Below, piece after piece: positions 1 to 62,480 of a DNA stretch of 62,480 bases. Position 1 is the stretch's first letter. The number at the start of each line of letters is the position of its first letter. The position numbers were made by a program, and so were the translations under genes. Origin of the DNA: Discostella pseudostelligera (taxonomy: Eukaryota; Bacillariophyta; Thalassiosirophyceae; Thalassiosirales; Thalassiosiraceae); assembly GCA_036940085.1 (NCBI GenBank), contig JALLBK010000009.1, positions 1 to 62,480 on the forward strand. Reading direction: 5' to 3'. The notes beneath the pieces are model-generated. The model searched no databases and was not told the origin of the DNA. It saw nothing but the letters and a program-made list of their open reading frames with translations.

Positions 1-74
1 GACAGATCATCCGCCCCTTGTCGACCTTTGACCTTCATCTCTCTTCGTGCTACGACTGATCGCACCACATCATT

Positions 75-389
75 ATGTCACCGTCGTCACGTCATCTCCC
101 TGTTATTACTGCTTTTGCAGCGGTATCATTTTATCTGATTCACAAGTATCAGCGGCATAGTGAAGAGGAGGACAATTTCATTGTTAACCACGTCCTGCCT
201 TCTCTGAAAACACGTCGTCAACGACGCTATTACGCTAATGAGAGAAGAGCACGCAATCGGAAATTGTGGTCTGAATTCCAAGCTGAGCTATCCGACCGTC
301 AATTTCGCCGCGCAACGGTGTATAATGTGGTTGCATGCATCGCCGCTGCCGCTGGCCAATGGCCAAACGTGGGCTATGATTCGCGATAG
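75..389 (+). CDS. Small uncharacterised ORF near the window edge
   Basis: A 104-residue ORF opens with an ATG and has a short hydrophobic stretch at residues 8-22, then a basic middle with RRQRRYYANERRARNRK. I do not recognise it with confidence. The part LWSEFQAELSDRQFRR faintly recalls the region ahead of the catalytic core in Harbinger-type (DDE_Tnp_4) transposases, so it may be a remnant of such an element. No catalytic triad, terminal repeat or target-site duplication can be seen, because the ORF stops after this region and the window begins just upstream. It could also be a chance ORF or the end of a spliced gene. Confidence 0.25.
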   Translation: MSPSSRHLPVITAFAAVSFYLIHKYQRHSEEEDNFIVNHVLPSLKTRRQRRYYANERRARNRKLWSEFQAELSDRQFRRATVYNVVACIAAAAGQWPNVGYDSR

Positions 390-489
390 AGCGAAGGGTT
401 AAGCCGGCTCTCGCTCCGCCATCACCGCCGTCGCTACCGTCGCCGTCGTCTCGATCTCGATTGGTAGTGGTGGTCCATCACCCATCATC

Positions 490-2094
490 ATGATCATGCT
501 TTTCTGCCTCGAATCCATCGTGGCCATCAGCGCCATTGCCATTGCGCTCACCACCTCCCTCGTCTCCGCCGCTGGCTGCTACCCCCCCTACTCCCCCGGA
601 ACCAAATATTCGATCGGTACCTGGGTCTTGGCTACTGTCACCACCACCCCACCTGTAACCTACACACCTTGCGCTACTCCGGGAGTGGGCAATTGCTCCA
701 CCTCCGGTTTCATTCAAACCGGCGGTGTATCAGTAACCGACACTTCGAATTATCAATGCATTTCGGAATATTGGTGTTCACAGGTGGGATATGCGCCCCC
801 GACACTGTATTGGAATCAGGCATGGTCAAAGGAGGGCACCCCTTGCACGGTAAGATTATAAAGATCATGTTGATGAATTTTGCTGCCGATGTCGCTGAGC
901 TGTACGGCTGTACGCACGTGGCTCTCAGATGAGGTGGCAAGCACATCATCATCGACACTTTGAACATCTCCATGAAACATCAACTCACATGTGATACAAA
1001 ATATCACCGTTGTCATGCCTCGCTTCAAACATCAAAAACAAATATTACAGGGAACGGCAGTAATCTCCCCCACCAACTCTCCCATCTTCGTCTCTCTTCC
1101 CAATGTCGGCGGATGTCCCTCCACCTACATTGCCAACTCGCCCTACGAACCAGGCTCACGCGTCTCACTTAATTCAATAGTCTACCAATGCAAATCATGG
1201 CCATCCAGTCTCTACTGTCCCCAGGATGCCTACAAGCCTGACCCATCCTCCACATTGAACTATTGGCAACAGGCATGGGAGCGTGTAGGATATTGCTCTG
1301 GATCAATTATCCCGACCAATTCACCAACTATTGCATCGGGTGGGGGAGGATGTCCCCCTCCTTGGGTCGGGGGAGGGATTTCAAAGTACAAGGCGGATGA
1401 TCGTGTCAGTGTCATCAAGCCTACAAGTGGTGGGGTTACTACCATGGTATACAAATGCAAGGCATGGCCATACTCGGGATACTGTGGACAATTCGATCCA
1501 CTCCACCTTACTGGTGGCTCATTGGGATGGGAATTAGTTGGTGGTTGTTCTGGAACGATTACGCCCACTACATCACCTACCTTTGCAGCTGGAACTGTCA
1601 TTACCGGTTGCCCTAACATGTATGTCGAAGGTAGTACTAGTTACAAATCCGGTGATCAAGTGGCCACACTCATCGTGGGGAGTACCACCCACAAGATGAT
1701 ATACAAGTGTCGCGAATGGCCCAATGGTGAATATTGCAACCAATGCGGCTTTGCACCCGGTACCGAATACTCCAACATGGCATGGATTGAAGTGGGACCA
1801 TGCACGGGTACCTTTGCTCCCACGGCACCACCGACTGAATTCACCAGTGCGTGCAAGTACATCAAGGTTGTCAACAATACTCCCGTAGCGGTCAATGTGA
1901 ACAGATGGACAGCAGGTGTATCGTATGTGGCGGGTGATCAAGTCCATATTGACGGAAACACTTATATGTGCAAGCCGTGGCCGTACTATCTATGGTGTAG
2001 TACTGCAGCGTATCAGCCCACCACTTCGGCTACGGGATTGTGGAATGAGGCATGGAGTCCGAGTGGTCCTTGCCAACGAGTTGCCGTTGCTTAA
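490..2094 (+). CDS. Secreted protein with five chitin-binding-type (ChtBD3-like) modules
   Basis: The gene has two exons, 490-849 and 1051-2094, joined at ACG|GTAAGA and ttacag|GGAACG in phase 0, giving 467 residues. Residues 1-28 form a signal peptide (hydrophobic core up to SLVSAAG). Five Cys-rich modules follow, at roughly residues 29-119, 141-203, 220-287, 306-370 and 387-462. Each has the pattern Y-x-G/D-x-x-V, then Y-x-C-K/R-x-W-P, a short gap and C, then W near the end and a closing G-x-C. Linkers are Thr/Pro-rich (for example TPTTSPT), which suggests O-glycosylation. This layout resembles carbohydrate-binding modules of the CBM5/12 (ChtBD3) type, common in chitin-fibre-making centric diatoms. 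No catalytic domain is present, so it is probably an extracellular or cell-wall binding protein. The splice is supported because it recreates the linker motif C-T-G-T that ends the other modules. The module family is inferred. Confidence 0.8.
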
Positions 2095-2601
2095 GAAGTC
2101 CGTGCACTGTAGTGGCAAATCGTCTACTTTAAGAGTGTACGATTTGGATCTGATACGGTAGTTGATAATGATAGCAGCACTAGGCCTTGTGTTTAGTTTG
2201 GAATACATTTCTCTCTCGCTGCCGTGAAATAATAATGCATTGAATTACAGGATTTGGTAGAGAAAGAGAGTAGAAAGTACCTTTATATGAAAATAATGGA
2301 ATTCAGAATTATCTTTTAGATTGTTAGGGCCGGTTCTGATGTTGCTGTTGTCGTGGACCATGCCGATGTTGTCAACATGAAGCGTCGTCGGGAGAAGTAT
2401 CACTGCAATTGTAGAAGTAGTGTCTGTTTCGGTTGTTGCATTGTTGTGGCGAATTTGTTACCGCCACCGTCATTGTCGTCGTATCAGTAACTTCGTAACC
2501 ACTTTGCAATATCCAATACCAATCATTCTATCAGCGCCACATGGAGATGCTAACCAGCATGTTTCTGAGTCGATTGATTATGGCATTACCATGCAGCCAC
2601 A
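2095..2601. other. Intergenic stretch between convergent genes
   Basis: This is the shared 3' region of the chitin-binding-type gene (+) and the DTW gene (-). It is AT-rich near 2210-2320. I see no gene, RNA or clear repeat in it. Confidence 0.5.
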
Positions 2602-3687
2602 CTATCCATCTTGTTCCTTCGGTAGAGTATTCTGTCGCCCCAAAGCTTCATTGTTAATAATCACAGCATCAATAATGCTCTGTTGAATTTGGGATGACAC
2701 TCCAAGCTCCAATAACAATTGTCCACATGCTTCGGCAGTACTAACTCGATGTGCTACTACCATTGTCTTCTCATCGTCTGCAGGACATTGCTGTAGTCGC
2801 TGCAATTGCTGTTGACTTTGATGTGCATGACCATAATTCTTATGTGCACGATGGAAAACTGACCTGTTCATAGGACGGAGTTGCACTAGTACCGGTAATG
2901 CTGTAGTTGAATGGAGATGTTTCCGAAGGGAAGTGTGCATATTGCGTGCTTGGGTGTAGGTTCCATCCAATACCACTGCTCGAATTAGAGGCGTTGTTGG
3001 CTCGCATGTATTTATTGTCGAATTTGAGTTGTCCTCCTCCTTCGAGCATATACCAGTAGATTGTTGTTGCTGCCGCTCCAGAAATTGAGACACAGTCAAT
3101 GCATCCTTATCAGGCCACAAGATCATTGTATTCGTAATATCGATAATCATTTCTTGTGCCAATTTATCCACATCCCCCACTTTTCCAAATATAAAATATT
3201 GTACATTAGTATGATGTTGTTGGTGCTCTTTATCTGGAAGCATCATTCGCAATAGTTTGGCACTGTTCCCCGCACACAGATATTCTTTGGGGTGCATCAA
3301 TATTAACAATTTGACATTCACAGAGTGGCCTAACAGTGACGATGACGTCGACGATGACGACGATAGGATGTGGCTATTTCGTGCATGAAGTTCCTGTATC
3401 CGATGGCAGATGCAGTTCATTAAATCGAACCAACAGCCCTGACAGCGAAGTCGAGCTCGCGACATGGATTCTCTATGCTCAAGCGACAATGTCGTCATGG
3501 CCTCCATGAGATCCCAGCCATGCATTCCCTGTGCGAGAAGATTCTGCTTGTGAGAACGGACAGTTTGTAATCTCTGTCCGTGACGCTCGGCTTGTTCGGC
3601 ATGGTGAGAGTGGGTATGGGATTGCTGTGGAGGATAGAGAGTGGAGGATACGGCGGCGGCGGCGGCGTCGGCCATGGTCTTGGCCAT
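2602..3687 (-). CDS. DTW-domain protein, probable tRNA-uridine aminocarboxypropyltransferase
   Basis: A single-exon protein of 361 residues starting MAKTMADAAAA. DTW-family enzymes transfer the 3-amino-3-carboxypropyl group of S-adenosylmethionine to uridine in tRNA, making acp3U. Visible family marks, in order, are a zinc-type cluster C-x2-C...C-x-C near residue 82 (RCQGCWFDLMNCIC), HPKE followed by NSAKLL near 130-145, the signature region VVLDGTYTQARNM near 238-250, and STAEA near 316. The namesake motif D-x-T-W reads D-G-T-Y, so the Trp is replaced by Tyr. Gln-rich and Ser-rich inserts separate the conserved blocks. It is divergent from the desaturase gene, with 416 bp between start codons. 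The family call is firm. The exact tRNA position modified, and whether it is the DTWD1 or DTWD2 type, cannot be told by eye. Confidence 0.82.
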   Translation of the reverse strand: MAKTMADAAAAAVSSTLYPPQQSHTHSHHAEQAERHGQRLQTVRSHKQNLLAQGMHGWDLMEAMTTLSLEHRESMSRARLRCQGCWFDLMNCICHRIQELHARNSHILSSSSSTSSSLLGHSVNVKLLILMHPKEYLCAGNSAKLLRMMLPDKEHQQHHTNVQYFIFGKVGDVDKLAQEMIIDITNTMILWPDKDALTVSQFLERQQQQSTGICSKEEDNSNSTINTCEPTTPLIRAVVLDGTYTQARNMHTSLRKHLHSTTALPVLVQLRPMNRSVFHRAHKNYGHAHQSQQQLQRLQQCPADDEKTMVVAHRVSTAEACGQLLLELGVSSQIQQSIIDAVIINNEALGRQNTLPKEQDG

Positions 3688-4103
3688 GCCATGGTCATAT
3701 TATTATCTTTTCTCCCCGCCGCGAACGAGTTGTGACGTCAGCGTTCGCATCATCTACTCCTAAGTATTATTATTTCTTCTGTACAATAAGGTGGTCGATG
3801 AATGACGCACCCTAGAAGTTCAACCCGTCCGTCTGTCACCATTCGAACGGGTATCTAGATGCACCAGGACGCACCACTCCACCGGAAACAAGAACAACCG
3901 CATGGTCGATGGTCGTTGCAGTACGAATCTACCATCGATCGGGGGGTTCTATTATTTCTATCGGGAGTTTGATTGATTGAATTGGGGCGCGGGCGGACCA
4001 CAGTCTCAATCTGAACTACTTCTCCATCAGTTGCATCTATCGGTTGCGATCGCGACGACGTGTCATATCTAGTAGCAGGGCCAAAGCGGAAGAAATAATA
4101 ATA
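3688..4103. promoter_or_regulatory. Divergent promoter with a perfect CRE (TGACGTCA)
   Basis: This 416-bp gap separates the start codons of the DTW gene (-) and the desaturase gene (+). At 3733-3740 it contains the palindrome TGACGTCA, the classic binding site of CREB/ATF-type bZIP factors. TGACGT-type elements are known in diatoms as CO2/cAMP-responsive elements. A GC-rich CCCCGCCGCGAA lies at 3715-3726. It is the only one of the eight divergent promoters here without a clear GGCGGGAA motif. Confidence 0.5.
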
Positions 4104-5678
4104 ATGTGTGGTGCACCATCCTCGTCCTCGGACCCTCCAACTCCACCATCGACACTACGACGCCGAGTCATCGCAAAAGGCAAAGGGAGAAACGGATCCG
4201 ACGAGCCTGATCATGTTGCCAATGAGAAAGTTACAACCTTGGTAGCGGCGGAGACATCATCAATGCCAAAGCCAGCGGCTACGACGATGACGACGACGTC
4301 GGCATCAATGACAATGCTTCTCGAGCCCAAAGTTTCCTACTCCTCCGGTGTGGCCTTCTACCCCCCCTCCAATCATCATTGGCGCATTGGTGGAAAGTGG
4401 TACGACTTTACCGACTTTCTACCCCATCACCCTGGCGGGTCCGAGGTACTACTCATGGTACGAGATCGATTCGAGGATGCCACCTTTGTATTTGAATCAC
4501 ATCATCATAATTACAAAAAGACCCGGGCGATGATACGAAAGTATGAAGTGGAGGAATCGGTGGTGCGTGCGGCTGGATTGCGACGTCGACCTACCAAACG
4601 TACAATTATAACCGGCTGTGATGGAGAGAATGATCATATTCATCATCATCATGATCGTCATTTGGATGCCAATGAAACCCCCAAGCTATTGGGAGACGAT
4701 GCCTTCTACTCGATCATGCGACAACGTGTATCCCAATATCTATTCAGGGTGGGCTCTCCTCGTGGTGGCCCTACCAAACAATGCATCCTTCTGTTCTGGA
4801 CATCGTTCATTGCATGGTTATCTTGCTACCTATGGCTACTTACCACAGCATCGATCGTTGCATCGATTTGTCTTGGATTTACCGCCGCATGGCTTGGCGC
4901 TTTTGGTCATAACTGGGTCCATCAACCAAAGTACAAATTATGGGCACACTTATCCCTCGACGTCGTCGGCTTTAGCAGTGATGCATGGTTCCGAGAACAC
5001 AATTTACAGCATCACATGTATACCAATACTCCGTGGGATAATCACTTTACTGGATCGGCACCATGGCTTATTACTGATCCGACGGTGGAACGCAACGTTT
5101 TACAGAAGTATGTCATGCCATATATCAACCCCATCCTGCTGTCGTTTGGGCTGTACACCAATTACTTGATTAATACTGTCGAAGTGATCAAGGGAAATGA
5201 GGTGGTAACGCCATGGAAACTTTTACTACCGTTGGAGGTTGGAGCGATGATATATACCTGGGGATGGAGAGGAATGATCTTAATGTTCCTCTCTCACTCC
5301 ATATTGGGCATGTACTACTTCACCATGGCATTGATGAATCACAACGCCCATCATTGCCTCAATGTTATGAAGCGGAATGCCTCTCGTGATTGGGGTGAAG
5401 CACAGATTATCTCCTCTGCAGATTGGGCCGTGGGCATGCCGTTTTGGGCCGCGGGCATTTATCTATGGTTGAATTATCATACCGTGCATCACCTTTTTCC
5501 TCTGATAGATTTTTCACATCATCCGGCAATACAGCAAATATTGATTGAGACATGCAAGGAGTTCCAGATTGATTATGTTGTTGCATCGCCCGTGGACATT
5601 TACATTCAGATGGTGCGCTCGTTTTCATCACCGTCGTCGTTGATGCAGGAGATTTTGGTATATGGTGGAGGAATATAG
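4104..5678 (+). CDS. Cytochrome b5-fused fatty acid (or sphingolipid) desaturase
   Basis: A single-exon protein of 524 residues. The start is the first in-frame ATG (MCGAPSSSS); the open frame extends upstream but without an ATG. After a low-complexity N-terminus comes a cytochrome b5 domain with the haem motif HPGG at about residue 108. The membrane desaturase domain follows, with three His boxes: HNWVH near 268, HNLQHH near 298 and YHTVHH near 458. Hydrophobic pairs of helices lie between boxes 1 and 2 and between boxes 2 and 3. N-terminal b5 fusion is typical of front-end desaturases, which act on ER lipids using electrons from the b5 domain. Those normally have Gln as the first residue of box 3 (QxxHH); here it is His, so regioselectivity is uncertain. 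It converges with the purine gene, with only 131 bp between stop codons. Confidence 0.85.
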   Translation: MCGAPSSSSDPPTPPSTLRRRVIAKGKGRNGSDEPDHVANEKVTTLVAAETSSMPKPAATTMTTTSASMTMLLEPKVSYSSGVAFYPPSNHHWRIGGKWYDFTDFLPHHPGGSEVLLMVRDRFEDATFVFESHHHNYKKTRAMIRKYEVEESVVRAAGLRRRPTKRTIITGCDGENDHIHHHHDRHLDANETPKLLGDDAFYSIMRQRVSQYLFRVGSPRGGPTKQCILLFWTSFIAWLSCYLWLLTTASIVASICLGFTAAWLGAFGHNWVHQPKYKLWAHLSLDVVGFSSDAWFREHNLQHHMYTNTPWDNHFTGSAPWLITDPTVERNVLQKYVMPYINPILLSFGLYTNYLINTVEVIKGNEVVTPWKLLLPLEVGAMIYTWGWRGMILMFLSHSILGMYYFTMALMNHNAHHCLNVMKRNASRDWGEAQIISSADWAVGMPFWAAGIYLWLNYHTVHHLFPLIDFSHHPAIQQILIETCKEFQIDYVVASPVDIYIQMVRSFSSPSSLMQEILVYGGGI

Positions 5679-5809
5679 AACCGATGGGAGGTTCGAGGTT
5701 TGAATTGCCGAGTCACCATGAGTTGCAACAAACAGGATGATATTACAGTGCTACCTAAATGTACCTTTGTCGCTAGGTGCTCATGTCTTAAACTTAGAGT
5801 TCTATGTAT

Positions 5810-8800
5810 CTATGCAAGGTTATGTTTCATTTCCACTTGTTCTTCGTTCCCCTGGCGATCAGTTAATACACCCAAGTCATAAACCAAAAGCTCGCCAGCT
5901 TCATGTAGCAGCGACTTCACCTCGTCAACGCAATCCTTCTTCACAATGAGAACCATCCCAATACCACAGTTGAAAGTGCGGAGCATTTCGTGATCGTCCA
6001 ATCCACTAATTTGCTTCATCCAGCTGAAGACATTGGGAAGAGGTGGATGGCCCATGATTTCGGCCTTGACATTTGATGGTAGACTTCGAGGTAAATTCTC
6101 GAGTAGACCGCCACCAGTAATGTGAGCAAGACCATGTAACAATTGCTTCTGCAGCAGCGGAAGGCAACACTTGACATAAATCTTCGTTGGCGTCAAGAGT
6201 GAATCCCCAACTGTTCCGGCGTTCCTATCCCAGGGACACGCTGAATCATAGTCCAAATTTGCTTTCTCAACTAGCTTCCGGACCAAGCTGAATCCGTTGC
6301 TGTGTACTCCACTGCTAGGAAGCCCCAGAAGGACATCTCCAGCACTAACGTTTTGCGGCAGCACCCTATCTCTATGCACAGCCCCGACGCTAAAACCTGC
6401 CAAGTCGTAGTCTCCAGGAGCGTACATGGATGGCATCTCGGCCGTCTCTCCACCAATTAGCCCACAACCGGCTTGCTTACACCCCTCAGCAATTCCCAGA
6501 ACGACAGCAGCGGCCTCTTCCACATCCAGCTTGCCCGTGGCAAAGTAGTCGAGGAAAAACAATGGCTCTCCACCAGCGACAATAAGATCATTGACACACA
6601 TGGCAACCAAATCAATGCCAACTGATTGATGCTTCTTTGTCAAGTGAGCTACACGAAGCTTGGTGCCCACACCATCCGTGGCGCCGATAATGATGGTGTC
6701 TTCTGATTTATACCCCGCCGCCGCCAAATCGAACAGCCCCCCGAACCCACCCAGTTCGGCATCGCATCCAGGCCGACGAGTTGCCTTGCACGATGGTTTG
6801 ATAAGCTCCACAAGTGAATTTCCAGCATCAATGCTTACACCTGCATCGGCATAGCTGACCGTGGTCTTGCACTTCTTCTGAATGGCCTCGATGAAGGAGG
6901 GGCCCTCGAGAGCTTGTACCTTTGCCTTTAGTGACTCCGCCGTCTCTCCTGCTTCTACCTTGACAATTTTCTGGACGACGATAGGTCCACCATCGACGTC
7001 TTCTGTCACCTCGTGAATGGTGCAACCACTTTCGGTTTCATTTGCATCGATGACAGCTTGATGCACCTACCGACCCCCAGACAGTGATTAAGAAAATCAA
7101 GACATTAGTACCATGCAAAGACGCGAGAGTACACATGCAGCAATATCAAAATAGATTCCTAACTCACTGCCAAATCCATCCCTCCAGCATGTTTTGGTAG
7201 TAATGACGGATGCACATTGATACACCGACCTGACCAATAGTCAGTGAATGACTTTGATAGAATCCGCATGTACCCCACCAACAATACATACTCCACGCCC
7301 GCACCCACCAACACTGACGTACACTCAGCATCGAATTGCTCCCTACTCAATCCTTTCGAGGATACAAATTTAGTAGTCACTGTGACTCCCAAACTCTTAC
7401 CCTTGTCAAGAATCGGAGCGGAGCTTCGATTGCTCACCACAGCGACGATTTCTGCGTGTAGACTTCCATTGGCGCATGCCTCCATAACAGGAATAAGTGC
7501 CGTTCCACGTGTGGACCCCAAAACACCGATACGCAACTTCTTTCGAATGGCGCCCTTGGCAATGTCCGTCCGGTAGTGCATCAAGTTAGCACCAGCACTA
7601 TCCTCAAACGTGATATGCTCAACAGTCTTGTACGATGCGGCGAGTGCCTCTGTTAAGTTCGATCCCATCCCAGTCACGGCAAGGACACGCCCTCCTGAGC
7701 AACGCGTAATGTTATCCTCCACCTTCGTACCGGCATGATACACCTTGACATTCTCAAAGGCACCAGCACTCTCCAACCCATGAATCGCCATTCCTTTGGG
7801 ATATGTTTCCGGATATCCCTTGGCAGCACAGACCACCGTGGCCGCCGAGACATGTTCCTTAAAGCGTACGTCAATAGTGTTAAGCGTTCCATTGCAACAA
7901 GCCTGCATGACTTCATAGAGATCCGTCTCAAGGAGAGGAAGGACGACTTGAGTTTCGGGATCACCGAAACGACAGTTGAATTCAAGTACGGATGGACCGT
8001 TCGGCGTGAGCCTTCGGGAATAGAATGCAAAATTATCAAGCATGAATGATGAGATATTTCATCACGTCCAGAAATGGTAAATGAATAGGTGCATCGACAT
8101 GTGGTTGTACTCACATCATTCCAGCATACAAAATTCCCACATACGGTGTGCCCCGCTCTGCCATCTTCTCCACCGTCGTAATACACATCTTTTCAATCTC
8201 ACGATGCAATTCCGGCGTCACACACGGTGCGGGAGCATACGCACCCATGCCACCAGTATTCAACCCCAAATCCCCATCCAAGGCACGTTTGTGATCTTGG
8301 GCGGCAGGCATGAGTACGGCCGTCTTTCCATCACAAAAGGCCAAGCAGGATGCTTCGGGTCCGGACATGAACGATTCAATGACGCAAGTGTCCCCCGCGG
8401 AACCAAAAGCTTTATCACACATGATTTCTTCGACTGCCGCAATGGTCTCCTCGAGGGTAGTGGGAAGTAATACGCCTTTTCCGGCTGCAAGGCCGGATGC
8501 CTTGATGACTTGACGATCATTGGGAATGTCGAGAGATTGGACGTAGGAAATCGCCTCATCGGGAGAAGTGAAGTTACGATATTTGGCAGTGGGGATATTG
8601 TGTTGTTGAAGAAAGTCTTTGGTGAAGGCCTGAGAAAACATCAGAATATCCATCGCAAGAACTTGTTTGAGAATTGGATGATAATGAAACTCATTGGAGT
8701 TTCGGAAGGATGGTGACGATGATGCGCTTCATGTAAAAATAAAATTGATATCACTAACCTTGCTTGCCTCCAACTGTGCTCCGGCCATGGTAGGACCAAA

Positions 8801-9902
8801 TACCTTCACATTGGGACAATGTTTTGCAAGTTCATCAACGACACCATCGACCAAGGGTTGTTCGGGACCTACCACTACCATATTGGCTTGCACAGCTTGG
8901 ACTAATTGGATGACTGTGGCATTGTCCATGGTAGTTAGTGGTGCAGACGTCGTCGTCGAGCCACTATCCAATAGCATATCAGTAGTGGCATTGCATATTT
9001 TGCCACCCCCCTCCGATTGTGTCCCACCATTCCCGGGCAAACAAATAATCTTCCCCACCAATGGAGATTTCGACAATGCCACTGCCAATGCATGTTCTCG
9101 ACCACCATTTCCCAATAGTACCACAGTATCCATGGATGGTTGTGTGAGATGAGATACAGCCGATTGATCAAGGTTGGTAAGGGCAGATAGTGTTGCTGCC
9201 GATGGATTCTTCGATTGTGGTTGTTGTTGCTCCTGAGAAAACACGCACAATGCCAAATATTCCTCGGCTTCCGCAGCCGTAGACAAAGCAGTGCCATCAT
9301 TATCAAGAAGGAAGGAAGAAGTCTTGGAATCAAATGTAACAACCACCACAGGGTTCGATGCAGTGGAGGATGCAGAACGGTAGATGGACGAACGAATGTA
9401 ATTGGATTCCTCTTGGGATGCCGCCGCCAAATACTCGGTAAGCGATGTGGGTAGATTGTAAACAATGATCAATGGTTGATGTTGTTGTTGTGTGCTGGTA
9501 GTAGTGGCGGTGCTAGTTTTGTTATTGAGAAAAGTGCGGTAGGGTGCCTGCAGTAGTGCATATTCCATTGATTGGGATCGGACAGGTTGGATGGTTTGGA
9601 GGCTAAAGCGACTGGTTGCGTTGGCGACTAGTTGGAGCACCTACATATCAAAATCAATTCAAGGAAATAATGAGTACCATGATAGAACACACATGAGAGA
9701 GGTGAGAAAATAATAATGTAGGAGCAAGTAAAACGGAAAAGACGCCATCAAACTGATAACAACATAGACGACGCCGACAGACAAGGTGACACGTGATGAA
9801 GACGACTATGCCCTCAGCATCAATGATACGTACCGGCGCTGGCGTCGAGCCACCAAAGCCAATCAAGGCAATGTCCGCTTGCGACAAGTCTGGGATGACC
9901 AT
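5810..9902 (-). CDS. Trifunctional purine enzyme, domain order GARS-GART-AIRS
   Basis: Five exons are inferred: 9902-9834, 9640-8759, 8629-8115, 8011-7168 and 7066-5810, giving 1188 residues. All junctions are GT-AG and restore conserved family sequence (for example EASK|AFTKDF and AGMM|LTPNG). Domains in order are: an unassigned N-terminal extension (1-190); phosphoribosylamine-glycine ligase (about 190-640; GNGGREHA, LEFNCRFGDPE); glycinamide ribonucleotide transformylase (about 645-833; HPSLLPKHAGG and the catalytic-type Asp in EDVDGGP); and AIR synthetase (about 835-1180; GATDGVGTK, GGETAEMP). These are steps 2, 3 and 5 of de novo purine synthesis, from phosphoribosylamine to AIR. The animal trifunctional enzyme has AIRS in the middle; here GART is in the middle. 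No clear organelle signal is seen, so it is probably cytosolic. Divergent from bystin. Confidence 0.92.
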
Positions 9903-10264
9903 GATTGCTGAATTGATGTTGGTACTATGCTTTCGCTCTTCCCTATGGAGTCGATTGATGATGGGTGTTGGGTAGCACACTGCCGCCGTCACCGTCGACG
10001 AGTGTCGAGTGTCGAGTGTCGAGTGTCGAGTTCCCGCCATGTTTTGATGGTGAGAATCTTTGCGCCTTGCAGTCGTCCGTGAGATGAATGGCTGTGGATC
10101 TTTCGTCTGTCCACCCCCGCCCCCACCGCAGAGCCCTGCAGAGCCACACATAAAAAGCAACTGGCTGCGGCGACGGCGACGGCGACGGCGACGACGATGG
10201 TTCAATAACATTGGATTTATTTTCATTGGAGAGAACAATCAATCATCCATCGATCATCATCATC
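9903..10264. promoter_or_regulatory. Divergent promoter with a 7-bp tandem array next to an E2F-like site
   Basis: The gap lies between the purine gene (-) and bystin (+). The heptamer CGAGTGT repeats in tandem from 9999 to about 10030 (four copies plus a partial one) and runs directly into TTCCCGCCATG at 10031-10041, the reverse complement of a GGCGGGAA E2F-type site. A run of GGCGAC-type repeats lies at 10168-10195. Confidence 0.5.
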
Positions 10265-11918
10265 ATGCCCAAGGAACCAAAGAATAAAATGTCGGGCGGT
10301 GGCACCACCATTGGCCACTCAGTCCGCCACGCTCCACTAGGTCAGGTCATTCAAGATGATGCCAATCGAGGCAAGTTTGCCACACGAAAGATTTCCATAC
10401 AACATGGCAGCGGCTGCGGCGGCGGCGGCAAGTCGAAGAAGAATGCACGAAGTGGAGAGGAGGATGACGACGAGGAGGAATATCTGGATGAAAAGACATC
10501 ACGTAAGATATTGGATTTGAGCCGCGATCAGCGACAGGAGTTGATGATGGAAGAAGAGACGGCGGCGCTACAGCATCCGAAGCAGAAGCAACCCAACAAC
10601 AGCAAGCGTCGACAACATCAAACGACATCATCTTCTATGCGAAAGAATTTCGAGGATGATAGCAGTGAAGACGACGATGACGATAACGATGGTGACGAAG
10701 AAGACGATGATGAAGATCTCATGGTAGAACAGGATGATTCGGGATATGTCACCATGTCTTCCAAACATATTGGATTAACACCCGAAGAGGAGGCATTATT
10801 ATCCAACATGATGGAAAATAACAATAATGATCAAGGCGATGATTTGGAAGGAGTTGGACGAAGGAATTTGGCAGATATTATCATGGCCAAGATTCAGGAG
10901 AAGGAGGCAATGGCACATCGCGGAGATGTGGAGGAGGGTCCTGGTGATGAAGAGGAGATGGGGATGATAGAGCTTCCTCCGAAGGTTGTTCAGGTGAGTA
11001 GAGTGTAGTGTTACTGATCTTCTCTCTAGCTTTACTACTCTTTTTGGATGAGGATAATGCTCATTCGAAAAATTTTATATTTGCTCCAAACCAAATCAGG
11101 TCTACACGGATATCGGCAAACTCCTAACCCACTACACTTCTGGAAAGCTTCCCAAAGCATTCAAAGTCATACCCTCATTACACAACTGGGAAGAGGTACT
11201 CTACCTAACCCGTCCAGACCAATGGACACCTCAGGCAATGTATGCCGCCACACGGATATTCGCCTCCAATCTCAATCCTAAAATGGCACAACGATTTTAC
11301 AATCTCGTATTATTGGATGCGGTCCGTGCCGACATTTATTCGAATAAGAAATTGAATTACCATTATTACATGGCATTGAAGAAGAGTGTGTACAAGCCTG
11401 CGGCATTTTTCAAGGGTATATTGCTACCATTGTGCAAGGAGAATTGTACATTGCGTGAGGCGATTATTGTGGCCAGTGTTTTGCAGCGGGTGTCGATACC
11501 AGTGCATCATTCGGCGGTGGCATTGCATAAGTTGGCATTAATGACAGAGTACAATGGCGCTACATCGATATTTATCAAAACTCTCCTAAACAAGAAGTAT
11601 TCGCTCCCGGCGCCGGTCATTACGAGTTTGATTGCACACTTTGTTCGATTCAAAGATGGTGAAGACAATGAACGCTTGGAGCTTCCGGTATTGTGGCATC
11701 AGGCATTACTGGCATTTGTGCAACGGTACAAAAATGATATTGATGTGGGAGGGAAGGAACAGTTACGGGATTTGATGAAGGTGCATAATCATGCTAAGAT
11801 TACTGTGGAGGTTCGGAGGGAGTTGTTCGGTAGTGCTGCTTGGAGGGAGGAACGAGAACGAACATCATCCGCGACGGTGGTAGCAGCGGAAGACGATGGT
11901 GATTCCATGGTGATGTAG
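10265..11918 (+). CDS. BYSL: Bystin (Enp1 homologue), 40S ribosome biogenesis factor
   Basis: Two exons, 10265-10993 and 11100-11918, joined at CAG|GTGAGT and atcag|GTCTAC in phase 0, give 515 residues. The N-terminal half (1-235) is charged and disordered, with acidic blocks (EEDDDEEE, EDDDDDNDGDEEDDDED) and lysine clusters. The conserved bystin domain covers about 235-500 and contains the family-typical blocks LPKAFKVIPSLHNWEEVLYL, YNLVLLDAVRADI, LNYHYYMALKKSVYKPAAFFKG and HHSAVALHKLA. Bystin/Enp1 binds pre-40S particles and is needed for 18S rRNA maturation and nuclear export. It sits head to head with the purine gene, so nucleotide supply and ribosome assembly may be co-regulated through the shared 362-bp promoter. 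Confidence 0.95.
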
Positions 11919-12658
11919 ATGGGTGAGGCACATAATGATGTTAACTAATTCACTTTCTATGGAGAAGGAGTAGGAGTAGTACTTCTTGTCAACATACGTC
12001 CAGAGAGAGTCTCTGTTATTGACTTGGTGAAGAGAGATTGACTTGGTGAAGAGAGAAGATGAACCGTAAGTGAAAGTCGAATCTTCCACGTGTTTCCTTC
12101 CATCCTATGGTCTTGCACAAGCACCTGGCTGTCGTTAAGCAAAGGAGTGGCTGCGTCATTTCAATGTCATTATGACACCATCGGCCTCGTTTTAGATAAG
12201 TATTATGCCTTGCTCCGCAGTGGAGCCACCCCCCACAATTAAAAATCCGGTTTTTCAAAGGCGGGTAAGGCTTCACTCCGGAGCAATCCATAATAATATC
12301 CCAGCCTATCCTAGCCCAGAAGCCCACACGACACCTCAAGAACAAAACCTCGTGCCGACGTCGGAACTCCAAATCCACACAACAGCATCAGCCTCAACTG
12401 GCTAGGGAGCATGCAAATGCAGACACAATGGCATGAGAATGAGAGATAATTGCCGCGGTAGGAGAGCTTCGGCTTCGTCGCAGCTGGCATGGTCCGAACT
12501 CGAACCCTCTCATCACGGGAGCGAATGCTTCCCCATCCCTACTCAGTTGTTCATGCCACAAAACCATCACCATCACGAGCTCATCAAAAGCCCTCGCTCA
12601 ATAATTTAATGCAATATTACTACCCGTCGTCCTCGGCGCTGCCATATCCAAATAATAA
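11919..12658. other. Intergenic stretch with a 19-bp tandem duplication
   Basis: This lies between bystin and the AdoMetDC fusion gene. It contains a perfect two-copy tandem repeat of TTGACTTGGTGAAGAGAGA (12019-12037 and 12038-12056). A tRNA-like fold near 12485-12558 was examined and rejected. No coding region is supported. Confidence 0.45.
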
Positions 12659-15600
12659 ATGTCCCCTGCCGCCTGCAGCTACACGGCAAGCGGAGCTTGT
12701 ACTTCTTCGGCATCGAAACCATCATCGTATCGCAATAACAACATGGGGGGCAAGCCGGCAATGGTGATGTCGTCGTTTAGACTCTACCGCGCCATCATTG
12801 TATTGCTACTCGCCGCCTCATTGTCATTCTCCGGTGGAACATTGTGTCGCATCATCTGGTTGAGTAAACACTTGGAGGTTTCATCCGCGCATCAGTCTCT
12901 GGGTGACGACGATGTTCCTACGCCACAGTACAGTTCAGACGAGGCTGCGTTAGATGGACAAGAGCTAGTGAGCTTGTCTGTCGGGGACGAAGATGACGAC
13001 GACGATGATGATAATGCAACTCTCCATCTACCCACTGGACAAAGTCTCTTCGTCGATATTAAAAATGCAGACGCAACCTTACTCAACTCAGAAGAGATGT
13101 TGGTTTCGGCTATGACTCAACTACTCAATGAGACCAAAGACGTGCTCCTATCTTACCATTGTCATTCAATGACGCCTATGGGATTGAGTTGTGTAGGAGT
13201 GTCAGTGAAAAGTCATGTGAGTCGGTGTGCAATATTATTATCTCATCTTCCTGTCAAAAGAACTCATTTATTTATTGATGTGTGTTTTCGTAGGTGACTG
13301 TGCATACTTGGCCAAAAGATGGGGTCGTATTCATGAACTTATTCACTGCTACCGACGGTCTATTGGTCCCTTCCATCCTCCCAACCTTAAACACATTGTT
13401 CGGTATCCCTCCTCGCCTTGACTCGTCGTCGTTGGACAATCCTTCTCGGATGCTATGGTCGTATAAGCTTCGCGGATTCCGTGCCGAATTTTCTACTGAA
13501 TACAACATTCATGGCAATCCCTATGAGAAAGAAATCGCATTGGATTATTTGATGCACATTGACTATACGAAGACATCGTTGGTGTCCGAACAAACCGACT
13601 TCCAGCATGTGGATATATACGAAATCACCAAGTCTTTGGAAGCGTATGAAAAATCATTGGCCGACGATGGATCCTATGAGTCTCTTCATCGAGAATTGTA
13701 CCGACCAGATACAGTCCTCTTCCTGGATGGTGTCCAACAGAGTAGCTGGAAGGGAGAAGCGGCATATCACGAGGCATTGGTCCATCCAGCCATGATTGCG
13801 CATCCGAATCCCAAGCGGGTGGCTATCATTGGTGGGGGAGAAGGGGCTACCCTACGTGAAATACTGAAACACAAAACTGTTACCGAGGTTAAGATGGTCG
13901 ATATTGATGGAAGGCTCATTGAATTATGCCGGGAATACTTGCCTGAATGGAACGATTGTAGTGACTTGATTGGGAGTGATTCCGATTCCTGCTTTGACGA
14001 TTCGAGAGCCTCTGTGGAGTGCATGGATGCATTTGGTTGGTTCATCGACAATTTTGGTGAAGAGGAGATGAGAGAAGAAAAGTATGATGTTATCATTATG
14101 GATGCATTGGATCCAGACGATTTCATTGCCATCGTTGGAAACCTTTACAAAGATAATCACTTCGTCGACTCACTTTACAATGGTCTCTCTGACAACGGGG
14201 TGGTAAGTGTTGTCCGATGAATAGTGTGTCAATGATGCCAGTATGGTCGCATCGTATTTTCTCATTTGGTTGGATTTGTCTTTCTCTTACTCCTAGTTCG
14301 TTGTCCAAACTGGCGAGACTGACCAGCTCAGGACGCCTGCATTTGAAATGGGCCCAGATGTCGACAAAGGTCATTTGGTAAGCTTGTGCAATGTGCAATA
14401 TTGCATTAATTCAAACGCATTATTCTCATGTTATCGCCTCGGCCTCTCTAGTTTGGTGCTCTGCAAAGTGCAGGATTCGAAAGCATGCATACATATGTTG
14501 AGGTATGCTTCGAGTTTACTTCACTTGCATTCCTTTCAATTCCAACAACCCAAAGACTCACACGATCTTCCTTTGTCGATCAAAATCAAAAAAGGGACAT
14601 AGTTATTTCTTTGCACCTTGGTCCTATCTAGTTTGCTTCAAAAACTACGAATCAAGAGCGAACTGGTACAGATCTGCTCCGGAACTTGCCGTCGAGCTGC
14701 ATGAGCGCCTTTACGGTACCAAGTCTGGACAGCCGACACTTCGGTACGTTGATGAGTCTACGCTGATAGACTACCAATTGCCATCGAAAGCTCAAGAAAC
14801 CACGTACTGTCGAGGTGAGGACAAGGCAAAGGAATGCGATAGGGTCTCTCGAAAGTATAACTCTGTTCCGTCGTCCGATCTCCAAGTCCGAAAGAGTCCC
14901 ATTGGAGATTATGCCGGGCGTGGATTGTTTGCTGCAAAAGATATTCCTGCCCATTCATATTTGTTTGTGCAGGAGAGCGTCCACTGTTTCTATTTCCTCC
15001 CTTTGACATGGTCTATTATGACAAGTATGCAAATGTGGGCACATGCACATCAACTTCATTACGTAGAATCGAAACTTTCCAGTGTTCTGGTGTTCACCGA
15101 AGGGTATGGATTTATTGCCACCATGCTGGTACGTAAAATGATGTTGAATGCTTCTTGTTGATTGATCACTAACAAATTTCTCTCAACGCACTTATTGTCA
15201 TCGAATACATGTATTCTCTCTAGGGAAAGTTGCACTACACAATCGATTCGGGAATCGGCCTTTTCTGCAACCATGGTTGCAATGGAACCTACAACTTTGG
15301 TACCGATGATTACTTTATGGGCGATGTTAAGATAACAGAAGTGAATGTTGACGATATGGATGACGATCCTCCCGACGTTGTGTTTAACCCAATACGCGAG
15401 CGTCATATGCGCCAATGGCTAAGCACGGGAGATTATACTCTACGTGACATAAGAAAGGGTGAGGAGATTCTTTGTAATTACGTGGATTACATCGATGACC
15501 CAGATGATTGGGACAACGAACTCGCAGCGTGAGTATATCTGGATTGAGGTGTATGCTTAGGAACATACGATGTGACCTAATCTTTCTGCGTTTCATTTTG

Positions 15601-15712
15601 CTTCTGTAGATTGCATGATCAATGCACGGGATCAACCATTGGACAAATATATGAGCATGAGCATGAGCATGCAGCTGAAGTTCGAGAGGAGATGGTGACG
15701 TCGGAACAGTAG
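12659..15712 (+). CDS. Membrane-anchored AdoMet decarboxylase-spermidine synthase-SET domain triple fusion
   Basis: Seven exons are inferred: 12659-13216, 13294-14202, 14297-14377, 14452-14502, 14556-15128, 15224-15528 and 15610-15712, about 859 residues. The 14503-14555 intron is only 53 nt and is the least certain. Residues 44-67 are a signal-anchor helix, followed by an acidic linker. A bacterial-type SpeD domain (about 125-245) has HSMTPMGLSC and KSHVTVHTWP; the Ser of KSH is the pyruvoyl precursor position. An aminopropyltransferase domain (about 290-560) has FLDGVQQSSWKGEAAYHEAL, GGGEGATLRE, VDIDGRLIELCREYLPEW and MDALDP. A SET-type domain (about 642-815) has GRGLFAAKDI, FCNHGC (usual NHSC) and GEEILCNYVDY, followed by a Cys-containing tail. 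AdoMetDC makes the aminopropyl donor and the second domain uses it; SET folds transfer methyl groups from AdoMet. This suggests synthesis and methylation of polyamines in the secretory pathway. The SpeD domain lacks the Glu before the cleavage Ser (Lys) and the catalytic Cys (Ala), so its activity is doubtful. Confidence 0.85.
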
Positions 15713-16257
15713 GTATCCTCGGCACTGACGTATCATACATATTATTGCATGCGAGAGAAATGACAGCTAGAGGCAACAGTGCATGAGAAGGAAGAACTTT
15801 CGAGAGTTGAGATCATGGTCCTTAAATTTTGCTACATATTTTTGTTTGATTGTCGCACCAATGAAAGAGATAGGTATCGCAATTGATAATAGTCTAAACA
15901 TGAAACGCTAGTTTGTTTGCACGCCGATCAATGCGGCAAGCAGCCTCCGAAATACTCTTATTCATCTCATCATTGTGGATGCGATATGCGAAAGCGAAAG
16001 TATTAGAGTAGATTGAGTTGATCGATGAAATCAAAGGTGCAAGGTGGATCTTCAGCGATAAAGATCCATCTTGCTCATATCGGAACAGTACTTATTTCGC
16101 CAAAGATCTATTATTTTGTCGCCAAACATCTGTTTGTGACGCTGCTTTTCTCGTCGCAGCCGACGACCGACACTCGACGAAACTCTTCCCATATTTTCAT
16201 GCTCAATTCATTCAATTTAATCCGTCGCATCCAAAGCCATAACCCATAACCTACATA
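15713..16257. other. Intergenic stretch
   Basis: This is the 3' region of the fusion gene and the promoter of the phosphoesterase gene. I see no gene, repeat or E2F-like element in it. Confidence 0.4.
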
Positions 16258-18727
16258 ATGGTTCCTCGTTCCATAGCGCTAGTGACATCGCCATTACTAA
16301 TCGTTATCCATTGGACGGCAATGGTGACGACCAGCAACCTATGCCGCCTTGCTTCAGTGGAGGCATTTGTCCAGCAGCTGCCGCCGTCGCCCACAACATC
16401 AGCTACTACTACCCTCGTCGGCGGCAGTGACAATGGACACTTCTACTACTACTTGTCCTCGTCGCCGACTAGAAGCAGCCATCGATGTCCGCCTATTCGA
16501 CTTCCGCGATTATTTTCCTCACCAGAATCTACGAACGGAGCTGAAGCAGCAGCAGATATGGATGGTGATGCTACCAAAAAGAAGAAACAGCAAAGCAAGA
16601 GCACTACTACTGCCGATGACACTACCACTTCTTCTTCGGCAGCCACTACTACCACCACAGCAACAGCAGCACCAGCAGTGGGTGCTATTTATGCCTCCGA
16701 TCCCTATTCCTTCGTAGTGCCCATCCTTGGTGATTTGCACATTGATCCACGTAAGATGGAAGATTATACCGTTGGGCGGGAACATATTGTACGAATTATT
16801 GATGAGGCGAAACAAACTCTCCTTCTCAAAGATGATAATAGTGCGTCTTTCAACGGAGAAGATGGTAGTACTAGTAGCACCGTGATGGATAGAGTGGCAT
16901 TAGTCTCGTTGGGTGACCTGGGCGAAAGCAAGAATTGCGATCACAATCCTGACAATCCATTTGAATTATTCGCTGGGACTACCAAATGCCATACCATGGC
17001 AGCGGAATTCTTAAATAGCTTTGAAGTCCCCTACGAGGTAATTGGGGGCAATCATGATTTGGAGGGGATTGATGAATTTGATACCGATGCTAAGAATTTA
17101 CGAAGATTTCTAAAAGCGCATAATAAGACGACTCCACAATTTTGTCGACAGGTGGCTGAGAAGACATTGTTGGTTGGATTGGGGTCGACGGTCTTTCGTG
17201 AGGCAAAGTATACTAGTCATGAGGTAATTATTGATGACGATCAGATACATTGGTTTGAGGAGTTGGTCAAGAGTAAGCCATCCGAGGAGGGATGGCGTAT
17301 ATTTGTATTTTCGCATGCACCACCGAATGGATCGGGAATACGCATCATCCAGGAGAATCATGTCGTGAATGGCTGCTGTTGGTTGAATCATAGTGATGAG
17401 AAGAAGTGTCGAAAGTTTATTGAGATTGTGAGGGAGAATCGATGCATCAAGGTGAGTGCACGAGCTGGTGATTAGCGTAGCGCCTACTACGACGATGTCA
17501 ATCGCTTGCGCAAAAAAATACTCATCATCACGCGAACTGTTACTCTACCTCAATTATCAGGGTTGGTTTTCTGGTCATTTCCATTTGGGACAAGATTACC
17601 AGGATAGCATCACGGTGAGTTCGATCAATGCTTAACAGTAGTTGAAAATAGCAAGATCTCTTGTATCTTGTCTTGCCGTTCCTTCTTCGTCACATGCAAT
17701 GTACATCAGTGCTCATATTGCATCTTTCCATCCAATTCACATCTCGTTCTGCAGTTCCCGACTATCGATCCGAAAGATGGACCACAGCCCAACCGCGGCT
17801 CGTGCACCTTCGCCCAAACTTCTGTAATGCGTGCGGGTACCTCCCGTGATGGTCGGCAACAATCTAGGTTGCTCCGTGGAACCAAGGACGGCTTCGAAAT
17901 ATGCACAATTGATCACAGAAACGATGGCAAGGTTCGTGTCGATGCAACCATCACATACAAAGGAGACTCTGGGGTGGGAGTGTACGCTCATGATGATGAG
18001 GCATTCGATCACGACAATTACTTCAAGGTGTATCAACCGCAGTTTAATGATCACGGATATTGCGCTGTTACCGAGGAGGAAATGTGCCTATTGACTCCCG
18101 ATGCGATTACGGAGGAGACAGTTGCCTGGTGGAAATTAAGCTGCGGACGTGTCCTTGGGGTGGTGAATGGAATGATGCTCGAGTTTGACAAGTCTACACT
18201 AGCGCCTTTGGGGTTGGTGGTGTCTGGAGATATGCTGCTTGGGAAGCAGGTTGCGATTATCGATTCAGGATTGGAGGAGTGTATGATTAACTTCGATGAA
18301 GACGGTATGGATGGAGCCGATTGTGCGGATGGTCCAGAGTCTGCAAATGATGTTAGAGAGCAGGTAGGTCATTATCTTGAGTGAATTGACTATTGCATGT
18401 TCAATATCGGCCTTCTAATCGTTGCTCCATCAACAATTCATACAGGCTGTTCTTGTCTATGATGATAACGGCGTATTTGTTGTCCAACCCAACAACGACG
18501 GATCATACTGGAGAAAAATTGTACGCAACAAAATTGCTCGCATGAAGGAGAAACGCCGCGAGAAGGCAGCGATTGACTTTGCATTGACCTACCTACCCGT
18601 GAGGAGTGAGGAAGAGGCGAAGGAAAAGATTGTCAGTACGTGGGGCCCATATAAGAGTACGAGTGGCGTGGCCAAGAGCACCACCACTGAGGGCTTGAAA
18701 AAGAAGCTGAAAGTCTACTCTAGCTGA
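16258..18727 (+). CDS. Calcineurin-like metallophosphoesterase, probably plastid-targeted
   Basis: Four exons, 16258-17451, 17561-17614, 17755-18363 and 18446-18727, give 712 residues; every junction is in phase 0. The N-terminus has a hydrophobic signal sequence ending LASVEA|FVQQ, with Phe just after the likely cleavage site, matching the diatom ASAFAP-type plastid signal. A Ser/Thr-rich, positively charged presequence follows. The catalytic domain carries all metal-binding blocks of the family: GDLHID near 159, SLGDLGE near 219, GGNHD near 262, FSHAPP near 355 and GHFH (GWFSGHFHLGQ) in exon 2. A long C-terminal part (about 420-712) is not recognised; it alternates beta-like segments and ends in a Lys-rich region. 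The fold hydrolyses phosphomonoesters or phosphodiesters, but the substrate cannot be read from sequence. Related proteins are found in plants and algae, with chloroplast forms among them. Confidence 0.82.
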
Positions 18728-19322
18728 AGGGTGCTCGGTACAACATACAACTGCAAACGTCGATTTCATTGCAATTGTCGGCTGCGTTTCGGAAGACAAC
18801 AAGACAAATCAATTACCATACTTAGTAGATAGTACTGTGAGAACCTTTAACGAGGCTTAGTATCGGCATGCATCATCATCATCCTCCTCCTCCTCCTCCT
18901 CAATGAATCGCCTTGGAGGATCGATTATGCACGTCGCGAGATTGTCCTACACGTGGCCACGTGGCATAGATTTGGCGGGAAATGAGCATTGACTCGAGTG
19001 TGCCCTTACACGTGGCACAGATTTGGCGGGAAATGAGCATGTGGCTTAGATTTGGCGCGAGATAATGACTCGACTCCTTATCATACATATCAACTTTCAC
19101 GTGGAATATTCGCGTTATTGTCTTCCCGCCAATTTCGATACAAATTTTTGCGCGCCAAAAAATTATTTCTGCAGCCAACGGTCTCTCTGCACCTGCACCG
19201 GCGCTTCCACTTGCACTTTCCACACTTCCAGCCAGGCCGCTGCCGCTGGCCGAACATCGCCACCCCCTACGCCGTCGTCTACGCAACGGAGCCATCAGTC
19301 CGCAACTCTACACGAAGGGAAA
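18728..19322. promoter_or_regulatory. Separase promoter with tandem E2F sites and CACGTG boxes
   Basis: Two copies of a 32-bp unit, at 18958-18989 and 19009-19040, each hold CACGTGGCAYAG followed by TTTGGCGGGAAA, a perfect E2F consensus. A third, degenerate copy (19039-19067) has TTTGGCGCGA. A fourth site in reverse, TTCCCGCCAA, is at 19123-19132. This is the strongest cell-cycle-type promoter in the window and fits the mitotic gene downstream. Microsatellite-like CATCATCAT and CCTCCTCCT runs lie at 18869-18900. The open frame of separase runs through part of this region, but I read it as promoter and leader. Confidence 0.6.
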
Positions 19323-22300
19323 ATGATCCGTCCACCGCGTAGACGAAAGCAGCAGCCAACGGCAATCAAGTCGTCGCAGCTCACAGACAGCAGTTTGCCC
19401 GATGATGACGAGTACGCGTTTGGCTCGTCGGCGTCGTCAGCGTCGACAACTATGACAAGCAGAATGCCGAGCAGCAGCAAGAAGTTTGCGTCAGTGCCAA
19501 AACACACTCAGAAAAGTGCCTCCTCTTCTCGAATTACTGCAACTGCAATCGAGAAAGAAAATTCCATCAACGATGATGACGACGACGGCCGCTCACAGCG
19601 CAAGAAGTTAACTAAAGATGTCAATGCCGAAGGTCGGCGACGGCAGCAGCAACAACAACTACCTGCAGGCAACAATACTGTGAAGCTCGATTCCAAAACA
19701 TCAACAATGCGCAATTCAATTGAGCAGCTTAGTGTCAGCATGACAGAATTGCATCTAGGTAGAACCAACTCCGACAAATCAACCACAGTTCAAACTATGG
19801 ATGCTTCTACACACTCTATGCCAGAACAATGTCCCCCCTTCCCACCCATTGGCTACGGAGCTAAAAATATTGCACTATCCACCAACGACAATGATAACAA
19901 GCCAGAATGCATTCTTCGGAATGCTCTACGGACAATTGAAAAATCTAGGGAAAGGGACCTTGTCGGTAGCATGTTTCAAATACCGGCTTTGCTGGCTGCC
20001 ATCGCATCGGCATCATGGTCATTGACACCGTCAGAATATATTCTACTGCTGGATGAAAACTCGACAAAGGTGATGAACATTGCCAAGCAATGCTTGAAAG
20101 TATTGTCTTCCTCCGCATCGGGTAATGCTACGAAAAAATCTGCGTCGAACAACAACAACAACAATTACGATGACGCTAACGATGACTTGGAAATGGCATT
20201 GTTGCGAATGGCACTCTACAGTCTACGATCTATCGTACCCATATTTCTCGAGAGTGAAAAGGATCTATCCAAAGTTCAGGTTTTGATCAAATTATTCTAC
20301 CATTGCGTTGTGATTGCGGGTGATGCATGCCATCGAACTTTTCAATCATTCACCGCATCTATTTCCGCGAGAGAGAAATCTGGGCTTCAAGTAATGTCCT
20401 ACGCAATGATCTGTCTTGGAGCATATGAAGGTCTTGGAACATGCACACCATCACACGACAAGAAGAAATCATTGATGGGTAGTAAACGGGGTGCAGTTTC
20501 ATGGGATGAATTGATACCAGTGCCGGGCTTGGACGAAGAAGCAAACAAGGCATCAACGGCAACGAAGGGGATACCGCAGCAACAATTCGTTAAGATTGCC
20601 ATGGAGTGTGCGTTATGTGCATCTTCTTCCCTTCTCAATCTTTCACTTATTTCGCTTCGGGTAGGAGCGAACGGGATGAATCACCCATGGAGTATTCCTG
20701 ATGATTTTCATTTTGTATCAAGTGTCATTTTCGAGACTTGCTCTGGCGAACATCAGCAGGGTCCGATGTTTCAACAGTTGTTATCGAATGTGGCATTTCC
20801 CTACGTGATGCAATCCCTCTTTGTGGCAAATGCAGATGGTGATTCACTGACCTTTGATGCGGATGCTTTGCGCCATGTGACAAAAGTCTTTCGAATATTT
20901 TGGGATGGTGCCTCGTCTGTGGAGGAGGTTTGTGGTGTCAAGAATTCAATGACCTTGAGATTGAGTTGCTTCGAGATGAGGAAAGATGCCATACGTTTCA
21001 TTCTTCGGACGCTACAAGGAGTGTTTCACTATTGCCATGATTTGTCGAAAGAAATAATGACACCTACCAACGTGAAGGAACTGATTGCCTTGTTTGATCG
21101 AGCATCGTTGTCTGCAATGAAATCCGTGGGCATCTTCGACAAGTCAGCGGGCAAACCCCATGAGAAGAAAAGTGCACTTCTTCATTTCCATGATGTTGTT
21201 GGCAATGAGCTTGATCGAATAGCAACGCAACTATGCTCGGGGAAGTCTCGACAAGAGGGAATACCGCTACCATCGTCGTACTACGAGTACTGTGTGTACA
21301 GATCAATTCATCGGTGGCGACTGCTAGGGTCTGTGCAGAGTGAGCAAGTGCCACCACATCTTTGTCTAGGCAAAAGAACAACGCGAATGAGCAGCAAAGA
21401 GGTGGAATCTCTGGTTGGCAATCATACTTTTACAATAATTCATATCGCTCTTCGGGCACTTCATCACTTGAATTCGGACTCGGATATCGTTGGGATCTCC
21501 GAATCGGATTGTCAGCAGGCAATCGCCAATTTTGAACTTGTCGTCATAAACAATGCTTCACCATCCAGCCACAATCGTTGCAAGAGCTTACTTCAACTGC
21601 TCGATCTGCCGAGGGAGGCAACAAACATCATCTCGAAAGATCAGACTGACAACCCTTACTCCGGGAAAGGTCAATTCATTGCTTTACTGGCATCGGTGAT
21701 CGGGCAATGCATCGCCCCACTAGGCGCGAAACTTTCACAGTCAACAAAAGACCAATCGAAGTGCTTGAATTTCCGCCTGTCATGTGCAGATAGCTGTGTG
21801 AAATCTGCTTCACTTTTTGGTTTAGCATCGGAAGTGTCAACGCCATCTGACAAACATGAAGAATACACCACCCGGGCGGACACACAGTTGCGCAGTAGTT
21901 ATGAGATATTGATAACTGAGATCGGTCGAATTGAGAAGAATAATGTGAATCGCAAAGCTCCTCCCGTTTTGGCCATTGAGATGTTTGCAAAGGTGTGTAT
22001 TCATTCGATAGATCAATCAAAGTGGCGGATGTTCAACTGACTTCATATTTCCCTCATCAATCTCTGATTAGGCTGCTGCTGTTATGGGAAGGCGAAGGTT
22101 TGACAGAATGGTGAGCTGAAAACATACGCATGCATTACAGCACTCATTTCCTCGCAAGATTATCTCAACCTTTGTGACTATTTGCCTTGCAGGAGGTTGT
22201 GGCATCATTGAAGCCTCAGATATTGGCGACCGAGATAATGTCGAGGGTGGCAATCAAGGCGCCAGATGAAGAGTTGTTCAATACCTACCAGCTTCCGAAC

Positions 22301-25300
22301 CGTTACATGCTCTTATCATCTGCGCTGGATGCCGTGGGTTGCGCCGCTGAATCAATAGCCGCTTTAGCTATGGCAGCTCGGTTCACGGTAGAAATGTCGT
22401 CACAGCCATCAGAGAAATCAAATTCAGATTCGCAAATCACAGGCGATACGACATCGCAGCAAGTACTTCTGTTCCCCGAAAACGCAGTCCTCGATACTGA
22501 ACCTCAATGCAGCGAATTGGCTGGGGCCCTTTCGCCGATAATTAAGAAGTTGATCCGTACTTACATTGACCATGGCAATTCGTCAACGAAAGAATCTACA
22601 GACAACTACGCAAAGCCTTCATTTGAGCATGATGTAAAAAACACAATGATGGACGAAGTCTTGGAAGTTGCTTCCACCTCAGCTGTCGAGCGCGGGTCTC
22701 ATTTAAGTGATATCCGATTGTCGAAACTTCTTGACTTCGCGCTCTGGAATCAAACCCGGATGGATGGCGCTGTGGTACCAGTTGAAAAGATGCTCGTTGT
22801 TCAGGGGGTTCTCAAGTCCACAATAAAGATAGCGCAGTGCAGTACTGCAGATGACGATGCGCTATACTTGCGTATCATCGACGAGATGGAGGAATTTCTT
22901 AAGACACAGAAGAGGAGACTCGTGGACATCCGTGAGCCCGATTCACAACGAGAGCTCGCATCTTCTTTCCATGTCACAGTTGCTGGGCAATTCATAGAGC
23001 CTCGACTATTGTATCTTCCAAAGCCGGCGTCTTGGGTATTATGCCAGAGTTCCATAACGAAGCGTGAGCTTAAGCTTCTTGAACTAGCATGTATCCACCT
23101 TGGCCTGGCAGAGACGCGACTATCTGCAGTTGATATGAAACAAAGTATCGCACACGACGCATACCATTTTGCTCAAGTAGCAGCCGTGCAGCTGCTCCTT
23201 GCTATCTTATCAGAACACTTGTCGCTTGCTGAGATATCAATGGACATCCCGTCACGTGTGAAATCAATTCAATCAGTCATGGAAAAATATACGGTTGCCC
23301 TTGGCACTTGCCGGTGAGTTCCACTCGTCGCACACCAATATTATCACCTACCGTCCCTTTTCACTTACATATTTGCGCGTACCTTTCATTCAAGCCACGC
23401 GATTGACCTGCTGGGTAACTCAGAGGAAGAGGCGCAACCTGCTGTTGTCGAATCATTATTATCAACGTTGAAACGATTGATGAGAAGGTTTTTAAGCCGC
23501 AGCGACCCGACATCTTCTGCCGAATGCTTCAACTTACTCCAAAAAGCCTACTCATTCGAGGCTCAATCTACATCGTTCCTCGATTCGCCATCTGATTTCG
23601 TCTCGGTTTCAGCCAAATTCGATGAACTGGTACCAATCTTATGCGGTTCATTCGACCCCCATATATTCCTTGACTGTGAGCATGATAATTTTCAAATGGA
23701 TTCGGTGATTCAATGTTTGACGATGACATTGCAAACGCTCTCCGATTCATCTGCCATAAGCACCAGCGCAGGGCTGCAAACGATGTTGTGCCACCCGGGT
23801 GCTTTCGATGAAATCAAGCCTCGGACTCAGAGCACGGACGAAGAAGAGGATTCCGACTCAAGTTTAGCATCCGAAACGAACCCGATGTTACAGAAACGGA
23901 TGCTTACGACGTCAATGTTGATGCTTCATGCTAAGTTATGCATCGATGCAGGGCGACCCACAACCGCTGTGAAGTATCTTGAATGGTGCCGATCTCATTG
24001 CAGGGACCTCTTAAACTACCTGTACTCGTCGCGATATTGCGTCGATAATTTAACTGTGGACGATACTGCAATCCAAGTCGAAGATATGCTCACATCATGC
24101 TATGAGCGGTTGGCTTTTGCAAATTACTTGCAAGGAATAAGAAGAAAAGCAGAAGACTTTGCGCTGTTGGCTGTCATGAGGCTCAAAGTTCTCAGCATCG
24201 ACAAATTCGGTGAAATAAATATGCAAGAGTTAATTGATTCATTCGAACGACATGATGGGCATGAGTGCATCCTACATCCTATTCGATCGCTCATGAAAGT
24301 GAAATCCCTTTCGACGCCTCCAGATAGGATCGTATCGCAGCAAATCCTGATAGAAAGTATGAAGTGGATGAGAGACACCGACTCGGATAACAAGGCAGTT
24401 CACATCAACAGCCTCCTCAGCAAATCAAAAAATTCGGTTGCATGTAAGTGACCACAAAGTCCCAATTGTTCGATGTATTATTTGCAGTTGCACTAAACTC
24501 CGATCATTCTCTCGATTCATAATTAGATGATGACTCATTTTGGCATGTCCCTTCCTTTAGAGCCAAGTCCAACCACGCCATGGGTCGACTTTGCAAGGGG
24601 CTCGGCCAACATGTAGGTCAAGTTCAAACGAATGCATTAGTTCCTAATACATTCCTCGCAAAACGTGCTTGTGTCGAACTGAAAACTAGAATTCACTGCG
24701 GCATTGGTTCAGGATTTCTGAGCATTGATGCAGTAGACGAGGCTGTGTCTTCTTTGCTGGAAGAAGTTACGCAGTCGAAGTTTTCCACTGGGATTTCGAA
24801 CGCTGAAGCTTATTACCAGTTGGGACTGATCGCACTCAGAGAAGCCAGGACTAGTGGACAGCTTCAAGAATTGTGGAACGAGGACTCTATTTCAAACGGA
24901 TCCACTCTTCGTTCTACATTTGAAGCAAGGAAATTATTCCACTTTGCTTTGGCGCAGGCACCTCCATCATCATTCATCCTTACTAAGAACATATTGAGGT
25001 GTCTTGCGCTGGTTACGGGCCCTACAGACGAACAGGGTGAGACAGGCTTCACAACAGCATCTCTTGTTAACATTTCTGTTGGAGGGGCATCGCGCAACAT
25101 TGTCCGAGACGGGATACGAGGAGGAAAAGTGTTCCAAGCGTTTCAAGCTTTCGATGACGAATCACTTGACCATGTTGCAAGGGTCAAAGGCGTGAACCGT
25201 TTAATACAGAACGCAGCTGCATTAATTCCAGGCAACTGGAACATATCAACAATGGCAACTTGTCCATCCGGAGAGCTGTTAATATCTTCGATTCGAGTTT

Positions 25301-26920
25301 TACTGAACAGTGGCGAAGAAAGATCCGTGGAATGTTCAACTGCGTGTATATTTCCAGCCTTTACAGAAGAAACCGATGGTCATTCACCGTCCGGACTCCA
25401 CGCTGATATTCTCATCCCTCTTGATCGGATAATCGATAGGAGCCAAAATCAACTTCGCGGCATCACAGAAGAGGTCCAAAACGATGAGTATGACGAAAAA
25501 TCAAAGCGACGTAAATGGTGGAAAGAGAGGCGCTCAATTGACGAAGAGCTTGAATCCCTACTAAGACATGCCGAGAAGACTTATTTTATGCATGATCCTA
25601 TCCGGCAAAAGCTGATGCCAGATAGTTTTGTGGCAACTCGAGAGAGACAAGGCGCCTCAACTTCCGACGACGATAGCTCAGAATGCTCTGACCTGGGACC
25701 AGGAAATTTAGAATCAAAGTTTAAGGCAGCGGAGCGCGAGCATCCTGAACCCATGACGTTCGACAAGGAATCAGAGAGATCAATGCTTTCAAAGCTGACT
25801 GTGGCGACGATCAAGTCAAAGCTTGCATCCTTTAGCAGCTCCCGTGCAAATATCAAGAAGAAAAACAAGGCCGAGTTGATTGATATTCTTCTATCTGAAA
25901 TGGAAAACAACTGTGACATGGTCGAAGTGGAAAGTTCATCAGTGAGCTCAGCAGCCGGCTCAGGAAACGACTCTCAGAATAGTTGGAACAACACTGGTGA
26001 TGATCAAGCACCGGTGGAACCCTGTACAATACTTATTTTGGACGAGCATCTACTCAGATTTCCTTTTGAAAGCATGGATATGCTGTCGGATATAGCAATC
26101 ACGCGAGTTCCTTCTCTTCCGTTTGTGCTTGCTACACTTCTTGAACTAAAGAGTGCTGATTCCACTAACTTACCACTGGTCGACCCACGGAGAGTAAAAT
26201 ACGTCGTGGATCCTGAATCAAACCTCTCTGAATCTGCATCAACTTTGGGCCCAGCCTTGCACTTGATGGCCACGAACAATGGCTGGGACTGGGAAGGTGT
26301 GATTGGAGAAATGCCATCAACTGAATTCATGTCGGATGCATTAGCAAATGAAAATGGATTGTATCTGTATTGTGGTCATGGAGGTGGAGAAAAGTCTTTC
26401 TCAAGGTCTCAAGTTGAGGAGTTTATGACAAGTGACGATGGAGTTCGAGGATGTCGAACGCCGGTAGTGTTGATGGGATGCAGCAGTGGTAGACTTCAGT
26501 CAGTGAACATGCCAAGAGAGTATTCGTCAGAACATAAAATCATTATGCACTACGAGCCAGAGGGTATTGCCTTGAGCTACCTTTATGCCGGCGCCCCGTG
26601 TGTTGTAGGAAACTTGTGGGACGTCACTGACCGCGATATTGATAGGTGAGTTATGCCGTTATTATTTTTCTGCTCTCACTAATTCTTTTCCGATTGGATC
26701 CTCACCTGCTTTTCTGTATGTGTCCTGTTTGTTGTTTAGATACTGCCTCACATTAATGGAAGATTTTCTTCAGTCTACTGCAAGTTACGACAATTCACGA
26801 GAGAGTTTTCCAAGCCTTGCCAGGTGTGTTGCCAATGCGAGGAGGGCATGCAAGCTACGCTACATTGTTGGGAGTGCGCCCGTGTGTTATGGAGTGCCAG
26901 TACTATGTTCCACAGTTTAA
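19323..26920 (+). CDS. ESP1: Separase (caspase-like cysteine protease, C50 family)
   Basis: Six exons are inferred: 19323-21992, 22072-22110, 22193-23313, 23395-24443, 24527-26645 and 26740-26920, about 2392 residues, the usual size for separase. The catalytic domain is C-terminal: the His in LYCGHGGGEKSF (about 2244), the Cys in VVLMGCSSGRL (about 2278), then GAPCVVGNLWDVTDRDIDRYC and a final APVCYGVPV, all separase hallmarks. Separase cleaves cohesin to release sister chromatids at anaphase. The N-terminus is basic and low in complexity, with a possible KEN degron (about residue 78); a long alpha-helical repeat region follows. A SAP-like segment (about 2048-2085) precedes the protease domain. 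An earlier ATG at 19065 is in frame but lies inside the E2F repeat cluster, so I prefer 19323 (MIRPPRRRK). It converges with TRMT1, only 35 bp separating the stop codons. Confidence 0.92.
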
Positions 26921-26955
26921 GTTAAGGAACGAACCGAACTGCCTACGTTGCAACT

Positions 26956-29464
26956 CTAAACGTCGTCTTCACCGACCTCATCGTGCTTTCGCTTATTCCT
27001 ACCCGAAGCCGCTTTCTTCGGACCCCAATTTGCCTCTGGATTCATTGCCCACCTCTTTGCCTTCTTACGATCAGTTCCGAAACCATCCGGTATTGTGAAA
27101 TCAACCTCGGTACGAATTTCATTCGATAGAATCTTCGAAGCAATATCAGCATGCATCCGATCCGACTGAACATTACCGCTACTCCCCTGCTTCTGCCCCT
27201 CCCGGTGCTTTTTGGATTCCTTTTTCTTCTGCGGAGGATGTTCCTTACACCACGCTCGTACAATATCCCAAACGACATGATTTGGCGCATCGGTTTTAAT
27301 GGCATGAGGTTCTTTATGGTAGGCGCTAACACGATATCCCGCGTTCACTATTGCGGCCTTGAAGGATGTCATGGGTATTGTTGAGCTATTGACCGCGCTG
27401 CAAAGATATGGAAGAAGGTGATACAATGGAACATCGTGTAATTCCTCGCTGACGGCAACCAACAGTCCATGCAATGTTGTGGCAGTATGAAGTGGATGTG
27501 TAGGCGACCCTCCCGATGGATGGGCACCTCCATGCAATTTAGCAGTTTCCAATCGTTGTATAGCATCATTAACAACATCCATATCATGCAACGGTCCAAT
27601 CCACAACGGTCCACCAAGCTTGTACGGGCTACCAGTCTCGCCACAAACTGGCTCGCAAAGTGCACACGGTCCACGTCCATTGCGGTACACATTTGACTTT
27701 TTTTTGACATGGCTATGTTGTTCTCCCTCGGCATGATTGTTGTTCTGCTGCTGCTGCTGCTGTTGCTGTTGCTGTTGTTGCTGCTGCTGTTGAGCAGAAA
27801 CGAATTCATTCGTCGCCACGGGCGTGACATGGAAAGATGAGCATCGGATGGATTGGAATAAATGTCCGTGATTCAGAGACAAATTATTCACCTGTACGGA
27901 GGACAGAGATGGGCGCACAGCTCGATGTAAGTGATGAAGATGGAGAATGAAAAAAGATAAACTCATCAACAACAAGCGCACTCACCCCTGCCTTATCATC
28001 ATACACCTCCACAAACACTCTACAATAAAAAGCCATCCCCACACTCAATACCGGCCGAATAGTCCGTCCATACCGTGCCGCCACCACACTCATATGATAC
28101 AACAATATCCGTAATGCCAACTCTTGTAAATATCCACTTCGTTGTACCGGAAAGGCCCCATATCGTCCATAACAAGTTTCAGGATGTGATCCTCCCAGTG
28201 CCGCCATATCGGTGCATGTTACGGCGAGCAATCCTCCGCTGGCCACGCTTTGCATGGCAGCATCCATAAAGGGTGCGGCACTACCGTAGGGATCGAGATC
28301 GATGACATCATACTGTGGTTTTTGATGATGAAGTTGGATGTGATTGCATTGATCCAAGTGAAGATTGGGTGGTAGACGTGACATGTACATTTCATGTGTA
28401 GCGTCGCCCACCTGAAGTTGAATGCCCCGAGGACGAATGTGCCGAGAATTTTGGGTGTTTGTGTTGCTTTCCTCATTTTTGCCACCAGCAGCATCATCAC
28501 CATTTGCAGAGATCTCACCATATACCTTCGTGGAATCCACTCTATCATTGACCAGCTGATCTGCTAAACCATTCCGAACTACATTCTCCCGGGCCATATC
28601 CACCGCCACTGGATCCAAATCATTCACCACAATAGATCGAATGCCGGGAACTTCCTTCCAATAACGTAAGGAACGTAACCCGGATGCTGCGAGTGCTTCG
28701 AAGATTGTCATTCCATCATGCTGATGGTAATTATTGTTGTTGTCAGTTGCGATGGCTTGTGAGGACGATGATTCTTGGGCTAGCTTGGTAAAATTAACAG
28801 TTGATTTCTCCAAAGCCACTTGCGCCTCGAGATCTTGTTCAAATTTTGCCAATCTTGCTTTTCGTTCTTCCTTCGTTTCCTTCTTTACCTCCTCCTTATT
28901 GCCCTCATTATCTTTCAATTGATCGTTCATCTTCTTACGCAACTCCTTCCGTTTCTTGGTAATCCACATCTTCTCCATTCTCCGCTCTGCATACATTCCA
29001 ATCATGAGTACCGATAAATCCCGATTCTGGACTTGTACTGGATTGTAAAATACGGAATTTTCTGATTTGGGATAGAGCATGGTGATGGTGCCCTCGGTTA
29101 TGAGCTCGTGTCCGTCGGGTACTACCATGTTAGTAGGAGGTTGACTAGTTGTATTAGTACCGGTTCCGTCAGTGCTTGTCGATGAATCACTATTTGTTTT
29201 GGTAGACATGGTGCTTATTGTGTAATTTGGAGCAGTGATGACGGTGGTTGGACGGTAGATGCGGCTATTATGATGATAATGACTTGATAGTTGTCTCGTC
29301 GAGGTACTTCCAACCAATAATTGTTGATTAGTCGACCTGCTACTTTTGATGGTGCTGGACGATTCAATTGAAATGATGTTGTTGACGAGGTGACAACTGC
29401 AACTGCTACGCGCGGATGATGAGAGAAAATGGAAATAACGCAAATTCGTTGCTACTCGACGCAT
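26956..29464 (-). CDS. TRMT1: tRNA (guanine26-N2)-dimethyltransferase TRMT1/Trm1
   Basis: Two exons, 29464-27986 and 27891-26956, joined in phase 0 (GGG|GTGAGT and gtacag|GTGAAT), give 804 residues. The enzyme uses AdoMet to dimethylate G26 of tRNAs. The N-terminus is basic with Ser and hydrophobic residues, suggesting mitochondrial or dual targeting. Visible motifs are ITEGTITMLYPKSENSVFYNPVQVQNRDLSVLMI, the Rossmann region FEALAASGLRSLRYWKE with VVNDLDP, the catalytic DLDPYGSAAPFMDAA and CTDMAALGGSHPETCYGRYG. The C-terminal half has a Cys pair (CALCEPVC) and the Trm1-type PLWIGPLHD block. A 17-Gln run (around residue 535) and charged linkers interrupt the domain. Head to head with La, another tRNA-biogenesis gene, across 354 bp. 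Confidence 0.93.
27742..27792. repeat. CAG/CAA trinucleotide run encoding 17 Gln in TRMT1
   Basis: An uninterrupted Gln-coding run on the minus strand inside exon 2 of the TRMT1 gene, just after the exon junction and between two conserved blocks. It is probably length-variable between strains. Confidence 0.8.
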
Positions 29465-29818
29465 AGAAGACAGAAGATGGATTACGAGCTACGAATCTCT
29501 CCTACCGCACCATCATCATCTCAAAGTCAGAGTAAGGTCGGGACGCCATGGTCATGGTCGACTCTCTTTGTGGATGGAGCGAAAGCTGCGAGGACCGACA
29601 GAAAGACTCATGTCGCGACAACCACACAAGTTGGCGGGAAAGGTCGGCAGACAGACTTTACGTCCGACCTCTGCACACGAGATTAACGGGAAAGGTCGGC
29701 AGACAGACTCTACGTCCGACGTCCATCAATTGTTTTGGCGGGTTAAAAGATCCAATATCTCCGATCCATCGATTCCGTAATATTATTATCACAATCACTA
29801 CCATATCGACCATCAACC
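29465..29818. promoter_or_regulatory. Divergent TRMT1/La promoter with a 34-bp direct repeat and E2F-like sites
   Basis: Two 34-bp copies starting CGGGAAAGGTCGGCAGACAG lie at 29635-29668 and 29687-29720 and differ at one base. The first copy is preceded by TTGG, forming TTGGCGGGAAA (29631-29641). A further TTTTGGCGGGT is at 29733-29743, about 75 bp before the La start codon. Spacing of the copies is 52 bp. Confidence 0.6.
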
Positions 29819-31327
29819 ATGACGGACACTGACGCCACTACTACCGCCATGGCGGCCGCCGACAATGAAACCAATGCCGCCATCATCTCCTCCCTCGCCG
29901 AACGTCTCTCTTTCTTCTTCTCCAATGCCAACCTCCGTCAAGACAAATGGATGCGCAATCAACTCTCCTCCTCCCACGATGGCAACTCGATGCCCCTCGA
30001 CACGTTACTCAAATTCAACACTCTCAAGAGTATATCTACCGACAAATCTTTGTTGGCATTGGCAGCTGTTCATGAATCCGTTCGGACATTGATAACGTAT
30101 GATCCTGACAAAGATGAGATTCGTAGGGTGGTACCGTTTGATTATAAGACCATGGGTGATGGTAGTACATTGAGCTTGTGGGTCAAGAATGTACCGGTGA
30201 CGGAACCACCACCCACAACTACGCCAACAGTGACGCCTGCAGATGAGAAAGACGCTAAAGATAACGATGATGAGGTGAAAGACGAAGAGGCAAAAGAAGA
30301 TGCCGATGGCGACGAGGCCAAGGCTGTAGTCGCATCCGACGCCGATGCAGAAGCTGAACCATTCCGTCCACGCTACGCCGTCACGCGCGATGAAATCAAA
30401 TCACTCTTTGAACCCTATGGTCGTGTTGCCATTATCCAACTACGCTATGGGCGTAAATCCGATCCCAAATCGAGTATTGTTGGCAATGAAGATTATGAAA
30501 AGTATACCTCACCTAATCAACGTGGATTGAAGCGTGGCGAGTCGTTTCCGCTCGGTGTGGCAATTGTCGAGTTTGAGAGTGTTGAAGGTATGGAGAATGC
30601 TTGTAAGGATTTGTTGATTCATGATGATGATGATGCAATCAAGCAAGAGGAGGAAAAGGGGGGTGAGGATGATGCAGACAAGGCGGCTACTGGGACGAAG
30701 GTGTTGGAACTCAAGGGTAACAAATTGGTGATTGAACGGATGAGACCTCACAAGATGTTTAAGAATAATAGCAAAAAGCGTTCTCGAGATGATGATGATG
30801 AGGATGGCGACGACGATAATGATGACGAAGATGGTGCTGGCGATGATGCCGAGGCCTTTGAACCCATCACCCTTGATTGGATAAAGGGATGTGTGATTGC
30901 ACTCACTGGTCTATCCACTACCGCTTGCGATCGAGAATCGATCCGTGATGCCGTATCGGACATTTTGGGAGTTACCAAAGATGTCAAGACGTCGGGATTG
31001 TATGTCGACTACACACGTGGTCAATCGACAGGTAATATACGTTTGAATGAACCCAAACCGGATGAAATGAACGAGCTTGTTACGAAGTTGATGGATGGTT
31101 CGGTATTGATTGCCAATGAGAAGGTGGAATCGGCCAAGATATTGGAAGGTGAGGAAGAGGAGCAGTATATGAAAGATTATGTTGCCTTTTTGAATAAGAT
31201 GAAGAAAATGAAGGAGGATGAGAAGAGATCACAAAAGAAGATGAAGCGTGGTGGTGGACGCGGTGGTGGGAGAGGACGTGGTGGGAGAGGACGTGGTGGA
31301 AGAGGACGTGGACGTGGGAAGAGGTAG
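29819..31327 (+). CDS. SSB: La protein (La motif, RRM, xRRM, RGG tail)
   Basis: A single-exon protein of 502 residues. La binds the 3' UUU-OH end of new RNA polymerase III transcripts, protecting pre-tRNAs and other small RNAs in the nucleus. The La motif is at the N-terminus (about 20-105), recognisable by AERLSFFFSNANLRQDKWMRNQL and LDTLLKFNTLKSI. RRM1 follows (about 115-315), broken by an Asp/Glu/Ala-rich insertion (about 135-180) and a second acidic one. A C-terminal xRRM-like domain covers about 345-455 (GCVIALTGLSTTACDRESIRD, GLYVDYTRGQSTGNIRL), then a basic KMKKMK helix and a closing GRGGRGRGGRGRG tail. The acidic stretch DDDDEDGDDDNDDEDG separates the RRMs. Head to head with TRMT1; both act on tRNA, so shared control would make sense. 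Confidence 0.93.
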   Translation: MTDTDATTTAMAAADNETNAAIISSLAERLSFFFSNANLRQDKWMRNQLSSSHDGNSMPLDTLLKFNTLKSISTDKSLLALAAVHESVRTLITYDPDKDEIRRVVPFDYKTMGDGSTLSLWVKNVPVTEPPPTTTPTVTPADEKDAKDNDDEVKDEEAKEDADGDEAKAVVASDADAEAEPFRPRYAVTRDEIKSLFEPYGRVAIIQLRYGRKSDPKSSIVGNEDYEKYTSPNQRGLKRGESFPLGVAIVEFESVEGMENACKDLLIHDDDDAIKQEEEKGGEDDADKAATGTKVLELKGNKLVIERMRPHKMFKNNSKKRSRDDDDEDGDDDNDDEDGAGDDAEAFEPITLDWIKGCVIALTGLSTTACDRESIRDAVSDILGVTKDVKTSGLYVDYTRGQSTGNIRLNEPKPDEMNELVTKLMDGSVLIANEKVESAKILEGEEEEQYMKDYVAFLNKMKKMKEDEKRSQKKMKRGGGRGGGRGRGGRGRGGRGRGRGKR

Positions 31328-31907
31328 GATAGAGGATGCAATATGCGCTTTGCATGTTTCGAGGAGTAATTTGGGGGAATATTACTCAAGTGGGAGGAGG
31401 TGGGGATAGATGATTTCGATAAGAGTAATGACATTTCATTCTATTGTTTCCAAGTCAAGAAGAGCCGACGCAGGTTCAATCCATGGCTTCTCCTCCTCAA
31501 ACCTCGCTTTGGACACTACAGCATGAACTTCATAACAGAGTACCTCTCGAACCACTTCATTCGAGTTGAGCCGCTCAGCTACAGAGGTACTCCTAGGAGT
31601 AGAAGTTGAATGTCACTCTCGATTGGAACGTCGGGATATTTGCAGAATTCCACGTGGAGAGGACAAATGAATTCCACGTGGACAACGGATCTTTTCGTCT
31701 GTCTGGCGTCAGGCTTCTTCTATGTCCGTCGGTCGATCACGAGAAGTCTTGTCTCGCTCTTGCTCTTGTGCTCAAAGCGAGAACAACACACTCGCGCGGA
31801 GTTCTCAGTTCCAGTTCCCAGTTCTCATGTGGAGTTTGATGCAGACGTGATGACGTGATGCAGATGAGAAATGAGATCGATGTCAACCATGAAGCTCAGT
31901 ATCGACG
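31328..31907. other. Intergenic stretch with paired palindromic CACGTG boxes
   Basis: The 14-mer GAATTCCACGTGGA occurs twice, at 31645-31658 and 31669-31682, with 24-bp spacing. CACGTG is the core site of bHLH and some bZIP factors. The stretch precedes the orphan gene at 31908. Short ORFs here have no recognisable protein features. Confidence 0.5.
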
Positions 31908-32483
31908 ATGCCGTGCATAATAACTCAACCCAGCACATGCACCATGACAACCGAAAGCAAAATCACCATTCCAGGACAAGGCTTTGATGCCTTTGTCGAC
32001 TTCCTATTCAACTCGCCCAGCAACAGTCCACCAAAACACAACATTGAAAGTTCGGATGATGGCCCCGACGGATACAGTGAGATTGAGGAGCTTGGGGAGT
32101 TTGACTACAGTGACGATGATGACGACGCGAACTCCATGACATCCTCGATGTGGTCCAGCAACCAACAACGTCCCGAAGAAAAGAGTGAAAATTTAATTCT
32201 CGACGAGCCATACCTCTTTCAGGTAACATCTTCGTACTTGGACTCCATTACAAAGACGCGACACTACACGGTTCAATACTCGGGATTACCACAAAGCGAC
32301 AAGGAGGGCGACGATAGTACATGGAGTTTCTCCGCGGTTGGTCGAGAGACTGTAACGAGTGATGAAGATGATGATGACTATTCCATTGAGGTGGATTGTG
32401 ACCCTTCCTCGGGTAAAGCCAGTGAATTATTTCGTGATGTAATGAAGTTGGAAGATATAGGTAGGCTCAAGGCATTGCCGTGA
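31908..32483 (+). CDS. Orphan acidic protein, function unknown
   Basis: A single-exon ORF of 191 residues; a second in-frame Met at 31944 (MTTESKITIPGQGF) is an equally good start. I do not recognise it. The protein is acidic, with YSDDDDDANS and SDEDDDDYS clusters flanking a more ordered middle (about 98-150; LDEPYLFQVTSSYLDSITKTRHYTVQYSG). No membrane segment or signal is visible. Codon use resembles the neighbouring genes, and the frame stays open through non-repetitive sequence, which supports coding. It ends 454 bp before the tail of the bromodomain gene on the other strand. Confidence 0.55.
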   Translation: MPCIITQPSTCTMTTESKITIPGQGFDAFVDFLFNSPSNSPPKHNIESSDDGPDGYSEIEELGEFDYSDDDDDANSMTSSMWSSNQQRPEEKSENLILDEPYLFQVTSSYLDSITKTRHYTVQYSGLPQSDKEGDDSTWSFSAVGRETVTSDEDDDDYSIEVDCDPSSGKASELFRDVMKLEDIGRLKALP

Positions 32484-32654
32484 AGCTCACTTCTTTCTAG
32501 AGATTACTTATTATATTATATGTGGTCGCCAATACTTCAATGTACAGATATTGGGCTGAGTATCCATCGAACTGTATCAATTGGATCGTTTTAGTGGATA
32601 GATGTTTGGTTGGTGGATTGCCACAAGACGACGGGTGGAAGAAGCGAATAATTT

Positions 32655-32695
32655 AGAGGGTCGTTCTAAATTAAACGTATAACGAACGACTCTCT
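32655..32695. other. Inverted repeat in a convergent intergenic gap
   Basis: The arms AGAGGGTCGTTC (32655-32666) and GAACGACTCTCT (32684-32695) pair over 12 positions with one G-T wobble, around an AT-rich 17-nt loop. It lies between the 3' ends of the orphan gene (+) and the bromodomain gene (-). It may help transcript 3' ends, or be a degenerate small inverted-repeat element. The rest of the gap (32484-32937) holds nothing else I can name. Confidence 0.4.
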
Positions 32696-32937
32696 GCCAA
32701 CAAATATGCATATTTATAAATGATATTGGATGATGATGAAGCGGAGATATCACTCTCTACCTACGGGTGGACTCTCATTAACCGCGACCGTGCCGTTTTG
32801 GGAATTGCAAATTTTCATCTTCCGGGAGAAATGCCTTCGCACCGATGCATCACGATCAACCGATAACAAAAAAAGAATAGGTCGCACGTCAATTGTTGTT
32901 TGCCTTTTCGTAGCCAAGTTAATTTTCCGTACACTAT

Positions 32938-34014
32938 CTACGCTTTTGCCCTCTTGGTAGCCTTTGCCTTCTTCTTCGTCCCCCCACTGGGAGCACAGCC
33001 ACTTGATCCGTTCCCCGCCGTAGCACAACAGCTATTGACATAATCCACCACCTCCTTGAATGCCACAGCTGAAATATTATCAACATTGATCTCGACTTCA
33101 TCCTCGGCAGCATTTTTTACTAATGCCTTGGGACATTTGTTCTCGAGGTCGATAATGACCTGCCCGAGTTGTTCCTTGGTTATTTTGTAGAGACCTTTGG
33201 CAAAGGCGCGTTTTTCATCATTGGTTGGTTCGGGGACGGATTCGACTGGGTGTCCTCCTCCCATAGCACTACCTTCCTTCGTCGAGCAGATTTTCTCGAA
33301 TTTCTCTTCAAACTTCTTCTCCATATTCTGATGAACGTGTGATGCATTCCCGATGACACGGTGATAGACACGAAGAATGATTGAGGAATGAGAATTGTCG
33401 TTGCACAAAAATCAATCATGTCAATGTAAAGAATGAACTCTCTCACTCACATCTGCTAAATTGTAAAAATCACTTCCATCGGCATTGTAGGCCTTGCAAT
33501 TCCTCCAAATGAGACGAACATCCTCGGCGCATTCATGTATCGATTTGTATTTGCTTTCGGTGATTTTCTGTTTGACAAGACCAAGATCCATTGGCTTTTT
33601 GACGACTTGGGGATAGTCGAAGAGACCTAGTTCTTGCCAGGCAACTGGCTCTCGGAATGGCTCTGCGTTATTGTTCGAAGGGAGAACGACACCGAGACGT
33701 AGGGTAGCGCATTGGCGATAGAAAAATAATAAAAATAGAGCGGGGATCGGTGAGGGCAAGTTCCAATTTAATAAATAGAATAGGACGACATCCAACATAT
33801 TAGTTGCGATGCGTTTGAGTGGATCATAGTTGCCATCATCGTCAATCGATGAGGCGATTGAGTCGGCGGCGGTGGGCGGTGGAGGGAGCACTTCAATTTC
33901 AATTCCAAAACAAAAATAAAAAATATCACCGCCATTCTCACCTGCATCTGCCTTGGAATAAAATTGGCTAACGAGCTTAGCCATTGCTAACCACTCCGGA
34001 GATTGGTTCGACAT
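32938..34014 (-). CDS. Bromodomain-NET (BET-like) chromatin protein
   Basis: Two exons, 34014-33451 and 33327-32938, joined in phase 0 (GCAGAT|GTGAGT and atcag|AATATG), give 317 residues. The bromodomain (about 50-205) has EPFREPVAW, DYPQVVKKPMDLGLVKQKI and WRNCKAYNADGSDFYNLADNMEKKFEEKF, with the acetyl-lysine-binding Asn in the Y-N-A-D segment. A NET (extra-terminal) domain follows at about 225-290 (EPTNDEKRAFAKGLYKITKEQL, DEVEINVDNI). The tail is Lys/Ala-rich. Such proteins read acetylated histones and recruit transcription machinery. One bromodomain plus NET is the plant and protist arrangement; animal BETs have two bromodomains. A 51-nt, T-rich, in-frame segment at 33941-33891 has GTGAGA and AG ends and may be an extra intron, which would give 300 residues. 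Confidence 0.88.
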
Positions 34015-34397
34015 CGTGGTGATGACACTGTTATTTTCGAGGCTATTGTATCGACTTCGACGGATCGGATTATTTGCCCATTGCCGATGCTATTGGCTGT
34101 CGTTTGGTGTTGTGTGTTGTGGTAGGTTGTGGTGTTGGTTGTTGTTGTTGTTGTTGGCGCTTGCTTTGCTGGTCCCGCCCTTTTTTGCGGCCTGGACTCG
34201 ATCGACTCTCTAAATATTGGCTTCCCGCCATATTCAAACTCCTGTGTGCTGAGCTGTGCGGAAAAGATATGGCGGGAAAAAAGATACGGCATGGCCGGCG
34301 CGAAAAAGATATGGCGGGATAAAAGATATCACCGCTCACCGGCTCACCGGCTCACCGCCTGAACCATGAACCATGAACCCAGACCCAGAGATGGACC
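34015..34397. promoter_or_regulatory. Divergent promoter with four GGCGGGAA-like sites
   Basis: Sites are CTTCCCGCCA at 34221-34230, ATGGCGGGAAAA at 34269-34280, GGCGCGAAAAA near 34297 and ATGGCGGGAT at 34311-34320. The last three sit in a local repeat of AAGATATGGCGGGA with related flanks. ACTCGATCGACTC lies at 34196-34208. The gap separates the bromodomain gene (-) and the TPR-like gene (+). Confidence 0.55.
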
Positions 34398-35891
34398 ATG
34401 ATTTTTGCCACAATGATCATGATGCCGCATGCTCAATGTTACAATAGCTTCGTGGCAAGGATGATCCCACTCCCACCTCGTCTAGCATCTTTCAAGCGGT
34501 ACAGCATTATCATCGCTTGTGGCATGATCGGTATCGTCGCCGCCCGTGTCCCTCCGTCGTCGACACAAGTACAAGTATTTTCTTCATCCACCTTTGTAGT
34601 AGCGCCATCACCGCTACCGTTGCGTCGTCCTTCGCCCAGTAGTAGCAATGTCATCACACAAATACAACGAAGACAATGTGAGAGGCAACGAGATCGAAGG
34701 AAATGTACATTTCTATCGAGGGGTAGTGACGAAAGCTGCTTCGAATCTTATTGGAATCAATCAGTACTTTATGCCGCAGGGTCACACAGTAGTGACGACG
34801 ACAAAGATTACGACGGTGACAAGGATTCTATCGAGGGAGGGGATAGCAGCAACAGCTCCCAACCTCCATCTTCCTCTTCCAATGAAAAAGGCGATACTAA
34901 TGTTGGAAATACTATGAATTTAAATCAGCAGAGACAATTCCTCGAAAAGGTGGCGTCGAATAGTATTAGCAAGAGTACAAGTAGCAGGGATATCAGCAAC
35001 AATGCTGCCATGTCATCGAATCGCGACAATCAGATTACCGGTAGTAGCGGCGGTAGTGATGGCGATGCTGCATGGATTGTATTAACAACAAGCAGGAGAC
35101 AAAGTCTGCAACGAGAAATTCACCTTCTGAAACTATTAGATCCAACATCTCCATTGGCCCGTCTAGAGGAGGCTAATGACAATATACGAGATGAAGAAAA
35201 CGATGATGATTATTACGATCCTATTAATCGAGAGGAGAGGGTTATCTCTGAGCTTTGGTCATTGTGGTATGGAGAGCGTGGATCATATAATGAGAAGAAA
35301 CTGATTGACATTGAAATGGGAGTTTTTGGTGGCGCTGGTGGTGCTAGCACTAGTGATGGTGACCGCATTCCACCTTCATGGGCTGAAGCAGAACGACAAT
35401 ATCTGGCATTGATTCGTGAGCACTGCAGTACAGCAACTAACGCTGATGGCTTCAAAAGTGACAGCGTGAACACTGACAACCTCAATCTATCCATATGGGT
35501 CGAACCTGCCAATCGATTAGCCACACTTCTTTTCCTCATGGGTAGATTCCAAGAGAGTAAAGAGTGGTGCGAACGGATTCTTGCCGCGAAGCCATGGCAT
35601 ATCGGAGCATTATCGGGGATTGTTTTGGTCTGTGCCAACATGGGCGATGCTGAGGGTGTTGCAAAGTATTCGAAATTGGTATTGCCTCCACGAACTAGCA
35701 ACTTTCCAACTTCAGAATGGATAGATGCAAGACGAGAATGGGTGAGACGGAATGTCAAGCTAGCGGAGATGAACTTATCGTGGTTTGAGAAGGTTAATAG
35801 GAGAGCGTATGAGGAGTTATCGAATGTTGTTGTGTTTGACGAGGGCGACGCAGCGGCTGGGTACCATGATGATTCTTCTGCTTGGCAATGA
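34398..35891 (+). CDS. TPR-like protein, possibly organelle-targeted
   Basis: A single-exon protein of 497 residues. The N-terminus has a hydrophobic stretch (about 36-50, SIIIACGMIGIVAA) and then VQVFSSSTF, which could be a signal sequence followed by a plastid transit region, though less clearly than in the phosphoesterase gene. A Ser/Asp/Asn-rich low-complexity part covers about 90-220. The C-terminal part is ordered: ERVISELWSLWYGERG, then SWAEAERQYLALI, and a TPR-like helix pair at about 367-435 (PANRLATLLFLMGRFQESKEWCERILAAKPWHIGALSGIVLVCANMGDAEG). Similar TPR regions occur in plant and algal chloroplast proteins, usually as scaffolds. No enzyme motif is present. An upstream ATG at 34391 is in another frame. 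Head to head with the bromodomain gene. Confidence 0.65.
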   Translation: MIFATMIMMPHAQCYNSFVARMIPLPPRLASFKRYSIIIACGMIGIVAARVPPSSTQVQVFSSSTFVVAPSPLPLRRPSPSSSNVITQIQRRQCERQRDRRKCTFLSRGSDESCFESYWNQSVLYAAGSHSSDDDKDYDGDKDSIEGGDSSNSSQPPSSSSNEKGDTNVGNTMNLNQQRQFLEKVASNSISKSTSSRDISNNAAMSSNRDNQITGSSGGSDGDAAWIVLTTSRRQSLQREIHLLKLLDPTSPLARLEEANDNIRDEENDDDYYDPINREERVISELWSLWYGERGSYNEKKLIDIEMGVFGGAGGASTSDGDRIPPSWAEAERQYLALIREHCSTATNADGFKSDSVNTDNLNLSIWVEPANRLATLLFLMGRFQESKEWCERILAAKPWHIGALSGIVLVCANMGDAEGVAKYSKLVLPPRTSNFPTSEWIDARREWVRRNVKLAEMNLSWFEKVNRRAYEELSNVVVFDEGDAAAGYHDDSSAWQ

Positions 35892-36310
35892 TGGCACACA
35901 CACAGGCACACTTCCAGCTCGTGGCAAACTCCATGCATAGCTTAAATAAGTATTGTATGTAAATATATGGAACTATTGGTACAAATCGAAATGCGCCTCC
36001 AACGTACAATGCGCCTCCAATCGATCCGTCAAATTCTGCACCAGCATGTCTCTTCCGACATGAGAAAAAGACGACGAAGGCGACGTTAGGCTCTTCCAAG
36101 AGTATCGACCCAGACGATCACAACATGATTGACATCGCCGACCATAATGAGTCTGCTACAAGCTAAAGTCTCTGCAACCAAATGTTAGGAATTTATGCAA
36201 TACACATCGATGCAATCTATTTCTTCCAGCATTCATAGTCCTCGCTCCACACAATCATCATCCATTTGCCACTGAATTAGCCCACCTAATAATACTTCCA
36301 ATCTCTTCCA
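35892..36310. other. Intergenic stretch between convergent genes
   Basis: This is the shared 3' region of the TPR-like gene (+) and the LURP-one-like gene (-). It contains a short direct repeat, ATGCGCCTCCAA, twice near 35990-36020. No gene is seen. Confidence 0.4.
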
Positions 36311-37636
36311 CTATTTGAACGTGTTATTGAAGAAATTCTGAAGCCCCGCAACCTTTTGACTTGATTGTACCGCTTGATTACTAATTTTCGTATATGACGC
36401 GGCCAATCCACCCAATCCAACCGAATTCACCGCACCTCCGACTACCGAATCTTTCATGGGGTCCAATACATAATTATTCGCAGCATCTTTCACGAAATGT
36501 GATCCAACCTGACCCAATCCATAAACAATCGCCAATATAGTCGAGCAATCTACGCCAGGTGCAATATCGATGGTACTTTCTGTTCCGGACCCAAATGCCG
36601 CTGTTTGAATCAACGCCTTCACCGTCTTGGCCACCTGTGCTACCACCTCATCCTGCTGATTCTTAATAGTGAATGTCCGTTCCATCATATCGGCAACAAT
36701 GGTGTATACTCTATCGTCGGAAGAGCTGCCTCGTCCTACCTCGTAGTGTGGTCGCATCGATTGAGTGGATAGCTTGCTCATCTTGCCGATGTTCATGATA
36801 ATGGCATTGTCTCCTTTCCCTTTATTATCCATAACACGTCATTATCATTGATATGATCCAAATAATAGGTGCAGAAAATGCATGATGAATGACACATTCA
36901 TTTTATGTGCGTCGAAGAATGAGAGGAGGGTGTGAGCATCATAGTAATGAAGATCTGCAATGACACAATTCATCTCCATCATCAATCTACGCACGCAGTT
37001 ACAATATGGGAAAATTATTTCCAACAAGAATATTTTTTCCAACTCACCATACATATTCTTAATGAACTGCCGTCCATGCGCCGACATGGGCTTCGGCCTA
37101 ATTCGAAAGCTCGGCATGGTATGGTGACGCGAGGATACATCGGTGGCCGATTCCCATTCTCCCCCCATGACGGCATGTTGTTGTCCGGTATTTGTTAATC
37201 CGAGTGGATCTAATTTTTCATATGGATTTTTACCAGGATGGTGCGAGACTAGTATCACTTGTCCGGTGGATACGTCTAATATCCTGACCTGTGACAGATA
37301 TAATTGAAATGCAAACACCAGAAGAGGAGGGTATTAGTCAGAGCAGATGATACATTGCAGAGAGTATCGTGCGACAAATTTCGTCATCGATCAACACTCG
37401 CTGCACCTTTTGCCACAGCAAGCAATGTGACTCGTCAGCAGGAACATTGCACTTACATCCTCCCTCGACAATTGACATTTCTTCATAATGTATCGCTTCG
37501 TCGTAACAAAATAAACCCCGCCCATTTTAATGCCACTGTCCTTGGATTGAGGCACGAGGTTGGGAATTGGATCGCCGACGGCGAATTGAACTACGAAGTT
37601 GGGATCGTTGGCGAGCTGCTGCATTTCGGACGTCAT
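36311..37636 (-). CDS. LURP-one/tubby C-terminal-like (LOR) protein
   Basis: Three exons are inferred: 37636-37457, 37288-37048 and 36819-36311 (the last acceptor could instead give 36813), about 309 residues. The start is the first in-frame ATG (MTSEMQQLANDP). Visible fold elements are YFVTTKRYIMKKCQLSRED-VRILDVSTGQVILVSHHPGKN in the first part, and YTIVADMMERTFTIKNQQDEVVAQVAKTV followed by IDIAPGVDCSTILAIVYGLGQV in the second. This matches the two halves of a LOR (DUF567, LURP-one) barrel with its central hydrophobic helix, related to tubby and scramblase folds. These proteins are thought to bind membranes or phospholipids; their biochemical role is poorly defined. A C-terminal tail rich in Val, Ser and Gln follows. 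Head to head with the FAM185A-like gene. Confidence 0.72.
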
Positions 37637-38224
37637 GGTGAAGCTGTTATCAATTGCACTGGGGCACCGTTTGAGATGGAGTACGACTAGTACTAGAATG
37701 CGGCGGCTTATCACATCGTCGTCTTCGTCTTCGCATTTCGCACATTAGCAATGAAAATAAGACTTCCACGTGTAATGTAGAAGCTTCCACGTGTCACAAA
37801 GACTTCACGTAGTGTTAGCGAATTTTAGAACCTCGACAAATTACACCACTTGGCATGCCCGCACTTAAGAGAGAATACTTTTCAGTAATTTATTTCATGA
37901 ATTTCCGCAGTACGACCAGTCGGCGAACCGATCTTCCTCTCTTCCTACGTAGGGTATCGGAGATAATTTGGCGAGAAGGCTTTATTACGGCAGCGCACGC
38001 GCGCACGCAGTGACCTTTCTAAATAATAATGATGGCGGGAAGTTGAGACGAGTCGAGTCGATTCCAACTATCTCTTAGAACGATGGTGTCCGGTCCGGTC
38101 CGCGACGATGGCGATGGTGTCCGCATCTCTCTACATCATAGAGGCCGATTGGGAGTAGTATTGTAGTAAGTACAATCGCCATCGCCGCCGCCGTCACCAC
38201 CAGGCAATATTCGGATAGACGCCG
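37637..38224. promoter_or_regulatory. Divergent promoter: paired CACGTG boxes and composite E2F cassette (copy A)
   Basis: CTTCCACGTGT occurs at 37763-37773 and 37784-37794, and a related CTTCACGT follows near 37804. The composite cassette at 37964-38063 contains TTTGGCGAGAAGG, TTACGGCAGCGCACG, GATGGCGGGAAG (38031-38042) and CGAGTCGAGTCGA. It lies between the LURP-one-like gene (-) and the FAM185A-like gene (+). Confidence 0.6.
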
Positions 38225-40579
38225 ATGACGACACCGATGATTCTGCGCATCGGCATTCGTCCTCTGGTTCGTCGTCATTCATGTTGTTTTAGCTTCAATA
38301 CTTGTTCAGCCGACGCAACCCAACGCCGACGTCGATGCCAGAAAGTTCATCACTATTCCGCATCAGCGGTACTATCATCAGCATGTACATTGTCAACTCG
38401 CATACACCTCCCTACGCTCGGTCAAAATGGAACACTCCATCTCATTGATCATCGGAAACAATATCAGCAACATGTGAATAATGGTCATCGCCATCGTGTT
38501 CGTGTGCACATCGTAACATCGCAGGGGCGAGAAAATTCAAGCATTGACTTCGTACCCGCTGCTTTCACTTCTTCTCCGAGTGGTGTCTCGATTGACAACT
38601 CCATGGTCAATTACACTTTTGATGGCGAGTTGATATCATCATCAAGCATTACCAATTCAATAACACCAGAATCATCATCAGCTATTACAGCAACAACGAC
38701 AACAATGACGACGAATACGGCTACTTTGCAATCAGATTATGGGATAGTGTTGCAGCTCACACATCACGTAGATGGCAAGCAAACATCGCTGGGTAGGGTT
38801 GGACCATTCATGTCAATAAATATCTTGGAGGAGATTGTAAGTGACGAAGAGAAGAAGGAACACATGAAAAATGCATCTCCCAATCAGCCGCCACCAATGG
38901 ACATTGTCATTCGAATACCACAAAAGTTTAATATCTCGTGCATTGTATCACTTGGAGACATGATAGTTGGCGGTGCAGAACACGACATCAACAACGCCTG
39001 CGACGACGACAATGGCAAGCTCGAGGGTGATGTACATCTACGCACTTCTTCTGGTGGAAACATTGTACTTAATGGAAAACTGCGTGGTCATGACATTGCG
39101 TTGGAGAGCTTCAACCGCATCGTGGGTGGTGTCGGCGACGGCGGGAGCATTGGCAGTGAAGGAAAAGAAGGAGCAAGGGGAGTGATCCATGTACGCAAGT
39201 CCATTGAGGCCGGGAATGTTCGAATCCACACAGACTCGCCATCGGGTAGGGTTCGTGCACGTATGCTCAAGGTTGGTTCGAGTTTGTCTATCGACGTTTC
39301 ATCGTCGTCGCCTCCCTCGTCACCATCTCGTGATCATTCGTTTTGTGCTTCTACGCAGTCGGATGTGTTAGTAACGAACGCTCTGCTGGATGACGACGAT
39401 GAGGGTGCAATCATCGACATTGGTTCAGTGTACATTGTATCCAACGGTGGCGGCATGGACGATAATGAAGCTCGACTGAATGTCAATGTCAATGATGATG
39501 TTGGCAATGATGATTATTCGAATGGACTTGTTCGGATCAAATCCAGCCACGGACATGTTGTTGTATGTGCACGTGATGGGAGGAAAAGAATTGCATCACC
39601 GTCATCGGTGCGATCAACATCAATGCAGCATTCGTCACCACTGATTGATCTTGGCGGAGTGAATGGTAGTTGTGATATATTGCTCGAGGCTTCATGCATT
39701 TCCTCCTCCCAGGGTTTTGATCTGACAAATGACGATAATCACAGTGGCAATAGCGACATGATCAGCAGTACTAATGACGCCCGCTGCCGCCACCATCCCG
39801 ATCTACGCGTGCACTTTGATGCAATGTCACCTGATTCCATTAGTACAATAACATCTCGTAGGAGAGGAGGAGTGGGTGAGAGTGGAGATTTGCTCGCGAA
39901 TAGTATCACCATGGATCGAAAATTAGAAGCGGAAGTTCGCCTTCTGACATTGCCGGCATCGCAGGATCATTGCGATGCGCATTCCCTTACACAAAGCGAT
40001 GATACGGAAGTCATCCAACGCACCTTGATGGATATTGCTTCTAGGTGCAACAAGATGGAAAGTAAAGATGACAGTGACTATTCCCGACGACGGCAGTCCA
40101 TTTTCATTGAATCGAATGCATACGTCGATGGCTGGTACAACGACATTATCAGCGAGGACAAAGCAAAGCAACTAACGACGGAGCATCTGTCACGTCGTGG
40201 TATCGAATATGCTCATGGTACAATGACAAATCGTTGTGGTGAACCAGATAGTCGATCCGATATGCGATCATCGCACCGTCGGTTTGAAGATGGTGGTGGT
40301 GGTGGTAAGATTAATATTCATGGCGCTGCATCGCAGGCTTTGCATGGATTTCGAGGGAAGCAGCAGGAGAACAGCGCCATAAATGCATCTGCTCCTACTA
40401 GTAACGCCAGTCCGATGCCGCTACTTGCGGTAGCTACAGATGGAATTATCAAACTCGAGACTTTGAGTTGGTTTGGGAGTATTGCGAGAAGGTATGGGTT
40501 GGAAGAGGGAATAGATGGGACGGCAGCGGTCCGTGGAATTGGTCGCCAGGCAAGCAGGTCACCTCGCTTGGAAAAATGA
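38225..40579 (+). CDS. FAM185A-like protein (DUF4097 beta-repeat), probably mitochondrial
   Basis: A single-exon protein of 784 residues. The N-terminus is rich in Arg, Ser, Cys and hydrophobic residues with no acids in its first 30 positions, as in mitochondrial presequences. The recognisable core is about 200-360: FNISCIVSLGDMIVGG, KLEGDVHLRTSSGGNIVLNGKLRGHDIALES and RGVIHVRKSIEAGNVRIHTDSPSGRVRARMLKVGSSLSID. Its repeating short strands with V-x-L-x-T-x-x-G spacing match DUF4097-type right-handed beta repeats, as in FAM185A. A second beta-like region is about 390-500, separated by Ser/Asp-rich spacers, and further conserved-looking strands are near 650-785. The function of the family is unknown; bacterial DUF4097 proteins are often called putative adhesins. 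The call rests on pattern, not on a search. Confidence 0.65.
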   Translation: MTTPMILRIGIRPLVRRHSCCFSFNTCSADATQRRRRCQKVHHYSASAVLSSACTLSTRIHLPTLGQNGTLHLIDHRKQYQQHVNNGHRHRVRVHIVTSQGRENSSIDFVPAAFTSSPSGVSIDNSMVNYTFDGELISSSSITNSITPESSSAITATTTTMTTNTATLQSDYGIVLQLTHHVDGKQTSLGRVGPFMSINILEEIVSDEEKKEHMKNASPNQPPPMDIVIRIPQKFNISCIVSLGDMIVGGAEHDINNACDDDNGKLEGDVHLRTSSGGNIVLNGKLRGHDIALESFNRIVGGVGDGGSIGSEGKEGARGVIHVRKSIEAGNVRIHTDSPSGRVRARMLKVGSSLSIDVSSSSPPSSPSRDHSFCASTQSDVLVTNALLDDDDEGAIIDIGSVYIVSNGGGMDDNEARLNVNVNDDVGNDDYSNGLVRIKSSHGHVVVCARDGRKRIASPSSVRSTSMQHSSPLIDLGGVNGSCDILLEASCISSSQGFDLTNDDNHSGNSDMISSTNDARCRHHPDLRVHFDAMSPDSISTITSRRRGGVGESGDLLANSITMDRKLEAEVRLLTLPASQDHCDAHSLTQSDDTEVIQRTLMDIASRCNKMESKDDSDYSRRRQSIFIESNAYVDGWYNDIISEDKAKQLTTEHLSRRGIEYAHGTMTNRCGEPDSRSDMRSSHRRFEDGGGGGKINIHGAASQALHGFRGKQQENSAINASAPTSNASPMPLLAVATDGIIKLETLSWFGSIARRYGLEEGIDGTAAVRGIGRQASRSPRLEK

Positions 40580-41083
40580 CATCTTTGCAAGAGTGACCCG
40601 AGACGGCTTTGCCTCCTGCAAGTCATAGTTTTAACATGAATGATGACATGGCATTGGCCTTCGTACGAGACGGATGAAATTGGTTTACAGTGCTTTGAAC
40701 AGCTTCTGTGATCTTTTGACACTGGTGTCGACTCATACTTCGGGGCACTACCAACATCGATTTGATGTGTAATTCAACGCAGCTGATTTGCCAAGAAGTA
40801 ATCCAATGTGGAGGGCTCATTTGGAGTATGTGGTGAATCCTTTGCAAGGCAGAACTATTCAGAAATACCATAGCTCGTTAATTACTCAGACATCATCCTA
40901 TCATATGAAATACTCCTCCATCCGCTCACAATGGTGATCTATTGGTGATAGGATTCGCCCAAAAGTTCACATCATCATCTGACAACCACAGACAACATTC
41001 TATGCTGTCAAAGCTAGCGCTGAAGGTAAGCCCCATTGCCTACCTTTCCTCACATCAAGAACCTCATACCCCAACACATCCCT
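40580..41083. other. Intergenic stretch between convergent genes
   Basis: This is the shared 3' region of the FAM185A-like gene (+) and the SERBP1/Stm1-like gene (-). I see nothing that I can name in it. Confidence 0.4.
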
Positions 41084-42619
41084 CTAAAGTGATGGAAATG
41101 CAGCAGCATCGGACGTATCGACCAATCCCCTGCCTCCGCGTCCTCCTCCACCGCCACGGCCTCCTCCACCACCTCCTCCACGCCCTCCTCGATCACGACG
41201 TCCACCACGATCACCACCCCTTCCATCCCTTCCACTTCTTCCTTCCCTGCGTCCATTGTCACGACGGTCTCCTCCGCCGCCGCGTCCTCCATCATTGCGC
41301 CTTCCTCCATCCCTGCGTCCGCCACCACGATCACCACCCCTATCATCGCTGATGGCACTCTTGACCTTAAAGTCCAAAACAAGAGTTTCCTTCTCCTTCT
41401 TCGCTCCAGAGCCCTTCTTCTTAGGCTGCTTGCCACCTCCCATAACAAGGAAGTCCTCCGTCTCCTTCTTAGCCGACAGTTTGCCAGCAAACTCGTTGTC
41501 AACCGCACGTTCCTCAAGTGGTTTGAACGCCTCCGAATCAGGACGTGCCTTTTGGGCCAAGTACTCATCATAGGACATGGTGTTATCCTCGGGTTCTGGC
41601 TCCTTCGCCTCGACAACTTCCTCCTCTTCGACCTCCTCCTCGGCAACTGGCTCAGTCTCAGTCAATTCCATGCCATTCTCGTCTTCCTTGCCTTCAGTCA
41701 CGGCCCCCTCAGCCTTCTTGGCATCGTTCTGATCCGAACCCCAGTTGTGACCACCTCCGCCACCCTTCTTAATCTCCTTTCCGCGGCCGGTGCCCGATCG
41801 ACGATCGTGGGTACGCTTCCCGTCACGGGGTGGGCCGCGTCCGCCACGTCCTCCGCGTCCTTTGCGGTCGTCCTTGTTGCTGATATATTGTGTTGGAAAA
41901 TGGAGGAAAAGAAGAATAAGAGATGCATCGGTGCAGATTCAAGTGAGTATGGTTAGACTTTAAGTTATTACATCGTGCTATCATCGATATAGTTCAATCA
42001 TACAATGATTATATATAAACTTACGGGCGCTGGTTTACAACCTTGGAAGGTTCCACAACCTCCGGTTTTGGGGCCGAGGGAGCCTTCGTCTTCTTGGTAG
42101 CTACCGCGGGGGCAGCCTTGCCCTCGTTGTCAGAGTCATCAAGTGCAGCGAAAAAGTTTGACTGTAACGACGTAGGTGGACAAGAAGTTGGATGATAGAG
42201 GAGGAACATGCAGTAAGGTGAGCAAATGTCGAGTTATTGTGTGAAACGAGAGAATCATCCGCGTGAGATGAAGTAGTAGTTGAAGACTAGCTACGTGTGA
42301 GTGTCAGCCAAAAATGAAGCCACCCCCCATCATCTCTCCCCCTCCTCCCCTACCTATCTCATTAAACACCCGATCAATCTCCCCACAACCCATTGTTGCC
42401 CGATTTGTCAACTGGCAGACACGCCGCAATAGGGTGGACAATGACTCGATCGCCACAATCGAACACGCATACATCAAACACTTGCCTCGAATGCACTTCT
42501 CAATGTGCCACAGTGCCACAACAAACGCAAAACGCACATCAATATCACCAAGCGCGAGGAATGCATCCATCATCTTCGCACATGTTGCGTTAAAGATCGA
42601 ACGAAGAATAACTCACCAT
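41084..42619 (-). CDS. SERBP1/HABP4/Stm1-like RNA- and ribosome-binding protein
   Basis: Three exons are inferred: 42619-42617 (just the ATG), 42161-42025 and 41879-41084, about 311 residues. The first donor is ATG|GTGAGT and the acceptor ttacag|TCAAAC, so the protein begins M-SNFFAALDDSDNEG. That opening matches the N-terminal motif of Stm1/SERBP1 proteins. The central block RTHDRRSGTGRGKEIKKGGGGGHNWG is the family signature. It is followed by an acidic Glu/Pro-rich part, YDEYLAQKARPDSEAFKPLEERAVDNEFAGKL, and a long Arg/Gly/Asp-rich RGG tail (about 220-300). Family members clamp idle 80S ribosomes (hibernation) and bind mRNA. The 455-nt intron right after the start codon may hold regulatory elements. 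Confidence 0.88.
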
Positions 42620-43449
42620 TTTCTTAACTAGCTTGTGTGAAGGGGGTTCAAGAGGAGATGGTCGCGATTGGGGTGTTTGCCGAGCTTGCTAGTTTGTTGA
42701 TTGGACCAGGCCTCCGTAGATCTTATGTCACTGCCAGGACGACGAAGAAAATACCGGAATGAAGCGAGAACAATAAAAGGCGTGTGGTGAGACCCTATCT
42801 CTCGTTGGAGTTGTCGGCGATGGACGGAGGGGCTATCCGCGGCGCTATGCACTTTGGCAATGGCAATGGAGGTCGGCAGCCTACGACGGTATTGATGCGA
42901 TAACTTGTTGTTTTGCTTGCTTTGCTTGCTGCGTGCTTCGGTTGATGATGCTTGGACGCGCGAGAGGAGGCGAAGTGCTTTCCCAACCACAAACTTTTGG
43001 CGGGAGAGTAGGAGATGACAGACGGGGCATGTCAGTCGGTAAACAGCGGTAACGTGCACCGTCTAATCTTGGCGATGATGGAGACGAGGTTGGTTCAGGT
43101 CCTGCGAAAGAGTCGCCAAATCTTGTGTAGAGATCTGCCACGTGGCACCGATACTGACTCCGGACAGACGCCCACTGACGCCAGACAGACTAGGAGTAGT
43201 CGAAAAGATGGATCCTGAATGACGTGATCGGAGGAGAATTCTCGTATTTCGCGCCATTTTAAAATATAATTCCTATGTATATTAGAACGTGTCGCTTTCT
43301 TGAGAAGGGTTGGGAAGCAATCCGAATTTTAAAAAATCTCGCGCATAGATCGTGCATTGCACGAGCAGCAAAGACTGAGCCAAAAACAAAAAGCCAAGCC
43401 GCAGTAGCAGTAGTGCCGCCCCCCATTTCCAAAATCAATTCATTCGAGA
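42620..43449. promoter_or_regulatory. Divergent promoter of the SERBP1-like and FAIM-like/UIM genes
   Basis: The 830-bp gap holds TTTTGGCGGGAGA at 42995-43007 and TTTCGCGCCATTTT at 43247-43260, both E2F-like, and a GCCACGTGGC palindrome near 43137-43146. No gene is supported here; the ORFs present look like chance. Confidence 0.5.
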
Positions 43450-45494
43450 ATGCCTCCCTCCGGCGGACCCCCCGCCCGTCGTTCGGGGAACCAACCCCAT
43501 GGCGGTGGGAGCAGCAGTACTGCCAACCGTCCCCTCTACGCCATCGATTTCACGGCCGTAGCCTGCGGTAAACGCATCGCCAACACCAAACGTCGCGTCC
43601 GATGGCGTTTTGGATTTGCCAACCCCGAAGCCCTCGAGGCCGGTGCTACCGGCATTGCCTGTCGTGGGGAAGAGCATGATGTCACCATGGTCTGGTCCAT
43701 CACGTCCGGAAAGCGTTTGATATTGGCTGATGGACAGGAGGTGCACTATTCTAGCTCCCGCTCGGCTGTCATTGACTTCTCGTGGACGATGCGTGGCAAT
43801 CATGTCCTCAAGGTGGTCGCGCATGCCACGACGCCCATGACGGTCGAACCGGGCTTTAGACAGTATGATTTCTTCGTCGATGGACGGAGTTTCTTCAGCT
43901 TCCCGAAAGTGTATAGGTTGGGATTGACGCCCGGGGCGGGGAAGATGGATGCACGTTCGCCACGGGGGGGAACAAACTATGCCGAGAGTTCGGGACGGAT
44001 GAGTGCTCCTCCCAAATCGATTGCGCTCATTGAGGCGCCGCACAATCCCGATGAGGTGAGTAGAAATTTTATTACTGGAGATTTCTTCCTCTAGAATTGA
44101 TGTCATTGCAAGTAGAAATTTTCTCATCGATTTCATCCAATTACTTTTTTAAATTTTGGGCCGTCAATTATTATTAGGAGGAAGCCTACCTCCGGGAGGC
44201 AATCAAGGCCTCCCTTGAAACAGAGTCGAAGCGTCAGGAGGGGAAAACTTCGGAGAAACCTGCCATTTCTGCAGAGGCTACGGACTTGTTGATTGATTTC
44301 ATGGATGATTGGAATCCTACGCCGTGAGTTTGGATTAATTAGTACTGCATTGCTTTGTTTCAAATTATTGACCCGTTGCTCAACAATGATAAATGCAGCA
44401 TCCCCGCCCCTGTCTCTGCACCTACTGGAAACGAATGGGCACTCGCACCCGCCCCTTATCAGCAAGGTAATCAATGGGCAGCCTCCGCTCCACCCACTCA
44501 GCTCGATAATAGTTGGGCTCAACCACCACCAGCGCCCATGCCAGTTCAGCAGCAACAAAACATGTATGGGTCGAACGTCTATGCCTCTATGCAGGCCAAT
44601 CCGTTTGCACCCTCTGCTCCAACTCCCGTGCATCAGCAGCAGCCCACCACCACCCAAAACTTTGCCGGTTACGAAGCTCCCGCCGCGGATCCATTCACCA
44701 TGCCCGCCTTCGCCCAGCAACCTCCCGCAGTGCCTGCTTACGGACAGCCAGCTCCAGTGTCGAGTGATCCCTTCCATTCTCAGCCACCTCCCATGCCCGC
44801 CGCCCCTGAACCTGCTGCCCCCACCGCGATCGATGGAGGAGGAGGGTCCAATGTCTTCTTGACAATGGGAAGCATCAGTAACTCGGATGGTCTTTTGGCT
44901 GGATCTCAATCCCATGCAACTGCTCCGACAGGCGGAAGCGCGACGGGGGGAGGAACTTTAGCCGACAAGGCACTACAAAATCTAATGGGATCCATCGACT
45001 CATTTGGCCTTACTGGCAACGCTTCGAAGGCACCCGCGGCTGCGAAAAATCCATTTGATTCCAATAACATCATGAGCCATGCTACGTTGGGTGAGATCAA
45101 GAGCTCGAAGTCTGGTGAGAAGAAACCTGTGATGAACGTCCCCCCGGGACCGGGCGCCCTCGTTATGGGGAATACTCAAGGTGGTAATTGGGGAGGGTAT
45201 GGCGGACAGTCCCAGTATGGTGGAATGGGTGGTGGTTCAATGCAACAGCCGCAGTACACCATGTCGGGGGGATATCCCCAGCAGCCTCAGCCGCAAATGG
45301 GAATGCAGCAGCAATCGTTTGGGATGCAGCAGCAGCAGCAGCAACCAATGATGGGACAACAGCCGCAGATGGGAATGATGCAGGGGCAGCAGCAGCCGCC
45401 GATGCAGCAGCAGGGCTACGGTGGAGCTCCGCAATATGGTCAGCAACAGCCGCCGATGCAGCAGAATCAGTGGGGTGCGCCCTCCTATTACTGA
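43450..45494 (+). CDS. FAIM-like domain protein with UIM and DPF/NPF motifs, candidate endocytic adaptor
   Basis: Three exons, 43450-44055, 44178-44323 and 44399-45494, give 615 residues; junctions are GAG|GTGAGT/attag|GAGGAA and CC|GTGAGT/tgcag|CATCCC. Residues about 33-160 form a beta-rich region with TSGKRLILADGQEVHY, FSWTMRGNHVLKVVAH and RQYDFFVDGRSFF, resembling the FAIM1 fold. Exon 2 opens with EEAYLREAIKASLETE (about 203-218), a textbook ubiquitin-interacting motif. The rest is a disordered Pro/Gln/Ala/Met-rich tail with NPF at about 318 and 468, DPF at about 348 and 374, and a Gln/Gly/Tyr-rich end. UIM plus DPF plus NPF is the working part of epsins (ubiquitin cargo, AP2 and EH-domain binding), here with a FAIM-like head instead of ENTH. 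Role is inferred. Confidence 0.7.
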
Positions 45495-46076
45495 GAGGTT
45501 CTTCTTTGAGATAGACCTACTAATGAAACCTACCGACCATAAACGAAGGGTTGTGTGTGGGGGTGAGATCAACGCACTATGTTACCGATTCGCCTTTTGA
45601 TTAGGAACACCTACCATTTTTACATTACTGCATGTTTGCGTGTGGGGGGGACTATCGAGAATACTACTACTTGGAAGAGAGATGTTTTATTGTACGTTCA
45701 TGAAAGATGTGCAGATACGGATATATGGTGGAATAGAATGCCCAAATGTATTTGATTCTCTTTACTACTAGATTATCCTGTGTTTTACTTGCTGAAACTT
45801 TCCCGATTGTCTGAATTGTGCCGCTGACGAATAATCTAGAATGCAATGGACAATGTTATCGACATTCCACTTTCCCTTTCATAGGGGTATTGTATTGTCG
45901 GTGAGAGAAAGTCTGCGTGCAGAGACACCCTATTGCCGCTTGTGCTTCCCCAATATTTTATTTCGAGTCGTGTCGAATTAAAATCAACATCTCCAAGACG
46001 ACTAAGGACCCTTCATTGCAGCAATACCAAAGTAGAGCAACGATACTCGAACTCGTACTTGCCGACAATAACTACG
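45495..46076. other. Intergenic stretch
   Basis: This is the 3' region of the FAIM-like gene and the leader of the next ORF. An open frame reaches back to about 45917, but without an ATG in frame with the downstream gene. I see no other feature. Confidence 0.4.
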
Positions 46077-46808
46077 ATGAAGTGGCTTACCAGTGGATCA
46101 CATCGCTTGAAGGCGAATCTCAATCGATCGTTTGGTGCGAGGAAAACGAAGAAGGCGGCTGCGGTGGCGGCAGGAAAGAAAGACGTCAGCTACAAGTCAA
46201 TATTGTCCTCAAACAAAGATGCAAAGTCCTCTCGGTTAAGAATAGCCCGCAGCAAAGCCATCACACGAACTGAACCATTGGATGATAAGCCAGCGATGTT
46301 GCCGTCCGAAATATACCATGATTCTAAATGCCCTCCCACTGCTGTCGCTACTACGATGAAGCCGCTTCAGCTCCGGAACCCCGACAGCGACCGAGTGCCA
46401 CTCATTGCCCGGCGAAAGGAGGAATCGAACCGACCGCACTTCATCCGAAATCGCACCCCTGCTTCCAATGTTGTCCAAAATCACGCCGTAGATCAGCACC
46501 GATTGCAAAATGATTTCTTGTTCGGCGCCGATTCGAACGGAATGGTTTGCGACGATCCCCAGACGGTGGATGAAATCCTTCCTCGCGAGCACTTCACCGG
46601 GAGGTCAGCAGATGCGCATCATCAGTATCGGAGAGAGCACCAACTGAGAAAGACACGTGATGCCACTAACCAAGAGCATTTGACCCCCATCACAGATAAC
46701 ACTCATTTCCAGTACCAGCCACCGCAACAGAGACTTCGATTCTTCAACAACGGCGTCGAAGTTGACATTGGAGGAATGCCGCTATCCGCACGTCTCGAAT
46801 CACATTGA
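46077..46808 (+). CDS. Orphan basic protein, function unknown
   Basis: A single-exon ORF of 243 residues starting at the first in-frame ATG (MKWLTSGSHRLKANL). I do not recognise it. The first 60 residues are strongly basic (KANLNRSFGARKTKKAAAVAAGKK), the middle is rich in Arg, His and Asn, and the end is more ordered: QQRLRFFNNGVEVDIGGMPLSARLESH. There is no signal peptide or membrane segment. Its composition suggests nuclear localisation or nucleic acid binding, but no domain supports this. It is tail to tail with the membrane protein gene, with 78 bp between stop codons. Confidence 0.5.
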   Translation: MKWLTSGSHRLKANLNRSFGARKTKKAAAVAAGKKDVSYKSILSSNKDAKSSRLRIARSKAITRTEPLDDKPAMLPSEIYHDSKCPPTAVATTMKPLQLRNPDSDRVPLIARRKEESNRPHFIRNRTPASNVVQNHAVDQHRLQNDFLFGADSNGMVCDDPQTVDEILPREHFTGRSADAHHQYRREHQLRKTRDATNQEHLTPITDNTHFQYQPPQQRLRFFNNGVEVDIGGMPLSARLESH

Positions 46809-46886
46809 GGCACTTGTTTTCGTTCATTATAGACTCATTGTAGAATATGCATGCCTGATTTGACCGGAGATGTTGTTCACCATAAC

Positions 46887-49743
46887 CTAACGAGAATTAT
46901 TCTCCTCCGTCCAGTTGTGCGTATTAATATCGTATTCATCGTCCCAAAATTCGTTACCATATAGACTACCGTGGATGAATTCTCCCACCAGACGCATCGC
47001 CAAGACAGTCAAGGCAAGCGACATCATCCTCTGACCTCGGCGCGAACTAACGAGGATGGCAACTACCGACATGACGACAATCGGCTGGGGTATAGTGCCA
47101 CGAACGCCAGCCCACCTACACAAGATGCCAAATGCAGTCAGAACAGAACGAGACATGTACAAGAAGAGGGAGGTGACAGTGTGCCCACGTCCGAATGGCG
47201 AAAGGAGCAGTTGCTTGACGTCGAGATATAGAGAAAGTAATAGTGATCGAGCATGTGAGAGAGATTGTGAGGACGATCATCATGTAATTCCGATGCACAC
47301 TGACCTCTAATGTTCTACTACTCCTTCTTGTTGGACGTGACGGCGATTGTCGAGTATCAAAAAGAAGAGAAGCGATTGTACCCCCCTCTCTCCAAAATGG
47401 CACCTCATCAAGCCTTGACCTCGGGAATGATCTGTTACCCGGCTGACGAGATGATGATGGTGGTGTACTGACGATGTTAGACTTCGCACGCATCCTCGCT
47501 CGTCGATTGTTCCGGTAGGTGGATGAAGCACCACTAATTGTATTTGTAGAATCGTCACTCGCAGACAATAAGTATTCGTCGTTCAACTGTCGACGCAGTA
47601 CCTCCTTTCGCCCATCATCTACACCCTCCATTTGGTTCTTCCATGAGTCATAGTACGATTCCTTTGTAGTCACCGAGGTTGATGCAGGAGAATGCAACCC
47701 CAGAGCATCATCGAACTTGCGACGGAGTCGATCCTTCCATTGTCGTTTGTGGTGGAGCTCTCGTTCCGCCTTCTCCTCCTCTCGTTCCATCTGCTTTTGG
47801 GTTGCTTGATCAGCATAGAGGCCGTAGATTCTTTTAGAATCTGCGATTGCATCATCATCTTCCCCATCGCCACTGGGGAAACGCCGGCTTTGACGCTCAG
47901 TAACTGTTTCGTTACCGCCAATGATAGGTGTTTCCGAAGGTAACATGTACTGAGATACTCCTCCTTCCTCTTTCCTCCCCCGTCTCCCCTCGATATGATC
48001 ATCATAATATGCCGCGCGTCTTCTTGGTGGCACGCGCCTCTCGACACGATGAATTGGTGCATACTCATCTTGTCGTGTTTCCAAACTCCTTACCTTACTG
48101 CCATAATAATCATCAATGTTGCTTCGACGTCGACGTCGACGTCGACGTCGTCGCCTTCCTTCCCCTTCTGCACGTGGAGAGTAATTCAAGATATTCGCAT
48201 CCTGCCATCCCCGTTCTTCTCGTTCCTCCTCCATTATATCATCGTCATACCGCCATCTCTTCCCTAAATTTGCAGTAGCGTCACTGGCACCATCAAGAAC
48301 GGCATCGACTACCGCATCGGTCACAAGACGAGTTGCGGTCTTGCCTGCTTCATAAAACCCCATTAGGAAAATCTGCAGACCATTATCATACATTTGATTT
48401 CGTGGATCTTCATCTTCTTCATTATCCAAACGAAAGTCACTGTCAAGATCAATGACCTCAGTACCATCAACGTCCCGATCATAATATTCGTTCGTTGCAT
48501 ACAAATTGTAATTCCTCCTCCCTCCATCTCGAGCATCCTGATCACCACTATATTGTGGTCGATGACGACGACCAGATCGTTGAGGTCGATGGCTATCGTC
48601 GCCATACTGATCCCCATTAGCACTCTTCCGCCGTGATTCCCTTCTTCCCCATGATCGATTTTGTGATACCCGATTCCTTCTACTCCCATGTTGCTCGTGT
48701 TGTCCTTCGAATAATGTGTCGTCATTATAACGTTCACTTCGAGTAGTTGATTGAGGAGTTTCAGGAGGCGGAGGGAATAACCGCCGCCGCCGTATTGGTG
48801 GTGATTGTCGTCGCCGTGCTCCTCTCCCTAAACTTGATGAGATTTCATCATTGAATCTCAATTTCTTCCCAGTAGTTTCATATTCATCCACATCGAATTG
48901 TGGTTGTTGACTTTGTTCCTCGTCATCATCGGTACCGTCATTACTTATAACTTCTGCATCAACTACACCTACAATACCATTATTATTGCCATTGCCAAAA
49001 TTGTTATTAGCACCACGCCCAGCACTACTACCTGTTCTCTCCTTAGTAGTAATAACATGAGATAGTACCAACTGTTCCAACTCATGACGTGAAGCCGTGG
49101 GTGCATATCGAATATGGTACGTGTCCAAATATTGAAGTAGACGTGTGGATGACATTTGGGATAAGACCTTGGTGAGCAAGTGCCGTCGTCGTTGGAGTGT
49201 TGTGTCGGATGAGGATGGCGTGTTGGTTGTTGTTGATGTTGAAGTGGAGGAGGAAGATGGACCATTCGCAGCAAATAGTGGCGGCAATTTCCATGATGTG
49301 GATGCAGACGTAGGTCTTCTAGAATTGCCTCTTGCATGCATCACCATCAATTGTCGCGAGTGCACTGATACCTCATTTTTATGGTTGTTCCATATCCTAC
49401 TATTTCCCCAGACGTCATTGTTCATACCTAAACCCGATGATTCCTTTCTACCTTGTTGTCGTTGTCGTCCACCACCAACACCTCTGCTGCTGGATTGAAA
49501 TGCAGCCTTCACCGCTGATGCAGATGCGCAGTCATGCAAATAATATGGAGAGCGGATATCAAACGAACACGAGGCGGATACTATGAGCAGCAGCATCAAT
49601 AAGAATTGAGCCATAGTTGTTGACACGGAGATTGGCACTATTGGCAACGAACTACTAGTATCGCCGTTGGCATTCATACTGGTGCTAGTGCATCGACAGC
49701 GCCGACGGTGTCGACGATGCTGTTGTTGTTGTCGTGGAAGCAT
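46887..49743 (-). CDS. Secretory-pathway membrane protein with a SAP-like segment and Arg-rich linkers
   Basis: Two exons, 49743-47305 and 47213-46887, joined at GAG|GTCAGT and gtcaag|CAACTG in phase 0, give up to 921 residues. The signal peptide MAQFLLMLLLIVSASCSF is preceded by about 43 basic residues, so the Met at 49614 may be the true start (878 residues). A helix-extended-helix segment resembling SAP is at about 200-245 from the upstream start (LTKVLSQMSSTRLLQYLDTYHIRYAPTASRHELEQLVLSHV). A long low-complexity part is rich in Arg, Asp and Tyr and includes an 11-Arg run. The C-terminus has hydrophobic helices (about 815-890; IVVMSVVAILVSS and LALTVLAMRLVGEFI). I know no family with this layout; SAP-like helices behind a signal peptide recur in algal plastid-targeted proteins. 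Function unknown. Confidence 0.6.
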
Positions 49744-50056
49744 GTATGTTTTCAATTGCTCCCCCGGTGCCGTCGTGAATTGTCTTTTGTAGATGACGGC
49801 GAGAGGTGTGTGGGGCGGCGGTGGGTTACTATGGTATCAAGGAAAGCTCTTCGTATCTCTAGGGCGTCGACGTCGGCGGCTCTCATTCTCATGGTGGTGT
49901 TGGATGTGAGTGGAGTTATTTTGGCGGGAAGGCGTTGCTACGGCAGTGCACGCACAAAAATATGGCGGGAAGCCATTTTCGAGTCGAGACAACATCACAT
50001 GGCACAATGGCGAACCATGATGTTGTGGATGTGGTGATATCGAAGTGTTGCCGCCG
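49744..50056. promoter_or_regulatory. Divergent promoter with composite E2F cassette (copy B)
   Basis: The cassette at 49916-49993 has TTTTGGCGGGAAGG, CTACGGCAGTGCACG, ATATGGCGGGAAG and CGAGTCGAG in order. Upstream, at 49847-49896, lie AGCTCTTCGTA and GTCGGCGGCTCTCATTCTCA, which are also found in copy C. It separates the membrane protein gene (-) and the choline transporter-like gene (+). Confidence 0.65.
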
Positions 50057-52254
50057 ATGACCATGGCATCCACCTCTTCTTCGCCACCATGGCCACCCTC
50101 CGCGACGGCGACGGCGACGGCGACGCCAATAGCGGTCGTTCAAGGAGTGTACGTGAATGCCAGTGAGAGTGACCAAATCAACCTCTACAACAGTGGCCGA
50201 TCTCCCACCACCGCCAACACTCACATTGCCAAACAGAATGTTGTCACCGACAGCTATTACTATTCCCATTCCGCCACCGAGAATAATCAACAATCTCGAC
50301 CAAGACGACAACAACAACAACATCGATGCAATGATTTTCTATTCGCAATATTGTTTCTGGCGCATCTTGTTGTTATGGCGGGGGTAGTTTCACATTATGC
50401 ACCAAAAATGTTTTTGGAGGTTGCGTCCGGCAGTAGTAGTAGCAATAATAACAACAGCAACAATGGCCGGAACTTGATGTCATCAATATTGACTAAAAGT
50501 TTGGAAGTACAAGACGTTAGAGATAATCACAATCACCCGGTCGATGAGGAAGACGAAGATGTCAGAAGCGACAATGATAGTATAACAATTGGTGCTGGAG
50601 ATAGTTATTTCTTCGCCTCGCGGTTGCTCAGTATGGAAGCGGGGCCTCGTTTCCTATCGGCATTTAACAACATCAACAACAATGCCAATGAGCAGCGTTA
50701 CACCAACAATCACCATCGTCGTGCACAGCAGCAGCAGCAACAACAACAACCACAAGGAGATGATGGATCCTACGATGACAGCATCACCGGCACCGACGAC
50801 ATGGCCGATTTAATGCTACTCCTCGGTGTATCGGCAGCAATATCACTCCTGTTGTCCACGGGAGCATTGACATTTATGATATCATGTGCAGAATCATTGA
50901 TTAAATTTGCATTGTTGTTTAATACTGTTGCTACGGCCGTGGTGAGTTGCAGGGAGATCTCATGTTTATTATTGATATTCATGTATCCAACTTAGGAATC
51001 TCACCGAATAACTATGCTCTCTCACACCTCAATACATTATTTTCTTTGTGGACTGGTTCAAGTTCGCCGTTGGATCACTCTTCCTCTCCCCCTTTGCTGC
51101 ACTCATGGGGCTATTCCTCTTCATCATGACCGTATACTACGCCTATGTCGTCTGGGGACGCATACCCTTCGCGGCCTCGAACCTTGTTACAGCCTCCACC
51201 GCAGTACGGTTTCATCTCTGTGGTCTTGCGACACTGGCGTACGTGTCATTGTTTCTGGTGACTGGTTGGACACTATGGTGGACAGCGACGTTCGTTTCGA
51301 CGGTATATGTCACGAGTGGTTGCGATGCGGAGGGGAATTGCGCGAGTGAGACTAGTCTGTGGTTGGTCTTTGCCCTGTTGTTGAGTTATTACTGGACATT
51401 CCAAGTTATTAAGAATGTGGTGCATGTGACGGTGGCGGGAACTGTGGGAACTTGGTGGTTCGTCCCCTCAGCCGATGCTACTATTGATATTGAGGAGAAG
51501 GAGGTGGATGGTGAATCATCTTCATCGGCATCTCGCTGCTGTTGTTGCTCTCGCACCGTGGGGGGGGCATATCTGCGTTCGATGACAACATCGTTCGGTA
51601 GCATCTGCATGGGTTCCCTCCTTGTGGCTATTGTCGAGGCGGCAAAGAATACTGTCAGGAGTCTACGTGAGAGTGAGGACGGTGGAGGCATTTTCTTATG
51701 TCTTGCAGAGTGCCTCCTGGCATGTTTGCAGGATGTATTGGAGGTGAGCAGTGCTTTGCATGGATGGATTGACCCTCGCATATGTAGTTGCACTGCTAAA
51801 TTTGCTTCTTTTCTTTCAGTATTTCAACATGTGGGCCTTTGTTTTCGTCGGAATTTACGGCTACCCCTTCATTGAGTCTGGAAAGTGCGTCATGGAGCTG
51901 TTCAAGTCACGGGGTTGGACTACAATCATCACTGACCAACTTGCGGAAGGAGCATTAGGTCTAGTTAGTCTCGCCGTCGGCCTGATTACAGGACTAGTGT
52001 CATTGGGAATCGCCGCCGGGCGAGGTATGGTGTTTGGTGACGAGCTTGGTGCTTCCGCCGCGGCCTTCTTTGCTGGTTTCGTTATTGGAATAGTTGTGAC
52101 GAGCACTCTCCTTACATTGGTCTCTTCGGCTTTGAGTACCGTCATCGTCTGTTATGCTGAAGCCCCAGGCGAATTTGAGAAAAATCATCCGAAGTTGAGC
52201 CAAGATATGCGTTCCGCTTGGAGACAGGCGTGGCCGGACGAATTTCAATACTAG
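50057..52254 (+). CDS. Choline transporter-like (CTL/SLC44/Pns1) membrane protein
   Basis: Three exons, 50057-50941, 51063-51743 and 51820-52254, give 666 residues. The start is the first in-frame ATG (MTMASTSSS). A long Asn/Gln/Ser-rich loop (about 125-245) follows the first membrane helix (FLFAILFLAHLVVMAGVVSHY, about 95-115), as in the family's large first loop. At least eight more hydrophobic helices follow. Family blocks are GRIPFAASNLVTA, YWTFQVIKNVVHVTVAGTVGTWWF, FGSICMGSLLVAI and YFNMWAFVFVGIYGYPFIESGK. A Cys run (RCCCCSRT) before the conserved FGS region is also typical. CTL proteins move choline or ethanolamine across plasma and organelle membranes; some function in lipid or sphingolipid homeostasis. 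The first junction (GTG|GTGAGT to ttcaag|TTCGCC) is less certain than the other. Confidence 0.9.
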
Positions 52255-52380
52255 AGAGATATTGATTTGCGTCGTGAGTAAGCCATCCATGATCGTCGTA
52301 GGAATTGTAGTTAATATTTGTTCCTTGATTGCAGTCCACTGTTAGATTAGGTAATAGTAATGAATATTCATCAATGATCA

Positions 52381-54646
52381 CTACTTCTTCCGCGCTAGAG
52401 TTAGAGAAGCTATCAATATCGATACCGCTGCCCCTATGCATACACCAGCTAGCAGACCACGAGCATCCCACCCAGCCGACATACGGGTACTAAAATGTCT
52501 CCCTACGGGTGGCTCCTTCTCAAACTCACTGGAACCCCCTTTGTCGGGTAGATGATGAGCTCTGTGATATGCGCGAGTAAGCCTTGCATGCGCCATTTCC
52601 TTCCTTCTGTCTCCCGCTGCTCTTCCTACTCTATCACGATCATTACCATCGTCGTCTCTAGTCAAGGCCTTGCAGAAAATCATGCGATTTTGTCGTGATA
52701 TCGACTCATCCATCAGCTTCATCTTTACTCGATATCTAACTCCAGCACTCAAGCCTGCATCCCAGCTCATCATTTTCCCCGCGGCTAATATGTCCATGAG
52801 TGCGCCAATTGACAGAGTTGCATTGATATTCTTGCCATTCCCACTGCCGCCACCATTATTCGTGACGAGGCCGTTCGCAAGCTTTTTCCACCATCCACTG
52901 GACGTTCAAGGGAAGATATCAATGATCGTGATCCATCGTTTTTCAATGCACATCAAGAAAGAAAAATAAAAGACTTACTCATGATCTTTTTGGCAACATG
53001 GCATCACCGCAACATTCACTCCGTATTCCGATGCGATTTGGAGGGTTTCATCGGTTAAATGCTGACAGGCATGACATGCCACGACAGTGACACATGTATT
53101 CTTGGCATGGCATAATATGGAATCTAATTCTACTCGTAATCCTGTGCGCAGACATTCGTGACGATATCGCAATTCTTTCGTTTTTGTTGGTAATGATGAA
53201 GTAAGAAGATGGCGATTGTTCCTTGCATCAGTTTTGGTGTTCGTATCATCAGCATTGGTAGANTAATGATGAAGTAAGAAGATGGCGATTGTTCCTTGCA
53301 TCAGTTTTGGTGTTCGTATCATCAGCATTGGTAGACCAAAATCGACTCCACGCCTCGCGCACGCCAAATTTACCACTGTTGCATTCGGCAGGATCAATAA
53401 CGACGGCAGTATGACATTCTGGAACAAGGAGGAGAAATAACGCCGCAAGCGCACCATGGCCTCCGGCAACATCCAGGACATACTCTATCCGGCTTTCGCT
53501 ATCTTTCATATATGTCCGGACGGCATTGGCCATGGCCCAATTCTCTTTGAACTCCTTAATGCTCGGACTGTGTATATTGTTGGTATGCAGTGCATGGAAG
53601 AGACGTTGTTCGAGTGTAAACACTCCACCCGCTTCCTTCTTGGGCAATGAAGAAGTTGGAGAGAGATGTTGGAGGAAGTAATGCATTATGGAATTTGTTT
53701 CGGTACCACCCGCATGGAAATGAAAGCGAGCATCAAACTTGAATTTTGGAGGTGGCGGCAGTGGTAGTGTCGGGCAACCGGCTTCGTTCTCAGCACTATT
53801 ATCTTCTCCACCGCACCAATCATTGTAGTGTTCTAACAACATTGTTAACCATATCGAATCATCGGCAAACATTTGATGGAGTGGTATGTCATGAATATCA
53901 TGAAACCAAATTGGTTCAATTTCGTCGCACCCTCTCATTTGAGTCATTGGGACAATAGTTCTTGGAGCATACGCCGGTACAGTAGATGCGTTGTTCTTCT
54001 TCTGTGCTTGGATATTGTCGGTTCCATTGTCATTGGTAGTAACATGATGTGACGACGACGACGACGAGAACGACTGTTTGTCCAGTGATATGAATACACA
54101 AAACAAATGCACCAGCATATCCCGATTCACATCATGATCCTCAAACGTAAAATGTATCTTTCCAACAAAACTCTGTTCCATTTCCTCCAGTGATACATGA
54201 ATTCCACATTCTTCCTCAAGTTCTCGCACTGCCCCCTTGGCAGGATGATTGTATTCATTTAATGACGGTTCAAGCTTCCCCCCGAAGCAGTTGTAGAATC
54301 CCGATCCGAATCCACGAAGTTTCTTCCCGAGAAGTATGCTAATGTTGCTGATATTCGCGCCAGTTGTATCATTGTGGCAATTGTCATTGATGTCGCTGCC
54401 GCCATCGCCATCAACTTCACCAGCATGAATTGTTTGGTCATCGTTCCGAGAGAGAATGACCACCAACGAGAATACAGTCGGCGGTACTGCTACGCTATCG
54501 TCAGACGACACTGCCCCCAAATATGACGCGAGAGATTCGTGCCTGGTCCCCAAACGAGAGGACGGTAGTCGATGATGATAACTATTGTACTTTCCTCGCA
54601 TTCTTGTCATGTGGTCATGGTCGTGGTCGTTGCTCTCGTCGCTCAT
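52381..54646 (-). CDS. MTH1-type Nudix hydrolase fused to a methyltransferase-like domain and a C-terminal membrane helix
   Basis: Two exons, 54646-52979 and 52897-52381 (CATGA|GTAAGT, gtccag|TGGATG). The first is interrupted by a 73-nt assembly artefact (see 53191-53335); without it the frame runs through, giving about 703 residues. The Nudix domain (about 55-330) aligns with MTH1/NUDT1, which cleaves oxidised purine triphosphates: KKLRGFGSGFYNCFGGK, VRELEEECGI, RGCDEIEPIWFHDIHDIPLHQMFADDSIW and KFKFDARFHFHAGG. The Nudix box has about four extra residues before REL, and the loop after VHLFCVF is expanded. A second domain has FKENWAMANAVRTYM, VLDVAGGHGALAALFL (AdoMet-binding type), VVACHACQHLTDETL and VAVMPCCQKDH. 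The C-terminus is an Arg-rich stretch and one hydrophobic helix (LAGVCIGAAVSILIASLTLA), suggesting a tail-anchored protein. The substrate of the second domain is unknown. Confidence 0.8.
53191..53335. repeat. 72-bp perfect duplication flanking a single N: assembly artefact
   Basis: Bases 53191-53262 and 53264-53335 are identical, with the window's only ambiguous base (n, 53263) between them. The duplicate shifts the reading frame of the Nudix-methyltransferase gene by 73 nt, and dropping one copy plus the n restores it. This is what an unmerged contig overlap looks like. Confidence 0.9.
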
Positions 54647-55183
54647 CGAAATTATGACTCTATTCTTCCAACAAAGTAGAGAATCTATGATGAACGTGAT
54701 TCTATTGGTGATTGACTATTTAAGTTCCTATACGGACATGCCCATTATTGCATGGAGAGATCTTCGTAGGATATGGTGCGTCGGCGGCTCTCACTCTCAT
54801 GGCATGCTTCTTTCTTCTTTGGCTTTGGCTTTGGCTTTTTTCTTTGCCTTTTTGTGGAGTTTCCCGCCAAAAGAGGGTGGATATTTTGGCGGGAAGGAAG
54901 TGGTACGGCAGCGCACGAAAATATGGCGGGAAACTGTCAATATCAAGGCGAATGGAGTCGAGTCGAGAACCCCAAAACCAAAAACCAAGCAGGCCATCAG
55001 ACCATCCATGGTCCACCATGGTGATGGTGATAGATGCGAGCCGCCGTCGCCGCCGCCGTTACCATAGATATCTACCCTAGATAACGATCCGACTGCTCGC
55101 TGCCTACTACCTCTGGAGAGAGAGAAAGAGAGAACAGTATCTAATAGTAATTCTGCGTTACCAACCCATTCAAAAATATTAAA
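54647..55183. promoter_or_regulatory. Divergent promoter with composite E2F cassette (copy C)
   Basis: The cassette at 54881-54970 has TTTTGGCGGGAAGG, GTACGGCAGCGCACG, ATATGGCGGGAAAC and GAGTCGAGTCGAG. An inverted TTTCCCGCCAAAA precedes it at 54860-54872. Farther upstream, at about 54762-54800, are GATCTTCGTA and GTCGGCGGCTCTCACTCTCA, which match copy B. It lies between the Nudix-methyltransferase gene (-) and Nup93 (+). Confidence 0.65.
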
Positions 55184-58100
55184 ATGGTGTTCGGACATTC
55201 CTGGAAGGCGGCGACACCTTCGTCGTCCCCTCCCCCCGCCGCCGCAGCCAACAGCAGCGGCGGCAACAACAATCCCTCATATCGTCCATCGTGGATGTCA
55301 CCCTCATCATCGCCATCAGCAGGAGCACAGCAGCCATCATCCTCATCTTCTCTTCGTCGGCCATTATTTGGCATCATGTCCCCCGCGGACATTAGCGCTG
55401 GTGGTGGCGGGTTGGGCACTGGCTTCGCAACATCAGCTTATCAACAGCCGCAGCCATCGTCATCCTACATTGCCGGTGGTGGTGGGGGAATGAATACTAC
55501 TGCTACACCTTCCAAAGCAGCAGCTGTGATGCCGGATTTTGAATCTCTCTTGGTCAATTCTGCCTCATTGCTCTCGTCGGTAGGCCGCGCTAGTGGTGGG
55601 GCAACGACAACAACAACAGCAACTGGAGTTGGAGGAGGCATTGGAGTTGGTGGTGGTGATAGAACAATGAAGATGATGATGATGAGCGGCAGCATGGGGA
55701 ATAACAATGCTACTACCACCTCATCGTATGAAGCCGAGGCATCGGCCCATCGACTCTTGGCACGGGAGGGGTTGGGATTTGATTCAGCTGATTTGGGACG
55801 ACGTGCTCGCGAGCTGGAACGGAGAGTTGCCATTGGTGGTGGTGGTGGTGGTGGTGGTGTCGACGAAACTAGTGGAATGGGCAGCATTAGCAGCAGCAGG
55901 CGGAGGAGAAGTAGTACTGACAACAGGTGGGACGATGATGATGATGAAGAAGAAGAGAAGAAATCGGGGGGAATCCACTCCTTTGACGGAATGAACGATT
56001 ACGATGACAACGATCACGAGCCTCATCCTCCTCCTCATTCACAACCAATGACACTTGAGGAACTGCTCGCGTCACATCATAATTATTGTGTCGAATCAGC
56101 AATTCGCACATCCCGTGAACGTGCCGCAAGGTTATCCCAACAACGAATTGAGGAGCGGTTACGATTGGATTGGATGAGGCGGAAACAAGAAGTATTGGGA
56201 CGTGGGATGGTGGGACATCGATTTTTGTTGGGTGGAAGTGGAAGCGGTGGTGATGTCAGGGGGGGAGGGTTCAGCAGTGGTGGTGTGGGGAACGAGTTGG
56301 TACCAATTGGTGATGGTGTGGAGGGAACAACCGCTGCTGTTGCTGCTTCCTCTTCCGTGTATAGTGGAATTGTCCCGTCTCCACAAATTATTCCGTCATA
56401 TGCCAAAGGACTGGTCAAGTCTCACTTGTCATCGATTGATGGACGCTTGACTACCATGACGACCACTACGGCTACAGCATCCACCGCTTCTGCCACAACA
56501 TCATTCCAAGGATCATCCTCTACCAATGCTGCCTTGTCGCTACTAACATCTCTGGAAGAGGGGTTAAAAGATGTTGCCCTTGCTGAGGCCTCCACCACCA
56601 GTGCTACCGGTGCAATTTCTCCCGAATGTCTAAGTGGATATTCCAATGCCTTCTCCCTCGTTCGATCGATTGCAAATTGCCGTGTCGGTCTCGGGGTACC
56701 AAATAGTACTGCCTTGATGTTGACCCCAACGACAATGTCCGACAATGCCAGTAATGATTTCGCGACGGTGGCAGCCAATGTCATGGGGACATGTCATTTT
56801 TTCGCACAACAATTTGCATCACATATCAGGGAGGTGGTGCAGGAGGCCGAATTAGGTGGGTGGGCAATTTCGCTCAACATTGGTGATTCGTTATCATCGT
56901 CATCGACGTCTGCGGCGCGAGACATTTGTGCGTTCACGACACTAACGGTGGGGAAAGAAGTGGTGGAGGGTCGTGGTGGCATTTGGCCACGTTTGTTTTA
57001 CTGTGAGTAATCACTCACCTATGTGCATATTGATGTCTTTCTGTTGACCTCACTTTATGCAACATGTACTATTACATAACCCTCTTGATGTGCAGGCTTG
57101 CGATGCGGAGATGCCAATGCCGCCAACTTCGTTCTGAAACAATTCTCATCTGTCGGGGGAGTTGGGAGTAGCGTCGAGGATTTGAGCGTCGTGGACCCTG
57201 CCGTATCGGACCTCGTCTCCCAATTGGTATCTCTCCAACAGTCGCAGGAGACGATATTCCTCCAAAGTCAATTGCTCTACCCCACCCAATCAATGATTCA
57301 ATCTCGACGACGGGTAGCGGACTTGTACGAACGGATTCAGTTGAGGTCAAAGTCGCTGTCGTCGGGAGGAGGAGGAGGAGGAATGGGAGAGGATAGTGAC
57401 CCGTGTGTGTATTATCGTGATGCATGCCTTGCCATGCTGGGAGGGAGCGAATCTATATCGGACTCTCCTGCATTAGAATCCTCGGGACTTCTTGTTAAGA
57501 CTGTCGAAGATTATTTGTACACGTCACTTTGGCAAGCACTTCATGTTACGGAAATTGATGGAGTGGGCGTGACCGCCGGCTATGGTGGTGGCGAGGGAGG
57601 TGGATTGCGCAAGTTGGCGTATGTGGTTGCACGGTTGAGCGTACTCGTTCACCAATGGGGTCCATCGTACTTCGAGCAAGACGAGGACGTGAATGGCGGA
57701 GGAGCGTCATACACTGGTGCCTCGGAGGCGGTGGCCTTCGCGGCAAGGGGTGGCGGCAGTGTGACGAAATCGGCCAATGCGGTACCTCGGTCTGGGGGTT
57801 GGGCGTACGCCCTACCATTGCTGGCATCTCAGCAATATGCTACGGCATTGGCCTATCTTGCCGAGGCGGGTGGAGGGTTAGGCTTGCTGCAAGCAGCGCA
57901 TGTTGGCATCGTCATGGATGCGGAGGGGCTGTCAGTTACTGATTTTTCATTGGATGACCATTCCGACATGTCTTCGAGGTCGTCGCAGCATGCGCTCCTT
58001 CCCATGTTGGTGGTGTCATATTCGGCAAGTTTGCAAGGATCGGATGCCGGAGCGGCGTTGAGGTACCTAGCGCTCATGTCCGGGAAGGGTAAATTCGTCA

Positions 58101-59087
58101 AGGAGCAGGTACGAATGTCTTTTACAGAGGAAGTATTTAGTTGCAACAAAATCATGTCTTCTCACTTCTTCTCCTTTGTCGACCGATTTCCCCGCATACC
58201 TAGGTTCAACGGCTTCTATTGGAAACACGTCAACTTGAAATCCTCGCTGGCAAGGTGGAAGCCGACGGTTCTCGATCCAACGGAGCTCTTGATTCACTCT
58301 TTACCAAAAACGAGGTCTCCTCCCTTCTTGTGGATAGCGCCAACCACGCCATTCGCGTCGGCAAACCCGCCGATGCGGCAGAATTGCTGGTGCTCTCTGG
58401 ACGGTTTGGTGCTCTATTCTCGTTGTTGAACCGAGAGCTCGCATCTTATTTGAATGCATCGACGTCGGAAGGCTTTGCAAAAAGGCAGTGAGTGTTTCCA
58501 TTGTTTCAGTTTGAAAAGAGTTCAACTCCACCGTTGGGTTTCCTCACTTCTTTGCAATTTTATCGTACCATCCTAGGTTTTGGTTCAATGCCGCAAGCCA
58601 ATTCCACGCCATTCACCTTGCTCGGGGGAGGACGTACGTGCAAAATGCGTTGGATGCAGAGGGGAACATGTCGTTAGGAAATACATTCCAGCTCCTAATG
58701 AACCTAATGGTATTCTTCGATCGGTGTCGCGAAAATCAGTGGGAGGGTGCTTGGTCCTTGATGGACGATTTGCAACTGATACCCAGAACAGAGTCTCAAA
58801 TGACAGTGAGAGTGGAAGCATTCCGCTCTCTCGACAATTGCGTAAGGCAGGTATTCCATCACGTCGTCCTGGCGACTATGGAGGCTCTGTGCCACATTTA
58901 CAATGTGCTGAAGGAGGGTCGTGCGGGTGTGTCCATCGATCAGCATAATACAACTGATCAAAGTCTTGACGAGATTCGGACCCGTGCAAGGCTGTTGGTC
59001 ACATTTGCACGCCTTCTCAGCCTCCCTAGCTTGAGTGATGCCGATACCTACGTTCGAATCAGTCAATTGGAGAAAAACATGATGTAG
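55184..59087 (+). CDS. NUP93: Nucleoporin Nup93/Nic96
   Basis: Four exons, 55184-57002, 57096-58108, 58204-58487 and 58577-59087, give 1208 residues. Nup93/Nic96 is a scaffold protein of the nuclear pore inner ring. The first 280 residues are low in complexity (Ser, Ala, Gly, Pro) with an early FGHSW and GGGLGTGF; they may act as the linker region that binds other nucleoporins, but canonical FG repeats are few. A coiled-coil-like helix follows (SHHNYCVESAIRTSRERAARLSQQRIEERLRLDWMRRKQEVLG, about 295-338). The alpha-solenoid has family blocks WPRLFYCLRCGDANAANFVLKQF, GGWAYALPLLASQQYATALAYLAEAGG, LLPMLVVSYSASLQGSDAGAALRYLALM and LLLETRQLEILAGKVEADG. Each splice junction restores this conserved sequence. 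Gly-rich inserts, such as GGGGGGM, sit in loops. Confidence 0.92.
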
Positions 59088-61340
59088 GACGAGGGAAAAT
59101 AGGAGTGGCAGTGGCCTCTCATCATGATTGCGGGATGTCATGCCATCGAGAAGTACGCAATAGAGCTTTCACTTGCATAACGAAAAATAAGATAGTTCTA
59201 TTCTCAGCTTTCTCCATTGATACTCAGTTCAGCAGCAGTCCTAGCCTATTTTGGTCCCTGCCTCAGCTTCTTCTTGCATCATAGTTCTCAGCTGGCCTAG
59301 CCTAGTATGGTTCCATCAATCGATATCACTCCTGCCTCAGCTTCTTCGTGCATAGTAGTACTCCTCACAAGATGCAGCACCATGCATGTTGATGACTCCA
59401 GCATGTTCTGCAGCCTCCCCAGCTTCTTGTACCAGTTTTTTGCTTGCATCCTGCTTTCAGCACCATGATCCTCGCCCCTCCTGCTGCATCTGGCAGCTTG
59501 CATAACCATGATATCAGTGCGTTGCTTGCTGGACTCCTCTGCTGGAGATCAGGCAAACAGCAAGGAGCATGAGGATCCCCAGCCTCATGATTCAACAGCC
59601 CTTCACTGTTCTTATTGCATCACTCCTCTGTCCTCTGCTGATTGCACAGCCACAGCAGGATCTTGTGTCACTCATCATTCTACCTCCTCACTCCTCATCC
59701 TATGTGCATCCCAACCTACTACTCCTCATCCACTACTTCAGTCTTCAGATTCAGATACCAGTGGTGGCACCAACAATAAGTCACTACTAGGAGTTTCTCT
59801 CCTTTTCTAGCAAGTCTAGTAGAACAGTGGAGGGATACTAACCCCACACCTGCACACCACCGCATGTACTACATTACTAGTACTAATACTAGCAGGATCC
59901 TCGCCCTTACTACTATTAGCACCATCGTATTCTCTATGATCCCTCCTACTAATACAACCACTGCTACTAGTATGCTGCTTCTCTCATCTTTCTCTGCAAT
60001 TGTGTGGCAGTTCCAAGTTCCAACAAAAGCATCATGATTGTTAGGAGTATCATTGCTTCCCAGCCTCCTGATACTCCTCAGTCCTGCAAGGATCACCGCA
60101 TCCTCTTGTCCTCTTGTCCTTCATGTCAAACTTGAACATTATTGTTCCTGTCCCAGCCTCAGCATTCAGTTTGCACCATGATAATGAAAACTCCTCCATG
60201 CAACATACCACACACCCATGGCAGCTTGCATTCTTCATTGCTGTGTCACTGTCATAGTAGATCAGCATACTACTACTGACTGCACTCCTAAGTCATGAGT
60301 TCTGCTGAGCTTGCTCCTTGTCACTATTACTGGAGGTTCAAGAGTGTAATTGAAATCATTCCGAATAAAGACCATGAACAAGCCATTACGTAATTCCTAA
60401 AACCCATGATGAAGCCAGCATAACATCATCTGATGATGCAGCACTCATCATCTTGCAGTTGCAGCACTTGCAGGAGCACTGAGCACTGCAGTATGCTGTA
60501 TCAACGACCACGAGGAGCACTCATCCTCTTCCTACTATTCTTATGCCTCATCATACTACTTGTCATCATCATTCTCAACCTCTCTCCTCATCATCCTCAT
60601 TCCTTGTTCTCCTAATCCTGGTAGTACTCCTTGGTATTTGGTACTATCCTCCTCCCATTAACTACTTCCTGGTAGTACAACCCCTAGGACTAGGATCCTT
60701 TTGCTTTGCGCTTATCCCTCCACCTCCATACTATGTACTCCAAAGAACTCCAAATACTCCTGTGGGACTGGCTGGCAGTCAAAAGAGTCATTTTTGCTCT
60801 GTCTCAGCGGGAAAAGGCACAAGACAGAGGTTTGTCCACATAAATCTTGCGGGTGTTCGTGCATTAGATTCTCCTTGTTGCAGCAGCTCACAGCTCACCA
60901 CCACCTCCACCGGCAGGATGAGTGTTCTGACAGCAGCACATTCCAAGACCAGCAGCAGAACACCATCACTCAGCCCAGCACCAGCACTCCACCAGAGCAC
61001 CCACTAGCACTCCACCAGCAGCACTCCACTTGCACTCCTTCATCCTTTGCACTCAGTAGCACTCCACACTCCACCTTCCACCTCCAGCAGTCCATCTACT
61101 CTACTCCACCAGTACTCAACCAGTACTCAAACAGTACTCAACCAGTAATCCACCAGTAATCCACCAGTACTCCCCCATTAGTACTCAAATCAGGTGGGGG
61201 GAAACTACTAAAATACCATGCTGTCGTGGTTTCAACAGGAATCAACATGTTCATCTTGTGACACTTCCCCATTCTTAGTCTTTGTTAGTGTCAATATCAC
61301 AGCTTCCCAGCCTCCTCACCATCCACCACTAGTAGTACCA

Positions 61341-61600
61341 TAACCTATCAACCTATCAGCAACCTAGTATCAATCTATCAGCAACCTACTAGTATCAACT
61401 TATCAACCTATCAACCTATGATCAACCTCCTATCAACCTATCAACCTTCTATCAACCTATCAACGTCCTATCAATCAACCTCCTAACAAGAATACCTATC
61501 AACAACATAGTAATCCTCCACCAGCAATAAACCTACTATCATCACCAATGACCTATCAACCTATCAACACACCTATCATCCTATTATTTATTAACCTGTC
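61341..61600. repeat. Degenerate tandem array of CTATCAAC
   Basis: The octamer CTATCAAC and close variants (CTATCAGC, CTACTATC) recur many times here with small spacers, forming a degenerate minisatellite. Confidence 0.7.
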
Positions 61601-61609
61601 AACCTTTTC

Positions 61610-62245
61610 TATCACACCCCACCAGCACTGACACTCCACCAACCACCAACACTCCACCAGCACTCCAACTCCACCAGCACTCCATAACCCAGCACCACCA
61701 GCATTCCACCTGGTGCACCAGTGGCACACCAGCAGCAGCATGACACTCCAAGCTCCAAGACCACCACCACCACCAACACCACCACCAGGAGCAGCGCTCT
61801 ACCAGTAGAGTAGTAGTAGCGATCCACTGATCCACCAGCAGCTCCACCAGCAGCCACACTCTAGTACCCCACAGCAGAACTTTATCCCCAGCATGACTTC
61901 ACCAGTGTAGTTGCTCTCCATGGATCACCAGCAGCACTCCACACTCCACCTCCACCAACATTGCACTCACGCTTCTTCACCATCACCACCTAGTAGTACT
62001 AGACCACCAGAAGCACTCCTCAGCCTCCTCAGCCAGTAGCATTGCTCTACCATCAGTACTCCACACCAACACTAGCACCACTCCTCCACTACTCTAGCAG
62101 CCACCAGCATTGCTCCACCAGCACTGCTCCACCAGCACTCAGCACTCCACTAGCACCACCACCACCAGCACCATGCACCACCCCTAGCTTCAGCACCACC
62201 AGCAGCAGCACCATCCAACCACCAGCACACCAAGCACCAGCGCCT
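61610..62245. repeat. CACTCCACCAGCA-type interspersed repeat field
   Basis: Words built from CACTCCACCAGCA, CCACCACCA and AGCAGCACCA alternate without a strict period. Less dense copies begin at about 60890. Guanine is rare on the plus strand. Confidence 0.65.
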
Positions 62246-62397
62246 GCTGAACTGATGGACAAGAAGAACTTGTACTACCATCATGAAGGTATGCAGTGGT
62301 GGTTGGAACTATGACTTGATTTTTTCATTTCACCCAGCAGCATACTGTAATCTAGTAGTTACTAGAAGAAGCTAGTAATACCTCAGTACTGCTCAGC

Positions 62398-62403
62398 AGG
62401 CTA

Positions 62404-62480
<77 letters not shown>
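62398..62480. repeat. CTA trinucleotide microsatellite at the window end
   Basis: The sequence settles into an uninterrupted CTA/ACT repeat from about 62426 and runs off the window edge, so its full length is unknown. It is preceded by imperfect CTAATA units. Confidence 0.9.

Follow-up and report, generated by a model that had tools for sequence, protein, structure and literature searches.

The gene at the centre of this analysis raises the question of whether a diatom fusion of an AdoMet decarboxylase (AdoMetDC), an aminopropyltransferase and a SET domain still makes its own aminopropyl donor, and on what its other two domains would act. In the available passages of the literature, fusions of AdoMetDC and aminopropyltransferase, some of them carrying a 'histone N-methyltransferase domain', are described from diatoms (PMC3820600, citing Michael 2011, FEBS Lett 585:2627), are restated in a 2025 review citing Romer 2008 and Michael 2011 (PMC12029483), and are given a proposed role in long-chain polyamine synthesis and N-methylation (PMC3820600, PMC12029483). 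These accounts agree with the first-pass annotation of this DNA, which had named such fusions as already reported; its diatom polyamine context is likewise supported for the fusion studied here. From the enzyme type, we infer that the methyltransferase domain of the reviews is SET. The three-domain layout itself is not new, having already been described in diatoms. In the available passages, the enzymes that build and methylate diatom long-chain polyamines are still termed potential or likely (PMC3820600, PMC12029483, PMC12803844). For Nitzschia inconspicua, a study of 2025 reports 32 fusion proteins that include an aminopropyltransferase domain (PMC12803844). Our main reading, to which we give a probability of about 70%, is that the gene belongs to this known family, that its AdoMetDC has probably lost catalysis, and that its aminopropyltransferase and SET methyltransferase would act on polyamines or on silaffin lysines.

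The window (the whole analysed stretch of 62,480 nucleotides) holds a predicted gene of seven exons at 12659-15712 on the plus strand, with six introns that are all GT-AG and a product of 846 amino acids (Table 1). This spliced model replaces the one open reading frame assumed earlier, since a continuous frame over 12659-15712 is ruled out by the six introns required. An alternative start lies at the ATG at 12743 (residue 29). For exon 5, the acceptor at 14603 was rejected because it breaks the frame; the acceptor at 14595 leaves the frame open, and its intron coincides in alignment column and phase with an intron of a paralogue on contig C39 of the same genome.

Table 1. Exons of the predicted fusion gene, in window positions, with the protein parts that they encode.
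Feature	Position	Strand	Content
Exon 1	12659-13216	+	N terminus, hydrophobic segment, first half of AdoMetDC-like domain with cleavage site KS (vs ES)
Exon 2	13294-14202	+	Second half of AdoMetDC-like domain with FTAT (active enzymes: FTC); most of aminopropyltransferase with GGGEGATLRE and DALDP
Exon 3	14297-14377	+	Aminopropyltransferase; introns on both sides position-matched with C39
Exon 4	14452-14502	+	Aminopropyltransferase
Exon 5	14595-15128	+	End of aminopropyltransferase, linker, first half of SET (AGRGLFA), one open frame throughout
Exon 6	15224-15528	+	Second half of SET; motifs NHGCNG and GEEILCNY
Exon 7	15610-15712	+	C-terminal tail and stop; a Cys invariant across the 12-sequence SET alignment

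Three neighbouring loci were observed alongside the fusion gene. Directly 3' of it, at 16243-17472 (plus), lies a metallophosphoesterase-like open reading frame (22.0 bits, cut-off 21.5), and a cytochrome b5-fatty acid desaturase fusion occupies 3981-5675 (plus). A probable fused gene for purine synthesis at 5813-9640 (minus) has its domains spread over neighbouring frames, with GARS first, then formyltransferase and AIRS; the animal protein has a different order, GARS-AIRS-GART.

The profile searches proposed in the first-pass annotation matched all three of the AdoMet-related domains that it had placed in a single chain. In Pfam, the 846-residue model matches AdoMet_dc (residues 130-208, 52.6 bits, E 6.4e-14), Spermine_synth (residues 341-496, 115.9 bits, E 2.1e-33) and SET (residues 641-797, 24.8 bits, E 3.1e-5, cut-off 22.4), in the order AdoMetDC-like domain, aminopropyltransferase, SET; the last match falls at about 14916-15481, within the 14880-15530 expected. 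PDB matches were obtained for the AdoMetDC-like and aminopropyltransferase domains. The aminopropyltransferase, to which a spermidine synthase fold is assigned by sequence, has intact motifs, namely GGGxG, two catalytic Asp and a Tyr-His acceptor motif. The N-terminal membrane segment noted earlier is recognizable as a hydrophobic stretch at residues 45-63 (about 12791-12847; mean Kyte-Doolittle 2.05), a possible membrane anchor.

At least 268 relatives were found at E 0.001 when the best 8000 candidates from a large protein database were scored. Among the 120 relatives listed, precomputed Pfam matches show all three domains in 27, the architecture for which a search had been suggested, and aminopropyltransferase with SET in 7 more. 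For four listed three-domain proteins (P0006, P0009, P0013 and P0019), the sources include MMETSP, a transcript collection. The legible organisms among the 120 are Thalassiosira, Helicotheca, Cyclostephanos, Skeletonema and Entomoneis, all of them diatoms.

Within the genome itself (an assembly of 23.0 Mb in 963 contigs), the C39 paralogue encodes 991 amino acids with the three domains of the window protein and a retained AdoMetDC motif. Five of the six window introns coincide with introns of C39 in alignment column and phase, and of these five one interrupts SET and another follows it closely; each gene also has one intron that the other lacks, which in the window gene is intron 1. A second paralogue (C27, L044, 2465-5302 minus) holds the three domains in one frame of 946 codons, with the AdoMetDC Cys replaced by Thr and GGGEG by GGGGG; its SET domain is devoid of the NHxC and Tyr motifs. 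A third (C661, L046, about 578-3162 minus) is an AdoMetDC-aminopropyltransferase whose AdoMetDC motif is kept, as judged by eye; its frame stops soon after the aminopropyltransferase, with no SET seen up to the contig end. Contig C166 encodes a standalone AdoMetDC of the eukaryotic type. Two further loci, C137 (L047, 2005-5073 minus) and C47 (L048, 2305-5286 plus), encode long single-frame proteins with the aminopropyltransferase domain first, and by their predicted layout are alternatively ordered fusions. C47 has a C-terminal ShK domain (27.3 bits); C137 has an AdoMetDC match downstream of the aminopropyltransferase and a C-terminal ShK-like match of 18.1, below the cut-off of 20.9.

That a polyamine synthase gene and a neighbouring SET gene were joined by mistake, as could happen in a gene model that is a prediction, is very improbable, and a separate SET gene was rejected, given that exon 5 spans the junction unbroken, five introns are common to the window gene and C39, C27 has the three domains in a single frame, and transcript-derived relatives bear all three. 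As far as sequence can tell, the locus is one gene. The same junction in exon 5 is covered by P0205, a near-identical metagenome protein (JGI; 98% identity over 42% of the window SET query), which suggests that the same or a sister species is present in metagenomes.

We then consider the state of the SET domain. The window copy retains N727, H728, C730 and Y797, which make up the NHxC motif and the catalytic Tyr. These four residues, together with the G and last E of the GEE motif, are invariant in an alignment of 12 SET sequences, and the four are intact in the window protein and in 58 more of the 123 sequences of our motif table (the 120 listed relatives, the window protein, C39 and C27). 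The group carries NHGCNGT in the 12-sequence alignment; the usual SET form is NHSC. Among relatives chosen for intact SET motifs, 46 of 48 match Pfam SET at E up to 0.01. A single-sequence search of PDB with the window SET alone gave no match at E up to 10. The 12-member profile gave 17 weak matches within E 1, the best at E 0.0024. Thirteen of the 17 carry the name histone-lysine methyltransferase or SET protein; the other four are one cysteine desulfurase and three without SET in the name. On the low Pfam score, the lack of a single-sequence PDB match and the loss of the NHxC and Tyr motifs in C27, one might regard the domain as a decayed SET that only binds. We consider this improbable in view of the intact and invariant residues of the window copy, and of a sequence divergence (5.3 percentage points, as described below) that lies at the edge of the control range of -4.9 to 5.2 and is not raised like that of AdoMetDC.

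Searches with the SET domain alone returned 29 proteins for the single query and 125 for the 12-sequence profile (120 listed), together 146 different proteins. A profile of the aminopropyltransferase tail matches 30 of these 146; none of the remaining 116 has at least 40 residues ahead of the SET start, and these are not judgeable because their upstream part is too short or the SET start is missing. All 30 matches that can be judged carry the aminopropyltransferase tail, which speaks for joint action of the two domains; no standalone SET family was found among the 146 proteins, 116 of them not judgeable. One MMETSP protein of 320 amino acids (P0240) has a SET that begins mid-domain behind an unrelated hydrophobic N terminus, without the tail, and may reflect a misassembly or a genuine free-standing SET protein. 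When the assembly was searched with the window SET and with a codon pattern, the window gene and C39 were the only members of the group found; a third NHGCNG codon match, on C361, lies outside any SET frame and was taken as chance.

The AdoMetDC-like domain departs from the intact pattern. Aligned with 1tlu, which we take to be the AdoMetDC of Thermotoga maritima, the window copy has Lys for Glu62 and Ala for Cys83 and retains the equivalents of Ser63 and His68, so that its site reads KSH/FTA against ESH/FTC. Glu62 precedes the pyruvoyl-forming Ser at the self-cleavage site, and Cys83 is the catalytic Cys. Where an active class 1b enzyme has Glu-Ser and the catalytic Cys, the window protein thus has Lys-Ser and Ala. 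We further measured divergence as identity to five outgroup proteins, comparing the window protein and P0003, whose AdoMetDC is changed like that of the window, with six intact relatives; the two are drawn from seven AdoMetDC-lost, SET-intact proteins and were both picked for the changed motif, and the six controls came from near the top of the match list and include two close pairs (P0002/P0005 and P0006/P0007). The identity deficit of the window protein was 16.5 points for AdoMetDC (95% range 8.7-24.4), 4.4 points for the aminopropyltransferase (1.1-7.7) and 5.3 points for SET (0.9-10.0); the latter two ranges also exclude zero, placing both domains as somewhat more diverged than in the intact relatives. 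The deficits of P0003 were 14.6, 2.2 and 3.5 points, respectively, and the six controls, each taken in turn, gave at most 1.6, 2.2 and 5.2. A copy that is slightly faster overall and much faster in AdoMetDC fits lost catalysis there, with the other domains still under selection. The window AdoMetDC is probably inactive, and the reading, implied by the first-pass annotation, that this protein makes its own decarboxylated AdoMet is not supported, as its site is changed and its domain has diverged faster.

Such changes are not confined to this gene. In the motif table of 123 sequences, AdoMetDC and SET motifs are both intact in 43, the commonest class. AdoMetDC is changed and SET intact in 7 (the window protein among them), AdoMetDC is intact without SET motifs in 20, and SET is intact with AdoMetDC absent or incomplete in 9; AdoMetDC is changed without SET motifs in 22 (C27 among them) and SET is partial in another 22. 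In many rows of the table, a missing SET may reflect truncated gene prediction. The aminopropyltransferase Asp pair is retained in 122 and 121 of the 123 sequences. A quick tree, in which 39 of 118 inner branches are open, gives rough minimum counts of 17 switches in AdoMetDC state over 113 rows and 6 over the 50 SET-bearing rows; the 7 independent pairs obtained on supported branches only are the safer figure. Over these 7 pairs no link was found between AdoMetDC loss and SET loss (median p 1). P0003 groups with two intact relatives (support 97), so that its loss and that of the window protein look separate; the placement of the window protein is less firm (support 94). Judged by these motifs, AdoMetDC loss recurs within the fusion family.

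The retained Ser63 and His68 equivalents make residual AdoMetDC activity possible, and one could accordingly hold that the enzyme still works despite its changed residues and that free N-methylated long-chain polyamines are the sole product of the fusion. This would be in line with the predominance of the doubly intact class and with the free-polyamine role that the available review passages give to the family; we nevertheless rate it as quite unlikely, because Glu62 and Cys83 are both replaced and the extra divergence in this domain far exceeds the 4-5 points of the other two.

Known systems offer points of comparison for a fusion with a probably dead AdoMetDC. The diatom fusions of Michael 2011, as far as they are described in the passages available, equal the window gene in domain set and proposed role and differ from it in that their AdoMetDC is presented as making its own donor. 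Bacterial fusions likewise place a class 1b AdoMetDC ahead of an aminopropyltransferase in one chain (PMC12803844, PMC6356823); in the two tested, AdoMetDC is functional, as it probably is not in the window protein, and the available text mentions no SET domain (PMC12803844). Animal spermine synthase (PDB 3c6k) resembles the window protein in joining an N-terminal AdoMetDC-like domain, inactive there and probably so in the window protein, to a bacterial-type aminopropyltransferase, and, according to the part of the source that covers it, the AdoMetDC-like part lost its activity and the domain is needed to dimerise (PMC12803844). Because the inactive domain is needed there, retention of the window copy as a scaffold is reasonable; the sequence match of the window protein to 3c6k is weak (E 4e-4). 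To our knowledge, animal spermine synthase has neither a membrane anchor nor a SET domain. The abstract of Michael's 2011 study reportedly also mentions fusions with dead AdoMetDC and transfer onto silaffins.

Under our main reading, decarboxylated AdoMet would be supplied from elsewhere in the cell, with C39, C661 and C166 as candidate makers, and the aminopropyltransferase would extend an amine acceptor by aminopropyl units. With AdoMet as methyl donor, the SET domain would then N-methylate either this product or a lysine close by, and the AdoMetDC domain, probably dead, may persist as a scaffold in the manner of animal spermine synthase. Silica formation is the likely use of the products, which would be long-chain polyamines bearing N-methyl groups, or silaffin lysines with aminopropyl and methyl groups; an aminopropyltransferase and a SET domain without a decarboxylase would suit either the modification of silaffin lysines or that of free polyamines with N-methylated propyleneimine chains. 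Protein lysine is the normal substrate of SET enzymes, and methylation of free polyamines would hence be unusual. Diatom-specific SET domain methyltransferases have been reported by Nemoto 2020 (PMC11554505, PMC11151724), which, compared by description only and as far as the citing passages go, share with the window SET a diatom origin and a tie to cell-wall formation and polyamines.

A narrower alternative is that the protein modifies lysines of silaffins or other cell-wall proteins and not free polyamines, by aminopropyl transfer followed by SET methylation. SET is a protein-lysine enzyme by type, and AdoMetDC seems dispensable in the window copy. In addition, the available text on silaffins describes lysines modified with dimethyl or methylated aminopropyl groups, and proposes that enzymes recognize clusters of KXXK (PMC4557024). 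Against this alternative, a test for positive charge on the N side of the hydrophobic segment, which bears on membrane orientation (a type II protein facing the lumen, in line with the ER/Golgi or silica deposition vesicle site proposed in the first-pass annotation, would have more of it there), came out even (16 for, 15 against and 9 equal among the 40 usable of 51 proteins). We also know of no aminopropyltransferase of the spermidine synthase family that acts on protein lysine. We thus regard the alternative as possible but somewhat unlikely, and more doubtful still is the wider proposal that several fusion lineages, after losing AdoMetDC catalysis, turned into dedicated protein-modifying enzymes, in which the aminopropyltransferase would extend silaffin lysines and SET would methylate them. 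If that were true, the fusion would write the silaffin lysine code, a role for which an enzyme has long been sought.

Returning to the main reading, the window gene is a candidate for producing the methylated amines involved in building the glass cell wall. With two of the three activities kept, as judged by motif, and the third apparently lost, this copy separates the questions: the contrast between the window form and the intact C39 would bear on whether the SET substrate is polyamines or proteins, and on whether the decarboxylase part may serve as a mere scaffold.
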